In this document: positions 1-64,000 of the stretch, in pieces | How the letters are laid out: every line of letters begins with the position of its first letter | Numbering within the stretch: position 1 is the first letter of the stretch | Position numbers and translations under genes: made by a program | Notes under the pieces: generated by a model | Databases searched by the model: none | Seen by the model: the letters and a program-made list of their open reading frames with translations, nothing else | Told to the model about the DNA's origin: nothing | Assembly (NCBI RefSeq): GCF_024345575.1 | Contig: NZ_JAGQBJ010000010.1 | Coordinates: 48,550 to 112,549 of the forward strand | Source of the DNA: Cyanobium sp. Morenito 9A2 | Lineage (GTDB): Bacteria; Cyanobacteriota; Cyanobacteriia; PCC-6307; Cyanobiaceae | DNA length: 64,000 nucleotides | Direction: 5' to 3'

Positions 1-808
1 CTTCGAGCCCGGCGATCCCCTTTTCCTTGATCCCGAGCTCTCCGAAAAAGCGACCCTGCTTACTCAAAAGGGGCGCGTGCTTTTCGATGAGCGCTCCCGC
101 GACGAATTCGGCCCGGTGGCGAAATGGTTTCGCCAGGGCAGGACGGTAGAGAGTGAGGTGGCCGGCAAGCGCCTGCGGGTGGCTGGGCTGTTTGCCGTGG
201 GCCCCTCCTTTGGCGCCGACGGGAATCTGCTCACCAGCAGCGAGACCTTCCTGAGCCTGCTGCCCTCAACTCCAGCGGGCAGCATTGAGCTCGGTCTGAT
301 CCGTCTCAATTCAGGCGCTGATGCCGAGAAGGTGGCCGCACGGCTGCGTCAACAGCTGCCCAAAGACGTGATCGTCTACACCAAGGACGGCTTCATTGAG
401 ATGGAGAAGGACTACTGGCGCAGCAGCACCGCCATCGGCTTCATCTTCACCCTCGGCGCCGGCATGGGTTTTGTGGTGGGCTGCGTGATCGTCTACCAGA
501 TCCTTTATTCCGATGTGAGCGACCACCTGCCTGAATACGCCACCTTGATGGCCATGGGATACAGCTTGATCACCCTCCTGGGGGTTGTGGCCCGCGAGGG
601 CCTCTTGTTGGCGGTGCTGGGCTACCTGCCCGCCTATGGCGCCGGACAGTTGCTCTACGGCGTGGTTCAGAACGCCACCAAACTGCCGGTGGCCATGTCC
701 AATGATCGCGCCGTGATCGTGTTCACGATGATTCTGGTCATGTGCATGGCTTCGGCCGCCCTGGCCATGCGTCGCCTGGGCGACGCCGATCCCGCGGAGA
801 TTTTCTGA
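1..808 (+). CDS. devC: DevC-like ABC exporter permease (5' end outside window)
   Basis: Partial gene: the frame is already open at base 2 and reads FEPGDPLFL..., typical of the extracytoplasmic domain of DevC, so the true start lies upstream. About 270 C-terminal residues are present: a periplasmic MacB-like segment, then three hydrophobic segments (roughly bases 430-520, 580-660 and 700-765) and a short tail ending DPAEIF. DevC is the permease of DevBCA, an ABC exporter that works with an outer-membrane channel; in heterocyst formers it exports glycolipids, but in unicellular cyanobacteria the substrate is unknown. The DevA ATPase starts 3 bp downstream. DevB is expected just upstream, outside the window. 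Confidence 0.88.
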   Translation, partial: FEPGDPLFLDPELSEKATLLTQKGRVLFDERSRDEFGPVAKWFRQGRTVESEVAGKRLRVAGLFAVGPSFGADGNLLTSSETFLSLLPSTPAGSIELGLIRLNSGADAEKVAARLRQQLPKDVIVYTKDGFIEMEKDYWRSSTAIGFIFTLGAGMGFVVGCVIVYQILYSDVSDHLPEYATLMAMGYSLITLLGVVAREGLLLAVLGYLPAYGAGQLLYGVVQNATKLPVAMSNDRAVIVFTMILVMCMASAALAMRRLGDADPAEIF

Positions 809-811
809 GCC

Positions 812-1510
812 ATGGCTGCTGCCATCAAGGTATCTGGTTTGAGCCACTGGTATGGCGAGGGAAGCATGCGTCGCCAGGTGCTGCAGTCGATCGATCTCAC
901 CATCGAAGCGGGCGAGGTGGTGCTGCTCACCGGGCCGTCAGGCTGCGGCAAGACCACCCTGCTGACCCTGGTGGGGGCTTTGCGCCAAGTGCAAGCCGGC
1001 GAGGTGAAGGTCTTCGGCGAGGAATTGAACGGCTCCAGCCGCTCCCAGCGCCAGCAGCTGCGGCGCCGCATCGGCATGATTTTTCAGGGTCACAACCTGC
1101 TGCGTTGTCTCAGCTCAGAGCAGAACGTGCAGATGGGCTCCGATCTGCTGCCGGATCTGAGCTACCGCGCCCGCCGCGACCAGGCCCGGGAATGGCTGCG
1201 GGCCGTTGGGCTGGGGGACCATCTCGGCAAGCTGCCCCACGATCTTTCCGGGGGCCAGAAGCAACGGGTGGCGATTGCCCGGGCGCTGGCCGCCCACCCC
1301 CAGCTGCTGCTGGCGGATGAACCCACCGCTGCCCTCGACAAGCAAACCGGGCGCGAGGTGGTCGAACTGCTGCAGCGTCTGGCGCGTGAGCAGAGCTGCG
1401 CCGTGCTGATGGTCACCCACGACCCGCGCATCCTCGATGTGGCCGATCGCCTGGTGCAGATGGAGGACGGGCGGCTCTCGGTGTCCTCCCTGGCGCTACA
1501 GGCCGGTTGA
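812..1510 (+). CDS. devA: DevA-like ABC exporter ATP-binding protein
   Basis: A 232-residue ABC ATPase of the MacB/LolD/DevA class. Walker A is GPSGCGKTT at residues 41-49, the signature is LSGGQKQR near residue 145, and Walker B is LLLADEPT near residue 170, followed by a switch histidine in MVTHDPR. The length is normal for the family. It starts 3 bp after the devC stop, so the two are translated from one transcript and should assemble as the inner-membrane half of an efflux complex. The cargo cannot be read from the sequence. Confidence 0.92.
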   Translation: MAAAIKVSGLSHWYGEGSMRRQVLQSIDLTIEAGEVVLLTGPSGCGKTTLLTLVGALRQVQAGEVKVFGEELNGSSRSQRQQLRRRIGMIFQGHNLLRCLSSEQNVQMGSDLLPDLSYRARRDQAREWLRAVGLGDHLGKLPHDLSGGQKQRVAIARALAAHPQLLLADEPTAALDKQTGREVVELLQRLAREQSCAVLMVTHDPRILDVADRLVQMEDGRLSVSSLALQAG

Positions 1511-1550
1511 GTAGGCTGGAGGTTGATCTTCAATCCCATCTGGGAGACGC

Positions 1551-1706
1551 ATGTCCAAGCGCAGGAACCTCAAGAAAGAAAAGCAGGAGCGCAACCGCGC
1601 CTACGCCCGCAAGTTCAAGAAGCGCAAGCTGCGCAACGACGGTCGCGGTGAAGGCGCCGGCAACGGCGTGACCGGCACGGCCAACAACGGCGGCGCCGCC
1701 GATTGA
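1551..1706 (+). CDS. Small basic conserved cyanobacterial protein (51 aa)
   Basis: ATG at 1551, TGA at 1704-1706. The first 28 residues are almost entirely Lys/Arg/Asn/Glu (MSKRRNLKKEKQERN...), followed by a Gly/Asn/Ala-rich tail. I recall similar lysine-rich proteins annotated as hypothetical in marine Synechococcus and Prochlorococcus, but cannot confirm this here. A Rho-independent terminator follows 30 bp after the stop, consistent with a transcribed gene. The charge suggests binding to RNA, DNA or the ribosome; that is inference only. A chance frame is less likely given the skewed composition and the terminator. Confidence 0.72.
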   Translation: MSKRRNLKKEKQERNRAYARKFKKRKLRNDGRGEGAGNGVTGTANNGGAAD

Positions 1707-1736
1707 TCCGGGCCTGGCCCCATCAACCCAATGTCT

Positions 1737-1763
1737 GGGGATCCGCAGGGGTCCCCTTTTTTT
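1737..1763 (+). terminator. Rho-independent terminator after the 51-aa gene
   Basis: GGGGA (1737-1741) pairs with TCCCC (1752-1756), followed by seven T residues (1757-1763). It ends transcription from devA and the small gene. Because it overlaps a possible upstream ATG (1731) of the next gene, it supports the later start at 1785 for the glycosyltransferase. Confidence 0.7.
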
Positions 1764-1784
1764 GACCGCTTGGATCCCCCTTCC

Positions 1785-2717
1785 ATGCATCTCAGCGTTG
1801 TCATCCCCACCTACAACCGCCGGCCGATCCTCGAGAAGTGCCTGCGTGCGCTGGAGCAGCAGCGTCTGGCGGCACCGATCGAGGGTTATGAGGTAGTGCT
1901 CGTCGACGACGGCTCCACCGACGACACCATCGCCTGGCTGGAGCGGGAAGCAGGGGATTTTCCCCATGTGCGTCTGATCGAGCAGGACCATGGCGGCCCG
2001 GCGGAGGGGCGCAACCGGGGCGTGTCCCATGCCAGGGGCGATGTGATCGTCTTCATCGACAGTGATCTGGTGGTGACTCCGGACTTTCTGCTCGCCCACG
2101 CCAGCGCCCTCTCCGCAGCCTGGGGGCGCCAAGGGAACCGGCTCTGCTTCACCTACGGCGCTGTGATCAACACCAGCAACTTCGAAAACCCCAGCGCCGA
2201 ACCCCACAAGCTCAGTGATCTCTCCTGGGCGTACTTCGCGACGGGCAACGTCGCCATCGACCGGGAACTGCTGGAGCGCGCCGGGCTGTTCGATCTGGGC
2301 TTCAGGTTGTACGGCTGGGAGGACCTCGAGCTGGGCGAGCGGCTGAGGCAATTGGGGGTGCAACTCGTGCGCTGCCCCGAGGCCGTTGGCTACCACTGGC
2401 ACCCGGCCCTGCGGCTGGAGCAGGTGGACGATCTGATCCGGGTGGAGCGGGAGCGGGCAAAAATGGGCCTGGTTTTCTACCGCAAGCACCCCACCCGCCG
2501 GGTGCGTTTCATCATTCAGTTCACCTGGCTGCACCGGCTGCTCTGGGAGCTGCTCACCCTCGGGGGTCTCCTCAATGAGCGCAGCCTGCGGCCGCTCTTG
2601 GGCTGGTTGATTCGCCGGGGCCACACCGCCCTGGCCATGGAGCTGCTGAGGCTGCCGCTCAACCGCCTCGGTGTGCGCGCCCTGTTTGCCGAAGCCCGCG
2701 CCGAGGGACTGCGCTGA
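1785..2717 (+). CDS. Family 2 glycosyltransferase
   Basis: 310 residues from ATG 1785, beginning MHLSVVIPTYNRR, the standard GT2 N-terminus. The nucleotide-binding region includes VLVDDGSTDDT (about residues 43-53), and a metal-binding variant of the DXD motif sits in VFIDSDLVV (about 89-97). An acceptor-site motif GWEDLELGERL follows near residue 180. No membrane segment is evident, so the enzyme is probably soluble or peripheral. An upstream ATG at 1731 would place the terminator inside the gene and adds residues unlike the family. The sugar donor and acceptor are unknown; polysaccharide or glycolipid synthesis is likely. Confidence 0.86.
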   Translation: MHLSVVIPTYNRRPILEKCLRALEQQRLAAPIEGYEVVLVDDGSTDDTIAWLEREAGDFPHVRLIEQDHGGPAEGRNRGVSHARGDVIVFIDSDLVVTPDFLLAHASALSAAWGRQGNRLCFTYGAVINTSNFENPSAEPHKLSDLSWAYFATGNVAIDRELLERAGLFDLGFRLYGWEDLELGERLRQLGVQLVRCPEAVGYHWHPALRLEQVDDLIRVERERAKMGLVFYRKHPTRRVRFIIQFTWLHRLLWELLTLGGLLNERSLRPLLGWLIRRGHTALAMELLRLPLNRLGVRALFAEARAEGLR

Positions 2718-2780
2718 GGGCCTGCGCTACGGGCGGTTTGATAGGTTGGTCAGGTTCCTCTTCACTCCGCACACCTGCAT

Positions 2781-2842
2781 GTTTCGGGTGATCGAGGCCT
2801 CAGGGCCCCACGATCCCTGGCAGGTGGAGGCCAACCCGAAAC
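2781..2842 (+). promoter_or_regulatory. Structured 5' leader of rpsB (nested stems, candidate S2 autoregulation element)
   Basis: An outer 9-bp stem GTTTCGGGT (2781-2789) / ACCCGAAAC (2834-2842) encloses GGCCTC (2796-2801) / GAGGCC (2827-2832). Inside that, CAGGG (2801-2805) can pair with CCCTG (2815-2819), sharing base 2801. The structure ends 9 nt before the rpsB ATG at 2852, so it could control ribosome access. In E. coli the rpsB-tsf operon is repressed by S2 through its leader; whether this leader does the same is inference. Confidence 0.55.
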
Positions 2843-2851
2843 CTTTTAACC

Positions 2852-3568
2852 ATGGCTGTTGTCACTCTCGCTGAAATGATGGAGGCGGGTGCCCACTTCG
2901 GGCACCAGACGCGCCGCTGGAATCCAAAGATGTCGCGCTACATCTATTGCGCGCGCAACGGAGTTCACATTATCGATCTCGTGCAGACAGCCGTCTGCAT
3001 GAACAACGCCTACAAGTGGACCCGTAGTGCCGCCCGCTCTGGCAAGCGTTTCCTGTTTGTGGGCACCAAGAAACAGGCTTCTGAAGTGATCGCCCAGGAG
3101 GCGACCCGCTGCGGCGCCGCCTACGTGAACCAGCGCTGGCTCGGCGGCATGCTCACCAACTGGAGCACCATGCGCGCACGGATTGATCGCCTCAAGGACC
3201 TTGAGCGCATGGAGTCCTCCGGTGCGATCGCCCTGCGTCCGAAAAAGGAAGCGGCCGTGTTGCGCCGGGAGCTGGAGCGCCTGCAGAAGTACCTGGGCGG
3301 TCTCAAGAACATGCGCCGGCTGCCGGATGTGGTGGTGCTGGTGGACCAGCGCCGTGAAACCAACGCCGTGCTTGAAGCCCGCAAGCTCGACATCCCCCTG
3401 GTGTCCATGCTTGACACCAACTGCGATCCTGACCTCGCCGACGTGCCCATCCCCTGCAACGACGACGCCGTTCGCTCAGTGCAACTGGTGCTCGGTCGCC
3501 TGGCGGATGCCATCAACGAAGGTCGCCATGGCGCCCAGGATCAGCGCAGCGACGACGACGAAGGCTGA
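2852..3568 (+). CDS. rpsB: 30S ribosomal protein S2
   Basis: 238 residues, opening with the S2 signature [29 protein letters not shown], the FVGTKKQA segment and the C-terminal [20 protein letters not shown] region are all intact. S2 binds the 30S head-body junction and is needed for S1 recruitment. It is followed after 86 bp by tsf, the usual bacterial rpsB-tsf order. A strongly folded leader precedes the ATG. Confidence 0.98.
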
Positions 3569-3654
3569 ATCGGGCCCCATCCCCCATCGGCCTCGGTCGC
3601 TTCCCCTTCGCAACGGGACTCCCAGGCCCCTCTTCCCCTCCCACACCCCGACCC

Positions 3655-4317
3655 ATGGCTGAGATCTCAGCGAAGCTTGTTAAGGAACTGCGCGATAAAA
3701 CCGGCGCAGGCATGATGGATTGCAAAAAGGCGCTGACTGAAAGCGGAGGCGACACCACCAAGGCCACCGAATGGCTCCGCCAGAAGGGCATTGCCACCGC
3801 CGAGAAGAAGGCGGGTCGCACGGCCGCTGAAGGCGCCGTGGGCAGTTACATCCACACCGGAGCCCGCGTTGGTGTGCTGGTGGAAGTGAACTGCGAAACT
3901 GATTTCGTTGCCCGGGGCGAGCTGTTCCAGGAGCTGGTACGCAACGTGGCGATGCAGATCGCCGCCTGTCCCAACGTCGAATACGTCACCACCGACCAGA
4001 TCCCCTCCGAGGTGGTCGAACGCGAGAAGTCGATCGAGCTCGGCCGTGACGACCTCGAGGGCAAGAAAGAAGCGATGAAGCTGAAGATCGTCGAGGGTCG
4101 CATCGCCAAGCGTCTCAAGGAACTCGCCCTGCTTGATCAGCCTTTCATCCGTGACAGCGCCGTCACCGTTGGGGAGATGGTGAAGCAGGCCGCTGGCAAG
4201 ACCGGCGAGAACATCCAGGTGCGTCGCTTCACCCGCTACACCCTCGGTGAGGGCATTGAGGTAGAGGCGACTGACTTTGCCTCTGAGGTCGCCGCCCTGA
4301 GCGGAAAGGCGGCCTGA
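3655..4317 (+). CDS. tsf: Elongation factor Ts
   Basis: 220 residues, the short form found in many cyanobacteria. The N-terminal UBA-like domain contains [16 protein letters not shown] (about residues 11-26), and the core signature [11 protein letters not shown] is near residue 75. EF-Ts exchanges GDP for GTP on EF-Tu. It follows rpsB in the same orientation with an 86-bp gap that shows no terminator, so both are probably on one transcript. The unknown gene downstream overlaps or abuts its stop. Confidence 0.98.
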
Positions 4318-4409
4318 GCGCCACCAGCCAGCCACTGAATGAAGCCCAGCGTCAGCTGGACCTCATTGACGAGCGGCTCCTGCAGTTCCGCCCGGAGCTC
4401 TGCCGCCAC

Positions 4410-5774
4410 TTGGCGCTGTACCTTCAGGTGCTGCGCAAGGCTCTCCTGCATCAGGTGCAGCAGGCCTGCTTTCACCTGGCCACGCAGGTCCATCCCGAGC
4501 GCTACGGCCAGCTCAGCGCCACCGAACGCGCCGAGTTGCACCGTCGCCTGGAGAGGCTCGTCATGCGCTGCGGGTCGCTGCTCACGATTGAGCAGCTCTG
4601 CGGTCTCGGCCACCAGCTGGAGAAGGAGCAACGCCAACAGCAATTGGAGCAACGGCAATCAATCCTGGCGGCCCTGCACTCGGCCGAAGAAGCCGCCACG
4701 GATGAGCTGCCGGAGGGTTCGGTACAGCTTGGTTTGGATGTGCCCCTTTCAGCCGAGTTGTTCAGCGAGGGCCTGGCTGGTCTGGTGGGCTTCGGAATAC
4801 GCATCCCCGCTGGCCCAAGCGATGACGGCAAGGCTTGTGGCAACGGATTCGCCGCTGCTGAGACCCGTGGCAGCAGGGCCCCTGGCCCCAGCGACGATCT
4901 CCCCGAGGACGGCGTTTCAGGGAACGACAAGCTGGAGACTGGCATCGACTCTGGCGAACTGAACGACGCTGAGCCGGAAGGATCTGATCTTGAACAAGAT
5001 GATCTCGATCAGGTGGGAGACCAAGACCAAGCCCTCGACTCAATCGAGAGCTTGGCATCCGACAGCTCCACGGGCTTCTGGATGGCCGGCGAGATCGAGG
5101 ACAGAAGCGACGGGACCAGGGGTGACGGAGAGCGGCACGGGACGGGCCCAAGCTCTCAACTGAGGCTGATGCAATCCCTGTTCAGCCTCGCGGCCGAGAC
5201 CATGGGCCGCCAGCCGCCACCGGAGCAGGAGGCTCCCCAGGCCCCAGACGCAGCAGCGCCGGCTGAACCTCCAAGTCACCGTGCTTCCCCTGCAGCGGCT
5301 CCCATGGCGGACGCCCCCCTGCTGCCCAGCAACCCCATCGAGCTGCTGGATTGGTGGCAGGCCCTGGATTGGGCCCTGCAGCGGCGGCTGCGCAATCTCT
5401 CCCATGCCCTCAACGTCGATCTGCTCCGCCTGAGGCTCACCCGCAGCCTGATGCCGGTCAACCTGCTGGAGGCGGTGCTCCAGGGCCAGATCGATCCCCT
5501 GAACGCCCCCGCCAACGTGCTGCGTCTGCAATTGCCCTTTGCCTCGGCGGCGGGGGGTCTGCAGCTGGAATCCCTGGGATTGCTGTTGCGCTGTGGTGAT
5601 CTGGAGGATGCCCTGCCGCCGCTGCGCACCTGTCGCAAGCGCCTTGAGCACCAGCGCCTGGAGTTGCGCAAAATGGCCCAGCACCACCGCCATTGGCAGC
5701 GGCGGCTGCACACCCTCGAAGCTGAACAGCAGTGGTTGCAGGACCAGCGCCAGGTGAACCCGCCCCCCTCCTGA
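4410..5774 (+). CDS. Conserved protein of unknown function between tsf and recG
   Basis: At least 454 residues with no domain I recognise. The N-terminus (about residues 1-100) and the C-terminus (about 310-450) are helical, leucine- and glutamine-rich, with heptad-like spacing; between them is a long acidic, low-complexity linker (Asp/Glu/Ser/Pro, about 130-300). The first usable GTG/ATG/TTG start is the TTG at 4410. However, the frame stays open back to 4287 and the extra residues (for example QPLNEAQRQLDLIDERLL) look coding, so a CTG start at 4314 or 4335, overlapping or abutting tsf, is possible. The stop overlaps the recG start. I recall a similar gene at this place in marine Synechococcus, which would argue for a real gene. 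Confidence 0.7.
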   Translation: MALYLQVLRKALLHQVQQACFHLATQVHPERYGQLSATERAELHRRLERLVMRCGSLLTIEQLCGLGHQLEKEQRQQQLEQRQSILAALHSAEEAATDELPEGSVQLGLDVPLSAELFSEGLAGLVGFGIRIPAGPSDDGKACGNGFAAAETRGSRAPGPSDDLPEDGVSGNDKLETGIDSGELNDAEPEGSDLEQDDLDQVGDQDQALDSIESLASDSSTGFWMAGEIEDRSDGTRGDGERHGTGPSSQLRLMQSLFSLAAETMGRQPPPEQEAPQAPDAAAPAEPPSHRASPAAAPMADAPLLPSNPIELLDWWQALDWALQRRLRNLSHALNVDLLRLRLTRSLMPVNLLEAVLQGQIDPLNAPANVLRLQLPFASAAGGLQLESLGLLLRCGDLEDALPPLRTCRKRLEHQRLELRKMAQHHRHWQRRLHTLEAEQQWLQDQRQVNPPPS

Positions 5775-8266
5775 GCGGTCCCACCCCTGAGCAGGACGCC
5801 TGGTTCAGCGCGCTTCAGCGATCCCTGGAACTGGAGGCTGAGCGAGGTTTCGAAGATCTCACCGGCAGGAGAGAGCAATTCAGCGCCTTTCTGGCACGCA
5901 GCTGCCGCCAGCCCCCCCCCGAGCTGCCGGCCGCCGCCCTGGCCCCGTTCAGCGCCCTGGCGGAGGGGTTTGGCGCCTACGCCAGCCTGCCTTTGTCGCG
6001 CCGCCAGAACCTGGTGCGCCAATGCCGCGAGCGCCTGCACGCGCTCCGGCAGGCCCTGCAGCCTCCCGCGACGGTCGCTGCGCCGCGGCTGCGGCTGAGC
6101 GCTGACCCCGGCCCCTTGAGCCCCCCTGGCTGGAAGGGAGCCGGAGCCGCTCAACCGATTGCCCCTGACACCCCCCTGTCGGACGTCAAGGGGATCGGCC
6201 CTCGCACGGCCACGCGGCTGGCAGCCCTGGGCCTGTTGGTGGCCCGTGATCTGGTGCGTTATTACCCCCGCGACTATCTCGACTACTCCAACCTCTTGCG
6301 GATCCGCGACCTCACAGCCGGTCAAACCGCCACGGTGGTCGCCACCGTGCGCCGTTGCCATGTGTTCAACAGCCCCCGCAACCCCAACCTGTCGATCCAG
6401 GAGCTCCAGCTCCAGGACATCACCGGTCGCCTCAAGGTGTCGCGCTTTTTCGCGGGCCGACGCTTCAGCTCCCCGGCCTGGCTCAAGAGCCAGCAGCGTC
6501 AATTCCCGCCGGGCTGCAAGGTCGCCGCCAGCGGCCTCGTCAAGGAAGGGCCCTACGGCCTGAGCCTGCAGGACCCCCTGATCGAGGTGCTCGAGAGCGC
6601 CGATGCGCCCGTGCGCTCCGAGCGCATCGGCCGCCTGCTGCCGGTGTATGGGCTCACCGAGGGCCTTGGTGCCGACCGGCTGCGCGAGGCGATTCAGGCG
6701 GTGCTGCCGTCGGTTGAGCGCTGGGGGGATCCGTTGCCAAAGGGGCTGCTTCAGCAAGAGGGGCTGAGTGATCTCGCCACGGCCCTCAGTCAGATCCATG
6801 GGCCCAGCGATGGGGAGCGCCTCAGCGCCAGCCGTCGACGGCTGGTGTTCGATGAATTCCTGCTTCTGCAACTGGGGCTGCTCCGGCGCCGTCGGGAGCT
6901 CACCAACCGGCCAGCTCCGCCCCTCACCCTGCCGCCAGGCCAGGGCAGCCTGGTGCGCCGCTTCCTGAAGCTGCTGCCCTTTCCGCTCACGGGTGCCCAA
7001 CGGCGGGTGCTGGCGGAAATCCGCGCGGATCTGGCGCGGCCCCAACCCATGGCGCGCCTGGTGCAGGGGGATGTGGGCAGCGGCAAGACGGTGGTGGCCA
7101 TCGCCGCCTTGCTCACCGCCGTGGAGGCGGGGCATCAGGGCGCGCTGATGGCCCCGACGGAGGTGCTGGCGGAGCAGCATTACCACAAGCTTTGCGAATG
7201 GATGCCCCAGTTGCACGTCACCGTGGCGTTGCTGACCGGATCCACCCCCCGGCAGCGGCGCCGGGCCCTGTTGCAGGACCTGGAGAACGGCAGCCTGCGC
7301 CTGCTGGTGGGCACCCATGCGCTGCTGGAGGACCCCGTGCGTTTCGATCGCCTGGGCCTTGTGGTGGTCGATGAGCAGCACCGCTTCGGGGTGCGTCAGC
7401 GCAACCGCCTGCTGGCCAAGGGCCTCCAGCCCCATCTGCTGACGATGACCGCCACCCCGATCCCCCGCACCCTGGCACTCTCCGTCCATGGCGATCTGGA
7501 CGTGAGCCAGATCGATGAACTGCCCCCCGGTCGCACGCCTGTGCAGACGCGTCTGCTGCGGCCGGGCGAGCGCAGCGAGGCCTATGCGCTGATCCAGCAA
7601 CAGGTGGACCTGGGCCAACGAGCCTATGTGGTGCTCCCCTTGGTGGAAGAATCCGAAAAGCTCGATCTACGCTCAGCGATCGAAGTCCACGCCCTGCTGC
7701 AGGAGCAGGTGTTTCCCCTGCTGCGCGTCGGCCTGCTGCATGGACGCCTGAGCAGTGTCGAAAAGCAGGACGCCATCGGCGCCTTCGCCCGCGGCGACAC
7801 CGATGTACTCGTGTCCACCACCGTGGTGGAGGTGGGTGTGGATGTGCCTGAAGCGAGCGTGATGATGATTGAGCACGCCGAGCGTTTCGGGCTCTCGCAA
7901 CTGCACCAGTTGCGGGGGCGGGTGGGGCGCGGGGCGGCGGCCTCCCATTGCCTCCTAATCAACGACAGCGGCAATGCCGGCGCCCGTCAGCGGCTGGAGG
8001 TGCTGGTGCGCAGTGGTGATGGCTTTGAGATCGCCGAAATGGACCTGCGGCTGCGCGGCCCCGGCCAGGTGCTTGGCATACGTCAGTCGGGCCTCCCGGA
8101 TCTGGCCCTGGCCAGCCTCTGCGACGACGGCGCCGTGCTGGAGCAGGCCCGGGAGGCCGCCAAGAGACTTCTGGCGGACGATCCCGCCCTGGAACACCAC
8201 CCCGGCCTGGCCCAGGCCCTGGCGGAACAACAGCAGCGCACCTGCGAGGCTGCCCAGCTGAACTGA
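5732..8266 (+). CDS. recG: ATP-dependent DNA helicase RecG
   Basis: 844 residues from GTG 5732, overlapping the previous gene by 43 bp. The wedge/OB domain begins around residue 150 with VKGIGPRTATRLAALGLL and continues through a PRDYLDYSN segment. The SF2 helicase core has Walker A GDVGSGKT (about residue 446), a DEQH box (about 545), the TATPIPRTLAL motif and motif VI QLRGRVGRG. RecG remodels stalled replication forks and D- or R-loops. The first 150 residues are longer than in E. coli RecG (693 aa), as is usual in cyanobacteria. The start could be later, because the overlap region is poorly conserved. Confidence 0.95.
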   Translation: MVAGPAPGEPAPLLSGPTPEQDAWFSALQRSLELEAERGFEDLTGRREQFSAFLARSCRQPPPELPAAALAPFSALAEGFGAYASLPLSRRQNLVRQCRERLHALRQALQPPATVAAPRLRLSADPGPLSPPGWKGAGAAQPIAPDTPLSDVKGIGPRTATRLAALGLLVARDLVRYYPRDYLDYSNLLRIRDLTAGQTATVVATVRRCHVFNSPRNPNLSIQELQLQDITGRLKVSRFFAGRRFSSPAWLKSQQRQFPPGCKVAASGLVKEGPYGLSLQDPLIEVLESADAPVRSERIGRLLPVYGLTEGLGADRLREAIQAVLPSVERWGDPLPKGLLQQEGLSDLATALSQIHGPSDGERLSASRRRLVFDEFLLLQLGLLRRRRELTNRPAPPLTLPPGQGSLVRRFLKLLPFPLTGAQRRVLAEIRADLARPQPMARLVQGDVGSGKTVVAIAALLTAVEAGHQGALMAPTEVLAEQHYHKLCEWMPQLHVTVALLTGSTPRQRRRALLQDLENGSLRLLVGTHALLEDPVRFDRLGLVVVDEQHRFGVRQRNRLLAKGLQPHLLTMTATPIPRTLALSVHGDLDVSQIDELPPGRTPVQTRLLRPGERSEAYALIQQQVDLGQRAYVVLPLVEESEKLDLRSAIEVHALLQEQVFPLLRVGLLHGRLSSVEKQDAIGAFARGDTDVLVSTTVVEVGVDVPEASVMMIEHAERFGLSQLHQLRGRVGRGAAASHCLLINDSGNAGARQRLEVLVRSGDGFEIAEMDLRLRGPGQVLGIRQSGLPDLALASLCDDGAVLEQAREAAKRLLADDPALEHHPGLAQALAEQQQRTCEAAQLN

Positions 8267-8309
8267 GGCGCCATGGCCGCTTCAATGGGCCCAGTCGTGT
8301 TCGTTGCCC

Positions 8310-9038
8310 ATGGCGCCACCAAGGCCCTGGAGTGCCATCGAGATCACCGATAACGGCGAACCGCTGGTGCCTTTGCCTGCAGCGCTCCTGCGCATCGAGC
8401 CCCACCCTTACCAGGCGCTGGGGGCCCCCTACGGGGCCGGGGCCTGCCCATTTCGCCTGCGCCTGGGAGTCGTGACAAGGCTGCTGGCGGCCCAGGCGGC
8501 GCTGGAGCGAGCCGCTCCAGGCTTGACCCTGGCGATCTTCGATGCCTGGCGGCCGGTGGCGGTGCAGGCGTTCATGGTCGAGCACGCCGTGGCCAGCACC
8601 TGCCAAGGACGGGGTGTGGACCCCGGAGCGCCCAGCCCAGCGCGCTCGGCGATCGAAGCTGAGGTGGCACGGTTCTGGGCTCCACCGAGCCAGGATCCCG
8701 CCACACCGCCGCCCCACAGCACCGGTGCTGCCGTCGACCTCACCCTCGCTGGTGTGGAGGGAGCTCTCCTGGATCTGGGCTCTCCCATCGACGCCATCGG
8801 GGCGGTGTCCGATCCTGATCACTTCGCTGCCGCCGCCGCCGCGGATCCCCAGGGGGAGGCAGCCCTCTGGCATGGCCGGCGCCAGTTGCTCGCGCAGGTG
8901 ATGGCCGCCGCGGGCTTTCACCGCCACCCCCATGAGTGGTGGCATTTCAGCCATGGCGATCAGCTCTGGGCCTGGCTGGAGGGAGAGGCGCTCGCCCCCT
9001 ACGGGCGTTACCGCGGTGACGCGGAGGAGTCTTGCTGA
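8310..9038 (+). CDS. D-alanyl-D-alanine dipeptidase (VanX/DdpX-like, M15D)
   Basis: 242 residues from ATG 8310. The M15D signatures are present: FDAWRPVAVQ, the zinc-site STGAAVDLTL (Ser-X-Gly-X2-Val-Asp form) with the preceding PPPHSTG histidine, and EWWHFSHGD carrying the catalytic Glu and third zinc ligand His. Family members cleave D-Ala-D-Ala from peptidoglycan precursors or turnover products. No signal peptide is obvious, suggesting a cytoplasmic recycling role rather than vancomycin resistance; there is no vanHA neighbour. Its 3' end overlaps the convergent gene by 31 bp. Confidence 0.85.
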   Translation: MAPPRPWSAIEITDNGEPLVPLPAALLRIEPHPYQALGAPYGAGACPFRLRLGVVTRLLAAQAALERAAPGLTLAIFDAWRPVAVQAFMVEHAVASTCQGRGVDPGAPSPARSAIEAEVARFWAPPSQDPATPPPHSTGAAVDLTLAGVEGALLDLGSPIDAIGAVSDPDHFAAAAAADPQGEAALWHGRRQLLAQVMAAAGFHRHPHEWWHFSHGDQLWAWLEGEALAPYGRYRGDAEESC

Positions 9039-9658
9039 GTGTTCGGTTCGCGGGGGGTGGGACGGAGCGGACTCCATTCGATCGGCGACATATCGAAGGC
9101 CGAGGGGGTCGCTCGCGGGCCGGGAGCTTTGGTGGGTGGCGCCGTTGGGGGCGAACCGGAAGGCATGGCTGGAGCGGAGCCAGGCGGAACTGCGCGGAGG
9201 GGCAAGGCGCGAGGCTGAGCCTGGGAAGGCGCCCCGGGTTCAGCCTCTGTTGGCTGGGGCGGCGCCAACGCCGGCCCTGGGGGCGGCAGCGCCAGACCCA
9301 TGGCCTCAATCAGGCGCTCCACCTGGGCGGGCGAGAGCAGACCCTTGTCCAGACAGACCTTGAGGCTGCCGGCCGTGAGCTGACGCTGCAGGCTGGCCAA
9401 CTTCTCCAGCACGGCTGGGGGTTGGTCGGCATAGGGTGCCAGGCCCCGTTTGAATCCACTCAACAGCCGCTCTGGGCTGCAGCCCTGTTGATCGGGCTGG
9501 TAGCTCTGGGTGGGCGCGACCGGGGGGAGGGGCACCGTCCGCTGGGCCTGAACCGCCCCTGGGACGAGCAGGACGGCGAGGGCCGGGGAGAGAACCATGG
9601 ACAGCCGATGGGGCCATCTCGCTGCGCGCCCGAACCAAGCGCAGAACGCGCCCGTCAT
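9008..9658 (-). CDS. Secreted conserved protein of unknown function, downstream of sir
   Basis: Up to 216 residues. A hydrophobic signal segment LSPALAVLLVPGAVQAQ precedes a region with two cysteines (QQGCSPERLLSGF and LKVCLDKGLL) and predicted helices, then a Pro/Ala-rich tail. The ATG at 9658 overlaps the sir stop by 4 bp (ATGA), so the gene is co-translated with sulfite reductase; an alternative ATG at 9598 would leave a minimal signal peptide. I do not recognise a domain. The two cysteines could form a disulfide in the periplasm or lumen. Confidence 0.7.
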   Translation of the reverse strand: MTGAFCAWFGRAARWPHRLSMVLSPALAVLLVPGAVQAQRTVPLPPVAPTQSYQPDQQGCSPERLLSGFKRGLAPYADQPPAVLEKLASLQRQLTAGSLKVCLDKGLLSPAQVERLIEAMGLALPPPGPALAPPQPTEAEPGAPSQAQPRALPLRAVPPGSAPAMPSGSPPTAPPTKAPGPRATPSAFDMSPIEWSPLRPTPREPNTQQDSSASPR

Positions 9659-11397
9659 CCCACCGGCGCCGCCAGGAGCTCCATGACCGCGGCAGCCCCG
9701 AGCTGCTCGATGAAGTCACCAAAGCTCTGGCTGGGGCTCAGGGGTTTCCAGCGCAGCAGCAAGGGCTCCAGTGTTGGTTCGAGAGCCGACAGGGGGACCC
9801 GTTGCAGGTAGGGAGCCGCCAGGCGGGTCAGATCGGGGCTACCCCCCAGCCAGAGCTGGTACTCATCAACACCGATCCCCACCAGCCCGATCTCCGCCAT
9901 GTACGGGCGGGCGCAGCCGTTGGGGCAGCCGGTGACGCGCAGGAGCACGGCTCGGTCGATTCCGATCGTTTCCAGCTGGCGCTCCAGACGATCAAGCACG
10001 GCCGGCAAGATCCGTTCCGCCTCGGTGACAGCCAGGCCGCAATTGGGCAGGGCCGGGCAAGCCAGGGCATGGCGGGCCAGGGGCGCCGGAGCTTCAGGGT
10101 GGGAGTAGCCGAGTTCAGCAAGGGCGGCGCGCACACTGTTGCGCTGGCTGCCGCCGATGTTGCAGAGCAATAGATCCTGGTTGGGCGTCAGCCGCACGTC
10201 CAACTGATAGGTGGCGATCAGATCCCGCAGGCCGCGCTTGAGCTCACCCTGGAGGCGACCGCTGAGCACGGGTAGACCCACAAACCAGAGACCGTTGCCC
10301 TGGCGGTGCCAACCCAGGTAGTCCACAAGCTTGCTCTTCGGTTCAGTCTTCAAGGGCAGCAGGGCCCCAGAGAAGTAAGAACCCAGCTCCTGGCGAAACC
10401 AATCGATGCCCCGGTCGTGGATCAGGTACTTCATGCGTGCATGGCGACGCTGTTCCCGGTCACCGTGGTCCCGTTGCAGGGCAACGATCGCCTGCAGCAG
10501 GGGCATCACAGCGGAGCCGGCCACGTAACCGAGCGGGTCGGCGATTCGGGCGAAGGTTTCCTCCTTGTTGTGGGTGCGGCCCATGCCTCCCCCGACGTAG
10601 ACATTACAGCCCTTCAGGCGCCCCCTGGCATCAGTGAAGGCCACCAGACCGATGTCCTGGGTGAGCAGGTCGACCGAGTTGTCGCCGGGCACGGTGACGG
10701 CGACCTTGAACTTGCGCGGCAGGTAGGTGCCCCCATAAAGCGGTTCGGCGCCATCGCCACTGAACACCGCTCCCATCGCCTGTTGCTGGCGCACCTTGCG
10801 CACGGCGGCGACGGGTTTGATCCGGTGGCTGTGGTCCCCATCGAGCCAGACATCGAGGTAAGCCCCCTCCGCTGCTTCGGGTGAAAGCAGATCGGCCACG
10901 CGCTCGGCCAACTGACGGGCCGCCGGATAGCCTCCGCTCTCGAATGGGGCAGCTGGAGCCATCACGTTGCGGTTGATGTCTCCGCAGGTGGCCAGGGTGG
11001 AGCCCAGATGGCGCACGATGGTGGCGATCACCTCCTTGAGGTCGCCCTTGGCGATGCCGTGCATCTGGAAGGTCTGGCGGGTGGTGGCCCGCAGGGTTCC
11101 GTTGCCAAGCCGGTCGGCCAGTTCGTCGATGGCCAGATAGAGCGGCACGGGGATGCGGCCACCGGGGCTGCGGAGGCGCAGCATCATCTGCCAGTCCTTT
11201 TCCTTGCCCTTCTGCCGGTTGTCGCGGTTGTCCTGCTGGTAACTGCCGTGGAACTTGAGGATCGAGACCGCCGATTCCGTGAACTGTGGGCTGCCGTTCG
11301 CCAGCTCGCTCAACAGAGGTTCGCGCAGATACCCGCTTTCCGCTTTGAGGCGCTCGATTTTGCTCGGAGCCTTCGTGGGCTCAGAGGTGATGGTCAC
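9655..11397 (-). CDS. sir: Ferredoxin-dependent sulfite reductase
   Basis: 580 residues from GTG 11397, beginning VTITSEPTKAPSKIERLKAE. The nitrite/sulfite reductase ferredoxin-like half-domains are visible, and the siroheme/4Fe-4S ligands occur as CPALPNC (about residue 447) and CPNGC (about 488, in RVTGCPNGCARPYMAEIG). It reduces sulfite to sulfide with six electrons from ferredoxin in assimilatory sulfate reduction. It is divergent from glyS with 91 bp between the two starts. The frame stays open well upstream, but that part overlaps glyS and is not sulfite-reductase-like. Confidence 0.95.
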   Translation of the reverse strand: MTITSEPTKAPSKIERLKAESGYLREPLLSELANGSPQFTESAVSILKFHGSYQQDNRDNRQKGKEKDWQMMLRLRSPGGRIPVPLYLAIDELADRLGNGTLRATTRQTFQMHGIAKGDLKEVIATIVRHLGSTLATCGDINRNVMAPAAPFESGGYPAARQLAERVADLLSPEAAEGAYLDVWLDGDHSHRIKPVAAVRKVRQQQAMGAVFSGDGAEPLYGGTYLPRKFKVAVTVPGDNSVDLLTQDIGLVAFTDARGRLKGCNVYVGGGMGRTHNKEETFARIADPLGYVAGSAVMPLLQAIVALQRDHGDREQRRHARMKYLIHDRGIDWFRQELGSYFSGALLPLKTEPKSKLVDYLGWHRQGNGLWFVGLPVLSGRLQGELKRGLRDLIATYQLDVRLTPNQDLLLCNIGGSQRNSVRAALAELGYSHPEAPAPLARHALACPALPNCGLAVTEAERILPAVLDRLERQLETIGIDRAVLLRVTGCPNGCARPYMAEIGLVGIGVDEYQLWLGGSPDLTRLAAPYLQRVPLSALEPTLEPLLLRWKPLSPSQSFGDFIEQLGAAAVMELLAAPVG

Positions 11398-11488
11398 GGC
11401 AGCACACCAGATGGGATTGACCGTAGCGAACGGGTGGTGGCTGCAGGGTTGTTCAATACAGTCATGGGCTGCTCTGTGCCCCAAGCCC

Positions 11489-13654
11489 GTGGCCACCTTC
11501 CTGCTGGAGATCGGCACCGAGGAACTTCCGGCGGATTTCGTTCGTCTCGCCCTGCCCCAGTTGGAGGCTGCGGTGCGCCGCGACTTGGCGGATCTGCGGC
11601 TGGCCCATGGCAGTGTGCGCAGCCTCGGCACCCCCCGGCGCCTGGCGATCCAGGTGGAGCAGCTGCCAGCGGGGCAAGACGATCTGGTGGAGGAGCGCAA
11701 GGGGCCACCTTTGGCCCAGGCGATCGTTGATGGGCGGCCCACGGCGGCCGCCACCGGCTTCGCGCGACGCTGGGGCATCGAAGCCTCTGAATTGGAGATA
11801 CGCGAGACCCCGAAGGGTGCCTTCGTGTTCGCCCAGTACCGCCGGATCGGCCGCCCCAGCTCAGAGTTGCTGGTGGAGCGGATCCCCAGCTGGATCACCG
11901 AACTGCAGGGGCGCCGGTTCATGCGCTGGGGCCAAGGGGTGATGCGCTTCAGCCGGCCGGTGCGTTGGCTGGTGGCGCTGCTCGATACCCAGTTGCTTGA
12001 GCTGCAGCTTGAGGGCTCTGATCCAGCCCTCCACAGCTCGCGCGACAGCCGGGGGCATCGCCTGGAGACCACGGCCGTGCCCATAGCCCATGCCGCGGAC
12101 TACGTCACCGCTCTGGCGGCGGCCGGGGTGCAGGTGGACGGCTCCGAGCGCGCCCGCTGGATCCGCCAGGCCCTGGGCAAGGCCGCCGAGGAACGGGGAG
12201 CCCACCCTGAACTGCCCAGCGAGCTGTTTGACGAGCTCGTCGATCTGGTGGAGTCGCCCAGCCTGATCGAGGGGTCCCTCGACGAGCGCTTCCTGGCCCT
12301 GCCGCCGGAGGTGCTCAGCACGGTGATGCGCCTCCACCAGCGCTACGTGCCCCTGGTCGCGACCGAGGCCTCCTGGGACCCCCTCGCCCTCAGCTCGGAG
12401 GGGCGTTTGCTCCCCTGCTTCCTCTGCATCGGCAACGGCCTGGAGGCGGCCGCAGACACCGTTCGCCGCGGCAACGAACGGGTGCTTAAGGCGCGGCTCG
12501 CCGATGCCGAGTTCTTTTGGCGCGCCGACCGCAGCCAACGCAGCGAGAGCCGGCTGGCCGACCTCGATCGGGTGACCTTTGCCGAGGGCCTGGGCAGCCT
12601 GCTCGATCGCACCAACCGCCTGGAGTGGCTCACGGATCTACTCCTGGAGCTGCTACCCCTGGAGGGGGATGGGGCCGCCCATGCCCGCCGGGCGGCCCGG
12701 CTGTGCAAACACGATCTGGTCAGCCAGCTGGTGGGGGAGTTCCCAGAATTGCAGGGGGTCATTGGCGCCAAGCTCCTGCTGGCCGAGGGAGAGCCGCGGG
12801 GGGTGGCCCTGGCGGTGCTGGAGCATTACCTGCCCCGAGGCGCCGGGGATGGGTTGCCTACCTCCGGTGCCGGTGCGGTGGTCGCCCTGGCCGAGCGCCT
12901 GGAAGTGCTGTTGAGCATCTTCGCCAAAGGGGAGCGACCCACGGGCTCCTCCGACCCCTATGCCCTCCGCCGGGCGGGCAACGGGATGCTGCAGATCCTC
13001 TGGGAGCGGGGCTGGCCGCTGGATCTGGGACGACTGCTCAGCCGCGCCAGCGCCCATTGGCAGTCGCTCTTCCCGGCCTTTGGCGTGCGGGCCGAGGACC
13101 TGGCGAATGATTTGAGTCAGCTCCTGCGCCAACGGCTGGTCAGTTTGTTGGAGGAGCAGGGCTTCGCCCCCGATCTGGTCCAGGCAGTGGCGGGGGAGAC
13201 GGTGCCTCTGGGGCGCCTGATCAGCGATCCCACCGATGCCCTGGGGCGGGCCAGGCTGCTGGCGGAGTTGCGCCTGGAAGGGCGTCTGGCGGCTGTGCAG
13301 GCGGTGGTGCAACGGGCCTCAAGGCTGGCGGAGAGGGCCTGCCTGGCCAGCGATGTGCTCAGCCCCGAGGGGGTGGTGGATCCCTCACTGTTCGAGTCAC
13401 CCAGCGAACAGGGGGTGCTGGATGTGCTCCTGGGTCTTCACTCCGCCGCTACTGGAGCGCAGCGTGGACGTTACCGGCAGCTGGCTGCGGGGTTGGCCGA
13501 GGGGGCTGCAGCCCTGGCGGCCTTCTTTGATGGGGACATCAGCGTGATGGTGATGGGCGACGATCCCGCCGTCCGCGGCAATCGGTTGAATCTGCTGGCA
13601 GTGCTGCGCAACCAGGCGTCGGTGCTGGCGGACTTCAGCCGCCTGTCGGGGTGA
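11489..13654 (+). CDS. glyS: Glycyl-tRNA synthetase beta subunit
   Basis: 721 residues from GTG 11489, starting VATFLLEIGTEELPAD, the invariant beginning of the bacterial GlyS beta chain. The body includes MRWGQGVMRFSRPVRWLVAL and the HD-domain-like region with SSDPYALRRAGNGML. The beta subunit binds tRNA-Gly and needs the alpha subunit (glyQ), which is not in this window. Length matches the family. The start lies 91 bp from the divergent sir start. Confidence 0.96.
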   Translation: MATFLLEIGTEELPADFVRLALPQLEAAVRRDLADLRLAHGSVRSLGTPRRLAIQVEQLPAGQDDLVEERKGPPLAQAIVDGRPTAAATGFARRWGIEASELEIRETPKGAFVFAQYRRIGRPSSELLVERIPSWITELQGRRFMRWGQGVMRFSRPVRWLVALLDTQLLELQLEGSDPALHSSRDSRGHRLETTAVPIAHAADYVTALAAAGVQVDGSERARWIRQALGKAAEERGAHPELPSELFDELVDLVESPSLIEGSLDERFLALPPEVLSTVMRLHQRYVPLVATEASWDPLALSSEGRLLPCFLCIGNGLEAAADTVRRGNERVLKARLADAEFFWRADRSQRSESRLADLDRVTFAEGLGSLLDRTNRLEWLTDLLLELLPLEGDGAAHARRAARLCKHDLVSQLVGEFPELQGVIGAKLLLAEGEPRGVALAVLEHYLPRGAGDGLPTSGAGAVVALAERLEVLLSIFAKGERPTGSSDPYALRRAGNGMLQILWERGWPLDLGRLLSRASAHWQSLFPAFGVRAEDLANDLSQLLRQRLVSLLEEQGFAPDLVQAVAGETVPLGRLISDPTDALGRARLLAELRLEGRLAAVQAVVQRASRLAERACLASDVLSPEGVVDPSLFESPSEQGVLDVLLGLHSAATGAQRGRYRQLAAGLAEGAAALAAFFDGDISVMVMGDDPAVRGNRLNLLAVLRNQASVLADFSRLSG

Positions 13655-13684
13655 GCAGGCCCCGCCTGGCCCCTGCGGTGGAGC

Positions 13685-14773
13685 TCAGCTCAGCAGGGCC
13701 ACCTCCACGCTCAGGCCCGGGCCGAAGGCCATCGCCAGGCAAGGACCGGGAGCCTGGGCCTGTCGCAGCCGCTCGAGGATGAAGAGGATCGTGGCTGAGG
13801 ACATGTTGCCGCAGCTCTTCAGCACGGCCCTGGAGGGTTCGATCAGCTCCGGAGCGAGATCCAGGGCCTCCATCACCGCCGAGAGGATGCGCGGCCCACC
13901 GGGGTGCACGGCCCATGAACCGATCGTTTCGAGGCTCTGCCCCTGGCGGGCCAGCCAGTCCTGCAGCCAGGGCCGCAGGTGTGCAGCGATCAGGGCCGGA
14001 ACCTTCGCAGAGAGTGTCATGGCGAAGCCGTGATCCTCGATGCTCCAGGACATCGCCTCCTGGCTATCGGGAATGAGCAGCGAACCACTGGCGATGTGTT
14101 GCTGGAACGGTGCAGGTGCTTCGGTCCAGCCCGTGGCCACCAGGGCTGCGGCGCCATCGGCGAACAACGCATTCGCCACGATGCGCTCGGGATGCCAGCC
14201 GTACTGGAGATGGAGGCTGCAGAGCTCGACGGAGCAAATCAGCACGCAGGCCTGAGGATCGGCACCGATGAAGCCGGCCGCGACCCTCAGGGCATTGAGT
14301 GTGCCGTGACAACCCATGAAGCCCACATGGGTCCGGGCCACCTCCCCCCCCAGCGGCAGATCGCGCATCAGGCCGAAATCGAAGCCCGGAGCCTGGAAAC
14401 CTGTGCAGGAGACGGTGATCAGATGGGTGATGCGTGCGCCCGGAAGCTCGGCCTGCTCCAGGCAGCGCCGGGCCGCCTCCAGGGCCAGGGCGCCGCATTC
14501 GCTTCCGTAGCGACGCATGCGAGCGCCCGTGCTGGGGTTGCTCGGGCCAAAAAACGACTGCCGGTTGGCGCCGCCGTGCTCGCCGGGTTCAAGCAGCACG
14601 CTGTGCCTTGTGGCAACCCCGGAACGGCGATGGATCGTCTCCAACAGTCTCTGTTGACCAGGAGAGCTGGAACCCTCGGGCGTGGCCACGGCCCGGGCGA
14701 CCAGACAGGCCTCGTCCTGGTTGAGGCGATGGAGTGGCAACGCGGTGCCAAGCCCCCGGAGCGTGAGGGCCAT
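13685..14773 (-). CDS. Type III polyketide synthase (chalcone/alkylresorcinol synthase family)
   Basis: 362 residues from ATG 14773, with the full catalytic triad: Cys123 in VSCTGFQAPG, His290 in WAVHPGG and Asn323 in KSCGNMSSAT. The C-terminal loop MAFGPGLSVE is the family's conserved GFGPG-like motif. The enzyme extends an acyl starter with malonyl-CoA and cyclises the chain to resorcinol or pyrone products. It is the last gene of a three-gene minus-strand operon with an FAD oxidoreductase and a methyltransferase, the gene set reported for hierridin-type alkylresorcinols in picocyanobacteria. A start at 14809 is possible but would overlap the previous gene by 32 bp. Confidence 0.93.
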   Translation of the reverse strand: MALTLRGLGTALPLHRLNQDEACLVARAVATPEGSSSPGQQRLLETIHRRSGVATRHSVLLEPGEHGGANRQSFFGPSNPSTGARMRRYGSECGALALEAARRCLEQAELPGARITHLITVSCTGFQAPGFDFGLMRDLPLGGEVARTHVGFMGCHGTLNALRVAAGFIGADPQACVLICSVELCSLHLQYGWHPERIVANALFADGAAALVATGWTEAPAPFQQHIASGSLLIPDSQEAMSWSIEDHGFAMTLSAKVPALIAAHLRPWLQDWLARQGQSLETIGSWAVHPGGPRILSAVMEALDLAPELIEPSRAVLKSCGNMSSATILFILERLRQAQAPGPCLAMAFGPGLSVEVALLS

Positions 14774-14777
14774 GGGC

Positions 14778-15914
14778 TCAGCGGATCGCCTGGCGTTGGA
14801 AGGATCCATTGAGGTGGTTCAGGGCCGGTGTGACCAGAATGGGCAGGTGGGAAGCGGCCAGCATCAAGGCGTGGCTGATCCGGGGCCGACGCAGGGCAAA
14901 AGCCAGGCCATGGCAGAGGCGCTGGCGCCGGCCGATGAGGGTGGCATGGGACTGGGCCCAGTCGCGCTCGATCCTTGGGTCCCAGTCGCTCAGACCCTGC
15001 AGCACCAGAGGCACCACCGCCAGGGCACTGCTGAGAGCCCAGCCGATGCCTTCACCCGTGAAGGGTTCGACATAGCCGGCGGCGTCGCCGAGCACCAGGA
15101 GCCGATCGGCGGCCACGTACGTGCTGCGGCGGGTGAGGGCCGCCGTGGCCCGCCAGGGACCACCAGCGTCCAAAGGCTCGAAGCCGGCCTCGTTCAGCAC
15201 CTGCCGTGCCGCTGCTGAAGGGCCACCGCAACTCTTCAGGAGCGATCTGTCGAAGGCGGCGGCCAGATTGGCCTGCCCTGTTTCGGTGCGCACCACTCCG
15301 ACATAGCCCTGACGGCCCACGGCCATATGGATGGTGCCCGGGCCGTAGGACGGAGGAGCTGATTCCAGCACGCATCCGGCGCCGACCCGGGAACCGCGAT
15401 TCACGTGGCTGCTGATCGGCGATGGCGAGAGAAAACTGCGCTCGGCCAGTCCCGTCGCCACTAACACCACGCGGGCCGTGACCATGGTCAGGTCCGATGC
15501 TGATTTCAGCTGCACCGAACGAACGCCGCCCAACGCCCCCGCGACGAGTGCCTCCGTCCGAGGGAGCAGTTCGGCGCCGACGGCCACCGCCTCGTCCACC
15601 AGAGCCTGATCCAGACGGCGGCGGGAGAGGGCCCGGCCAACGGCCAGGGGGAGCAGCGCCTGGTGGCCCCCCAGCGCCAGGCGCAGGCGCTCAAGCTTGA
15701 CGCCCCCCAGGCGAGCGACCAGGCCCCCGAGCCCTGCGCTCTCGAGGGTCTCGAGGGCATGGCCGTTGAGACAACTCCCACAGACCTTCCAGCGGGGGAA
15801 GGCCTGCTTCTCCACCAGCAGCACTCTCAAGGACTGGGCGGCGAGCTGACGGGCCGCGAGCGCTCCGGCTGGTCCGGCACCGAGCACGATCACGTCCCAG
15901 TCCGCTGGGCTCAT
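14778..15914 (-). CDS. FAD-dependent oxidoreductase of a type III PKS cluster
   Basis: 378 residues. The N-terminal Rossmann motif is VIVLGAGPAGALAARQLA (about residues 8-25), followed by FPRWKVCGSCLNG, the Cys-containing motif of geranylgeranyl-reductase/halogenase-like flavoproteins. The second FAD motif LVLGDAAGYVEPFTGEGIGW is near residue 275. ATG 15914 overlaps the methyltransferase stop by 4 bp, and the PKS starts 4 bp after its stop, so it acts in the same pathway, probably oxidising (hydroxylating) the aromatic ring. It belongs to the same structural superfamily as ChlP, encoded about 1 kb upstream. Reductase activity cannot be excluded. Confidence 0.85.
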   Translation of the reverse strand: MSPADWDVIVLGAGPAGALAARQLAAQSLRVLLVEKQAFPRWKVCGSCLNGHALETLESAGLGGLVARLGGVKLERLRLALGGHQALLPLAVGRALSRRRLDQALVDEAVAVGAELLPRTEALVAGALGGVRSVQLKSASDLTMVTARVVLVATGLAERSFLSPSPISSHVNRGSRVGAGCVLESAPPSYGPGTIHMAVGRQGYVGVVRTETGQANLAAAFDRSLLKSCGGPSAAARQVLNEAGFEPLDAGGPWRATAALTRRSTYVAADRLLVLGDAAGYVEPFTGEGIGWALSSALAVVPLVLQGLSDWDPRIERDWAQSHATLIGRRQRLCHGLAFALRRPRISHALMLAASHLPILVTPALNHLNGSFQRQAIR

Positions 15915-16639
15915 GCGCCCGCCCCAGCTGCCGCCGGGCGCCTCCACTGCAGCAGGTAGCGCTCGGGCCAACAGCGGCGGACCAGGGCGCCCCCCAGGCC
16001 GGCGGAAGCGGCCAGGGCGGCCGCCTCTGCCGTGGTGAACGCGCCTTGCACGGAAACGGGGCCGTCGTGATGAACGATGGTGGAGCGGCTGAGCAGACGA
16101 CAGGCCGACCAGGCCAGCGCATACCCCAGCGGACTGCGGATCAGATCGTTCACAAGCAACAGGTGGCCTGTTGTTGCGGCCATGCGCTGGAGCAGGAGCA
16201 CGGCGTCGTCGCCGTCGAGATGGTGGAGGAACAGGGAGCAAAGCACCACGTCGTAGCCGCCAGGAAGCGGATCGTTCAGGGCATCGGCCCTGAAGAAATG
16301 CGCCTCCAGCCCCCTGGCAGCGGCAGTGCCTGTGGCGATCGCCACCGCCTGATCACTGAGATCGCAGCCATCACAGCGGATGTTGAGGCCCTCGCGGCGG
16401 GCCAGTGCGGCCAGGGCCAGGGTGTTGTCACCACCGCCGCAGGCCAGGTCGAGAACCCTCAGCGGCTGCTCGGGTAGGCCCCGGGCCAGGTCGCGGATCG
16501 GTGCGAACAGGCTATGGGCAGCGAAGCTGATCCCATTGATGCGCTCGAGACCTCCCAGGGCTTCGGCATGGGCAAGGGGATCGATACCTGGTTCATCCAT
16601 CCACTCCAGCTGCCGGTTTCTTGCCCTGAGATTGAACAT
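15911..16639 (-). CDS. Class I SAM-dependent methyltransferase of a type III PKS cluster
   Basis: 242 residues. SAM-binding motif I is VLDLACGGGDNTLALAA (about residues 63-79), motif II is in RCDGCDLSDQAV, and the post-motif region YDVVLCSLFLHHLDGDDA is typical of UbiE-like enzymes. As the first gene of the operon it precedes the FAD oxidoreductase with a 4-bp overlap. The likely role is O-methylation of an alkylresorcinol or alkylquinol product. BpsB of Bacillus and the cyanobacterial hierridin clusters pair a methyltransferase with a type III PKS in the same way. Confidence 0.85.
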   Translation of the reverse strand: MFNLRARNRQLEWMDEPGIDPLAHAEALGGLERINGISFAAHSLFAPIRDLARGLPEQPLRVLDLACGGGDNTLALAALARREGLNIRCDGCDLSDQAVAIATGTAAARGLEAHFFRADALNDPLPGGYDVVLCSLFLHHLDGDDAVLLLQRMAATTGHLLLVNDLIRSPLGYALAWSACRLLSRSTIVHHDGPVSVQGAFTTAEAAALAASAGLGGALVRRCWPERYLLQWRRPAAAGAGA

Positions 16640-16724
16640 GGCGTCCCCTCAGGGTTGACGGGCAGCAAGGCAACGAACGCACGGGCCGGACCTGTCGTAG
16701 GGGGGCGGCCCTGGGGCTGTTCAA

Positions 16725-16736
16725 TTCGCGCGCGAA
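16725..16736. promoter_or_regulatory. 12-bp palindrome upstream of the PKS operon
   Basis: TTCGCGCGCGAA is a perfect palindrome 86 bp upstream of the methyltransferase ATG (16639), in the 289-bp gap between that gene and the end of chlP. No terminator is visible in this gap. The site is placed where an operator for the operon would be; function is inference. Confidence 0.35.
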
Positions 16737-16928
16737 GGGATGGAAATCAGCTGGGATCGCCGAACGCTAGACGGCCCCATGGTTGGGCGTGATCTACGTT
16801 CCCCGTGCATCCGGTGAGGAGCTGGATGTGAAGGTGAGACAAGCCCTGTGCTTACCCACCCAGGGGATCGAAAGCCCCGGCGATCGGGCGAGACCAGCCA
16901 TGGGGGATCGCCAGGTTGACTGCCGGGC

Positions 16929-18353
16929 TCAGCCTTTGCCGACCAAGGCCGGTTCCCGCTCCTCCGATCCAGGCCCATCGGCAACGGCAGGTTCAGCAGT
17001 AGAGCCATCGACCGGCTGAACGGCAGCCTGGGCATGCTTGGAGAGACCCACTCTGGTGGCGGCGTCCCCCGCCTCAGCCTGCATCGCGGACACTTCTTCG
17101 GAGCTGCGCACGGCGCTGGCCACGGGCTTGTAGCCCCCGGGCGCGAAAGCCTGGCCCCGCAGGTAGGCGCCGATGGTCAGCAGCGTGAGCTTGAGGGTCT
17201 GCCAGGGATTGACCGGTACTACGCGCTTGTAGAGGTAGCTGTCGAAGGTGAGCCGCTGCACATCCTTGTCGTCGCACATCTCGACGAAGGCTTCGCGGGC
17301 GGGATCGTTGCTGTAAAAAACGTTTTGAAGGATCTCCAGCACCTTGTAGGTGGCGCCGTAGGCCTTGTCCCATTTCTTGATGTAGAGCTTCAGGTCTTTT
17401 TCCGTGGGGATGCGGGTGCCGTTGGCGCTGGCCGCGACGATCTCCTCGGCGCACATGCGTCCGCTCTTGGCGGCGAAATAGATCCCCTCGCCCGAGCTCT
17501 TGGTGACGTAGCCGGCGGCATCTCCCACCAGGGCCATGCGTCCGACAACCCGTCGCGGACGGGGATGTTCGGGAATCGGATGGGCCTCAACCTTGATCAC
17601 CTCACCGTGGAGTAACCGCTTGCTGGCTCGCTCACGAATGCCCTTCTGGAGGCCCTTGATCAGTGACTGATTCTTTTGCATCGTGCCCGTGCCCACAGCC
17701 ACGTGGTCGTATTTCGGGAACACCCAGGCGTAGAAATCGGGAGAGACATCAGTGCCCACGTACATCTCGGCGAGATCCTCGTAGTGGGCCATCTCTTCCT
17801 TGGGAAGGCGGATGCGCTCCTGGAAAGCGATCGCCATGTTGTAGTCGCCGGCATCCATGGCCTTGGCCACGCGGCTGTTGGCACCGTCGGCACCGACGAT
17901 CAGGTCGACATCCAGGGTCTTGATCTCACCGGTGGCCCCACCAGCGGAATAATCGGCATAGCGAAGGGTGTAGGGGCCTTGGCGGTTCTTGCCGGTCTCA
18001 ATGGACTGCACCAGCCCATTCACGAGATGGGCGCCGAGATCCGCGGCCCGATTACGCAGGTAGGCATCCATCACCTCGCGGCGACACATGCCGATGTATT
18101 CGCCTTCGTTCTCCAGATGAATGTCCACCTCCCGGTTGGAGGGGGAGATCATCTTCATGTTGCGAACCTTGCGGTCGATGATCGACTCGGGGAGATCGAA
18201 TTCAGCCACCATGCAGAGAGGGATCGCACCGCCACAGGGTTTGGCATTGTCGAGCTTGCGCTCGAACAGCCACGTTTCGATGCCGGCCTTGGCCAGAACT
18301 TCCGCAGCACAGGAGCCGCTTGGGCCGCCACCAACCACAGCCACTCGCAACAT
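16929..18353 (-). CDS. chlP: Geranylgeranyl diphosphate/chlorophyll reductase
   Basis: 474 residues from ATG 18353 (MLRVAVVGGGPSGSCAAEVL). FAD-binding GGGPSG lies at residues 8-13; the ChlP motif DNAKPCGGAIPLCM is near residue 37, and VGDAAGYVTKSSGEGIYFAA near 285. It reduces the geranylgeranyl chain to phytyl for chlorophyll a and tocopherols, using NADPH. It is somewhat longer than usual: the last 55 or so residues are a low-complexity Ala/Glu/Val tail absent from many homologues. The upstream ATG at 18398 adds unrelated residues. Confidence 0.96.
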   Translation of the reverse strand: MLRVAVVGGGPSGSCAAEVLAKAGIETWLFERKLDNAKPCGGAIPLCMVAEFDLPESIIDRKVRNMKMISPSNREVDIHLENEGEYIGMCRREVMDAYLRNRAADLGAHLVNGLVQSIETGKNRQGPYTLRYADYSAGGATGEIKTLDVDLIVGADGANSRVAKAMDAGDYNMAIAFQERIRLPKEEMAHYEDLAEMYVGTDVSPDFYAWVFPKYDHVAVGTGTMQKNQSLIKGLQKGIRERASKRLLHGEVIKVEAHPIPEHPRPRRVVGRMALVGDAAGYVTKSSGEGIYFAAKSGRMCAEEIVAASANGTRIPTEKDLKLYIKKWDKAYGATYKVLEILQNVFYSNDPAREAFVEMCDDKDVQRLTFDSYLYKRVVPVNPWQTLKLTLLTIGAYLRGQAFAPGGYKPVASAVRSSEEVSAMQAEAGDAATRVGLSKHAQAAVQPVDGSTAEPAVADGPGSEEREPALVGKG

Positions 18354-18469
18354 CTTGAAACCTGCTCCGCTGGAACGATGTTGATCGGAAGCTAACACCG
18401 TTGGTAGCGCGCCTGCTGGGCCCCGGGCCCTTCGCCCCTACGATCGCCGCAAAGCTTGAAACGAGGGCT

Positions 18470-19192
18470 GTGGCCCGTCCGGCCGTGCGCGACGACATTC
18501 CGGTGGCCCGGCGCACGCTCAACCCCGCCTTGCGCCGCCGCCGCGGTTGGCGCCCGGTGCTCGGCACCGCCGTGGTGCTGCTCGCCCTGGGGGTGGGCCT
18601 CGTGCTCGTCTTCCCCGGGCCCCTCAGGCGCCTGCTGGGTCCACCGCCCGTGCAGGGCCTTTCGGCTCGCCAGGGAATCGATGGACGCCTGTTGGGGCAC
18701 TTCCCCTATGCCGAAGCCAAGGCAATTGCTCTGGTGGAGGTGGCGCCTGGGCAGAGCCTGCGCCGGGAGGCGGCCCAGGCGTTGCGCGCGCTGCTTCAGG
18801 ACGCGGCGGGTTCCGGCGTTGATCTGCGCCTGCTCAGCGCCTTTCGCTCGGAAGCCCTGCAGAAGCATCTTTTCTTTGACGTGAAAGCCGCACGCAACCA
18901 GAGCGCCGAGGAGCGGGCCCGCGTGAGTGCTCCCCCGGGTTTTTCTGAGCACAGCACTGGCTATGCCGTCGATCTGGGCGACGGCAGCCGTCCCCAGACC
19001 AATCTTTCGGCCAACTTTGATCAGACTCCCGCCTTCCATTGGCTGAAGCAGAACGCCAACCGCTACCACTTCCAACTCTCGTTCCCGCTCAACAACCGCC
19101 AGGGGGTGAGCTACGAGCCATGGCATTGGCGCTTTGAGGGCTCGGCCGATGCCCTGCGGCAGTTCGAGGCAGCCCAGCGTTTCAACCGTTGA
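18470..19192 (+). CDS. Membrane-anchored D-Ala-D-Ala carboxypeptidase (VanY-like, M15B)
   Basis: 240 residues from GTG 18470. One N-terminal transmembrane anchor (GTAVVLLALGVGLVLVF) precedes a periplasmic M15B domain. The zinc-site motifs are SEHSTGYAVDLGD (SxHxxGxAxD) and EPWHWRF (ExxHxR), with LLSAFRSEALQ earlier. It should trim the terminal D-Ala from peptidoglycan stem peptides. The start could be TTG 18401. Its stop overlaps the TTG of the U32 gene, so the two genes are co-translated. It is the second M15 peptidase in the window. Confidence 0.88.
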   Translation: MARPAVRDDIPVARRTLNPALRRRRGWRPVLGTAVVLLALGVGLVLVFPGPLRRLLGPPPVQGLSARQGIDGRLLGHFPYAEAKAIALVEVAPGQSLRREAAQALRALLQDAAGSGVDLRLLSAFRSEALQKHLFFDVKAARNQSAEERARVSAPPGFSEHSTGYAVDLGDGSRPQTNLSANFDQTPAFHWLKQNANRYHFQLSFPLNNRQGVSYEPWHWRFEGSADALRQFEAAQRFNR

Positions 19193-21807
19193 GTCACTTC
19201 ATCCGACAACCGGAACTTCTCGCCCCCGCAGGCAGCTGGGGGGCGGTGCGAGCGGCGGTGGCCAACGGGGCCGATGCTGTTTACTTCGGCGTCGAGGCCT
19301 TCAACGCCCGCCTGCGGGCCGAAAACATCCAACGCGATGAGCTTCCGGCGTTGATGAACTGGCTGCACCGGCGTGGGGTGAAGGGCTTTTTGACCCTCAA
19401 CGTGTTGGTGTTCAGCGATGAACTGGAGCAGGCGGCTCAGTTGCTGCTGGCGGCGCGGTCGGCGGCGGTGGATGCCCTGATCGTCCAGGACGTGGGCCTC
19501 TGCCGCCTGGCCGCCGAACTGGTGCCGGATCTGCCCCTGCACGCTTCCACCCAGATGACGATCACCAGCGCCGCCGGTGTGGCTCAAGCTGCTGAGTTGG
19601 GCTGCGAGCGTGTGGTGCTTGCCCGGGAGTTGAGCCTCAAGGATCTGCATCGGTTGCAGCGCCAGTTGAGGGAGCGGCAGCTGGCGATGCCCTTGGAGGT
19701 GTTCGTCCATGGGGCCCTGTGCGTGGCCTATTCAGGTCAGTGCCTCACCAGCGAAGCCCTGGGGCAGCGCAGCGCCAACCGCGGCGAGTGCGCCCAGGCC
19801 TGCCGGCTTCCCTATCAATTGGTCGTGGACGGAGTTGAGCGTGACCTGGGAGAACAGCGCTACCTGCTCTCTCCCCAGGATCTGTCCGCCTGGGAGCTGT
19901 TGCCCCAGCTGCTGGAAACCGGAGTGGCCAGCCTCAAGATTGAAGGGCGCCTCAAGGACCCCTCCTACGTGGCGCAGGTCACAGACACCTATCGCCGTGC
20001 CCTTGATGGAGCTGAAGCGGCCTCTGGTGTTGGCGGAGGGCCGGAGCGCGACCCTGGGGCCACGCGAGCAAACCTCGAGCTGAGTTTTTCACGGGGTCTG
20101 GGCACTGGCTGGCTGGAGGGCGTGGACCATCGCCAGCTGGTCCATGGACGCTGGAGCAAGAAACGGGGCCGTTTCCTCGGGCGTCTGCGGCGTCAGGAGC
20201 CCCGGGGCTGGCTTGTGCTGGAGACCAGCGCCACCCTGGAGCCCGGCGATGGGCTGGTGTTCGAGGTGGCCGGGAGCCAGCCCCTCGAGGCACCTGTCGA
20301 GATCGGCGGGCGGGTGATGGCGGTGGAGTCCCGGGAGCGCGGCTGTGTTGCGGTGCGGCTTGGGCCCGCTGCCATCAACACCTCCCACCTTGGGCACGGT
20401 GCCCCCTGCTGGCAGAGCAGCTCCCCACGTCAGGGGCGTCAGGCGGAGCGGCTGGCCAGGGCCGCCACCCCGGAACTCCAGCAGGGCCTGAAGCTGAAGC
20501 TGAGTGGCGCACTGGGGGCACCGCTGCGACTGGAAGCCTGGATTGGATCCAGTGGCGAAGGCACCTCCGCCAGGGACCCAGCGCCCCTGGCGGAGGTGCT
20601 GTCGCCCCAGGTCCTGCAGGCCGCCACAGGCCCAGGCCTCGATCGCCAGCGCCTCGAGACCCAGCTGGGGCGACTCGGGGGCACCCCCTGGCGCCTGGAG
20701 CGCCTGGAACTCGCCTTGCCTGATGGGCTGTTCTTGCCTCTAGCCCAGCTCAATGCGTTGCGACGCGCCCTCGTCCAGCAACTCGCCGGCATGGACGTCG
20801 CCACCGCCTTGGTGTTCGCCTCGTCAAGCGATACGACAACGACCAGCGGTGAGGCCAGCGATGGGCTGATCAGCACTGCACTCCAGCGTCTACAGCAGGC
20901 ACCGCTCCAACCGGTTTCGATCGCCAGCGGGCGTGCCCTCGACTCAGGCAGGGAGCCCGTAGCTCCCTGCCTGAGCGTGCTGGTGCGCAGCCTTGAGCAA
21001 CTCGAAGCGCTGCTGGAGCAACCCCTGGACGCCGTGATCGCCGATCTGGAGCAGCCTGATCAATTGCGCCAGGCGGTGGCCCTGGGCCGTGGGCGCTGGC
21101 CAGGGGGCTTGCTGCTCGCGGGTCCACGGATCTGCCGGCCCGATGAGCGCTGGAGCCTCGAACCATTGCTGCGCGCTGAGGCCGATGGCTACCTGGTGCG
21201 CAATGCCGACCAACTCGAGCTGCTGAGCTGCCGAGCTCCTTGCGTCGGCGATTTTTCCCTCAACGTTGCCAATCCCCTCAGTGCCCGCTGGCTGCTGGAA
21301 CGCTGGGGTCTGGTACGGATCACCGCCAGCTACGACCTCGACCTTCCCCAGTTGCTTGAACTGGCCAGGGTCCTGCCCTCTGAGCGCCTGGAGCTCACCC
21401 TGCACCAGCACATGCCGATGTTTCACATGGAGCACTGCCTGTTCTGCGCCTTTCTCTCCGACGGCCACGACCACACCGACTGCGGCCGTCCCTGCGAGCA
21501 GCACCAGGTGCTGCTTCGTGACCGCAGCGGCGCCGAGCATCCCCTCAAGGCCGACCTGGGCTGCCGCAATACGCTGTTCAACGGCAAGGCCCAGACGGCC
21601 GTCGAGGCCCTTCCGCCCCTGGTGGGAGCCGGCATTCGCCATTTTCGCGTCGAACTGTTGCAGGAAGATGGGAGCGAAAGTCTGCGGCGCATTGAGCTCT
21701 ATCAAGCGGCCCTGGCGGGGAGGATCTCCGGGCGCCAGGTGTGGCAACAAGAGCAACTGATCAGCCGGCTCGGCGTCACCCGCGGCACCCTGGCCCACCA
21801 CCGCTGA
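19189..21807 (+). CDS. U32 peptidase-family protein (RlhA/TrhP-like, long form)
   Basis: 872 residues from TTG 19189, overlapping the vanY-like stop (TTGA). The U32 core opens PELLAPAGSWGAVRAAVANGADAVYFG (quoted in part) and includes FVHGALCVAYSGQC and the cysteine motif RGECAQACRLPY (about residues 199-210). A DUF3656-like middle region and a C-terminal part follow, with a second Cys-rich motif (HMEHCLFCAFLS, DCGRPCEQ, LGCRNTLFN). E. coli relatives RlhA and TrhP hydroxylate cytidine or uridine in rRNA or tRNA, so RNA modification is more likely than proteolysis. Two long perfect inverted repeats lie in its variable linkers (see the repeat features). Confidence 0.85.
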   Translation: MSHFIRQPELLAPAGSWGAVRAAVANGADAVYFGVEAFNARLRAENIQRDELPALMNWLHRRGVKGFLTLNVLVFSDELEQAAQLLLAARSAAVDALIVQDVGLCRLAAELVPDLPLHASTQMTITSAAGVAQAAELGCERVVLARELSLKDLHRLQRQLRERQLAMPLEVFVHGALCVAYSGQCLTSEALGQRSANRGECAQACRLPYQLVVDGVERDLGEQRYLLSPQDLSAWELLPQLLETGVASLKIEGRLKDPSYVAQVTDTYRRALDGAEAASGVGGGPERDPGATRANLELSFSRGLGTGWLEGVDHRQLVHGRWSKKRGRFLGRLRRQEPRGWLVLETSATLEPGDGLVFEVAGSQPLEAPVEIGGRVMAVESRERGCVAVRLGPAAINTSHLGHGAPCWQSSSPRQGRQAERLARAATPELQQGLKLKLSGALGAPLRLEAWIGSSGEGTSARDPAPLAEVLSPQVLQAATGPGLDRQRLETQLGRLGGTPWRLERLELALPDGLFLPLAQLNALRRALVQQLAGMDVATALVFASSSDTTTTSGEASDGLISTALQRLQQAPLQPVSIASGRALDSGREPVAPCLSVLVRSLEQLEALLEQPLDAVIADLEQPDQLRQAVALGRGRWPGGLLLAGPRICRPDERWSLEPLLRAEADGYLVRNADQLELLSCRAPCVGDFSLNVANPLSARWLLERWGLVRITASYDLDLPQLLELARVLPSERLELTLHQHMPMFHMEHCLFCAFLSDGHDHTDCGRPCEQHQVLLRDRSGAEHPLKADLGCRNTLFNGKAQTAVEALPPLVGAGIRHFRVELLQEDGSESLRRIELYQAALAGRISGRQVWQQEQLISRLGVTRGTLAHHR
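20561..20599. repeat. Perfect 15-bp inverted repeat inside the U32 gene
   Basis: GCACCTCCGCCAGGG (20561-20575) is matched exactly by its reverse complement at 20585-20599 around a 9-nt loop. It encodes part of a low-complexity linker (SARDPAPLAEV). No T-run follows, so it is not a classical terminator. Confidence 0.85.
20943..20975. repeat. Perfect 14-bp inverted repeat inside the U32 gene
   Basis: CTCAGGCAGGGAGC (20943-20956) is matched exactly by GCTCCCTGCCTGAG (20962-20975) around a 5-nt loop CCGTA. It encodes the linker DSGREPVAPCLS between the middle domain and the C-terminal domain. The sequence differs from the other hairpin 340 bp upstream. Confidence 0.85.
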
Positions 21808-21971
21808 GATCGGCTTGGAGTCGGTCCAGCTTGCTCCTCGCTCAGACGCCGCAGAGAACCACACTGAGATAAAGTGTTGCTTCAGCTTTCCAGCAGGGTG
21901 TCTGCGCTGAGCGGAACCAGCAGCGCAGACCCAAACCTCCCTACCTGACAAGCATTACCGAGAATCCATCC

Positions 21972-23780
<1,809 letters not shown>

Positions 23781-23799
23781 TTCGGTTTCAGCGGGCCCT

Positions 23800-24162
23800 A
23801 TGCAGAAACCGCAGCAGGACCCTCGCTTTCTCGAGGGCCTCGCCCTGTTCAATGCTGCCGACTGGTACCCGTGCCACGACCTCTTCGAGGCGCTGTGGCA
23901 CGAGACCGCCGGTCCCGACCGTGCGGCCCTGCAGGCCCTCCTGCAGATCGCTGTTGCCCACTGGCACCTTGAGCGGGGCAATCTCCGGGGGGCCACGATC
24001 TTGATGGGAGAGGGCCTTGGCCGCCTGGCCGCCTATGGCGATGGGGCCCTTGGCCTCGATCTGCGCCCCCTCAGGCGTGTCCTCTCCGAGCGTCTCGAAG
24101 CCCTTCAGCTGGGAGAAGCTGGCGCGGCTGGCGCACTGCCCCCCCTTGAGGTGCAGGCCTGA
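23800..24162 (+). CDS. DUF309 domain protein
   Basis: 120 residues, with the DUF309 pattern: FLEGLALFNAADWYPCHDLF followed by EALWHET and an ALLQIAVAHWHLERGN helix. The family is small, all-helical and of unknown biochemical function; the conserved His and Glu residues resemble a metal site. It starts 19 bp after typA in the same direction and 27 bp before lptA, so it may be in their transcript. Confidence 0.85.
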   Translation: MQKPQQDPRFLEGLALFNAADWYPCHDLFEALWHETAGPDRAALQALLQIAVAHWHLERGNLRGATILMGEGLGRLAAYGDGALGLDLRPLRRVLSERLEALQLGEAGAAGALPPLEVQA

Positions 24163-24189
24163 TGGGATCTGTACATTGGTTGGCTTGAT

Positions 24190-25017
24190 GTGAACAGGCG
24201 ATTGCCGGTGCAGACCTGGCCCAAAAAGCGCCGGCCGAAGCCGTTTGAATCGCTGATCCTGCTGATCCTGATCGGCGCAGGGGGCCTTGCGATCGGGCCA
24301 TGGGCGCAAAGAGCCTGGGCCCAAGCGAACGCTCCGAGATCGACCCTGCCTTCGGCTCCTGCCATTCCTCTGCCTCCGGAATCAACGCAGCCCGCCCAAC
24401 CCTCCGACCCTCCCCAGAGGCCCATCGCTGGGGAGCGGCCGTCCTCCCAGCAGATCGATGGGAAGGTTCCAACGGGGGAGATCTCTTCGCCCACTCCAGT
24501 ACAAATCCTGCAGGAGCCCGTTGGCGCACCAATTGGGGCACCAAGCCGTGGTCCGGCAGCTGAAGGGTCCAATCCAGCAGCCACTTCCTTGGCCACAGCC
24601 CCACGCAACCATGGCCAGGTCACGATCGATTCCGATCGCCAACAGGCCGATCAGTCCACCGGCATCATCACGGCCACCGGCAACGTGCGGATCATCTACC
24701 CCGATCAGCGGGTGGTGGCGACGGCACGCCAGGCCCAGTACTTCACCAAGGAAGATCGGGTGGTGCTCACAGGCGATGTGGATGTGATCCAGGAGGGCGG
24801 GAACCATCTCAAGGCCGAGCGCGTGATCTATCTGATCAAGGCCGATCGGGTGATCGCCGAGCCCGCCTCCGGCCAGCAGGTGTTCAGCAAGATGGTGATC
24901 CAGCAGAAGCCCCCCACCCCCGGCCCGTCGGTTTCTGGGACAGTGCCATCGGGAACCTCGCGCCCGCCGAACAGCCTCCCTGACGAAGCCCGACCCCCGG
25001 CTCCGATCACCCCATGA
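24190..25017 (+). CDS. lptA: LptA-like periplasmic lipopolysaccharide transport protein
   Basis: 275 residues from GTG 24190. A signal anchor (SLILLILIGAGGLAIGPWAQRAWAQA) is followed by a Pro-rich linker and an OstA/LptA beta-jellyroll domain (about residues 140-235), with repeated strands such as VTIDSDRQQADQ, GIITATGNVRIIYPDQ and RVVLTGDVDVIQEGG. LptA forms the bridge carrying lipopolysaccharide from the inner to the outer membrane. The stop overlaps the lptB ATG by 4 bp, which fixes its role. Confidence 0.87.
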   Translation: MNRRLPVQTWPKKRRPKPFESLILLILIGAGGLAIGPWAQRAWAQANAPRSTLPSAPAIPLPPESTQPAQPSDPPQRPIAGERPSSQQIDGKVPTGEISSPTPVQILQEPVGAPIGAPSRGPAAEGSNPAATSLATAPRNHGQVTIDSDRQQADQSTGIITATGNVRIIYPDQRVVATARQAQYFTKEDRVVLTGDVDVIQEGGNHLKAERVIYLIKADRVIAEPASGQQVFSKMVIQQKPPTPGPSVSGTVPSGTSRPPNSLPDEARPPAPITP

Positions 25018-25742
25018 GCCTGGCCCTCGAAGAGGTGGCCCTCGCCATTGGCGGGAGGCCCCTGGTCAAGGATGTGAGCCTGGTGCTGCACGCAGGCGAA
25101 GTGGTTGGCCTGCTGGGACCCAATGGTGCCGGCAAGACCACCACCTTCAATCTCGTCACCGGTCAGCTCCGGCCGGACCGGGGCGTGGTGCGGCTCGATG
25201 GCGTGGAAGTGCAGCATTTGCCCATGCCCCAACGCGCCCGGCTGGGCATTGGCTACTTGCCCCAGGAGGCGAGTGTCTTCCGTCAGCTCACCGTGCGCGA
25301 CAACCTTCTGTTGGCGCTGCAGCAGAGCGGCACGCCCCGATCCGGCCGCCGCACCCGCCTCAACGACTTGATCGAAGAATTTCACCTTGGCCCTTTCCAG
25401 CACAGGCTTGGCTTTCAGCTCTCCGGCGGTGAGCGCCGTCGTTGCGAGGTGGCGAGGGCCTTGGCCGTCGGCACCAACGGTCCCCGCTATCTGCTGCTGG
25501 ATGAACCCTTCGCCGGCGTCGATCCGCTGGCGGTAGCCGATCTGCAGCAACTGATTGGCCGGCTCAAGGAACGGGGCATGGGCCTGCTCATCACCGACCA
25601 CAACGTGCGCGAGACGCTGAGCATCACCGATCGGGCCTACATCCTCACCGAAGGCAGCCTGCTGGCCTCCGGGCCCTCTGCCGTGGTGGCGGCTGATCCG
25701 ATGGTCAAGCGCCATTACCTGGGGGAGAGGTTCGAGCTGTGA
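25014..25742 (+). CDS. lptB: Lipopolysaccharide export ATPase LptB
   Basis: 242 residues. Walker A is GPNGAGKTT (about residues 37-45), the signature is LSGGERRRCEVARAL (about 140), and Walker B is YLLLDEPFAGVDP, whose D-E-P-F-A-G form is typical of LptB. The ITDHNVRETL switch region follows. It powers extraction of lipopolysaccharide from the inner membrane. It overlaps lptA upstream and the LptF-type permease downstream, each by 4 bp. Confidence 0.96.
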   Translation: MSLALEEVALAIGGRPLVKDVSLVLHAGEVVGLLGPNGAGKTTTFNLVTGQLRPDRGVVRLDGVEVQHLPMPQRARLGIGYLPQEASVFRQLTVRDNLLLALQQSGTPRSGRRTRLNDLIEEFHLGPFQHRLGFQLSGGERRRCEVARALAVGTNGPRYLLLDEPFAGVDPLAVADLQQLIGRLKERGMGLLITDHNVRETLSITDRAYILTEGSLLASGPSAVVAADPMVKRHYLGERFEL

Positions 25743-26917
25743 CGCCCCCTCCCCATGCCTTGAAGCGAGCAGCCCATCGGTTCTGGATGAATGTTCCGCT
25801 GATGGACCGTTGGCTGGCCTCAGAGCTGCTGGGGCCTTTGCTCTTTGGCATCGCCGCCTTCACCGCCGTTTCACTCTCCGTCGGGGTGGTCTTCGAGCTG
25901 GTGCGCAAGGTGTCCGAATCGGGCCTGCCCCTGTGGGCCGCCATTCAGGTGCTGGTACTGCGGCTTCCTGGCTTTTTGGTGCTCTCATTTCCGATGGCCA
26001 CCTTGATGGCCACACTCTTGGCCTACAGCCGGCTTTCGAGCAGCAGCGAACTGACGGCCCTGCGCAGCGTTGGTGTGAGCACGGTGCGCATGGTGGCGGC
26101 GGCCCTGGTGGTGTCCGCCCTGATGAGCGTGCTCACCTTCGTCTTCAACGATGTGGTGGTTCCTCGCTCCAACCTGAACGCATCGGTGCGTCTGGATCGA
26201 GCTCTTGGCCGGGCAATCGCCGCCGAAAAGGGAAAGAACACGTTGTACTCACGGTTCGGCACGATCCAGCAGCCGGATGGAAGCAATGTTGAGGGGCTGT
26301 CCCAACTCTTTTATGCCCGCCAATTCAGGAACGGCGAGATGGTGGATGTGACAGTTCTCGATTTCAGCCGTCAGGGACAGCGCCAGATGCTGACGGCACA
26401 AACAGGGGTCTGGAATGAAAAACAGGCCATGTGGGAATTCCGCCAAGGCCGCATCGTCAATGTGGATGATCGTGATGGTCGCACCACCTCAGCCGATTTC
26501 GACCGCTACCTCTACCCCCTCAATCGCAGCCCGATTGACATCGCCATGCTGCCCAAAGATGCCGGCAGCATGACCGTGGCTGAGGCCATGAAGGCAGAGC
26601 GGCTCCTCGCTGAAGGAGGCGATCAAAAGGAAGCCCGGCGCCTGCGGGTGCGCATCCAGGAGAAATTCGCCTTCCCGGCCATTTGCCTGGTGTTTGGCTT
26701 GATCGGCAGCAGCCTCGGGGTGAGACCCAACGCCCGCACCAGCCGCAGCCAGGGATTCGGCATCAGCGTGCTTTTGATCTTTTCTTACTACCTGATGTCA
26801 TTCATCTTCAGTTCCCTGGGGGTGAGGGGGACTCTGATGCCCTTCCTGGCAGCCTGGCTGCCCGTGCTGGTCGGCCTTGCCGGTGGACTGTTGCTCCTTC
26901 GCCAGGCCAGCCGCTAA
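25739..26917 (+). CDS. lptF: LptF/LptG-family permease
   Basis: 392 residues from GTG 25739. The YjgP/YjgQ fold is evident: three N-terminal membrane segments (about residues 20-55, 65-95 and 105-130), a periplasmic beta domain (about 150-290), then three more segments near the C-terminus starting at FAFPAICLVFGLIGSSLGV. The coupling helix has RLSSSSELTALRSVGVS, a typical LptF/G cytoplasmic helix. Only one such gene is in this operon, so the transporter may be a homodimer or use a partner encoded elsewhere. Confidence 0.92.
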   Translation: MTPPPHALKRAAHRFWMNVPLMDRWLASELLGPLLFGIAAFTAVSLSVGVVFELVRKVSESGLPLWAAIQVLVLRLPGFLVLSFPMATLMATLLAYSRLSSSSELTALRSVGVSTVRMVAAALVVSALMSVLTFVFNDVVVPRSNLNASVRLDRALGRAIAAEKGKNTLYSRFGTIQQPDGSNVEGLSQLFYARQFRNGEMVDVTVLDFSRQGQRQMLTAQTGVWNEKQAMWEFRQGRIVNVDDRDGRTTSADFDRYLYPLNRSPIDIAMLPKDAGSMTVAEAMKAERLLAEGGDQKEARRLRVRIQEKFAFPAICLVFGLIGSSLGVRPNARTSRSQGFGISVLLIFSYYLMSFIFSSLGVRGTLMPFLAAWLPVLVGLAGGLLLLRQASR

Positions 26918-26962
26918 GCGGCGGGGCGCCGCGCCAGACTGCCCTCAAGTCTCTTTCTGCCG

Positions 26963-27886
26963 TTGTCTGCCGCCGTGAACGATCCGGTCCTTGCCCTCGG
27001 TCTGACGGCCTTTGGTCTGCTGCTTCTGGCCCTACCACTGGCCTTCTGGGATGTCAGCGCTGGCCGCAGCGGCAGCCCCGTGCGCCTGCTGGTGGCCTCA
27101 GCGAATCTGGCCCTCACCTCCCAGTTGGTGCTGCGTTGGTGGGGATCAGGTCACTTTCCGATCAGCAATCTCTACGAGTCCCTGTGTTTCCTCGCCTGGG
27201 CCTGCACCCTCACCCAGCTGCTGGTGGAGCGCTCGTGGCCCTCGCCCCTGGTGGCCGCCGCCTCCACACCGATGGGCTTGGGCTGCGTGGCCTTCGCCAG
27301 CTTCGCCCTGCCCGACACCCTGCAGCAGGCCTCACCCCTGGTGCCGGCCCTGCGCTCCAGTTGGCTGATCATGCACGTGAGCGTGATTATGGTCAGCTAC
27401 GCCGCCTTGCTGGTCGGCTCCCTGCTTTCGCTTGCGGTCCTGTTCACCGCCAGGGGCGAACAGCTGGAGTTGCGCAGCAGTTCCATCGGCACCGGGGGGT
27501 TCCGCCGCGCTCAGCTCGCAGGCGTCGACGGAGCAGGCCTGGAGCTCTCCAGCGTGGCGATCAGCGTCAGCGAGCAACTCGACAGCCTCAGCTATCGCAC
27601 GATCACGGTGGGCTTCCTGCTGCTCACCGTCGGCCTGGTGAGCGGAGCGGTCTGGGCCAACGAGGCCTGGGGCAGCTGGTGGAGCTGGGACCCGAAGGAA
27701 ACCTGGGCCCTGATCTGCTGGCTGGTCTATGCCGCCTATCTGCACACCCGTCTCAGCCGCGGCTGGCAGGGGCGCCGGCCCGCCCTGGTGGCCGTTGCGG
27801 GCCTCGTGGTGATCGTGGTTTGCTACATCGGGGTGAATTTGCTCGGCATTGGCCTCCATAGCTACGGCTGGTTCCTCAGTGCCTAA
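26963..27886 (+). CDS. ccsA: Cytochrome c biogenesis protein CcsA
   Basis: 307 residues from TTG 26963 (GTG 26975 is equally possible). The haem-handling WWD motif [19 protein letters not shown] is near residue 240, and hydrophobic segments cover most of the chain. The invariant histidine region [13 protein letters not shown] is near residue 140. CcsA works with Ccs1 (ResB) in System II attachment of haem to cytochrome c6 and cytochrome f in the thylakoid lumen. It lies 45 bp after lptF in the same direction but is functionally unrelated to it. Confidence 0.94.
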
Positions 27887-28074
27887 GCCAACCGCAAGCC
27901 GCTGAGCCTTGGCAGATTCCATGGGCAGCAGCTCGATCGAGCAACAGGTCCGGGGCCAGCGAGGAGAACTCTCTGCTTGGGATGAGGGTTTAGCGGTTGA
28001 AAGGTATGACCCACGAAAGCGGATGGCCGTGGGGGAAACGCAACGGCCCCGTCTCTGGCCAGGGAGCAATGACA

Positions 28075-28110
28075 ATAAAAACCGGCCCGGGACAGATCCC
28101 GAACCGGTTT
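28075..28110 (-). terminator. Rho-independent terminator of rpe
   Basis: Read on the minus strand, AACCGG (28109-28104) and an inner CGGGA (28101-28097) pair with TCCCG (28092-28088) and CCGGTT (28085-28080). A T-rich run follows at 28081-28077. It begins about 26 bp after the rpe stop. The rest of the 249-bp gap after ccsA holds no feature I can name. Confidence 0.8.
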
Positions 28111-28135
28111 GTCAAGGGATGTTAAGGACGTGCGT

Positions 28136-28819
28136 TCAGGCCGGAACCGCCTGGGGGCGACGGCTGTTGCGAATCCCTGTGATCGCTTCGGCATAGCTGG
28201 GCTGGTTGAACACGCCCGAGCCCGAAACAATCGCGTTGGCACCCGCTTCAATCACCTGCCAGGCATTGCTGCCCTTGATGCCCCCATCCACCTCGATCCA
28301 GGGATCCAAGCCCTTGTCGTCACACATCCGGCGCAGGCTGCGTACCTTGTCCACCGCCGATGGGATGAAGCTCTGACCTCCGAAGCCTGGGTTGACACTC
28401 ATGATCAACACCAAGTCGCAGAGCTCGAGGCAGTACTCAAGGGTGTCGAGGGGGGTGCTGGGGTTGAGCACGGCTCCGGCCTGTTTGCCCAGATCCTTGA
28501 TCTGGCTGAGATTGCGGTGCAGGTGAGGGCAGGCTTCCACCTGCACGGAGATGATGTCGGCACCGGCCTTGGCGAAATCCGGCACGTAACGCTCGGGTTC
28601 CACGATCATCAGGTGCACGTCCAGCGGCTTGGCGGTGACGGGCCGAAGCGCTTCGACGATCAAAGGACCGATCGTGATGTTCGGAACGAAGCGACCATCC
28701 ATCACATCAACGTGGATCCAGTCCGCACCAGCCTCATCGACGGCACGCACATCGTCTCCGAGGCGGGAGAAATCAGCGGAGAGGATCGACGGGGCGATCA
28801 TCAGAGGCTTGGTGCTCAT
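28136..28819 (-). CDS. rpe: Ribulose-phosphate 3-epimerase
   Basis: 227 residues from ATG 28819 ([18 protein letters not shown]). The TIM-barrel signatures are [16 protein letters not shown] with metal-binding His and Asp, [13 protein letters not shown], and [12 protein letters not shown]. It interconverts ribulose-5-phosphate and xylulose-5-phosphate in the Calvin cycle and pentose phosphate pathway. It is divergent from the FBPase/SBPase gene across 199 bp, so the two Calvin-cycle genes may share a control region. Confidence 0.97.
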
Positions 28820-29018
28820 CGAGGGGGCCACCGGGGCGAGGACACGTGTTGATTCTATGGAGCGGTCGTCGCCACTGATACAGTGAGCCCCGCTTCAAGC
28901 TTGAGAAGCCCTGCCACGGCAGGATCCTGACCTTTCCGCCACCGGACCCGGCAACGCCTGGCTGGGGCGGTGGCCTTCTCGTTGACGCCCCTTCTCCCCC
29001 AACCCCTGCCGGACTGCC

Positions 29019-30023
29019 GTGGATCGCACCCTCATCCAGGAAATTCTCGAAGTCGTCGAACAGGCGGCCATCGCCTCAGCGAAACTGACCGGTCTGGGCC
29101 AAAAGGACGAGGCCGATGCCGCCGCCGTCGAAGCCATGCGCAAGCGCATGGGTCAGATCCAGATGCAAGGCCGGATCGTGATCGGCGAAGGCGAGCGCGA
29201 TGAGGCGCCGATGCTCTACATCGGTGAGGAAGTGGGAAGCGGCACAGGTCCAGGCGTGGACTTCGCCGTCGATCCCTGCGAAGGCACCAACCTGTGCGCC
29301 AACAATCAGGACGGCTCCATGGCCGTGCTGGCCGCTTCCGACCGGGGCGGGCTGTTCAACGCCCCTGATTTCTACATGAAGAAACTGGCAGCCCCCCCGG
29401 CCGCCAAGGGGAAGGTGGACATCCGCAAGTCGGCAACTGAAAACATCGCGATCCTCAGCGAGGTACTTGGCCTGGCCGCCAGCGAGCTGGTGATCGTGGT
29501 GATGGACCGGGCCCGCCACAAGGACCTGATCGCCGAAATCCGTGCGACCGGCGCCCGGGTCAAGCCGATCTCCGACGGTGACGTGCAGGCCGCGATCGCC
29601 TGTGGCTTCGCCGGCACCGGGACCCATGCCCTGTTCGGCATCGGTGCCGCCCCCGAGGGTGTGATCTCCGCCGCCGCCCTGCGCGCCCTCGGAGGCCATT
29701 TCCAGGGTCAGCTGGTCTATGACCCCGCCGTGGCCCAGACCTCCGAATGGGCTGACTACACCAAGGAAGGCAACATCGCCCGACTCAACGAAATGGGCAT
29801 CACCGACATCGACAAGGTCTACGAGGCCGAGGAGCTGGCCTCCGGTGAGAATGTGGTCTTCGCTGGAAGCGGTATCACCGATGGCCTGCTGTTCCATGGG
29901 GTCAAGTTCGAAAAGGACTGCGTCCGCACGAGCAGCCTGATCATCAGCACCCTCGACAACACTGCCCGCTTCACCAACACCATCCACATCAAGCCGGGCG
30001 CCCAGAGCATCGCTCTGAACTGA
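29019..30023 (+). CDS. glpX: Class II fructose-1,6-bisphosphatase / sedoheptulose-1,7-bisphosphatase
   Basis: 334 residues from GTG 29019. GlpX-type motifs: [20 protein letters not shown] (about residues 51-70), the metal/phosphate site [10 protein letters not shown] (about 87-96), and [20 protein letters not shown] (about 207-226). In cyanobacteria this form hydrolyses both fructose and sedoheptulose bisphosphates in the Calvin cycle. It opens the glpX-hemA-glgC-gnd-pgl series. Confidence 0.97.
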
Positions 30024-30057
30024 TCCGAACCCCCCAGGGCCCACGAGGTCTGTCTCC

Positions 30058-31368
30058 ATGCACATCGCCGTCATCGGTCTGAGCCATCGCACGGCACCGG
30101 TGGAGATTCGGGAGCGGTTGAGCATCCCCGAACAGAAACTCGAGGATTCGCTCCACCAGCTCGGCTCAGAGGAGCAGGTGATTGAGGCATCGATCCTCAG
30201 CACCTGCAACAGGCTGGAGATCTACGCCCTGCTCCGCCACCCGGAGCAGGGCGTCTCAGCTGTGGGCTCGTTCCTCAGTGCGCACTCCGGCCTTGCTTTC
30301 ACCGAACTGACCCCGCACCTGTTCACCTACCACCACGAGGAGGCGGTGGCCCATTTGATGCGCGTGGCCTCGGGGCTCGACAGCCTCGTGCTCGGGGAAG
30401 GTCAAATCCTCTCCCAGGTCAAAAAAATGGTCCGCCTCGGGCAGGAGCACCGCTCGATCGGCCCGATCCTCAATCGCCTGCTCAACCAGGCGGTGAGCAC
30501 CGGCAAGCGTGTCCGAACCGAAACCAACCTGGGCACCGGCGCTGTTTCAATCAGCTCAGCGGCTGTGGAACTCGCCCAGCTCAAGGTGGGTCAGGCCCGT
30601 GGGCTCGATGAACTCGTGAGCTTGGAGCAGGAGCAGGTGGCCGTGGTCGGCGCCGGCAGGATGTCTCGCTTGCTGCTTCAGCACCTCCAATCCAAGGGCT
30701 GCAAGGCCGTGGTGCTGCTCAACCGCACCCTGGAGCGGGCCGAAGCCTTGGCCGCCGATTTCCCCGAATTCCCGGTCCAATGCAGACCCCTCGCTGATCT
30801 CGACCACTGCCTGAGCACCTGCTCGCTGGTGTTCACCAGCACGGCGGCCGAAGAGCCGATCATCGATCGCTCACGGCTCTCGGTGCTCAACCGCCGTTCC
30901 TCGTTGATGCTCATCGACATCGGTGTGCCCCGCAACATCGGCTCCGATGTGCAGGATCTGCCCGGTGTCGACTCCTACGACGTCGATGATCTCCAAGAGG
31001 TGGTAACCCGCAACCAGGAGGCCCGACGCGAGATGGCGGCAGAGGCCGAGGTGGTGCTTCAGGAGGAGAGCCGCCAGTTCCTGGAGTGGTGGGATGGTCT
31101 GGAGGCGGTGCCGGTGGTCAACCGCCTGCGCCTGCAGCTCGAGGACATCCGCGAACAGGAACTCCAGAAGGCTCTCAGCCGCATGGGACCCGATCTCTCC
31201 GCCCGCGAGCGCAAGGTGGTGGAAGCCCTGAGCAAGGGCATCATCAACAAGATTCTCCACACCCCCGTCACCAACCTGCGCGCACCCCAGCCGCGGCAGC
31301 AACGCCACGCGGCCATGAAGGTTTTGCAAGATCTTTTTGAGTTGCATGAACCTCCGATCGAGCTCTGA
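30058..31368 (+). CDS. hemA: Glutamyl-tRNA reductase
   Basis: 436 residues. GLSHRTAPVEIRERLS (about residues 7-22) and the active-site Cys in LSTCNRLEIYAL (about 46-57) are intact, as are GEGQILSQVK and the NADPH-binding VAVVGAGRMSRLLLQHL region. It makes glutamate-1-semialdehyde, the committed step to haem, chlorophyll and bilins. It starts 34 bp after glpX in the same direction. The C-terminal dimerisation helices are complete. Confidence 0.97.
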   Translation: MHIAVIGLSHRTAPVEIRERLSIPEQKLEDSLHQLGSEEQVIEASILSTCNRLEIYALLRHPEQGVSAVGSFLSAHSGLAFTELTPHLFTYHHEEAVAHLMRVASGLDSLVLGEGQILSQVKKMVRLGQEHRSIGPILNRLLNQAVSTGKRVRTETNLGTGAVSISSAAVELAQLKVGQARGLDELVSLEQEQVAVVGAGRMSRLLLQHLQSKGCKAVVLLNRTLERAEALAADFPEFPVQCRPLADLDHCLSTCSLVFTSTAAEEPIIDRSRLSVLNRRSSLMLIDIGVPRNIGSDVQDLPGVDSYDVDDLQEVVTRNQEARREMAAEAEVVLQEESRQFLEWWDGLEAVPVVNRLRLQLEDIREQELQKALSRMGPDLSARERKVVEALSKGIINKILHTPVTNLRAPQPRQQRHAAMKVLQDLFELHEPPIEL

Positions 31369-31425
31369 GAGGCCAAGCGCTCCAGTACGGTGTTGGGATC
31401 CACATACCCTCTGAGGTTGTCATTA

Positions 31426-32721
31426 ATGAAGCGTGTCCTGGCCATCATTCTCGGCGGCGGAGCCGGAAAGCGGCTCTATCCCCTCACCAGGACACGCGCC
31501 AAGCCTGCCGTCCCCCTGGCCGGGAAGTACCGGCTGATCGATATACCGATCAGCAACTGTATCAATTCAGGCATCAACAAGATGTACGTGTTGACGCAGT
31601 TCAACAGTGCCTCTCTCAATCGTCACCTCAGCCAGACCTACAACCTATCGGCCGGATTTGGCCAGGGTTTCGTCGAGGTGCTCGCCGCCCAACAGACCCC
31701 CGAGAGCCCCAGCTGGTTTGAAGGTACCGCCGATGCGGTTCGCAAGTATCAGTGGCTGCTTCAGGAGTGGGATGTGGATCAGTATCTGATCCTCTCCGGC
31801 GACCAGCTCTATCGAATGGATTACAGCCTTTTCGTCGAGCACCACATCGCCACCGGTGCTGACCTCACCGTCGCGGCCCTGCCGGTGGATGCCGCCCAGG
31901 CCGAGGGTTTCGGGCTGATGCGCACGGAAGAGACCGGCCGGATCCGCGAATTCCGGGAGAAGCCCACGGGCGAGGCGCTGGAGGCCATGCGTGTGGACAC
32001 CTCCCGGTTCGGGCTCAAGGACGAGGACGCCAGATTGAAGCCCTATCTGGCATCCATGGGGATCTACGTCTTCAGCAGGGACACGTTGTTCGATCTGCTG
32101 GAGAAGCATCCCGAGGCCACAGATTTCGGCAATGAAATTATCCCAGCTGCCCTTGACGCTGGCAAGAATCTCCAGAGCTACGTCTTCAACGACTACTGGG
32201 AAGACATCGGCACGATCGGCGCCTTCTACGAGGCCAACCTGGCTTTGACAGTTCAACCGGATCCGGCCTTTTCCTTCTACGACGAAAAATTCCCTATCTA
32301 CACCAGGCCCCGTTATCTGCCACCAAGCAAACTCCTCGATGCGCAGGTGACCCAATCCATCATCGGCGAGGGCTCCATGCTCAAGGCCTGCAGCATTCAC
32401 CATTGCGTGCTCGGGGTGCGGACCCGCATCGAAAGTGAGGTTGTGCTCCAGGACACCCTGGTGATGGGAGCCGACTTTTTCGAATCCAGTGAAGAACGGG
32501 CCGTGTTACGTGACCGGGGGGGCATTCCGCTCGGAGTGGGGCGGGGCACCACCGTGCGAAAAGCGATTCTCGACAAAAACGCGCGCATCGGCCGCGACGT
32601 CACGATCGTCAACAAGGACCATGTGGAAGAAGCCGATCGTCCTGAACTGGGCTTCTACATCCGCAACGGCGTCGTGGTGGTGGTCAAGAACGGCTCGATT
32701 GCCGATGGCAGCGTGATCTGA
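31426..32721 (+). CDS. glgC: Glucose-1-phosphate adenylyltransferase
   Basis: 431 residues from ATG 31426 ([20 protein letters not shown]). The substrate- and regulator-binding motifs are present: [34 protein letters not shown], and [14 protein letters not shown]; the C-terminal left-handed beta-helix contains the lysine region for 3-phosphoglycerate activation ([18 protein letters not shown]). It makes ADP-glucose for glycogen. An ATG-like start at 31390 would add residues outside the family. It is 57 bp after hemA. Confidence 0.97.
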
Positions 32722-32835
32722 GTGGGCCAGCCCCGGCGGTTCCCGTGATCTGTTGCTGACAAGCAAGCCCGGGGCGTGTCCATCGGGGGTTCCACTGGCC
32801 ACACTGGTCGGCGAACACCACGGAGTTGCCCACGC

Positions 32836-34254
32836 ATGACAAAGGCCCACTTTGGTCTGATCGGGCTGGGGGTGATGGGGGAGAACCTGGTGCTCAATGC
32901 CGAGCGCAACGGCTTCTCGAGCGTCGTTTACAACCGCACCTACGCCAAGACCGAGGAGTTCCTCCATGGCCGTGGCGCCGGTAAGCAGATCATCGGCGCC
33001 GACTCCCTCGAGGATTTCGTCGCCAAGCTGGAACGACCCCGGCGCATCTTGATGATGATCAAGGCCGGTTCACCGATCGACGCCACCATCGCCGCCATTG
33101 CCCCCTACCTGGAGGAGGGTGATTTACTCATTGACGGCGGCAATTCCCTCTACACCGACACCGAGCGGCGGGTGAAGGAGCTGGAAAGCCGCAGCTTCGG
33201 CTACATCGGCATGGGGGTGTCCGGTGGGGCCAAAGGGGCCCTGGAGGGGCCGAGCATGATGCCCGGCGGCACCCGCAGCGCTTACGACGCGATCGAGAGC
33301 CTCGTGCGCAAGATGGCCGCTCAGGTGGAGGACGGCCCCTGCGTCACCTACATCGGCCCCGGCGGCGCCGGCCACTTCGTCAAGACGGTGCACAACGGCA
33401 TCGAATACGGGATCGAGCAGATCCTGGTGGAGGCCTACGACCTGATGAAGCGCACGGCCGGCCTTGGCGGCCTGGCGATGGCGGATGTGTTCAAGGGTTG
33501 GAACGAGCTCGAGGAACTCTCCTCTTATCTGGTCGAGATCACCGAGGTGTGTCTGCGCACCCGCGATCCCGAGGACGGCGGCGATCTGGTGGAGAAGATC
33601 CTCGATGTGGCCGGGCAGAAAGGAACCGGTCTGTGGACGGTGGTGAGTGCCCTGGAGATGGGCGTTCCGGTGCCCACCCTCTATGCCGCCCTCAACGCGC
33701 GCGTGATGAGTTCCATGCAAGCAGAGCGGCTGGCCGCCGAGCCGCTGATTCCGGGCCCGCCAGCACTCTCCCTTGATCTGGGCACACCCGCCGATGGAAT
33801 GGCGCCCCTGAGGGATGCGATCACCCTGGCGGCCATCGTCAGTTACGCCCAGGGCATGGCGCTGCTGGTGGAAGCTTCGAAGCTACACGACTACAACCTC
33901 GATCTCTCGGCGATCGCCCAGATCTGGAAGGGGGGCTGCATTATCCGCGCCCGGCTGTTGCAGCGCATCCAGAACGCCTACGGCAGCAACCCAGGCCTGG
34001 CCAACCTGATCGTCGACCCCTGGTTCGCCGCCCAGGTGAACCGGTGCCTGCCGGGCCTGCGCCAGGTGGTGGCCGGCGCTGCCCAGGCCGGCATCCCGGT
34101 GCCATGCCTGAGCAGCTCGCTCGATTACGTCGACAGCTACCGCACCGGTCGTCTGCCCCAGAACCTCCTGCAGGCCATGCGCGACTGCTTCGGCGCCCAC
34201 ACTTACCAGCGTGTGGACCGGGAGGGAGCCTTCCACACCGAGTGGTTGTCTTGA
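32836..34254 (+). CDS. gnd: 6-Phosphogluconate dehydrogenase (decarboxylating)
   Basis: 472 residues from ATG 32836. The NADP-binding GLIGLGVMGENLVLNAERNG and the active-site region KTVHNGIEYGIEQ are conserved, with the GVSGGAKGALEGPSMMPGG substrate motif in between. It oxidises 6-phosphogluconate to ribulose-5-phosphate. The pgl gene starts within its last codons, pairing two consecutive steps of the oxidative pentose phosphate pathway. Confidence 0.97.
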   Translation: MTKAHFGLIGLGVMGENLVLNAERNGFSSVVYNRTYAKTEEFLHGRGAGKQIIGADSLEDFVAKLERPRRILMMIKAGSPIDATIAAIAPYLEEGDLLIDGGNSLYTDTERRVKELESRSFGYIGMGVSGGAKGALEGPSMMPGGTRSAYDAIESLVRKMAAQVEDGPCVTYIGPGGAGHFVKTVHNGIEYGIEQILVEAYDLMKRTAGLGGLAMADVFKGWNELEELSSYLVEITEVCLRTRDPEDGGDLVEKILDVAGQKGTGLWTVVSALEMGVPVPTLYAALNARVMSSMQAERLAAEPLIPGPPALSLDLGTPADGMAPLRDAITLAAIVSYAQGMALLVEASKLHDYNLDLSAIAQIWKGGCIIRARLLQRIQNAYGSNPGLANLIVDPWFAAQVNRCLPGLRQVVAGAAQAGIPVPCLSSSLDYVDSYRTGRLPQNLLQAMRDCFGAHTYQRVDREGAFHTEWLS

Positions 34255-34994
34255 GCGACTATCTCCTCCAGATCAGCGAGGACCCTGCCTCCCTCGCCCA
34301 ACAGGCCAGCACCACCATCGCCACGGCCATCGATCTGGCCCTGGCCCAGCGGGAGCGCGCCCAGATCGCCCTCTCCGGGGGGACGACGCCGGCTGAGGCC
34401 TACCGACAACTGGGGCGTCAGCATCTGCCCTGGGAACGGGTGGATGTGCTGCTCGGCGACGAGCGCTGGGTGGCCGAAGACGATCCAGCCAGCAATGCCC
34501 TGATGCTGCGGGAAACCCTGTTGGCCGAACCCCCCGGCCAACACGCGTGTTTCCATCCGGTGCCCACGGGCGAGGCCACGCCCGAACTAGGGGCCGCCGC
34601 CTTTTCCCATCTCCTACGTCAGCTTTGCCCCGGGCAACCGCCCGTGTTCGATCTGATTCTGCTGGGCCTGGGCGATGACGGGCATACGGCCTCCCTCTTC
34701 CCCCACACCAAGGCCACCCAGGCCCTCGATCGCACCGTGACCGTTGGCCTTGGCAAGGGTCTGGCGCGGATCAGCCTCACGGCTCCGGTGCTCAGTGCCG
34801 CTCGCCAGGTGGTGTTCCTCGTGGCTGGGGAAGGAAAGCGCCAGGCCCTGGCCAGGCTGCTGGATCCCGTGGAGCCTTCCGAGCGCACGCCGGCGCGGCT
34901 GGTGCAACCCGCCGCGCCGGTGCTCGTGTTGGCGGATCGGGCCGCCGCCGGTGGGTTGGAGGAGAGGGATCAGGGTCAGACCACCCCTCCCTAG
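34251..34994 (+). CDS. pgl: 6-Phosphogluconolactonase
   Basis: 247 residues from TTG 34251, overlapping the gnd stop by 4 bp; GTG 34242 is an alternative. The DevB-type signatures are ALSGGTTPAEAYRQLG (about residues 40-55) and VLLGDERWVAEDDPASN (about 65-81), and LILLGLGDDGHTASLFPHT is near residue 140. It hydrolyses 6-phosphogluconolactone, the step before Gnd. Sequence upstream in the same frame overlaps gnd and is not part of the family. Confidence 0.94.
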   Translation: MSDYLLQISEDPASLAQQASTTIATAIDLALAQRERAQIALSGGTTPAEAYRQLGRQHLPWERVDVLLGDERWVAEDDPASNALMLRETLLAEPPGQHACFHPVPTGEATPELGAAAFSHLLRQLCPGQPPVFDLILLGLGDDGHTASLFPHTKATQALDRTVTVGLGKGLARISLTAPVLSAARQVVFLVAGEGKRQALARLLDPVEPSERTPARLVQPAAPVLVLADRAAAGGLEERDQGQTTPP

Positions 34995-35051
34995 GCTGTG
35001 CTCCATGCGGACCCGACTCTGGTGCTGCCCCTGCCCTTGAAGGTGACGGCG

Positions 35052-35639
35052 ATGGTTCAGCTCCCCACCCAGACCCCCAGCCATCCCCCCACCAGGCCGC
35101 TGCTGCTGGTTTCAGGCGCCGGATTCTCCGGCTGGCATGCCCTCAACGACACCGTGATGGGCGGCCAGAGCAGCGGCGGTTGCACAAGCGGCTCGAAGGG
35201 TCTGGTGATGGACGCCGAAGTGGTCGAGGCCGGTGGAGGTTTCGTGAGCTGTCGTTCCCCTGTTTTCTCTCCGCCGCTGGATCTCTCGGCCTACAGCGGC
35301 CTGCAGCTCGACCTCCGCGCGGACGGGCGGCGCTTCAAGCTGGCCCTGGCCTGCGCCGATGGGCTGGGCGGCCTCACCGAACTGATCCCTGGCGGTCTGC
35401 GCTGGGTGGCGGAATTCGCCACCGAATCCAGCGGCCTCACCCAGGTGACGATCCCCTTCGCCAGCCTCAAGGCCAGTGTGCGGGCCAGGCCCAGGCAACA
35501 ACCCTGGAGTTTTGAGGCCTGCCGCGTCACTCGCCTCCAGGTGCTCCACTCAAGATTCAGTGACGACGGTGGGCTGAACAACGGCTTTCGAGCTGGCCCT
35601 CTGAGGCTCACCCTCGAAGCGATCCGCGCCCTTCCGTGA
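35052..35639 (+). CDS. CIA30-family protein
   Basis: 195 residues from ATG 35052. The CIA30 (complex I intermediate-associated) beta-sandwich is visible: GWHALNDTVMGGQSSG, then FVSCRSPVFSPPLDLSAYSG and LQLDLRADGRRFKLAL. The N-D-T-V-M-G-G-Q-S-S motif is diagnostic. In eukaryotes CIA30 helps complex I assembly; in cyanobacteria the function is not established, though a role in NDH-1 or photosynthetic assembly is possible. The stop overlaps the GTG of the next gene by 4 bp. Confidence 0.87.
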   Translation: MVQLPTQTPSHPPTRPLLLVSGAGFSGWHALNDTVMGGQSSGGCTSGSKGLVMDAEVVEAGGGFVSCRSPVFSPPLDLSAYSGLQLDLRADGRRFKLALACADGLGGLTELIPGGLRWVAEFATESSGLTQVTIPFASLKASVRARPRQQPWSFEACRVTRLQVLHSRFSDDGGLNNGFRAGPLRLTLEAIRALP

Positions 35640-36007
35640 TCCCGCCCCAGCTGGTGGCCGCAGCTGCCGATGTCTGCTTCAAACCCCTGCGCCATGCGGT
35701 CGTTCCCCAGCACCCGGCTGCTGCTGAGCTTCCGCACGATCCTGAAACCGATGACTGGGCGCTTCTCCTACAGGCCCGTGATGGGGAGGGTTGCCGCAAG
35801 CCAGAGCAGGACATCGAGCTGGAGATCTACCGCAGCGGCGACGGCCACAATCTGATGCTCTCCAGGGTGGAGCCAGAAGGCGAACCGCTGCTCTGGCATG
35901 GGGGGCATCCGGTCTGGATGGACAGCAGCAATGGCCAACGCTGTCCGCGGCCCGTGGGCGGCGAGGCGCTTGAAGCCCTCGCCCGCCGTCTCCATGCCCT
36001 GCTCTAG
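35636..36007 (+). CDS. Conserved hypothetical protein, downstream of CIA30 gene
   Basis: 123 residues from GTG 35636, overlapping the CIA30 stop (GTGA). No domain recognised. It is soluble and mixed alpha/beta, with an internal basic-acidic segment (EIYRSGDGHNLMLSRVEPEG) and a Trp-rich stretch (LLWHGGHPVWMDS). The tight coupling to the CIA30 gene suggests a linked role. It ends 15 bp from the convergent ilvD. Confidence 0.72.
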   Translation: MIPPQLVAAAADVCFKPLRHAVVPQHPAAAELPHDPETDDWALLLQARDGEGCRKPEQDIELEIYRSGDGHNLMLSRVEPEGEPLLWHGGHPVWMDSSNGQRCPRPVGGEALEALARRLHALL

Positions 36008-36022
36008 GGCAGTCGGCTCCGC

Positions 36023-37696
36023 TTAAAACACCACGTCGGTGACGGCACCTTTGCTGCTGCTGCTCACCAGGCGGGCGTACTTCCCGAGCACTCCAGTGGT
36101 GTAGCGGGGTGCCGGCCTCACCCAGGCGCCCCGGCGACGGTCCAGCTCCTCCTCATCGACGTTCAGTTGAATCAACAGCTGATGGGCATCCACAGTGATG
36201 CTGTCGCCCTCCTGCACCAGGCCGATGGTGCCGCCCACGGCAGCCTCCGGGGCCACATGACCCACCACGAGACCGTAGGAGCCTCCACTGAATCGGCCAT
36301 CCGTGATCAAGGCCACCGACTCCCCCAGTCCCTGACCAACAATGGCGGCCGTGGGCGAGAGCATTTCGCGCATGCCCGGGCCGCCCACCGGGCCCTCATT
36401 GCGGACCACCACCACGTCTCCAGCCTTGACCCCGCCGTCGAGAATCGAGGCCAGGGCCTCCTCCTCACTCTCGAACACCCGTGCCGGGCCTGTCAGCACA
36501 GGCGTCTTGATGCCACTGATCTTGGCGACAGCCCCCTCACGAGCCAGGTTGCCCTTCAGAATCGCCAGGTGGCCCTGGGCATAGAGGGGATTCGAGAGCG
36601 GGCGGATGACGTCCTGATCGGAAGGGGGCTCAGAAGGAACATCGGCCAGCACCTCATGCAGGGTCTTTCCTTCGATGGTGCGAGCGTTGCCATGGAGCAG
36701 ACCAGCCTCAAGCAGCAGCTTCATCACAAGCGGGATGCCGCCGGCCTGATGGAGATCCACGGTCACGTAGCGGCCACTGGGTTTGAGATCACAGATCACG
36801 GGCACCCGTTGGCGGATCGTCTCGAAATCGTCAATCGTGAGCGGAACGCCAGCGGTGCGCGCGATCGCCAGCAGGTGCAACACGGAGTTGGTGGAGCCGC
36901 CCACCGCCATGATCACCGAGATGGCGTTCTCGAGTGATTCCCGGGTGATCAGATCGCTGGGGCGGATGTTCGCATCGATGGCCCGCACCAGCACCTCGGC
37001 GGAGCGGGCAGCGCTCTCCGCCTTCTCCGGATCTTCAGCGGCCATGGTGGAGCTGCGGGGCAGGCTCAGCCCCATGGCCTCAAAGGCCGAACTCATCGTG
37101 TTGGCGGTGAACATCCCGCCACAGCTGCCGGCTCCGGGACAGGCGTTCTTCTCGATCGCCGTGAGTTCTTCCTGGGCGATGCGCCCACCGGCGAACTGCC
37201 CCACTGCCTCGAAAGCGCTCACCACCGTGAGATCGCAGGGGCCGAGTTTGCCGGGTTTGATCGTGCCGCCGTAGACGAAGATCGCGGGGATGTTCATGCG
37301 GGCCATGGCCAGCATGGCGCCGGGCATGTTCTTGTCGCAACCGCCGATCGCCAGCAGCCCGTCCATGCTCTGGGCATTGCAGGCCGTTTCGATCGAATCG
37401 GCGATCACCTCACGGGAGACCAGGGAATACTTCATTCCTTCTGTGCCCATCGAGATGCCATCGCTGACGGTGATCGTGCCGAAGGTCTGAGGCATGGCAC
37501 CGGCGGCCTGAGCGGCCCTCACCGCCCGCTCGGTGAGATCGTTCAGGCCCAGATTGCAGGGCGTGATCGTGCTGTAGCCGTTGGCGATGCCGATGATCGG
37601 CTTGTTGAAATCACCGTCACCGAAACCCACCGCCCGCAACATGGCCCGGTTCGGAGAGCGCTGGACACCCTGGGTGATGGCGGCAGAGCGGAGCAT
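36023..37696 (-). CDS. ilvD: Dihydroxy-acid dehydratase
   Basis: 557 residues. The cluster ligands are found in [18 protein letters not shown] and [16 protein letters not shown], and the C-terminal [15 protein letters not shown] motif ([17 protein letters not shown]) is conserved. It makes the 2-keto acid precursors of valine, leucine and isoleucine. In plants and cyanobacteria it is a 2Fe-2S enzyme. It is transcribed away from the small membrane-protein gene behind it. Confidence 0.97.
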
Positions 37697-37763
37697 GGGC
37701 AGTGGCAGTTGAATAGAAGAAACCTACCGATCCGCCCAACGGGCCCGCCGCCGAACCAGCCGA

Positions 37764-38072
37764 TCAGGGGGTCAGGCTCTCGAGCTGGCGGCGCACGTCT
37801 TCGATGGCGCGATTGAGTTGCTGCACCTTGTCTTGAAGCGCCTGATCTGCCAAGGGCTTGCCCGCCGTCAGGAGCGCCTCCTGGGAACCGTTCTGGAGGC
37901 GCGAGAGCTCAAGGCCCCGCCGTTGGCGGCGCTGCTGCGAGCGTCGCTCGGCCTCAATGAGCAGCCACCAGGCCAGGCCGGCGGCGCCGATCACCGCACC
38001 GGCCACGGCGCTGAGCAACACGCCGCTGCCCCCTCCTGTTCCGTGATCATTGCCTGGGGCGCCCTGGGCCAT
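37764..38072 (-). CDS. Small membrane protein with coiled coil
   Basis: 102 residues. A glycine-rich N-terminus is followed by one transmembrane segment (GVLLSAVAGAVIGAAGLAWWLLI, in part) and a basic RRSQQRRQRRG patch, then a heptad-patterned helix (QALQDKVQQLNRAIEDVRRQL). The likely topology is N-out with a cytoplasmic coiled coil. No family recognised. It lies 67 bp upstream of ilvD and 34 bp downstream of upp, on the same strand as both. Confidence 0.7.
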   Translation of the reverse strand: MAQGAPGNDHGTGGGSGVLLSAVAGAVIGAAGLAWWLLIEAERRSQQRRQRRGLELSRLQNGSQEALLTAGKPLADQALQDKVQQLNRAIEDVRRQLESLTP

Positions 38073-38106
38073 GGGATCGCTGTCTGCCGAAGGTGAGCTG
38101 ATCCAT

Positions 38107-38778
38107 TCAGCCTAGATAGTGCGGCGACTGGGTTCCATAGAGCCGATCACCCGCATCCCCCAGCCCAGGGACGATCCTGAACGAGCCGTCCAGTTCCGCA
38201 TCAATGCAGGCCGCATAGAGGGTGAGATCAGGAAACTGCTCCCCCAGCTTTCGCAGCCCAGGCGTCGCCGCCAGGGCTGAAATCACTCTCACGCGCTGGC
38301 CGCTCACCCCCTTGGCCTCCAGGCGCTCCAGCACCTGGGTGAGGCTGCCTGCGGTGGCCACCATCGGATCGAACACCAACACCCCCACCCGTTCGCCGAT
38401 CGTCTCGGGCAACTGATCGAGATACCAGGAGGCTTCGCCGCTGTGCTCATCGCGGCGCAGGCCCACGTGGGCCACGCGGGCCGTCGGCACCACCGCCTGG
38501 GCCCCCTGCCAGAGCCCTAGGCCGGCCCGCAGGATCGGCACCGCCAGCAGGGGCACGGCCCCATCCACCACATGGCCGTCGGTTTCGGCCAGGGGGGTCT
38601 GCACCCGCATGGCGCGGTGGGGCAGCCAGTCCCGAAGGGCCTCATAGGTGAGCCAACGCCCCAACTCCGCCATTGCCGTGGCAAACAGGGCGGGAGGGGT
38701 GTCCTGATCGCGTAGCAGGGTCAACCAGTGGCCGATCAGGGGGTGGGGTGGCACCACCACCCGCAGGGACATGCTCAT
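38107..38778 (-). CDS. upp: Uracil phosphoribosyltransferase
   Basis: 223 residues (the ATG 6 bp later is also possible). The PRPP-binding motif is VLVFDPMVATAGSLTQVLERL, a D-P-M-V/L-A-T variant typical of UPRT, and the uracil-binding region includes VPILRAGLGLWQGAQAVVP and the C-terminal PGLGDAGDRLYGTQ. It salvages uracil to UMP. The start lies 52 bp from the divergent pentapeptide-repeat gene. Confidence 0.94.
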   Translation of the reverse strand: MSMSLRVVVPPHPLIGHWLTLLRDQDTPPALFATAMAELGRWLTYEALRDWLPHRAMRVQTPLAETDGHVVDGAVPLLAVPILRAGLGLWQGAQAVVPTARVAHVGLRRDEHSGEASWYLDQLPETIGERVGVLVFDPMVATAGSLTQVLERLEAKGVSGQRVRVISALAATPGLRKLGEQFPDLTLYAACIDAELDGSFRIVPGLGDAGDRLYGTQSPHYLG

Positions 38779-38830
38779 GGAAGGGTCACGGTGCTGCTGA
38801 GGCCTGCCATAACTTGAAAGGCCACGCTAA

Positions 38831-39340
38831 ATGCCGGTGCTCAAGACCCTGTTCACCGCCATCGCCCTGGGCGCCCTGTTGTTAGGGGGCTGGCTCGCTT
38901 CTGCCAGTCCGAGCTGGGCGATCACCGCCCCCGAATTGCGAAGCCAGCGTTCCTTCCAAGGCCTCAGCTCCGATCTCCACGGTCAGGATCTCCACCAGCA
39001 GGAGTTCCTCAAGGCCCATCTGGCGGGTTTCAATTTCCGTGGCGCCGACCTGCGCGGTGTGGTCTTCAACAGCAGCGATCTCCAGGGCAGTGACCTCCGC
39101 GGCGCCGATCTCGAGGATGCGGTCGCCTTCGCCAGCCGCTTCGAGCGCAGCGATCTGCGCGGAGCCGTGCTGCGCAACGCGATGCTGATGCAGAGCAAGT
39201 TCCAGGGCGCGGAAATCGACGGGGCCGACTTCAGTGATGCGGTACTGGATCTGAGCCAGCGGCGTGCCCTCTGCCAGCGGGCGGATGGGGTCAACCCACG
39301 AACCGGTGTGGCCACCAGGGAAAGCCTGGAGTGCCGGTAG
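38831..39340 (+). CDS. Secreted pentapeptide-repeat protein
   Basis: 169 residues. A signal peptide (LKTLFTAIALGALLLGGWLA, in part, ending near ASPSWA) is followed by about 12 A(D/N)LXX-type repeats (FNFRGADLRGVVFNSSDLQG and on), forming a right-handed quadrilateral beta-helix. A Cys near each of the repeat ends (ALCQRA, LECR) could close the fold. Such proteins occur in the thylakoid lumen or periplasm of cyanobacteria; function is unknown. The cobalamin riboswitch follows its stop directly. Confidence 0.86.
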   Translation: MPVLKTLFTAIALGALLLGGWLASASPSWAITAPELRSQRSFQGLSSDLHGQDLHQQEFLKAHLAGFNFRGADLRGVVFNSSDLQGSDLRGADLEDAVAFASRFERSDLRGAVLRNAMLMQSKFQGAEIDGADFSDAVLDLSQRRALCQRADGVNPRTGVATRESLECR

Positions 39341-39497
39341 ATTCAGGTTTCCGGTTCCCCAGGTGATCAGCCTGGGGAGGAAACGGGGAAAGACCGGTGG
39401 GGAGTTCGCTCTGAGTCCGGCACTGTCCCGCAGCTGTGAAGACCCGTTGCCCCTGGGCAGCGATCGGTCCAGTCAGAACGCCCGCCGGTTTCGACCC
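39341..39497 (+). promoter_or_regulatory. Cobalamin (B12) riboswitch
   Basis: The core elements occur in order: GGAAACGGGGAA (39378-39389), then GAGTCCGGCACTGTCCCGCA followed by GCTGTGAA (39413-39440), and the B12-box-like CAGTCAGAACGCCCGCC (39470-39486). The boundaries are approximate. The following 40 bp before the HupE/UreJ ATG hold a GC-rich segment (GCCGG/CCGGC arms) able to form an expression hairpin. The element lies between the pentapeptide gene stop and the metal gene, so it should lower expression of the hupE-like and cobW genes when B12 is abundant. Confidence 0.93.
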
Positions 39498-39527
39498 TCC
39501 ATCTCCGGCGCGGACCGGTTTTCCCCG

Positions 39528-40172
39528 ATGACGAATCGTTCTGATGCGCCTCTGGCGCCCAGAGGCAGCCGCGCACCATCACGTTTGGCGCTTGGCGCTC
39601 TTGCCCTTCCCCTCCTGCTCCTCCTGGGCGCAGCACCCGTCTCGGCCCACCACCTGATGGGCCTCTTTCAACTCAAGCCTGGTCCCCTGGCGGGGATCCT
39701 GAGTGGTCTGGGGCACCCCGTGCTGGGCCCCGATCACCTGCTGTTCCTGCTCGCCCTTGGGCTGGCGGGTCTGCAGCAGCCCAGGCGCTGGCTGGTGGGC
39801 CTGCTGGCAACCGGGCTGGCGGCCTCAGGTCTCGGCCTTTGGTTGCCTGGCCTGCCAGGCGCCGAGGTGCTGGTGGCCCTTTCGCTCGTGGCCGTGGGCC
39901 TGGTGCTCAACGGCCGACTGCCCCGCTCGATCCTGGTGCCCGCCTTCGCGCTCCACGGCTACGTGCTCAGCGCCGCGGTGCTGGGCTGGGAGCCCACCCC
40001 GATCGCCTTCTATCTGCTGGGACTGTTGATCAGCCAGGCCTTGCTGCTCACCGCCGCTGTCACCCTGGTGCGTCGCTGGGGCAGCCGTCTCAGCCCCGCT
40101 GACACCAAGCTCGCTGCCGGGGTGCTGATCGGCATCGGCGCCAGCCTGGCCTGGACCACCGTGGTGCCCTGA
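39528..40172 (+). CDS. HupE/UreJ-family nickel/cobalt transporter
   Basis: 214 residues from ATG 39528. A signal peptide ends near SAHHLMGLF; the first mature His pair is the usual metal-binding start of HupE/UreJ proteins. GLGHPVLGPDHLLFLLALGL carries the conserved HP...DH motif, and about six membrane segments follow. Other HupE/UreJ members move Ni2+ or Co2+. Control by a B12 riboswitch and the adjoining CobW gene argue for cobalt here. Confidence 0.88.
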   Translation: MTNRSDAPLAPRGSRAPSRLALGALALPLLLLLGAAPVSAHHLMGLFQLKPGPLAGILSGLGHPVLGPDHLLFLLALGLAGLQQPRRWLVGLLATGLAASGLGLWLPGLPGAEVLVALSLVAVGLVLNGRLPRSILVPAFALHGYVLSAAVLGWEPTPIAFYLLGLLISQALLLTAAVTLVRRWGSRLSPADTKLAAGVLIGIGASLAWTTVVP

Positions 40173-40173
40173 G

Positions 40174-41283
40174 ATGGTCGCCACCCCAACCAAGCGCCTG
40201 CCCGTCACAGTCGTGACGGGCTTTCTCGGCGCGGGCAAAACCACCCTGCTCCGCCACCTGCTGCTCCACAGCGGTCTGCGGCTGGCGGTGCTGGTGAACG
40301 AATTCGGCGAAGTGGGCATCGATGGCGACCTGCTGCGCAGCTGCGGCTTCTGCCCTGAGGAGGAGCTCGATGGCCGGCTGGTGGAGCTGGCTAACGGCTG
40401 CCTCTGCTGCACGGTCCAGGACGAATTCCTGCCCACGATGCAGACCCTGCTGCTGCAGGCCGACCGCCTCGATGGAATTGTCGTCGAAACCAGTGGCCTG
40501 GCCTTGCCGGAGCCCCTGGTGCAGGCCTTTCAATGGCCCGAAATCCGCACCCGCACCCGGGTGAACGGCGTTGTGGCCGTGGTCGATGGTGAAGCCCTGG
40601 CCCAAGGGAGTGTGGTGGGTGATCCCGCCGCCCTCGAGGCCCAGCGCCAAGCTGATCCCAGCCTTGACCATCACGACGACCTGGAGGCCCTGTTCGACGA
40701 ACAGCTCGAGGCGGCGGATCTGGTGCTGGTGAGCCGCGCCGCTGGCCTCAACAGGGATCAACTGCAGGATGTGAAGCGCCGCCTGGCCCGGGCGCTGCGG
40801 CCCGGTGCCCAGGTGCTGACCATGGAGCGAGGCGTGGTGGATCCCCATCTGCTGCTCGGGTTTGAGCGGCTTGAGGGCGGCCCCCATGGAGACCTACAGG
40901 TCCAAGGTGACCACGACCACAGTGATCACCACGGTCACACCCATGTGCCGATGCAGTCGGTCACGCTCCACATCGAAGGTCGCTTCGAACGCAGCCGCCT
41001 GGAGGCCGCCTTGCTGGAGCAGATCCGCCAGCAGAGCATCCTGCGCCTCAAGGGGCGCCTGTGGCAGGCCGGTAAGCCACGCCCGTTGCAGATTCAGGCC
41101 GTTGGCCCGCGCCTGGAGTGCTGGTATGAAGCGGCCCCTGGCCCGGCAGCGACCAGCGGCCAGGAGGCCCTGGATCTGGTGGTGCTAGGCCTCGACCTCA
41201 ACAGGGATCAATTCGAAGCGGCCCTCGATCAGTCCAACGGCAGCTCTCCCCGGGCGCAGATCCCGTCCCAACAGAGCGTCTGA
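40174..41283 (+). CDS. cobW: CobW-family GTPase
   Basis: 369 residues, starting 1 bp after the transporter stop. P-loop GFLGAGKTT is at residues 16-24, the metal site CXCC is in ANGCLCCTVQDEF (about 72-84), the ETSGLALPEPL motif is near 107, and a His/Asp-rich loop (DHDHSDHHGHTH) is near 248. These are zinc- or cobalt-binding GTPase features. Riboswitch control suggests the cobalamin branch (CobW supports cobalt insertion into the corrin ring) rather than nitrile hydratase or zinc roles. Its 3' end overlaps the convergent gene by 55 bp. Confidence 0.93.
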   Translation: MVATPTKRLPVTVVTGFLGAGKTTLLRHLLLHSGLRLAVLVNEFGEVGIDGDLLRSCGFCPEEELDGRLVELANGCLCCTVQDEFLPTMQTLLLQADRLDGIVVETSGLALPEPLVQAFQWPEIRTRTRVNGVVAVVDGEALAQGSVVGDPAALEAQRQADPSLDHHDDLEALFDEQLEAADLVLVSRAAGLNRDQLQDVKRRLARALRPGAQVLTMERGVVDPHLLLGFERLEGGPHGDLQVQGDHDHSDHHGHTHVPMQSVTLHIEGRFERSRLEAALLEQIRQQSILRLKGRLWQAGKPRPLQIQAVGPRLECWYEAAPGPAATSGQEALDLVVLGLDLNRDQFEAALDQSNGSSPRAQIPSQQSV

Positions 41284-41636
41284 GCGGCGATCCAGCGGCC
41301 GCTCACCAACTGAGCCCGCGCGCCCGGACGCTGCAGCGTGACCCGGCCACTGCCGTCATGGCGGAACTCGATGCGCTCGTCTCCGACCTGCAACCTCCAG
41401 CGCACGCCTGGAGCCGACACGGTCATCACGCAGGAGCGCCAGGGTCCCTGGCCGATCCGGCAGCTCAACGGCACGTCCTCAGCTCTGGCCTGCGTTGCCA
41501 TGGCCCCCAGCACCAGACCGGGCACGAGCACCAGAGCAGACGCCAGCAGGGAGGCCGGCAACACCATCCAGGCCGCCCGGCGCAACGGGCTTCCCCACCC
41601 TCCAGGCCCGGGCTCCTCCAGTGGTGATGCGGTCAT
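41229..41636 (-). CDS. Conserved secreted protein of unknown function
   Basis: 135 residues. A signal anchor (MVLPASLLASALVLVPGLVL) precedes a small beta-rich domain with four Cys residues (LSCRIGQGPWRSC and LCWDGICARG), likely two disulfides. No family recognised. It lies tail to tail with cobW and overlaps it by 55 bp. The signal peptide and paired cysteines argue for a real exported protein. Confidence 0.62.
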   Translation of the reverse strand: MTASPLEEPGPGGWGSPLRRAAWMVLPASLLASALVLVPGLVLGAMATQARAEDVPLSCRIGQGPWRSCVMTVSAPGVRWRLQVGDERIEFRHDGSGRVTLQRPGARAQLVSGRWIAAQTLCWDGICARGELPLD

Positions 41637-41734
41637 CCCCTCGACTCCGGGGGAAGGTCTCCCTTCACGCTGAACAGTCGCGGCATCCGACGGGCGGCGG
41701 GCTGCGAAGATTTAACAAACCACCCCCAGCTCCG

Positions 41735-41992
41735 GTGCCCCTCTTTTCCGCCCGTGTGTTGGTCTCCCTGAGACCCTCGGTTCTGGATCCCGCCGGGGAG
41801 GCCACCCGCGCTGCCGCCGCCCGGCTGGGGGTCGGAGGCCTCAGGAGCTTGCGCATCGGCAAGGCCGTGGAACTGGAACTGGAGGCCCCCGATGCCGAGG
41901 CAGCCCGCGCCCAGCTGGAGCTGCTCAGCGACCGCCTCCTGGCCAATCCGGTGATTGAGAATTGGACGCTGGATCTCCAGCACCCCTCCTGA
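41735..41992 (+). CDS. purS: Phosphoribosylformylglycinamidine synthase, PurS subunit
   Basis: 85 residues from GTG 41735 ([21 protein letters not shown]), the standard PurS N-terminus. [13 protein letters not shown] and the [11 protein letters not shown]-terminus are conserved. It is a small subunit that lets PurQ and PurL form the FGAM synthetase complex in purine synthesis. It is 13 bp before purQ. Sequence upstream in the same frame is not PurS-like. Confidence 0.95.
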
Positions 41993-42005
41993 GGCGGATC
42001 GCGCG

Positions 42006-42659
42006 ATGACCCTTGGTGTGGTTGTGTTCCCCGGTTCGAACTGCGACCGGGATGTGCGCTGGGCAACGGAAGGTTGCCTTGGCCTTCCCACGCGCTTCCT
42101 TTGGCATGAGGAGCGCGACCTTTCGGGGCTGGAGGCAATCGTGCTTCCCGGTGGCTTCAGCTACGGCGACTACCTGCGCTGTGGGGCGATCGCCCGCTTT
42201 GCCCCGGTGCTGGAGGAGGTGAAGGCCTTTGCCGAGCGGGGCGGGGCGGTGCTCGGCATCTGCAACGGCTTTCAGGTGCTCACCGAACTTGGTCTGCTCC
42301 CTGGGGCGCTAACGCGGAACCGCCATCTTCACTTTCTCTGTGAGCCCTCGCGCCTGACGGTGGAGCCTGGTCCGTGCCGCTGGTTGCGTCGCTACAGCAG
42401 CGGCGAGACCATCACCCTGCCGATCGCCCACGGCGAGGGGCGCTATCAGGTCGATCCGGATCAACTCAAGATGTTGGAGGATCAGGGCTCGATCGTGCTG
42501 CGCTACGCCACCAACCCCAACGGCTCGGTGGGCGATGTGGCGGGTGTGACCAACGCGGCGGGCAATGTGCTCGGGCTGATGCCCCACCCGGAGCGGGCCT
42601 GCGATCCCGCCACCGGCGGGGTGGATGGACGACGGCTGCTCGAGAGCCTGCTGGGCTGA
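42006..42659 (+). CDS. purQ: Phosphoribosylformylglycinamidine synthase, glutaminase subunit PurQ
   Basis: 217 residues from ATG 42006. Class I glutaminase triad: Cys in [10 protein letters not shown] (about residue 87) with His and Glu in [10 protein letters not shown] (about 195-204). [10 protein letters not shown] near the start is the PurQ signature. It supplies ammonia to PurL. The stop overlaps the next ATG (TGATG). Confidence 0.97.
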
Positions 42660-43648
42660 TGGCCCTGGGGCGCCGCGAGTTCCTCCTGGCCAGTGTCAGC
42701 TCGTTGGTGGCGGGCGCCACCCAGGCCCTCCACCCAGCCGCCCAGGGAGTAGGCAACTCAGTTCCGGTTCCCAGGCTGGCCTTCCCGCCGCCCCTGACTG
42801 CCGGCAGCCACCTGGTGGCCTTCAACCCCGCCAGCCGCATTGATCGGCCTGCCCCTTGGCTCGATGGGCTGCGCCGCCGCATCGAAGCGGAAGGCTGGAA
42901 CTTGCTGGTGCCTGAGCAGGTGTTCGGCCGGCAACGTTGGTTTTCCGCAAGCGACAACCAGCGCGCCCAGGGGCTGATGCTCCTCTGGAAGGATCAAGGC
43001 GTGAACGGCGTCCTGCAGATCGGTGGTGGCTGGGGCAGCGCGCGGCTGCTGGAGGCCGGCTGGAGACAACCCCGACGCCCGCTCTGGAGTGTGGGCTTCT
43101 CCGATGCCAGCGCCCTGCTGCTGGCGCAGTTGTCGGCCGGCCTCGGTGGCGGTGTTCACGCCGGCCTCGGGGCCTGGGGCGACGACTGGCAGCGGCTTAC
43201 CGCCCTGCTGGCGGGGCGGCCCGTGGCCCCTCTGCAAGGCTGACCGGGCCGGGCGGGCCAGGCCGAAAGGCCCCTGGTGGTCACCAACCTGACGGTGGCC
43301 AGCCACCTCATCGGAACCCCCTGGTTCCCCGACCTGACCGGAGCGGTGCTGGTGTTCGAAGACGTCGGCGAAGCCCCCTACCGTGTGGATCGGCAGTTGA
43401 CCCAATGGCGCACCAGCGGAAACCTCCGCGCCGTCGCCGGGATCGGTCTGGGCCACTTCATCTGGACGCCCGAGGACCTTCAGAGCGGAGATCTGAGCCT
43501 GGAGGAGGTGCTCATGGATCGGCTCGGAGATCTTGGGATCCCGCTTGTGCTGACTTTACCCGTGGGCCATGGGAGGCCCAATGCCCCCCTGCCCCTGGGG
43601 CGTCGGGCGCGACTGGATGGAACCTCTGGCACGCTTTCGCTGCTGTGA
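42659..43648 (+). pseudogene. LD-carboxypeptidase (S66), interrupted by an in-frame TGA
   Basis: A 330-codon frame from ATG 42659 (overlapping the purQ stop) to the TGA at 43646-43648, with one internal stop, TGA at 43241-43243 (codon 195). Residues before and after it match S66 murein LD-carboxypeptidases in the same frame. The first part opens with a Tat-like signal (GRREFLLASVSS) and holds the Ser nucleophile (Ser148 in GFSDAS). The Glu (Glu234 in LVFEDVGE) and His (His304 in LPVGHG) lie after the stop. A TGG to TGA change at a Trp codon would explain it. The truncated product would be inactive; a GTG at 43277 could start the C-terminal half. Confidence 0.83.
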
Positions 43649-43667
43649 TCGTCGGCCTGTCGCGATG

Positions 43668-43693
43668 AAAAAAGGGGGGCCGAAGCCCCCCCC
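43668..43693 (-). terminator. Rho-independent terminator of the peroxiredoxin gene
   Basis: On the minus strand a GGGGGGC arm pairs with GCCCCCC around a CTTCGG-type tetraloop region, followed by a run of six T residues (43673-43668). It begins about 40 bp after the peroxiredoxin stop. It also lies just after the convergent LD-carboxypeptidase stop. Confidence 0.88.
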
Positions 43694-43732
43694 AAGTGAT
43701 CGAGTGACAAGCGCGATAGCGCTGGTCAAGGC

Positions 43733-44335
43733 TTAGTTCACCGCAGCGAAAAACTCCTTGCTCTTCACCGGGTCGGGATTCATGGTCTTCTCCCCAGGGG
43801 TCCAGTTGGCGGGGCAGACCTCATCCGGGTGGGACTGCACGTACTGGAAGGCCTGAAGCACCCGCAGGGTCTCCTCGACACTGCGGCCCACGGGCAGATT
43901 GTTGATCGTGGAGTGGGTGATCACACCATCAGGATCAATGATGAACAGGCCGCGCAGGGCAATGCCAGCGTCCTCATCGAGCACGTTGTAGGCCCTGGCG
44001 ATCTCCTTCTTGAGGTCGGAGACCAGCGGATAGGCGATGTCGCCCAGGCCGCCCTGCTTGCGGTCGGTCTGCACCCAGGCCAGGTGGCTGAACTGGCTAT
44101 CGACGGAGATTCCGAGAATTTCGGTGTTGCGGCTGGTGAAATCGCCGTAACGCTCGCTGAAGGCGATGATTTCGGTGGGGCAGACGAAGGTGAAATCGAG
44201 GGGGTAGAAGAACAAAACCACATACTTGCCCCGGTACTGGGACAGGGTGACCTCCTTGAATTCCTGGTCCACCACGGCGGTGGCGGTGAAGTCGGGGGCG
44301 CTCTGGCCCACCCGGAGGGCTCCAGTGGTCGTCAT
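43733..44335 (-). CDS. Typical 2-Cys peroxiredoxin (thioredoxin peroxidase)
   Basis: 200 residues. The peroxidatic Cys sits in [19 protein letters not shown] (about residue 52), the resolving Cys in the [11 protein letters not shown] segment (about 173), and GGLG plus a C-terminal helix mark the floodgate region. It reduces hydrogen peroxide and alkyl hydroperoxides with thioredoxin. The closest equivalents are cyanobacterial Tpx/2-Cys Prx proteins. A 7-bp inverted repeat upstream of the start may be an operator. Confidence 0.96.
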
Positions 44336-44410
44336 AGGGAAAAGGGGTGAAAGGTTGTGCGCTGCACCCTTGCGCCGGAAGCGGCCGGGATCGCAAGGGA
44401 GAGCAAGAGC

Positions 44411-44427
44411 GAAGTCGGTTCGACTTC
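44411..44427. promoter_or_regulatory. Inverted repeat upstream of the peroxiredoxin gene
   Basis: GAAGTCG (44411-44417) and CGACTTC (44421-44427) flank GTT. It lies 76 bp before the peroxiredoxin start and 89 bp before the divergent hypothetical gene at 44516, in a 180-bp shared upstream region. It could be a regulator site or a leader hairpin. Confidence 0.4.
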
Positions 44428-44515
44428 TGCTTTACTGGCAACAATTTATCACGGATCCCCTAGGGGTGGTGGCCGCCATAGGCTGGGCATCTGAAACCAC
44501 TGCCTCAACGTCTCC

Positions 44516-44845
44516 ATGGCCTGGGATCCGGCCCTGCTTCGCAAGTACAACGCCACAGGGCACTTCCGGCTGCTGAGCCAGTTACGCAGCGAGCTCAAGG
44601 CCCATCCCCTCACAAGAGCCGCCGATGACCTGGCCGCGGGGGTGCGTCCAAGTCGCAGGGTTCGCGGCCTCGAGCCTCGCTCCTCCGGTCAACAGGGAGG
44701 CCGCTACCGCCGTTCAGCCTCCCAGCTGTCCATGCCGGTGGAGATGACACCCCTGGCGCTCAATGATCCCTACGGCTTCGATGCCGACGGCAACTCCTCG
44801 GCCTCGAGCTTCCGTGATCGTCTCAACGCCATCGACATGCGCTGA
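44516..44845 (+). CDS. Conserved cyanobacterial hypothetical protein
   Basis: 109 residues, opening MAWDPALLRKYNATGHFRLL, followed by QLRSELKAHPL and a basic Arg-rich middle (VRPSRRVRGLEPRS). The last 40 residues end with DPYGFDADGNSSASSFRDRL. I recall similar proteins in many marine Synechococcus and Prochlorococcus genomes, without a known function. The N-terminal helix and basic stretch might bind nucleic acid or membranes. Confidence 0.75.
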   Translation: MAWDPALLRKYNATGHFRLLSQLRSELKAHPLTRAADDLAAGVRPSRRVRGLEPRSSGQQGGRYRRSASQLSMPVEMTPLALNDPYGFDADGNSSASSFRDRLNAIDMR

Positions 44846-44892
44846 GCTCCCAACGGCGATCCAGCGCGGTACGGCCCATCGGGACAGGTAAT

Positions 44893-44919
44893 AAAAAAGC
44901 CAACGTCATCGACGTTGGC
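44893..44919 (-). terminator. Terminator after tRNA-Met
   Basis: On the minus strand GCCAACGTC and GACGTTGGC pair around GAT (44919-44899), followed by six T residues (44898-44893). It lies about 35 bp after the 3' end of tRNA-Met. Confidence 0.9.
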
Positions 44920-44954
44920 AGGTGAGATTGTGGAACGAGCGAACGCTCCATGAA

Positions 44955-45028
44955 TGGCTCGGGGGAGACTTGAACTCCCGACCTTGGGGTTATGAATCCC
45001 ACGCTCTAACCAGCTGAGCTACCGAGCC
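44955..45028 (-). tRNA. tRNA-Met (anticodon CAT, elongator)
   Basis: 74 nt on the minus strand: acceptor arm GGCTCGG paired with CCGAGCC and discriminator A, D-arm GCTCAGCTGGTTAGAGC, anticodon loop TTCATAA (CAT), and T-arm GGGAGTTCAAGTCTCCC. The 5' acceptor base pair and D-loop are of the elongator Met type and not the initiator. The CCA end is not encoded. A strong terminator follows. Confidence 0.95.
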
Positions 45029-45086
45029 GCTGTGATTGGAGTGTAGACGATGGGGGTGAATCCAAAGGCTGAAAAGCCAATGGAGA

Positions 45087-46157
45087 TCAGGCCTTGGACG
45101 GAAGGAACTGCAGGGGATTGATCGCCCCTTGGCCTGGGGGATGAATCTCGAAATGGAGGTGTGGTCCGGTGCTGTTGCCGGTGCTGCCCATCAGGGAAAT
45201 CACGGCACCCTGGGGGACGACATCTCCGACAGAGACGAGCAGGCGGCTGTTGTGGGCGTAGCGGGAGAGGCTCCCGTCGTCATGAACGATGTCGACCAGG
45301 TAGCCGTAACCGCCATTGCTCCAGCCCGCCACGACCACGCGCCCGGACTTGGCCGCGAGGATCGGTGTCCCGACGTTGTTGGCCACGTCAATGCCTTTGT
45401 GCATGCGGCCCCAACGCCAGCCGTAGCCCGAGGAGAACACCCCCTGGGCGGGCCAGATCCAGCCGTTGCTGCTGAAGGACGGATCCGTTTGCTGGGGCTG
45501 ACCGAACCGGGGCAGCTCAGGCCAGCTGAGGCCGCCGCTGCCTACGGGATTGAGGCCCAGCACCATGCGGCTGCGGCCCGGTGCCGACTGGGCCAGACGC
45601 AGTTGAGTGCCCACCACCAGTCGGGCGGCCTCCAGGCCTGGGTTGAAGCGGAGAATCTCTTGGGGCGTCAGCCCGTAGCGCTGGGCAATCTTGAGCAGAT
45701 TGTCCCCGAATCGAACCGAGGCCGACTCCTCAACGGGAGGGGGGGACTGTATCGGGGGGTTACGACGGAGCTCCGAGGTGTCCAAGGAGGCGAGAAGCTT
45801 GGCCTTACGGGACTGCTGGGAGGGAACCACCAACCAATCACCGGGCTTGAAGCTGTGGTCTTCGTCGACCTCATTAAGTTTGGCCAGCCTGGTTTCATTG
45901 ACATCCAGCTGCTGGGAGAGCTCTTCGACCGTGACATCGGAGCGAACCTTGATCCAGAGCTTCTCGGTGCTGGGCAAGGCGGCCAGCTCAATCGGAGGCG
46001 GGACGTCAAGGGAGCCGAGATCGATACGCTCGGGCTTGGAGTCAGCGAGACCTGGAATGGCAGCGGCCCCGAGCAGGCCTGTGATTCCGAGAATGGGCAG
46101 TCCCACCAGTGACCAACGGGTCAGTGGATGGCGTATCAGGTTTTTTAAAGGCTTCAT
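45087..46157 (-). CDS. M23 peptidase with LysM-type domains (NlpD/EnvC-like)
   Basis: 356 residues from ATG 46157. A signal peptide (LVGLPILGITGLLGAAA) is followed by a LysM-like domain at about 70-115 (VTVEELSQQLDVNETRLAKL), a second LysM at about 150-195 (FGDNLLKIAQRYGLTPQEIL), and a C-terminal M23 domain (about 230-356). The zinc-site motifs are HKGIDVANNVGTPI and HLHFEIHP. It probably cuts peptidoglycan cross-links or activates an amidase in cell division. An earlier ATG at 46178 is possible. Confidence 0.93.
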   Translation of the reverse strand: MKPLKNLIRHPLTRWSLVGLPILGITGLLGAAAIPGLADSKPERIDLGSLDVPPPIELAALPSTEKLWIKVRSDVTVEELSQQLDVNETRLAKLNEVDEDHSFKPGDWLVVPSQQSRKAKLLASLDTSELRRNPPIQSPPPVEESASVRFGDNLLKIAQRYGLTPQEILRFNPGLEAARLVVGTQLRLAQSAPGRSRMVLGLNPVGSGGLSWPELPRFGQPQQTDPSFSSNGWIWPAQGVFSSGYGWRWGRMHKGIDVANNVGTPILAAKSGRVVVAGWSNGGYGYLVDIVHDDGSLSRYAHNSRLLVSVGDVVPQGAVISLMGSTGNSTGPHLHFEIHPPGQGAINPLQFLPSKA

Positions 46158-46288
46158 GCAAATTTCCCCATCGGACAAGACCCGGTGGAGAAGCCACTAT
46201 CCCCAGGTCGGGCAGAGAGTAGCGGCTTGAACCATCCACGGCAAGTCCATGGGGTCGGATGAACGGCTGGAAACGGCGAAAAACATTG

Positions 46289-46765
46289 TCACTGCAAGAG
46301 ATCCAGCTGACGGAGGGCCTCGAACAGCACCACCCCCACGGCCACCGAAAGATTGAGGCTGCGCACCCCCCCGCCGGCCCTGGTGCCGCGGGGCATCGGG
46401 ATTGCCAGGCAGGCATCGGAGCGCTCCAGGAGGGCTACGGGCAGGCCATCGGTCTCGCGCCCGAAGAGCAGCCAGTCGTCGCTCTGAAAGGCAAATCCAT
46501 GGTGCGGGACGCTGGCCTGGCTGCTGAGGGCCACGAGGCGCCCCCCCTGCCGTTGCCGCTCATGCTCAAACCGCTCGAGGTTGAGATGGCGCTCGAGACT
46601 CACCCAAGGCCAGTAATCGAGCCCAGCACGCCTGAGCTGGCGGTCATCGATCGTGAAACCCAACGGTTCGATCAGATGCAACGGCGTACCAGTGGCCGCA
46701 CAGGTGCGCGCCACGTTGCCGGTGTTGGGGGGGATCTGGGGCTGAAACAACACCACCTGGGGCAT
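46289..46765 (-). CDS. trmL: tRNA (cytidine(34)-2'-O)-methyltransferase
   Basis: 158 residues from ATG 46765 (MPQVVLFQPQIPPNTGNVAR). The SPOUT trefoil-knot features are GRETDGLP and the AIPMPRGTRAG...RSLNLSVAVGVVLFEALRQL segment. It methylates the wobble nucleotide of tRNA-Leu. The frame extends upstream to 46822 over the end of cobU, but that part is not family-like. It starts 4 bp after the cobU stop. Confidence 0.94.
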   Translation of the reverse strand: MPQVVLFQPQIPPNTGNVARTCAATGTPLHLIEPLGFTIDDRQLRRAGLDYWPWVSLERHLNLERFEHERQRQGGRLVALSSQASVPHHGFAFQSDDWLLFGRETDGLPVALLERSDACLAIPMPRGTRAGGGVRSLNLSVAVGVVLFEALRQLDLLQ

Positions 46766-46769
46766 CGCC

Positions 46770-47315
46770 TCAGCCCTCCGGCACAGGAAGACTGCAGGCC
46801 AGCAAATCGATGGCACGGCCATGGAGCACGAGCCAAGCGGCCTGGGCCTGGGCCATCAAAAGCTGTTCCAGGCGCCCAAGACGATCGCGGAAACGGCCAC
46901 CCACCGCCGTGGCCGGCACCACGCCCCAGCCACACTCCTCCGCCACCACCAGCATCGGTGCGGTGCAGGCGCCGACCGCACTGAGCAAGGCCTGCTGCTG
47001 GAGCTCCCACTCGCCCGCGCTGAGGTCAAGGTGATAGGCCAGCCAGGTGCCCAGGGAGTCGATCAGAAGCACGTTGTGTGCGGACGCGGCGCGCAGGAAG
47101 TCGGGCAGGTCGGCCCCGACTTCCTCAAGCCGCCAGGTGCTGGGCCTGCGGGCACGGTGCCGATCGAGTCGCCGCTGCCAGTCGAGGTCCAGGGGCAAGG
47201 CGGGCCCTGTGGCGACGTAGATCACCCCGGCCTCCGCCCGGCGGGCAAGATGTTCTGCCCAGCGGCTCTTTGCGCCTCGACTCGGGCCCGTGATCAGGGT
47301 GAGCTCAGCCCCCAC
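46770..47315 (-). CDS. cobU: Adenosylcobinamide kinase/guanylyltransferase
   Basis: 181 residues from GTG 47315. The P-loop is the variant GPSRGAKSRWAE (family usually GGARSGKS), the IYVATGPA segment follows, and VLLIDSLGTWLAYHL and VVAEECGWGVVP complete the CobU fold. It activates cobinamide for the lower-ligand attachment of cobalamin or pseudocobalamin. Together with the riboswitch and CobW at 39.3-41.3 kb it shows that this organism makes or remodels cobamides. It overlaps pxcA by 11 bp. Confidence 0.92.
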   Translation of the reverse strand: MGAELTLITGPSRGAKSRWAEHLARRAEAGVIYVATGPALPLDLDWQRRLDRHRARRPSTWRLEEVGADLPDFLRAASAHNVLLIDSLGTWLAYHLDLSAGEWELQQQALLSAVGACTAPMLVVAEECGWGVVPATAVGGRFRDRLGRLEQLLMAQAQAAWLVLHGRAIDLLACSLPVPEG

Positions 47316-48447
47316 CGTTCATGTTGCGCAGGGTGGCCACCGAGGAAGGCGAGACACGGTTGAGATAACGGAAGATCCAGTACTTGAAGATCGTTGCCAG
47401 GATCACAGGGAAAGTGGCGATAAATAGCAAAACAAAGTTCTCTTCAGCTGGCAAACCGAAGTGGTGAGCGATGCCTCCCAGCAGGACTGTCCAACCCTCA
47501 GGGCTGTGAAAACCAACGAAGATGTCGGTGAATAGGATGATCGCAAACGCTTTGGCACTATCACTGAGGCCGTAAATCACTTCGTCGAGAAAACCGCGCA
47601 ACACGCGTAGCTCCTGACGTCCAAAGAGACAGACCAGCAAAAAGCCCAGCAAGCCAGCGCCGTCGGCAATGATATTTTTGATCGCATCTGAACTTTGACT
47701 ATCGGCCTCTTCCTTGAGCTCACTGGCTTTTTCGGCCAATTTCGAGCGCAACTCATCCCGATTGGGAATCTCAGCCCCCCGAAGCAGGGCGTCGAATTCA
47801 ATCTCAGACTGATAGAGGCGCAGTTGCTTGGCGGCCTCCTCCTCGAGCTGGGGACGTGGATAGGTCAGGAAGGGCAAATCGGGGGCCAAGCGATCCACCA
47901 GGGGTGAGATCACATAGGTCCGACTCACCTGCTGCACCAACACGGGCACCAGGATCAGCAGCAACAGAATGCGCAGCGACACGAGGGTGGAGTCCCGTCG
48001 GCGCCGGAAGCCGGCCACCACCGTGGCCTCCGCCTCAGGATCCAGCTGGCGACGCACACCATCGAATACCCCCAGCAGACTCCGGGGGAGCATGTCGGGA
48101 GAGCGACTGATGCTCGGCAGGGGGCTCCGCCCCAGGTAACGGGCCGTCACCGCCTCAATCAGTTGCAGCTGGCGCAGCTCCTGACCGACGAACTCCTGGC
48201 GACGGGGTTCGAGCTGGTCGAGCGCCTGGCGGCAAACCTGGAGGGCAGCACGGAAGCGGCGCAACATCTGCGCCTTGGTGGAGCGGGGAATACTGAGCTC
48301 CAGCTCAGGCCTAACCGGACGATCGTTGTAGTACTCCAGCTCAAGGCTCTGAATCAGCAGCGCGGCCTCATAGGCCCGCTCCAGATCATTGCTCAGGTCC
48401 AGGGCCTGGGCCTTGCCAAACGTTCCCATCCAATCGGTCAACCCCAT
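47305..48447 (-). CDS. pxcA: Proton extrusion protein PxcA (CemA/CotA family)
   Basis: 380 residues. A long hydrophilic N-terminal domain (about residues 1-150) is followed by a first membrane segment (LRILLLLILVPVLVQQV), a loop with QLRLYQSEIEFDALLRGAEI, and three further membrane segments ending in YWIFRYLNRVSPSSVATL. This is the CemA/PxcA form. PxcA is needed for light-induced proton release and CO2/pH homeostasis in the cytoplasmic membrane. The stop overlaps the cobU GTG by 11 bp. Confidence 0.94.
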   Translation of the reverse strand: MGLTDWMGTFGKAQALDLSNDLERAYEAALLIQSLELEYYNDRPVRPELELSIPRSTKAQMLRRFRAALQVCRQALDQLEPRRQEFVGQELRQLQLIEAVTARYLGRSPLPSISRSPDMLPRSLLGVFDGVRRQLDPEAEATVVAGFRRRRDSTLVSLRILLLLILVPVLVQQVSRTYVISPLVDRLAPDLPFLTYPRPQLEEEAAKQLRLYQSEIEFDALLRGAEIPNRDELRSKLAEKASELKEEADSQSSDAIKNIIADGAGLLGFLLVCLFGRQELRVLRGFLDEVIYGLSDSAKAFAIILFTDIFVGFHSPEGWTVLLGGIAHHFGLPAEENFVLLFIATFPVILATIFKYWIFRYLNRVSPSSVATLRNMNGGG

Positions 48448-48454
48448 GGTGTGA

Positions 48455-49138
48455 TTAGCGGGAGAACACCCACCAGGTCAGCATCGGCACGACGGTGCCC
48501 AGCACCAGCAACACGATCACCCAGGTGGTGGCATTGCTGGAGGCGGTTTGCTCGACACTGGGGATGTTGGATTCAACCGCCTTACGCTCGATCTGCACAG
48601 GTGGGCCTGGGTCTTCTCCGCCCGAAAGCACCACTTCCAGACGCTCCAGCGCCTCAAGTGAGGCCTGGCGGTAGCGGGCGCCGTCACGGAGAGGCACACC
48701 CATCGTGCTGGCGGCCGTGCTCTCCAGCAGAGCGGGGGGCAACTGCTCGAGCAACTCGGGTGAAGCAGCGATCGCGGCCGTGTTGTTCTGGGTCTCAATC
48801 AACACCAGCAGCGTGGCCTCATCGGGCGCCGCCACGTCCCACTGCTCCACCAGTTGCTGTGCCAGTTGATCCAGCGACAGGCCGTAATCAAGACGTCCCA
48901 GGGTGATCAGGTGGGCTTCGATGTGATCGGCGGACAGCTGCCCCAGCCGGCGCTCCAGATCAGCGATCGCCGCGCGACTGAGCACGGCGGAATGATCCAG
49001 CACCCGTTCGGCGGGAGGGCGCTCCGGAAAATCCTGCAGCGCGACGGCCCAGGCAGCCGGGGCGGGGGACAAACCCAGCACCAGAGCCAGCGCAAGAGCA
49101 GGCAGAGCGAGCAGGAAGCGGCGGAGGGCGCGTACCAC
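48455..49138 (-). CDS. TPM domain protein (Psb32-like)
   Basis: 227 residues from GTG 49138. A signal peptide (FLLALPALALALVLG) is followed by the TPM/Psb32 domain: VLDHSAVLSRAAIADLERRL, HLITLGRLDYGLSLDQ and ATLLVLIETQNNTAAIAASP. A C-terminal membrane segment (ATTWVIVLLVLGTVVPML) follows. Psb32 supports photosystem II repair; MOLO1/TPM proteins are often phosphatase-like. It starts 8 bp before pxcA in the same direction. Confidence 0.9.
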   Translation of the reverse strand: MVRALRRFLLALPALALALVLGLSPAPAAWAVALQDFPERPPAERVLDHSAVLSRAAIADLERRLGQLSADHIEAHLITLGRLDYGLSLDQLAQQLVEQWDVAAPDEATLLVLIETQNNTAAIAASPELLEQLPPALLESTAASTMGVPLRDGARYRQASLEALERLEVVLSGGEDPGPPVQIERKAVESNIPSVEQTASSNATTWVIVLLVLGTVVPMLTWWVFSR

Positions 49139-49212
49139 AGGCCTGCGAAGAAAACACCGAACCAGTTTGCCCTTCGGGGCCCGCTCTGTCGCGGACGTCA
49201 GAGGAGATCAGG

Positions 49213-49926
49213 GTGGGCCCTGTGCCAGCGTTGGAGGCGGTGGTGGCAATGGAGGCCATGGGGATTCCCCTCGCCGCGAGGGTGACGCTGGCCTCAGGGC
49301 TGCTGGGGCTGACCCTGTGCGTGACCAATCAGTGGACGACGGCGGAGCTCAGCCCCGCCCTACAGCGCTCAGGAGTGCTCGCCGGCCTGTTGTCAGTGGG
49401 GTTGATGCTCGTGGCACTGCTCTGGACCCGCATCCAGCCGGAGGCTCCGGAACGGGTGGTGTTGGAGGGTCGCCAGGGTCTTGAGCTTGTGGCAGGTCTA
49501 CCCGAACCCCTGGCGGAGGAACTGGGTTGGGGCACTCAAATGCTGCTCACGGCCACCCCGGCGGCCTCGGTGCTGGTGCACTGGCGGGGGCGGACCCTGG
49601 TGCGGCGAGGGGTGCTGGCCACCGCGTGCTTCAGCCCGGGGGCGATCTGTTCCCGCGCCAGCGCCACGGAACGGGCGATCTCCCTGGTCAACCTGGCGCT
49701 CTACCCGGGCCGGGCTGAATTCATCGGCCTGCCCGACGGTGTGCCCGCGGTGTTGATTCAGCCGTTGGGCTCCCAGGGCTGGGTGCTGCTGGGGGGCTGG
49801 TCAACCCGTTGTTTCAGCCGCAGCGATGAGGCCTGGCTCCAGGGCTGGGCCCAGAGGCTCAGAACAGCACTGGAGCGCTGGGGGCCCTCTGGGGAGCCTT
49901 CGGAGGGAGTTCCAGGAGGGAGCTGA
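49213..49926 (+). CDS. Cofactor assembly of complex C subunit B-like protein (CCB2/CCB4 family)
   Basis: 237 residues from GTG 49213. Two N-terminal membrane segments (ARVTLASGLLGLTLCV and VLAGLLSVGLMLVALLW) are followed by a soluble domain with LVHWRGRTLVRRGVL and a Trp/Gly-rich end. CCB proteins attach haem ci to cytochrome b6 in the cytochrome b6f complex. Its last 68 bp overlap the lptC gene on the other strand, an unusually long antisense overlap. Confidence 0.8.
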   Translation: MGPVPALEAVVAMEAMGIPLAARVTLASGLLGLTLCVTNQWTTAELSPALQRSGVLAGLLSVGLMLVALLWTRIQPEAPERVVLEGRQGLELVAGLPEPLAEELGWGTQMLLTATPAASVLVHWRGRTLVRRGVLATACFSPGAICSRASATERAISLVNLALYPGRAEFIGLPDGVPAVLIQPLGSQGWVLLGGWSTRCFSRSDEAWLQGWAQRLRTALERWGPSGEPSEGVPGGS

Positions 49927-51076
49927 CCCGGCCCCCAGGAGTTGTGAACACGGCCAGCCCCTTCGCGCCCAGGGAGCCGCTGACCTCGCTGGCGCGGGTC
50001 ACTTGCTTGTTGGCCGTGCGCCGCAGAAGAACTCCTCCGGTGGCCTTGAACGCCTGGGTGGTCCAGTTCCAGTGGCAAGCCGTCGCCTGGAGCCAATCGC
50101 CGGGTTGACGCAGGTCGCAGGCCTGGGGCACAACGACGCTCTGCTCCTTCTGTTGAATCTCAAATGAAGACCCCTGAATCCGGAGCTGCCCCACAACGGC
50201 CGAGAAGGGCCGTGCGCTGGTGATGCGTTGGGTGCCGAAGTTCCAGCGGCTCAGACCAGCCTGCAGCAAGGCTTTTTGGGCTGTGTCAGTGAGTTTCACC
50301 GGCGCCTGAAAATCCAGCCACTGCTCTCGGGTGTTGCCCACCAGCCGAGAAGCGCTCAACAGCTGACGGCTGCCTTTGTCACCCTTGCGGATGCCCTGAA
50401 CCGGACCGCTGCCCAACAGGCTTCCACTGCCGGGATGCCAATCGACGGTGGCCACCATGAGCACCGTCTTGGGCGGTCCCTGGCGCTGGCTTGGGGCCGT
50501 TGTCTGACCCTTGGGCGCAATCGGCGCCGCTCCCTTCTGTCCCACGGCTGGACCCGGCTGGGCTTCCCACCGCTCGAGCTTGGGTTGGCCGCGAAGTTCA
50601 ATCCGATCGAGATCCAAGCGGAAGCGGGCCGTGCTTGCGCTGAGCCGGGATTGGTCGTCAAGCGCCACCGGACGGCGATCGATTTCCATCAGCTGCTGGC
50701 GCGGAATCCAGTTCACCCGATCGCCCGTGATCTGCACCGGCCGGTCGCCGATCACCTCGATGGTGACACCCTGCTCAAGGGTGATGCGCTCACCATCGTT
50801 GAACACCGTGCCCCTTGCGGCCCGAATGCGATAGCGGGCCTGGCCAGCCGTATAGATCACCCCACGGGGGAAACGGACGTAGGCCATCCGGGCAGCCAGC
50901 TCGTAGCGGGCCTCAGGACTCCGCAGTTCCCAGGCCGGGCGCCCCTGGCTGTCCTGTTGACGCAGGTTGAGACTGCGGAACACAAAGGGCAGGGGCTTCT
51001 CCTGGCGCACCGGTGTCGACCAGCACCCCGCGAGGGGCAGGAGGAGAAGCAAGGCGAAGGGGTGCAGGCGCCTCAC
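49859..51076 (-). CDS. lptC: LptC-like lipopolysaccharide export lipoprotein
   Basis: 405 residues from GTG 51076, starting VRRLHPFALLLLLPLAGC, whose LAGC lipobox predicts a lipoprotein. The LptC beta-jellyroll (about residues 30-180) contains RSLNLRQQDSQGRPAWEL, ARYRIRAARGTVFNDGERIT and VTIEVIGDRPVQITGDRVNW. A Pro/Gln-rich linker and a second jellyroll-like domain (about 230-400) make it far longer than E. coli LptC (191 aa). GTGA overlap with the metG stop. It partners the lptA-lptB-lptF operon 24 kb away. Confidence 0.87.
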   Translation of the reverse strand: MRRLHPFALLLLLPLAGCWSTPVRQEKPLPFVFRSLNLRQQDSQGRPAWELRSPEARYELAARMAYVRFPRGVIYTAGQARYRIRAARGTVFNDGERITLEQGVTIEVIGDRPVQITGDRVNWIPRQQLMEIDRRPVALDDQSRLSASTARFRLDLDRIELRGQPKLERWEAQPGPAVGQKGAAPIAPKGQTTAPSQRQGPPKTVLMVATVDWHPGSGSLLGSGPVQGIRKGDKGSRQLLSASRLVGNTREQWLDFQAPVKLTDTAQKALLQAGLSRWNFGTQRITSARPFSAVVGQLRIQGSSFEIQQKEQSVVVPQACDLRQPGDWLQATACHWNWTTQAFKATGGVLLRRTANKQVTRASEVSGSLGAKGLAVFTTPGGRVSSLLELPPKAPQRAPSAPVLF

Positions 51077-52674
51077 AGGGGTGCATCCAGTTCCAGGCGA
51101 GCCATCACCGGCTGGGGCTCCGGTAGAAGCTGGCCGGGGTCCAGGCCACCCCAGCACAGGCGCTCCAGCCAGGGGACATCAAGAGAGGCGGCTGGATCGT
51201 CGGCCCCGGACAGCAACCCCTTCGGAACACCGCTGGTCAAGGGCGATTGCCCCAATTGCTCCAGCATCCGCCCGGAGAGATCCGGGACCAGTGGTGCGAT
51301 CAGCAAGGCCACCAGCCGGGCCGATTCCAAAACCGCATAGAGGTCTTCCCCCACGCCCGTCGAGGCTCCCTCCTGCTTGATGCGGCTCCAAGGGGCGCGC
51401 TCGTTGAGGAAGCCGTTGGCCGTGATCGCCAATTGAAGGGCAGCCTGGGCGGCGGACTGAAAGTCAAGGCGCTCCAGAGACGCAATCACTGAATCCCGCG
51501 CCCCCGTGGCGGCCTGGGCCAATGGGTGGTCTCCCGCACGGGTGGCACCAGCGGGCGGCACGGCGCCGTCGAACCAGCGCCTTGCCATCGAGGAGGTGCG
51601 GTTGAGCAGGTTGCCGATCGTGTTGGCCAGATCGTTGTTGACCAGATCGACGAGGCGCTGCTGCTGGAAGTCCCCGTCATCGCCGAAGGCGATGTCACGC
51701 AGGAGATACCAGCGGAGGGCATCGCGGCCACAGCGATCGAGCAGTGCGACCGGATCGAGCACGTTACCCAGGGATTTGCCCATCTTCTGGCCCTCGCGGG
51801 TGAGGAAGCCATGGCCGTACACACGCTTCGGCGGCTCCAGGCCGGCGGAGAGCAGCATCGCCGGCCAGTAGACGGCATGGAAACGAAGAATGTCCTTGCC
51901 GATCACGTGCACATGGGCGGGCCAGCCGCGGGACAGGGCGGTAGCGAGATCAGCTTCGTCGCCAGGCTCCAGCAGAGCCGTGAGGTAGCCCAGGAGGGCG
52001 TCGAACCACACGTAAAACGTGTGCCCGGCATGACCCGGTACCGGAATGCCCCAGGGCAGGTTGACGCGGGAAATCGAGAAGTCACGCAGGCCCTGGGCCA
52101 CGAAATTCTCCACCTCCTTGCGCCGGCTGGCGGGCTGGATGAAGCCCTCTTGGACGATCAGTGCCTCGATCGCTGCCTGGTAACGGGACAGGCGGAAAAA
52201 GAGGTTGAGCTCGTCACGCCACTCCAGGGGCCGGCGGTGGATGCTGCATTCAGGATCTTGGACCTCGTGGGGGTCGTCCTTGAACTCCTCGCAGGCCACG
52301 CAGTACCAGCCCTGCTGTCGCCCCTCGATGATGTCGCCGTGGGCCTGCACCCGGGCGAAGAATTGCTCCACCAAGCTCCGGTGTCTGGGGTCGGTGGTGC
52401 GGATCATCCGGTCGTTGCTGATCTGCCAGCGCTGCCAGAGCTCCTGGAACTGGGCACTGACCGCGTCGCAATGGGCCTGAGGACTCAGACCGGCGGCCTC
52501 AGCCGTGCGTTGAATCTTCTGGCCATGTTCATCGCAGCCGGTGATGAACATCACCGGATTCCCCCGAAGCCGCTCGAAGCGGGCCAGCGCATCACAGGCC
52601 AGGGTGGTGTAGGCGCTACCGAGGTGGGGCCTGTCGTTGACGTAGTAGAGCGGTGTGGTGAGGGTGAAGGTCAT
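51073..52674 (-). CDS. metG: Methionyl-tRNA synthetase
   Basis: 533 residues from ATG 52674 (MTFTLTTPLYYVNDRPHLGSAYTT, in part). The HIGH-like motif is PHLGS and the KMSKS motif is the variant KMGKS in FLTREGQKMGKSLGNV. A CXXC...CXXXH pattern in CVACEEFKDDP and the following PECSIHRRP suggests a bound zinc. Class I core plus anticodon-binding helices, without the C-terminal tRNA-binding domain. The stop overlaps the lptC start by 4 bp. An ATG 12 bp upstream (52686) is possible. Confidence 0.95.
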   Translation of the reverse strand: MTFTLTTPLYYVNDRPHLGSAYTTLACDALARFERLRGNPVMFITGCDEHGQKIQRTAEAAGLSPQAHCDAVSAQFQELWQRWQISNDRMIRTTDPRHRSLVEQFFARVQAHGDIIEGRQQGWYCVACEEFKDDPHEVQDPECSIHRRPLEWRDELNLFFRLSRYQAAIEALIVQEGFIQPASRRKEVENFVAQGLRDFSISRVNLPWGIPVPGHAGHTFYVWFDALLGYLTALLEPGDEADLATALSRGWPAHVHVIGKDILRFHAVYWPAMLLSAGLEPPKRVYGHGFLTREGQKMGKSLGNVLDPVALLDRCGRDALRWYLLRDIAFGDDGDFQQQRLVDLVNNDLANTIGNLLNRTSSMARRWFDGAVPPAGATRAGDHPLAQAATGARDSVIASLERLDFQSAAQAALQLAITANGFLNERAPWSRIKQEGASTGVGEDLYAVLESARLVALLIAPLVPDLSGRMLEQLGQSPLTSGVPKGLLSGADDPAASLDVPWLERLCWGGLDPGQLLPEPQPVMARLELDAPL

Positions 52675-52768
52675 CGGCGGTGTCATTGGGCCCGCTGCAC
52701 CGCAAAGGCGGTCCCGCGCCGGGGGCGGATCCTAACCAGCACAGCTTTTCATCCTGCTCTGATCTGCC

Positions 52769-53356
52769 ATGGATCACCCCCTTTCAAGCCCCGGCCCCTC
52801 GTTGGTTGCTTTGCACCAGCTGGCCTTGGCCGACGGGGACTTCAGTGCTGAGGAGGCACGGTTGCTGGCCGAGCAGTTGGGCACGGATCTGGCGCAGAAG
52901 CCCTGGCAGGCATCCCCTGATGTCAGTGATGCAGATCTCCTGAGTGTGCTGGCCAGGGGCACGCCAGAAGCGGAAAACTTCCTGCGCACGGCCGTCATCG
53001 TGGCCTTGGCCGAAGGCCATCTCAGCCGCGAGGAGTTCGCGCTGATCCAGCACTGGTCAGCCCTTCTGGAGGTCGGCGGCGCCGTTCTGACGGGGCTCCA
53101 TCCCGAGGGAGAAGCACTCGACGGAGTGCGCCGCTGGTTGGATGGCCTCAATCCCCACGACCCTGCCGTGGCGGGCTTCCTGGTGCACCTGATTCCGGCG
53201 CAGTGCCCCTTTGAGCGCGACATCATCCTCTTCGGTCACAAGGTGGTGCACGTGCCGCCGATGTGCACCATCAATCCGCTCTATAACCAACTTGTGGCTC
53301 TGCGCTTGGGTTGTCTGACCAGCCTGGCGGACGCCCCCCAGGCCGCCAACCATTGA
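52769..53356 (+). CDS. Mo-dependent nitrogenase C-terminal-domain protein with TerB-like N-terminus
   Basis: 195 residues. The N-terminal half (about residues 10-110) resembles a TerB-type helical domain (QLALADGDFSAEEARLLAEQ). The C-terminal half matches the cyanobacterial Mo-nitrogenase C-terminal family: GFLVHLIPAQCPFERDI, KVVHVPPMCTINPLYNQL and VALRLGCLTSLA. The two conserved Cys residues could bind a metal or cluster. No nif genes are in the window, so the family name need not mean nitrogen fixation. The stop overlaps the FAD oxidoreductase ATG. Confidence 0.85.
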   Translation: MDHPLSSPGPSLVALHQLALADGDFSAEEARLLAEQLGTDLAQKPWQASPDVSDADLLSVLARGTPEAENFLRTAVIVALAEGHLSREEFALIQHWSALLEVGGAVLTGLHPEGEALDGVRRWLDGLNPHDPAVAGFLVHLIPAQCPFERDIILFGHKVVHVPPMCTINPLYNQLVALRLGCLTSLADAPQAANH

Positions 53357-55161
53357 TGGCCATCAGCACAGAACGGGCGGCCGTCGTGGTCTGGGGTGGG
53401 GGCAGCGGTGGTGTGGCGGCGGCCCTGCAGGCGGCCCGCAGCGGCGCCGACACCCTGTTGCTCACCCCCGGGCCCTGGCTGGGGGGGATGGTGAGTGCCG
53501 CGGGCGTCTGTGCCCCTGACGGCAATGAACTCAGCCCGTGGCAAACGGGGCTGTGGGGGGCGCTGCTGCGGGCCCTGCGCCTGGAGGAGCCCGAGGGGCT
53601 GGATCACAACTGGGTGAGCTGCTTCGGCTACCGGCCCGCGAGCGCCGAGCGCGTGCTCCGGCGTTGGTTGGCCGCCGAAGCGCGCCTGCGCTGGTGGCCC
53701 AACTGCACCCTGCTAGCGGCCCATCGCCGGGGAGCGCGCCTCACCGCCCTGGAGCTGGAGACCCCCGCTGGCCCCAGGCGCGTGGCCCTGGAGGTGGCGG
53801 TGGATGGGAGCGATCGCGGCGAGCTGCTGCCCCTGGCCCAGGCCCCCTTCCGGCTGGGCTGGGAATCCCATGAGCAGTGGCAGGAACCCAGTGCCCCCAG
53901 CCGCGCCCGGCTGGAATCCGATCCGTTTTTCAGACAACAACCCGTGCAGTCGCCCACCTGGGTGGTGATGGGGCAGCTGGGAGAGGGAGGCGCTCCGATC
54001 AAGGGCTCTGGCTTGGCCTCTCCATTCGAGCAGGCCACCGCGTCCTTCGGCCTGGGGCGCACCCTCACCTACGGACGCCTGCCCGGGGGCTTGGTCATGC
54101 TCAATTGGCCCCTCCATGGCAACGACTGGCACAGGGACCTCGATCGGGCCTTCAGCGGCGACCCTGGCCAGGAGGAAGAGCTCGCCCAGGCGATGCGCCA
54201 GCACAGCCTGCACTTTCTCAGCACCCTTGAGCAGGCCACGGACGGCTGGTTAAAGCCCGGACATGCGTTTCCTGGCCTCACGCCCCCGGCCTCTGCGGCG
54301 GAGGGCCCGGAGGGGGATCAGAGCCTCGCCCTGATGCCCTACTGGCGCGAAGGTCGCCGGCTGGTGGCCCGCTCGCTGGTGCGGGAACAGGATCTCCTAC
54401 CCCAGGGTCCGGGCGCCTCGATCGCACCGCTGCCGTTCGATGACAAGCGCCAGGTGCAAGCCATCGCCGTCGGCAACTACGTCAACGACCACCACTACCC
54501 AGGCCCCGATTGGCCCCTGGCTCCCAAGGCCTGTCCCTGGGGCGGGCGCTGGAGCGGCACCCCCTTCACCATCCCGTACGGCGCCTTGATCAGCGCCGAC
54601 GTGGAGAACCTCCTTGCCGCCGACAAGGCGATCGGCACGAGCCACATGGCCAATGGCGCCACGCGGCTGCAGCCCCTGGTGCTTAATGTCGGCCAAGCGG
54701 CGGGGCTGGCGGCAGCTCTCTGCGTGCATCAGGGGATCCGGCCGGCCGATCTCCCCGTGCGAGAGCTGCAGGAGCAGCTGATCAGCGAGGCCCAGGCCCC
54801 GGCCGGGCCCCTGCCCCTCTGGGACACCCCCTGGCACCATCCCGATTGGCGCGAACGCCAGCGGTCTGCCCTGCTGGATCCATCGGTCCTGGGGAGCGAT
54901 GGGCTCTGGCCGAACGCCCCCGAATCACCAAACCACCAAATCCCGGCCGAACCTGGCGAGGCGCACTGGTCCGGCACCCTGCATCCAGATGGCCAGGGGC
55001 GCTACCAGCTCACGACAGCAACGGACCAGTGGCCCGTGATCACCCTCGAGCCGCAGCTCCACCGCTGGCTCAACCAGCTAGAGCGCCCCACCGAGGTGGT
55101 CTTGATCGGCACCGCCAACCCCTGGGGCCCGTGGCTGCGCGTCTCACGGCTGGCCCGTTGA
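53356..55161 (+). CDS. FAD-dependent oxidoreductase (FAD_oxidored family)
   Basis: 601 residues from ATG 53356, co-translated with the previous gene (TGATG). The N-terminal FAD motif VVVWGGGSGGVAAALQAARSG (in part) is at about residues 9-25, followed by GGMVSAAGVCAPDGNE. The middle has VKLPF-like FAD contacts, and ISADVENLLAADKAIGTSHMANG (in part) near residue 415 is the second FAD-binding region. The family oxidises or hydroxylates unknown substrates; xanthan lyase-like annotations are common. It converges with the RNB gene and overlaps it by 18 bp. Confidence 0.85.
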   Translation: MAISTERAAVVVWGGGSGGVAAALQAARSGADTLLLTPGPWLGGMVSAAGVCAPDGNELSPWQTGLWGALLRALRLEEPEGLDHNWVSCFGYRPASAERVLRRWLAAEARLRWWPNCTLLAAHRRGARLTALELETPAGPRRVALEVAVDGSDRGELLPLAQAPFRLGWESHEQWQEPSAPSRARLESDPFFRQQPVQSPTWVVMGQLGEGGAPIKGSGLASPFEQATASFGLGRTLTYGRLPGGLVMLNWPLHGNDWHRDLDRAFSGDPGQEEELAQAMRQHSLHFLSTLEQATDGWLKPGHAFPGLTPPASAAEGPEGDQSLALMPYWREGRRLVARSLVREQDLLPQGPGASIAPLPFDDKRQVQAIAVGNYVNDHHYPGPDWPLAPKACPWGGRWSGTPFTIPYGALISADVENLLAADKAIGTSHMANGATRLQPLVLNVGQAAGLAAALCVHQGIRPADLPVRELQEQLISEAQAPAGPLPLWDTPWHHPDWRERQRSALLDPSVLGSDGLWPNAPESPNHQIPAEPGEAHWSGTLHPDGQGRYQLTTATDQWPVITLEPQLHRWLNQLERPTEVVLIGTANPWGPWLRVSRLAR

Positions 55162-57180
55162 GCGCACCGCCAGCAACCTGAGCCGATCAGCGAGGCAATC
55201 CACCTCGCCCACCCGCACCACCAGCCCATCGCCGGGTTCACAGCCCTCAGGAGCAAGGGCCGGCAGATCCATGGCGAGGGCATCGAGATGCACCAAGGCC
55301 AGGCCGTCCTGCTGACGCAACCAGCGCAGGAACAGGGCCGGCCAGGAGCCGTCTAGGTGGCGCTCGAACCAGACCTGTTGCCAGTGGCGCTGATCCTCAC
55401 GGGCGATCTGAATCGTCTGGCGCAGGGCAGGATCGAGCTGGTCGAGCAAGCCGGCCAGGGCTGACGCTTCCAGAGGGATGTCACCCGCCTGATGGGCCAG
55501 CAATTGCCGCTGCACCACCAGGTCGCCATAGCGCCGAATCGGGGAGGTGGCCTGCACGTAAGCCGGCAGCCCCAGGCTGAAGTGGGGAGCGGGCTGGGTC
55601 CCCGTGAGACCGCGCGTGAGGCCCCGGCGCAGGGTGGCGTGACGGACGGGACCGGGTGCCAGATGCTCCCACTGCTCAGCTGGAGGCAGGGGGCTGGGGG
55701 ACTGGCTGCGATAGGGCAGGGCCAGGCCATGGCAGACGCCGTAGTCCGCCACCGCGGCACCAGCCATGATCATCGCCTCGGCCACCAGCAACCGTGCCGG
55801 GGAGGGCTCCACCACCTCCACGAGCGGCTCATCGTCTTCGCAGCGGATTCGTCCCTCGCTCTGATCCAGCAGCAGCGCCCCCTGGCGCTCACGCCAGCGG
55901 CGGCGGCTCTCCAACAAGAGATGGAGCTCGGAGAGATCGGGATCCTCCGGCGGCGCCAGTTCAATCAAGTCGTCAGCGTCCTCGTAGCTGAGTCGGTAGG
56001 TCGGCCGCACCCAGCTGCGCCGGAGCTCATAGCCCGCGAGGCTGCCATCGTCGTGGAGATCGATGCCATAGCTCCAGGCCGCGCATCGCTCCCCCTGGCG
56101 CAAGCTGAACGGGCCCGCCGCCAACTCCAGCGGAAACATCGGCACGCTGCCGCCAGCGAGGTAAAGGCTGGAGGCGCGTCGCCGGGCCTCCAGATCCAGC
56201 GGACTGCCCTCGGCCACCAGCCGTGCCGGATCAGCAATGTGCACCCAGAGCCGCTGGCGGCCGGCCGCCAGGCGCTCAAGCGAGAGCGCGTCGTCGATCT
56301 CGCGGGTGAGGGGATCGTCGATCGTGAAGCTGCGCAATCCCGTGAGATCGAACCGCTGCCCATCCCCAGGCTGGGGCTCCCCGCAGCGCTCCACCAAGGC
56401 ATCGGCCTGGGCGATCAACTCCGGGCTGAACCCCGCCGACCAAACACTTTGGCGCAGGGAAGGAAGGCTATGGGCCTGCCACTGGCCCAGATCCACCAGC
56501 AGATGACGCAGGGCCCCTGGTTCAGGGGCCACCCGCGCCTGCTGCAAACCCTTGAGCAGCTCGGGGCCGAGCGGCTGGTCCTGCTCTCCGGCCGCCCAGG
56601 CCAGCAGCTGCCCAAGCTCCTGACGCGACACTGGCGACAACTGCGCCGGATCAATCGGCCGCCGTTGGCGCAGGGCGTCATGCCACTGCTGCTGGTGCTG
56701 GATCAACAAGCGTTGGTGACGGCGGCCGTGGCGCAGGGCATGGAGATCCTGCCGGGGGCGAGCTTGGACCTGCCCCTGACGCCAACGAAACAGATCCTGA
56801 CCCGGGCGCTGCAGCTCCAACCAGCAGGCCGAAGCGGCCACCGGGGTGGAAGATCCGGCCACCAGGCCGACGAACTCAGCGAAGGGGAGAAACTCGCCAT
56901 CACCATCGAGAAGGAGCCAGGCGGCTCCCCAGTCGCGGCGCCGGGGCCTGGCCGCAGCCAAGGCTGCTTCTGTGAGGCCCCAAGGAGCGACCTCCAACCG
57001 GCTGACGGGCTCATGTCCGCGAGGCAGAGCCTGAATCAAATCAAGCTGACGCAAGGGCAAGAGCTGGGATTTGGCCCCAAAACCCACCAGCACCGCTGCT
57101 CGGCTGCCCTGTACGGCGGCGATCAAACCAAGCGTGGGGGCCTGCCGATCGAACAGGCCGACCAGATCACCGATGGGCAC
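55144..57180 (-). CDS. rnb: RNB-domain exoribonuclease (RNase II/R family)
   Basis: 678 residues. The RNB catalytic aspartates are in FTIDDPLTREIDDALSLERL (about residues 280-299). The RNA-binding groove motif QATSPIRRYGDLVVQRQL is near 555, and the C-terminal VVRVGEVDCLADRLRLL resembles a degenerate S1 fold. It degrades single-stranded RNA 3' to 5', possibly in 16S rRNA and tRNA maturation. It follows rpmG and rpsR on the same strand, an arrangement often seen in cyanobacteria. Confidence 0.92.
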   Translation of the reverse strand: MPIGDLVGLFDRQAPTLGLIAAVQGSRAAVLVGFGAKSQLLPLRQLDLIQALPRGHEPVSRLEVAPWGLTEAALAAARPRRRDWGAAWLLLDGDGEFLPFAEFVGLVAGSSTPVAASACWLELQRPGQDLFRWRQGQVQARPRQDLHALRHGRRHQRLLIQHQQQWHDALRQRRPIDPAQLSPVSRQELGQLLAWAAGEQDQPLGPELLKGLQQARVAPEPGALRHLLVDLGQWQAHSLPSLRQSVWSAGFSPELIAQADALVERCGEPQPGDGQRFDLTGLRSFTIDDPLTREIDDALSLERLAAGRQRLWVHIADPARLVAEGSPLDLEARRRASSLYLAGGSVPMFPLELAAGPFSLRQGERCAAWSYGIDLHDDGSLAGYELRRSWVRPTYRLSYEDADDLIELAPPEDPDLSELHLLLESRRRWRERQGALLLDQSEGRIRCEDDEPLVEVVEPSPARLLVAEAMIMAGAAVADYGVCHGLALPYRSQSPSPLPPAEQWEHLAPGPVRHATLRRGLTRGLTGTQPAPHFSLGLPAYVQATSPIRRYGDLVVQRQLLAHQAGDIPLEASALAGLLDQLDPALRQTIQIAREDQRHWQQVWFERHLDGSWPALFLRWLRQQDGLALVHLDALAMDLPALAPEGCEPGDGLVVRVGEVDCLADRLRLLAVRSTGQP

Positions 57181-57229
57181 GCGGGCTCAAGAAAAGAATG
57201 TCGGGCAGGTTGCACCCGCCCGCTGGAGC

Positions 57230-57451
57230 TCAACCCTCGGGGTTGACGAAGGGCAGCAGGGCCACGATGCGCGCACGCTTGACGGCGTTGGTGAGGTCCC
57301 GTTGTTGCTTTGCCGTCAGGCCTGTGAGACGACGGGGGAGAATCTTGCCCCGTTCGGTGATGAACTTCTTGAGTAGATCGACATCTTTGTAGTCGATCGG
57401 ATCACCAGGCTTGATCGGCGAAAGACGCTTCTTGAAAAAAGAGCTGGTCAT
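57230..57451 (-). CDS. rpsR: 30S ribosomal protein S18
   Basis: 73 residues, with [20 protein letters not shown] and [20 protein letters not shown] conserved, ending in LLPFVNPEG. It binds with S6 on the 30S platform. It is 55 bp after rpmG and upstream of the RNB gene, all on the minus strand. Confidence 0.97.
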
Positions 57452-57506
57452 GGGGGAACGAAAAAAACGGTGAACGAGGAAGAGGCTGCTCAGCGACCGC
57501 TGAAGC

Positions 57507-57701
57507 TCACTTGATCTCTTTATGGACCGTGGGCTTGTTGCAGTGAGGGCAGAACTTCTTGAGTTCGATCCGTTCGGTGGTGTTCCGGCGGTTCTTCTCG
57601 GTGGTGTAACGGGACACCCCAGGAGAACGCTTGGCGGGGTTGGACCGGCATTCGGTGCACTCGAGAGTGATCACGATCCGGACGCCCTTGTTCTTGGCCA
57701 T
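57507..57701 (-). CDS. rpmG: 50S ribosomal protein L33
   Basis: 64 residues from ATG 57701, opening [20 protein letters not shown]. The two zinc-ribbon CXXC pairs, CTEC and CPHC (in [15 protein letters not shown]), are intact: a zinc-containing (C+) L33. It starts 114 bp from the divergent pheT; the earlier frame (to 57755) is not L33-like. Confidence 0.97.
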
Positions 57702-57814
57702 AAGGACGTTGCGCCGCTGATGGGTAGCGAAGTTGACAGGGATCAACCATACCAACCCATCAGACCCCCCCCAGGGCTGATCCTTAAGATCATCTCTTGT
57801 GCGAACAGGGTTCG

Positions 57815-60247
57815 ATGCGGGTCTCCCTCCAGTGGCTCAAGGAGCTGGTGGCCTGCGACACCCCAGCCGCTGAGCTGGCCGAGCGGCTCTCGATGGCAGG
57901 CTTCGAGGTGGAGTCGATCGAGGATCTCGCCGCCCAGGCCGCCGGAGTGGTGGTGGGTTATGTCAGCCGCCGCGAGCCCCACCCCAACGCCGACAAGCTC
58001 AGTGTCTGCAGCGTCGACGTGGGTGCCGAGCAGCCCCTGCAGATCGTCTGCGGGGCGACCAATGTGCGTGCCGGTCTCCACGTGCCCGTGGCCCTGGTGG
58101 GCGCCCACCTGCCGGCGGTGACGCTCACGATCAAGCCGGCGGAGCTGCGAGGCGTGGCCAGCAGCGGCATGATCTGCTCCCTGAAGGAATTGGGGCTCGC
58201 CGATGGCTCAGCTGGCATCGCGGTACTCGATGAGTTGCTGGAGTCGGTGCCCCCTGTGGGCACAGCCGTCGGCCCCAGTCTCGGCCTTGATGATCAGGTG
58301 CTCGAGCTGGCGATCACCGCCAACCGGCCCGATGGCCTCTCGATGCAGGGCATCGCCCGCGAGGTGGCCGCACTCACCCATGCCTCCCTCACCCTCGCCC
58401 CAGCGGCGCCAGTCCAGGCGGCTGAGCCGTTGGGGGTGAGCCCCGACCACCAAGCGGCGATCGAGCGGGGTGGCCTGTTCAGCGTCACGGCCCTCCGGGG
58501 CGTGCGCGTCGAACCGTCGCCCCGATGGTTGCAGCAACGGCTGGAGCGCGCCGGGCTGCGGGCGGTCAACAACGTCGTCGACATCACCAACCTGGTGATG
58601 CTGGAAACCGGCCAGCCGCTCCACGCCTTCGACAGTGACCGGTTGGCGGCCCTGGGCGGCGGTTCCCTGGCGGCAGAGGCTCTCGGATTGCGGCAGGGGC
58701 GAGAGGGAGAGATCTTCGAAGCCCTTGATGGCAGCACGCTGGAGCTCGATGACGAAGCCCTTGTGGTGACCTACGCGGATCAGCCCATCGCCCTGGCGGG
58801 GGTGATCGGTGGGGCGTCCAGCGCCGTGCACGGGGGCACCACCAACCTCTGGCTGGAGGCGGCGGTGTTCGCGCCCCAGCAGGTACGCCGCAGCGCCCGC
58901 AGCGCCGGCCTGCGGACCGAAGCCAGTGCCCGGTTCGAAAAGGGGCTGCCGCGGGAGGTGACCCTCTCGGCAGCCGACCGGGCCGTGCAATGGCTGGTGG
59001 AGTTGACGGGAGCTGAACCCACGGGCCGCTATCTGCACCAAAAACCCCAACAGCCAGCGGAACCCTTGACGCTGCGCCGCGATGCGTTGCACCAGTTGCT
59101 CGGTCCTGTGGTGGATGACGGCGAAGCCGGGGATCTGCCCGACGACGCGATCGAGCAGACCCTGGGGGCCCTCGGCTGCGTGCTGAAACCCACCGAACTG
59201 GGTTGGCAGGTGGCCATTCCAGCCTCCCGGGCCCTGGACCTCCTGCGCGAGGTGGATCTGATCGAGGAGGTGGCGCGGCTGGTGGGCTACGACCGCTTTG
59301 CCACCCATCTGCCCGATCCGCTGGGCCCCGGAGGCCTGAGCCCAGCCCAGGAGGTGGAACGCCGGCTGAGACGGGCCCTCTGCCAAGCGGGGCTGCAGGA
59401 AACCTGTGCCCTCTCCCTGGTGGTGGCGGGCCCCGGACGCCTCCCCCTCGCCAATCCCCTGCTGTCCGACTACGGACACCTGCGCGACAACCTGATCGAT
59501 GAGCTCCTGGAGGCCGCTCGGCGCAACCTCCAGGCCGGCAGCCCTGGATTCTGGGCCTTTGAACTCGGCCACGTCTTCAGCCCGCAGGCCAAAGGGGAAC
59601 CCCAGCTCCTGCAGCTGGCGGGGGTGATCAGCGGCAGCCGAAGCTCCGAGCTCTGGTCCAGTGGCGGCAAGCCCATCAGCCCCAGCTACTACGAAGCCCG
59701 CGGTCTGCTGGAGCGCGCCCTGGGCAGCCTGGGCCTGGACAGCGAGGATCGCCCCCTCCGCCAGCAGCCCCAGCTCCATCCAGGCCGTGCCGCAGAGTTG
59801 GTGGTCGAAGGCCGCGGGGTGGGCTGGTTCGGCCAGCTGCATCCCGAACGGGCCGAAGCCCTGGATCTTCCCGAGGCCACTCACCTGTTCCAACTGGAGG
59901 TGCCTCCCCTGCTCACGGCCGCCACCCGCCGCAACCGCTGGCAAGCCAGCTTCAGCCCCTTCCCCACGGTTCCTGCCGCCGAACGGGATCTGGCCCTGGT
60001 GGTGCCCCGCACCTTGCTGGCTTCACAGTTGCTTCACGCGATTCGCAAAGCCGGCAAGCCCCTGCTGGAGCACGTGGAACTTGTGGATCGCTACGAAGGT
60101 GAGCAGTTGGGAGCCGACCGCTGCAGCCAGGCGTTTCGGCTGCGCTATCGCGAGGCCAGCCGCACCCTCACCGATGGGGAAGTGGAGGAGGCCCACTCCC
60201 GCATCCGCCAGGCCCTGGAAAAACAGTTCGACGCTCAGCTGCGCTGA
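57815..60247 (+). CDS. pheT: Phenylalanyl-tRNA synthetase beta subunit
   Basis: 810 residues from ATG 57815 ([12 protein letters not shown]). The tRNA-binding OB domain is [17 protein letters not shown] (about residues 53-69), the B3/B4 editing region has [17 protein letters not shown]5 includes [18 protein letters not shown], and the C-terminal ferredoxin-like anticodon domain ends [15 protein letters not shown]. It pairs with PheS, which is outside the window. The gap to rpmG (114 bp) is a divergent promoter region. Confidence 0.97.
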
Positions 60248-60256
60248 GCAAGGGAG

Positions 60257-61618
60257 TCAGAGGCGCCGCAGGACCGCCAGGCACTCCACGTGACTGGTCT
60301 GGGGGAAGAAATCAATCGGTTGCACGCTGATGAGCTCAAGGCGCCCACCGGCGCAGAACAGGGCAAGGTCACGGGCCAAGGTGGCGGGGTTGCAGCTCAC
60401 GTAAGCCACCCGCGCCGGCGCCAGTTCAGCGATGGTGGCGCAGACACCGGGTGCGAGGCCCTTGCGGGGTGGATCCAGAAGCAGACCATCGGCTTCGGCC
60501 AGGGCATCCTCCAGTGCCGTCTCCACCTCCGTGGCGAGAAAGCGGCAGCGCTCGAGCCCATTGCGCTCGGCGTTGGCTCTGGCCTGCTCCACCGATCCGG
60601 GGTGTTGCTCAAGCCCCACCACAGAGGCGCCGGTCGCCGCCAAGGGCAGGCTGAAGGTACCAATGCCGCAGTAGGCATCAACCAGGCGCGTGCCAGCTCT
60701 GGCAGCAAGCGCCTCGATCAGCAATGGCAACAGGCGCTCCGCCTGAGCCGTGTTCACCTGAAAGAAGGTGTCGGCACCGATGCGCAGCTCTTGAGCTGCA
60801 AAACGCTCCAGCAACCAGGAACGTCCCGCGAGGGTGTCGGTCTGAGGGCCGAGCAAGGTATTGGAGGCTTGCGGCTGCAGGTTGAGGCAGACACCCACCA
60901 GTTCAGGCCAGCGCTCCATCCAGGCCTCCGCCAGAACCTCTCGGTCGGGCAGATCGCGGTGGCTGCTGATCAGCGTGATCAGCACCTCGCCCGTGTTCCG
61001 CCCCAGGCGTAGGGCCAGGTGCCGTAAACCGCCCTCGCCGGCCAGATCCACATCAACGGGCCAGTCGGTCTGCTCCAGATCGGCCTTGATCGGGGCAATG
61101 AGCCGATCCAAGCGGGGATCTAGCACCGGACAGCGGTTCATGTTCACGATCCTGTGGCTGCCGCTGCGGTAAAACCCAGCGCGAAGCTTGCCCTCCTCCG
61201 TTCGTTCGAGGGGAATCACCGCGCGGTTGCGGTAGCCCAGGGGCGATTCAGCCGCCAGTATCGGTGCGACGTCGAGCTCGAAGCCGCCGATGCGACGCAG
61301 TGCCTGCTGCACGGTGTCGTGCTTCCAGCGGGCCTGGGCTCCGTCCTCGAGGTGTTGAAGCGAGCAGCCTCCGCAGCGGTCGGCCAGGATGCAGGGGGGC
61401 TTGCGCCGCTCGGGGCTGAGCAGCAGCGTGGAGCGGTGCTCAGCGACCAGATGGCGCTTGGCGCGGTGGCGAACGATCACCTCCACCGTTTCACCGGGCA
61501 GGGCCCCGTCAACGAACACCACCTGCACGCCTGTGCGGCCCACTCCCTGGCCCTCATGGTTGAGACCCGTGATCCGCACAGTCAGGCGCGTGCCGAGGCT
61601 GGGGGTTTGGGGATCCAT
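60257..61618 (-). CDS. 23S rRNA (uracil-5-)-methyltransferase, RlmD/TrmA family
   Basis: 453 residues. The N-terminal TRAM domain (about 8-65) is followed by a 4Fe-4S ligand set in CILADRCGGC (about 77-86), with a further Cys in NRCPVLD. Motif I is LVDAYCGIGTFSLPLAATGA, motif IV DPPRKGLAPGV, and the catalytic Cys lies in VAYVSCNPATLARDL. It makes m5U in 23S rRNA (U1939 or U747), though tRNA m5U54 is possible. The end lies 9 bp from the pheT stop, tail to tail. Confidence 0.92.
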   Translation of the reverse strand: MDPQTPSLGTRLTVRITGLNHEGQGVGRTGVQVVFVDGALPGETVEVIVRHRAKRHLVAEHRSTLLLSPERRKPPCILADRCGGCSLQHLEDGAQARWKHDTVQQALRRIGGFELDVAPILAAESPLGYRNRAVIPLERTEEGKLRAGFYRSGSHRIVNMNRCPVLDPRLDRLIAPIKADLEQTDWPVDVDLAGEGGLRHLALRLGRNTGEVLITLISSHRDLPDREVLAEAWMERWPELVGVCLNLQPQASNTLLGPQTDTLAGRSWLLERFAAQELRIGADTFFQVNTAQAERLLPLLIEALAARAGTRLVDAYCGIGTFSLPLAATGASVVGLEQHPGSVEQARANAERNGLERCRFLATEVETALEDALAEADGLLLDPPRKGLAPGVCATIAELAPARVAYVSCNPATLARDLALFCAGGRLELISVQPIDFFPQTSHVECLAVLRRL

Positions 61619-61771
61619 CGAGGCTCACACCCGCGCGCTTGGCCCCCGACCCTATCGGCGAGCGCAATGGTGCCCGGGCCCGGCAGATGCAAAGGGGCGT
61701 TACACCTCGACCACAATCCCTTTCAGGCAAGGGGGTCTGTCGATAACGTATGAGAGCGCATGGTGCCGTTG

Positions 61772-62266
61772 ATGAGCGTCGTTCGGGATCTGATCCTCCA
61801 AGCAGACGACCAGTTGCGGTACCCCAGTGGCGGTGAGCTTCGCTCGATCGTTCAGTACCTCTCCGGCGGGACGGGTCGCCTGCAGGTGGTGCGCGCCCTC
61901 ACCGAGAACGAGAAGAAGATCGTTGATGAGGCCGCGCTTCAGTTGTTCTCCCGTAAGCCTGATTACGTGGCCCCAGGCGGCAACGCCTACGGCCAGAAGC
62001 AACGGGCCCAGTGCCTGAGGGATTTCAGCTGGTACCTGCGCCTGGTCACCTACGGAGTGCTGGCCGGCAGCACTGAGCTGATCCAGAAAATCGGCGTCGA
62101 AGGGGCCCGTGAGATGTACAACAGCCTGGGGGTTCCACTCCCTGGCATGGTCGAATCGATCCGCACCCTCAAGGACGCCTCCCTGGTGCTTCTCTCCACC
62201 GACGAAGCCGCCCTGGCCGGTCCCTACTTCGACTTCCTGATCAAGAGCCTTCAGACTCCGAACTAA
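61772..62266 (+). CDS. apcD: Allophycocyanin alpha-B subunit
   Basis: 164 residues from ATG 61772 ([22 protein letters not shown] 61760 is an alternative). The phycocyanobilin-binding Cys is in [20 protein letters not shown] (about residue 81), with the conserved Asn in [21 protein letters not shown] and the [12 protein letters not shown] helix distinguish ApcD from ApcA. It is a terminal emitter in the phycobilisome core, passing energy to photosystem I or II. The start lies 153 bp from the rRNA methyltransferase, divergent. The downstream side has no co-directional gene. Confidence 0.95.
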
Positions 62267-63873
62267 TTGTCAACCGGGGCCAACGCGCGAACTCAGAGCT
62301 CGCCAAACCGTCCCAAACAAGTTTCAGTCTTGGACGTTAACCGCGTCTCAGCTGAGATCATCGAATCAATTTTCGGGCCCATGGCCGGGAGGCAATCCGC
62401 CCGAATGGGGCCAGCAACGCCAGTTCCCGTGCTCGGCTGCCTGCCAGCCCTAAACTGTTAAGAGAGCAGTGGGCAAGGTGTCTGCAGCAGCCATGATGAG
62501 GCCCACGGCTGGGCTGACCTGATCCCCCTTTGCCTGCGCACCTTTGGCCCCAGGTTGGACTTCGTTGCCCCTTGACACCACCTCAGAACTCCAGGTGGCA
62601 GGTTCTTGGCGAACAGTTGCGAGGTGAGCCCATGAGGCATAGCGCCGTTAGCGCACGAAGGCTCCAATAGTCTCACTTGTATCATTCACGACGCCTTTGA
62701 GGACTCGATCCAAGAACACACTGAGAGAGCCGCGAGGCTCCAAGCGAGTCTTCACTCGAGTTCAGCGCCCATCACCTTCGCCCCTGGGCTGAGCACTCTG
62801 CCGGCCCCTCGCCACAGACGGCGCCTTCGCAAGGAAGCCATCAATGCATGTCTGCTGTCTCATTCAAGACCCAAAGCTGGTCTTTTTTTGAATAACAGGC
62901 GAGACAGCTGGGAGGCCAACCACCGAAGTCCTTGCTTGGCCCATTGCTCCTGATGCTTACAGAAATCGACCTCCAGGCCCAGAGTTGTGCGACATCCGCA
63001 CGTTGGAGCCCATCGAGAGCTGGCCAAGTCGTGCCGCCATGGCCAGACGCGCGCAGGCAAGGACAAAATGTGAATCGTGGATCTCAGAAGAGACGTCATT
63101 CAGGTCTCGATCGGGACCCATCGGCCAAGGGCAGGACAGACCTCAGGCATGGCCCGTCCATCGGCGATGGCCTTCGGCCCTGGAGGATCCCACCCATGGG
63201 GCCCATGGGCACTGCGTACCTGTCTTTGACACAGGTACGCAGGTTTCAAATTCGTTTCATGACAAGGCATCACGGAGATGAATGGCGATCTGGACCGTGA
63301 CGATTGGGTGACTTGGACAACGGGCTGCCCTGAGCCGTTCCCTCCGCTCCCCCACGGGGCAACGTTGAACAGAGCCGGGGCGCATCATGGGGCGCCGCAG
63401 GTGGCCTCCAGCGGCCACCACAACACCCACGCTGGCTGCTCCACATGCATGGGCCAGAATCACGCTGAAATGGATTCTTCTATCGAACCGGTGCATGGGC
63501 GAACGACACAAACTTACTCGCTGTGTGAGTGCCATGAATTCATCACACAAAACCGACTCGACAGACTGAGCCCAGACGACTCACCCGCCAAGGACGGGTG
63601 GCCGTGCCGTCGCCCCCCCTTCGGGATGATCCAAGCCAAGGGATGCCATGAGCCTTCAGCGGACAGCGATCAATCGCTTCAACGGCAGACGGGAGGAACA
63701 GGAGCCCCATGGCGCGGCATCGGCGCCATGCAACCGTCAAGCTCCTACCTGCCCCAAGCATCTCACCTGATCCAAATCATGGGACTCATTACTTGTCGCG
63801 TCCAGGACAAATAAGATCGTTAAAGGACGAGTGCCAGCCGTCAGCCCAGAGGCCGACGATCGGATCATGCACC
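62267..63873. other. 1.6-kb stretch without a recognisable gene
   Basis: Between apcD and the transposase only short or weak frames occur, none with a family signature: for example 62458-62685 and 62860-63099 (minus) and 63278-63814 (plus). The base composition is less GC-rich than in the surrounding genes and codon use in the open frames is unordered. It contains a perfect 11-bp hairpin (63213-63241) and a CCCATGGG/GCCCATGGGC palindromic patch just before it (63193-63210). No tRNA or known RNA family was seen. It is best read as decayed or inserted DNA next to an insertion sequence. Confidence 0.6.
63213..63241. repeat. Perfect 11-bp inverted repeat in the gene-free region
   Basis: TGCGTACCTGT (63213-63223) and ACAGGTACGCA (63231-63241) enclose CTTTGAC. 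No T-run directly follows on either strand, though a weak TTTC follows at 63244. It could be a cruciform, a transcript stem or a remnant of a mobile element end. Confidence 0.8.
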
Positions 63874-64000
63874 TGACGTGGACCCCGGCAGCCGGAGCAG
63901 GGTGAATGAGAGTCCTCAGCCGGCCAGACTGGGCCGGGGACTACACCATGAAACGCACCAGACACACAGCGGAGCAGATCATCCGCAAGCTCAAAACTGC
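63874..64000 (+). mobile_element. IS3-like insertion sequence, left end (truncated by window)
   Basis: The sequence TGACGTGGACCCCGGC from 63874 has the TG-start and G/C-rich form of IS3-family terminal repeats. It lies 74 bp before a transposase start. The exact end and the flanking direct repeat cannot be set without the right end. A CCGGCC/GGGCCGG hairpin (63920-63937) lies just before the gene. Confidence 0.5.
63948..64000 (+). CDS. IS3-family transposase OrfA (partial)
   Basis: ATG 63948, continuing beyond the window end. The 17 visible residues, MKRTRHTAEQIIRKLKT, match the N-terminus of IS3-type OrfA (helix-turn-helix) proteins, which start M-K-R-x-R-x-T/S-x-E-Q-I. A GGGG ribosome-binding-like patch lies 10 bp upstream. 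The DDE catalytic part (OrfB) lies outside. Confidence 0.8.
   Translation, partial: MKRTRHTAEQIIRKLKT

Follow-up and report, generated by a model that had tools for sequence, protein, structure and literature searches.

A recent in-frame TGA probably disables a purQ-linked, predicted Tat-exported LD-carboxypeptidase of Cyanobium sp. Morenito 9A2 that has an intact ispD-linked paralogue

Cytoplasmic LdcA enzymes act in cytosolic recycling. An exported enzyme is described in the part of PMC5646250 available to us, namely gonococcal LdcA (NGO1274), a serine LD-carboxypeptidase that has a Tat-dependent signal and is exported to the periplasm; the same part states a cytosolic role for the gammaproteobacterial homologues. 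The literature that we searched (titles and the openings of abstracts) yielded no description of a cyanobacterial Tat-exported S66 enzyme or of a purQ-linked S66 clade in picocyanobacteria, and the available portions of PMC5839243 and PMC11189452 hold nothing on a cyanobacterial Tat S66 enzyme. Here we describe an S66 gene in a 64,000-nucleotide stretch of the genome of Cyanobium sp. Morenito 9A2 (G000), the whole of which we call the window. The gene resembles that of gonococcal LdcA, by description rather than by sequence, in its S66 domains, its Ser/Glu/His residues and its twin-arginine N-terminus, but it comes from another phylum, has no lipobox (residues 1-30 include no Cys) and is interrupted, and its export and activity are predicted. 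Its domains are also those of the cytoplasmic LdcA enzymes, and the catalytic motifs of the intact protein of Cyanobium sp. ATX 6F1 (G001) align with those of solved murein tetrapeptide carboxypeptidases (5z01, 6uuk and 1zl0); unlike the cytoplasmic enzymes, members of the purQ-linked clade have a predicted export signal. The NCBIfam model PRK11253.1 gave 94-122 bits, against a cut-off of 378, for eight intact proteins (seven purQ-type homologues and the ispD-linked copy described below). We consider it likely that a real and recent nonsense mutation has disabled a predicted Tat-exported LD-carboxypeptidase in this organism, in which a second, ispD-linked S66 gene is intact.

The gene lies at the end of a cluster that contains purS and purQ (Table 1). 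It is a single frame of 330 codons that runs from an ATG to a TGA (42659-43648) and has one internal stop, an in-frame TGA at codon 195 of 329 whose next base is C. As the earlier note had proposed, the two halves are in the same frame and each holds a Pfam domain, Peptidase_S66 upstream (E 1.1e-14) and Peptidase_S66C downstream (E 2.8e-32), which rules out a chance continuation of the frame past the TGA. Ser148, Glu234 and His304, which we take to be the catalytic triad of the S66 family, are each invariant in all 38 aligned sequences, and they are found where the note had placed them, the serine 5' of the stop and the other two 3' of it. Both domains and the triad are thus present, and a single frame joining all three residues is absent: the gene is a broken member of the family, not a working one. 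The claimed purQ-ldcA order was likewise borne out, the stop codon of purQ and the start codon of the S66 gene sharing one base (TGATG, 42657-42661). Because the S66 gene is the last of the cluster and the peroxiredoxin gene beyond it is convergent, no polar effect is expected. In freshwater-type relatives the peroxiredoxin gene forms the far border of the slot behind purQ.

Table 1. Features of the interrupted S66 locus and its neighbours (positions in the window)
Feature	Position	Strand	Basis
purS region, first gene of the cluster	41528..41992	+	Pfam PurS 4.2e-21 (scan of the translation of 41765-41989); match in Cyanobium sp. ATX 6F1 over 41528-41989
purQ, intact	42006..42659	+	NCBIfam PRK03619.1, 318.7 bits; 92% identical in Cyanobium sp. 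ATX 6F1
S66 gene, part before the stop: N-terminus with R5 and R6, Peptidase_S66 domain, Ser148	42659..43240	+	
Predicted Tat motif RREFLL, residues 5-10	42671..42688	+	Conservation of the motif across loci
In-frame TGA at a variable inter-domain position	43241..43243	+	Aligned column
S66 gene, part after the stop: Peptidase_S66C domain, Glu234, His304, normal TGA end	43244..43648	+	Pfam 2.8e-32; omega on its own branch far below 1
Convergent peroxiredoxin gene	43733..44335	-	Pfam AhpC-TSA 1.2e-44

Elsewhere in the window, a Cobalamin riboswitch (RF00174, 52.1 bits, 39338-39503, forward strand) precedes a HupE/UreJ-like gene and a cobW gene (39642-41283), an arrangement that suggests cobalamin-controlled metal uptake.

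The genome contains two S66 matches, the broken purQ-linked gene and an intact copy (G000:C1:78497-79441) of 315 amino acids that adjoins ispD (TIGR00453, 237.9 bits). The ispD-linked copy shares both Pfam domains with the window gene (38% identity over the first part and 62% over the second), but it belongs to a separate clade: in a tree of 68 S66 proteins, 38 purQ-type and 30 ispD-type rows were split by a branch with an SH-aLRT value of 100. Gene neighborhood followed the same division. A purQ match was found upstream of all 36 aligned relatives, with the first candidate start no more than 45 bases from purQ in 33 of them and 129-259 bases away in the other three (L036, L038 and L039), whereas the ispD-type loci had an IspD match in 27 of 30 cases and a purQ match in none. 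(A scan of genome contigs gave nine loci, of which the seven cyanobacterial ones were used and the distant L044 and L045 dropped.) The window gene is shown by these comparisons to be orthologous to the purQ-linked S66 genes of its relatives. The two clades also differ at their N-termini, a twin-arginine motif (RR.[FLIVM][FLIVM], at most 16 residues from a candidate start) being present at all 37 purQ-linked loci and at none of the 30 ispD-type loci, including the intact copy here. A TatC gene is encoded in the genome. No NCBIfam Tat-signal model matched the window piece or any of seven purQ-type homologues with an E value of 10 or less, the HMMER filters dropping weak short matches, and the basis of our prediction that the purQ-linked enzyme is Tat-exported is therefore the motif, together with its conservation.

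In relatives that keep the purQ-linked gene intact, its product would be exported through Tat after folding in the cytoplasm. By analogy with exported gonococcal LdcA, as described in the available part of PMC5646250, it would act outside the cytoplasm on tetrapeptide stems, cleaving off the terminal D-Ala to leave tripeptides. In the window organism translation would end at codon 195 and yield an inactive fragment of 194 residues, with the serine but without the glutamate and the histidine. Such a loss would presumably be tolerated because either the exported activity can be dispensed with or the cytosolic paralogue partly covers it, although that copy, having no twin-arginine motif, may fail to cover an exported function.

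What stood at codon 195 before the TGA? The earlier note had suggested a change from TGG, but the aligned column does not support this: none of the 36 aligned relatives has Trp there. Arg is the commonest residue (14), and it is the one found in both of the nearest relatives, Cyanobium sp. ATX 6F1 and a metagenome protein (P0002). The remaining relatives have Glu (7), Gln (4), Ile, Thr and Val (2 each) and Ser, Asp, His, Phe and Met (1 each), giving 11 residue types in total; the position is a variable linker between the two domains. No stops were found in the aligned part of any of the 36, and the comparison with close relatives that the note had called for thus finds the gene intact in them, Cyanobium sp. 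ATX 6F1 included.

To place the lesion in time we turned to codon models, fitted to 12 purQ-linked genes over 286 codons with the stop column excluded; 134 of the codons follow the stop. Over the whole gene, omega on the branch of the window gene equalled the background (0.081 in both cases), and with a separate omega for Cyanobium sp. ATX 6F1 the values were 0.087 on the window gene's branch versus 0.082 in the background. For the post-stop part (134 codons) the window gene's omega was 0.064, or 0.099 in a three-omega model that set it against 0.025 for Cyanobium sp. ATX 6F1 and gained 1.8 lnL units. None of these models revealed a significant rise of omega on the window gene's branch, and making that branch neutral worsened the fit by 8.0 lnL units after the stop and by 11.6 over the whole gene. 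An old pseudogene is thereby ruled out. With omega at the background level and neutrality rejected, the TGA must have arisen very recently, be erroneous or be read through, three possibilities that the codon models do not separate. An omega of 1 over 10% of the branch (after the stop) or over 5% (whole gene) costs about 2 lnL units; if real and not read through, the TGA has existed for no more than roughly 5-10% of the branch. The models and the intact genes of close relatives thus agree with the note's view of the lesion as recent. A slightly earlier relaxation of the gene would be compatible with the post-stop values of 0.099 and 0.025. Between the window and Cyanobium sp. ATX 6F1, the part after the stop shows no gap columns, and its 134 codons include 56 synonymous and 27 replacement differences. 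The window gene has four replacements at columns invariant in all the others, the most of any sequence (the 37 others have at most 2, with a mean of 0.57), which would fit a constraint that was starting to loosen, but this excess is only a hint because the branch is long (tips in the protein tree of 0.32 for the window gene versus 0.12 for Cyanobium sp. ATX 6F1). Changes unique to the window gene and to Cyanobium sp. ATX 6F1 stood at 17:17, 17:13, 25:15 and 23:16, depending on which of four outgroups was used; with P0002 as outgroup the ratio was 51:13, an unfair count because P0002 is nearer to Cyanobium sp. ATX 6F1.

Purifying selection on the part beyond the stop is also what would be seen if the TGA were read through at a useful level, so that some full-length enzyme was made, and a linker column with 11 residue types would tolerate many residues at the site. 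A TGA followed by C, as here, is a leaky context, and an A at the Hirsh position of tRNA-Trp is natural and common in many bacteria. The tRNA-Trp of this genome (G000:C24, L154 1498-1574, reverse strand), read by eye, has an A at position 24, the state of the Hirsh UGA-suppressor change named in the available part of PMC13092985, and here, too, it is probably natural. We nevertheless judge effective read-through to be very unlikely. No relative has a stop at this column (0 of 36), whereas a recoded gene would be expected to conserve it. The anticodon stem of the tRNA-Trp is a regular one of 5 bp, which rules out the shortened, 4-bp form reported, in the same part of that source, to read UGA. 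No anticodon TCA was found among the tRNA genes read at 40 RF00005 places, a list that may be incomplete since Ala-TGC and Ile-GAT are not in it; a search of the genome gave no match to SelA, and its 10 tRNA-Sec matches were all below the cut-off. Selenocysteine and a suppressor tRNA were rejected on these grounds. Finally, TGA is an ordinary stop here, ending 34 of 43 window ORFs counted, a set that has support in Cyanobium sp. ATX 6F1 and may include a few shadow ORFs. Read-through at a low level is possible.

The position of the TGA between the two domains might instead mark a gene split, in which two polypeptides, the second starting at a GTG at 43277, assemble into an enzyme. An ORF of 123 codons does begin at that GTG, but the GTG falls within the conserved stretch PLVVTNLT, part of which the second piece would therefore lack, and no stop occurs here in any of the 36 aligned relatives. 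We regard a functional split as scarcely credible.

A recent nonsense mutation has finally to be set against an error of sequencing or assembly, in which the isolate's gene would be intact and the TGA a wrong base in a draft of 26 contigs. The lesion is a single one of the substitution type in a gene that in other respects seems to be under selection, and the nearest relatives carry the gene intact. The truncated form, moreover, is known from one record: a protein search of 5.8 billion sequences gave 7997 candidates that were scored, and among the best 120 of 1244 hits it came from P0004 alone, the contig of the window itself; no other relative among them exceeded 74% identity. A base-calling error would look identical. 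Against this, the genome (3.10 Mb) is 99.79% complete with 0.04% contamination, and the contig gives no sign of a general error problem. When the window was compared with 120 kb of Cyanobium sp. ATX 6F1, 55 ORFs matched and 21 were flagged for stops or for matches in two frames, but apart from the S66 gene the flagged ORFs were, by eye, upstream extensions or shadow frames (46259-46984 being ambiguous), and no other mid-frame stop in a conserved sense frame was seen among the 55. The excess of replacements at invariant columns in the window gene also speaks against a wrong base. An error is, in our estimation, rather unlikely. The ambiguous ORF (46259-46984, forward strand, 241 codons) is about 55% alike in Cyanobium sp. 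ATX 6F1, has no Pfam match, overlaps an opposite-strand gene at 46773-47318 and is possibly non-coding.

How often is the purQ-linked gene broken or absent elsewhere? S66 matches were present in 276 of 300 genomes of the family, and 79 genomes (80 places, counted by eye) had a match with E below 1e-74, the next being at 9.7e-65. The window's copy was the only one among those 80 places with an internal stop. Below the cut lie broken purQ-linked copies in G284 (two stops and a frame change) and in G278 and G296 (a frame change each); these drafts are 77-87% complete, so that part of the breakage may be error. The three copies (L121, L122 and L124, in G278, G284 and G296) lie 3' of purQ in drafts of one genus. 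Among 30 PurQ loci, an S66 gene follows purQ in nine, the window included; in 10 the peroxiredoxin gene comes directly after purQ with no S66 match between them, in nine neither gene is found within 1.5 kb, and two loci end too soon.

We also placed these states on a tree of PurQ, for which 80 loci were pooled, seven being dropped because PurQ was incomplete or a duplicate and two because the state was unknown. The 71 remaining rows comprised 39 full, four broken and 28 empty slots, shares that are not frequencies because the full rows were chosen as best hits. At least 10 changes between presence and absence are required, and the four broken copies occupy four places separated by starred branches. 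Resolution is weak, with stars on 15 of the 68 inner branches; on their own, the starred branches force three changes for the purQ-peroxiredoxin empties and two for the other empties. The tree does not distinguish loss from gain, but the slot is shared by the holders, which favors loss, and we infer that the empty slots are losses. In one genus, G267 (L120, L127) holds a purQ-linked S66 gene, and the other three PurQ loci examined (G006, G062 and G089) are empty; its protein has a long branch (0.6), and retention and transfer are both conceivable.

Breakage also affects the ispD-type gene. G180 and G192 (L185 and L184), both single-contig genomes and 93% identical at the ispD-type locus, have different single in-frame stops in that copy and a stop-free purQ-type match. 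This reversal of the situation in the window suggests partial redundancy between the two genes. A weakness confined to the purQ copy is ruled out by these stops. In a third ispD-type match with a stop, that of G059, the stop lies at the extreme N-terminal end of the alignment.

The stop itself is most likely an ordinary, fresh pseudogene of a single strain. What lifts it is where it occurs, in an S66 clade found across the picocyanobacteria that is purQ-linked and predicted to be Tat-exported and whose slot may be full, broken or empty. We put forward a wider reading tentatively, as somewhat short of an even bet: that picocyanobacteria, marine and freshwater, have a pair of S66 enzymes, a cytosolic ispD-linked one and a Tat-exported purQ-linked one that trims wall peptides, and that the exported copy is disposable and has been repeatedly switched off by stops, frameshifts and clean deletion, with the window gene caught at the first step. 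If this two-compartment reading is true, the switch-offs would alter the muropeptides shed by these abundant cells. If the export prediction holds, Cyanobium sp. Morenito 9A2 and Cyanobium sp. ATX 6F1, members of one genus, would differ naturally in an extracytoplasmic LD-carboxypeptidase, a difference that would make the release of muropeptides by these cells directly testable.
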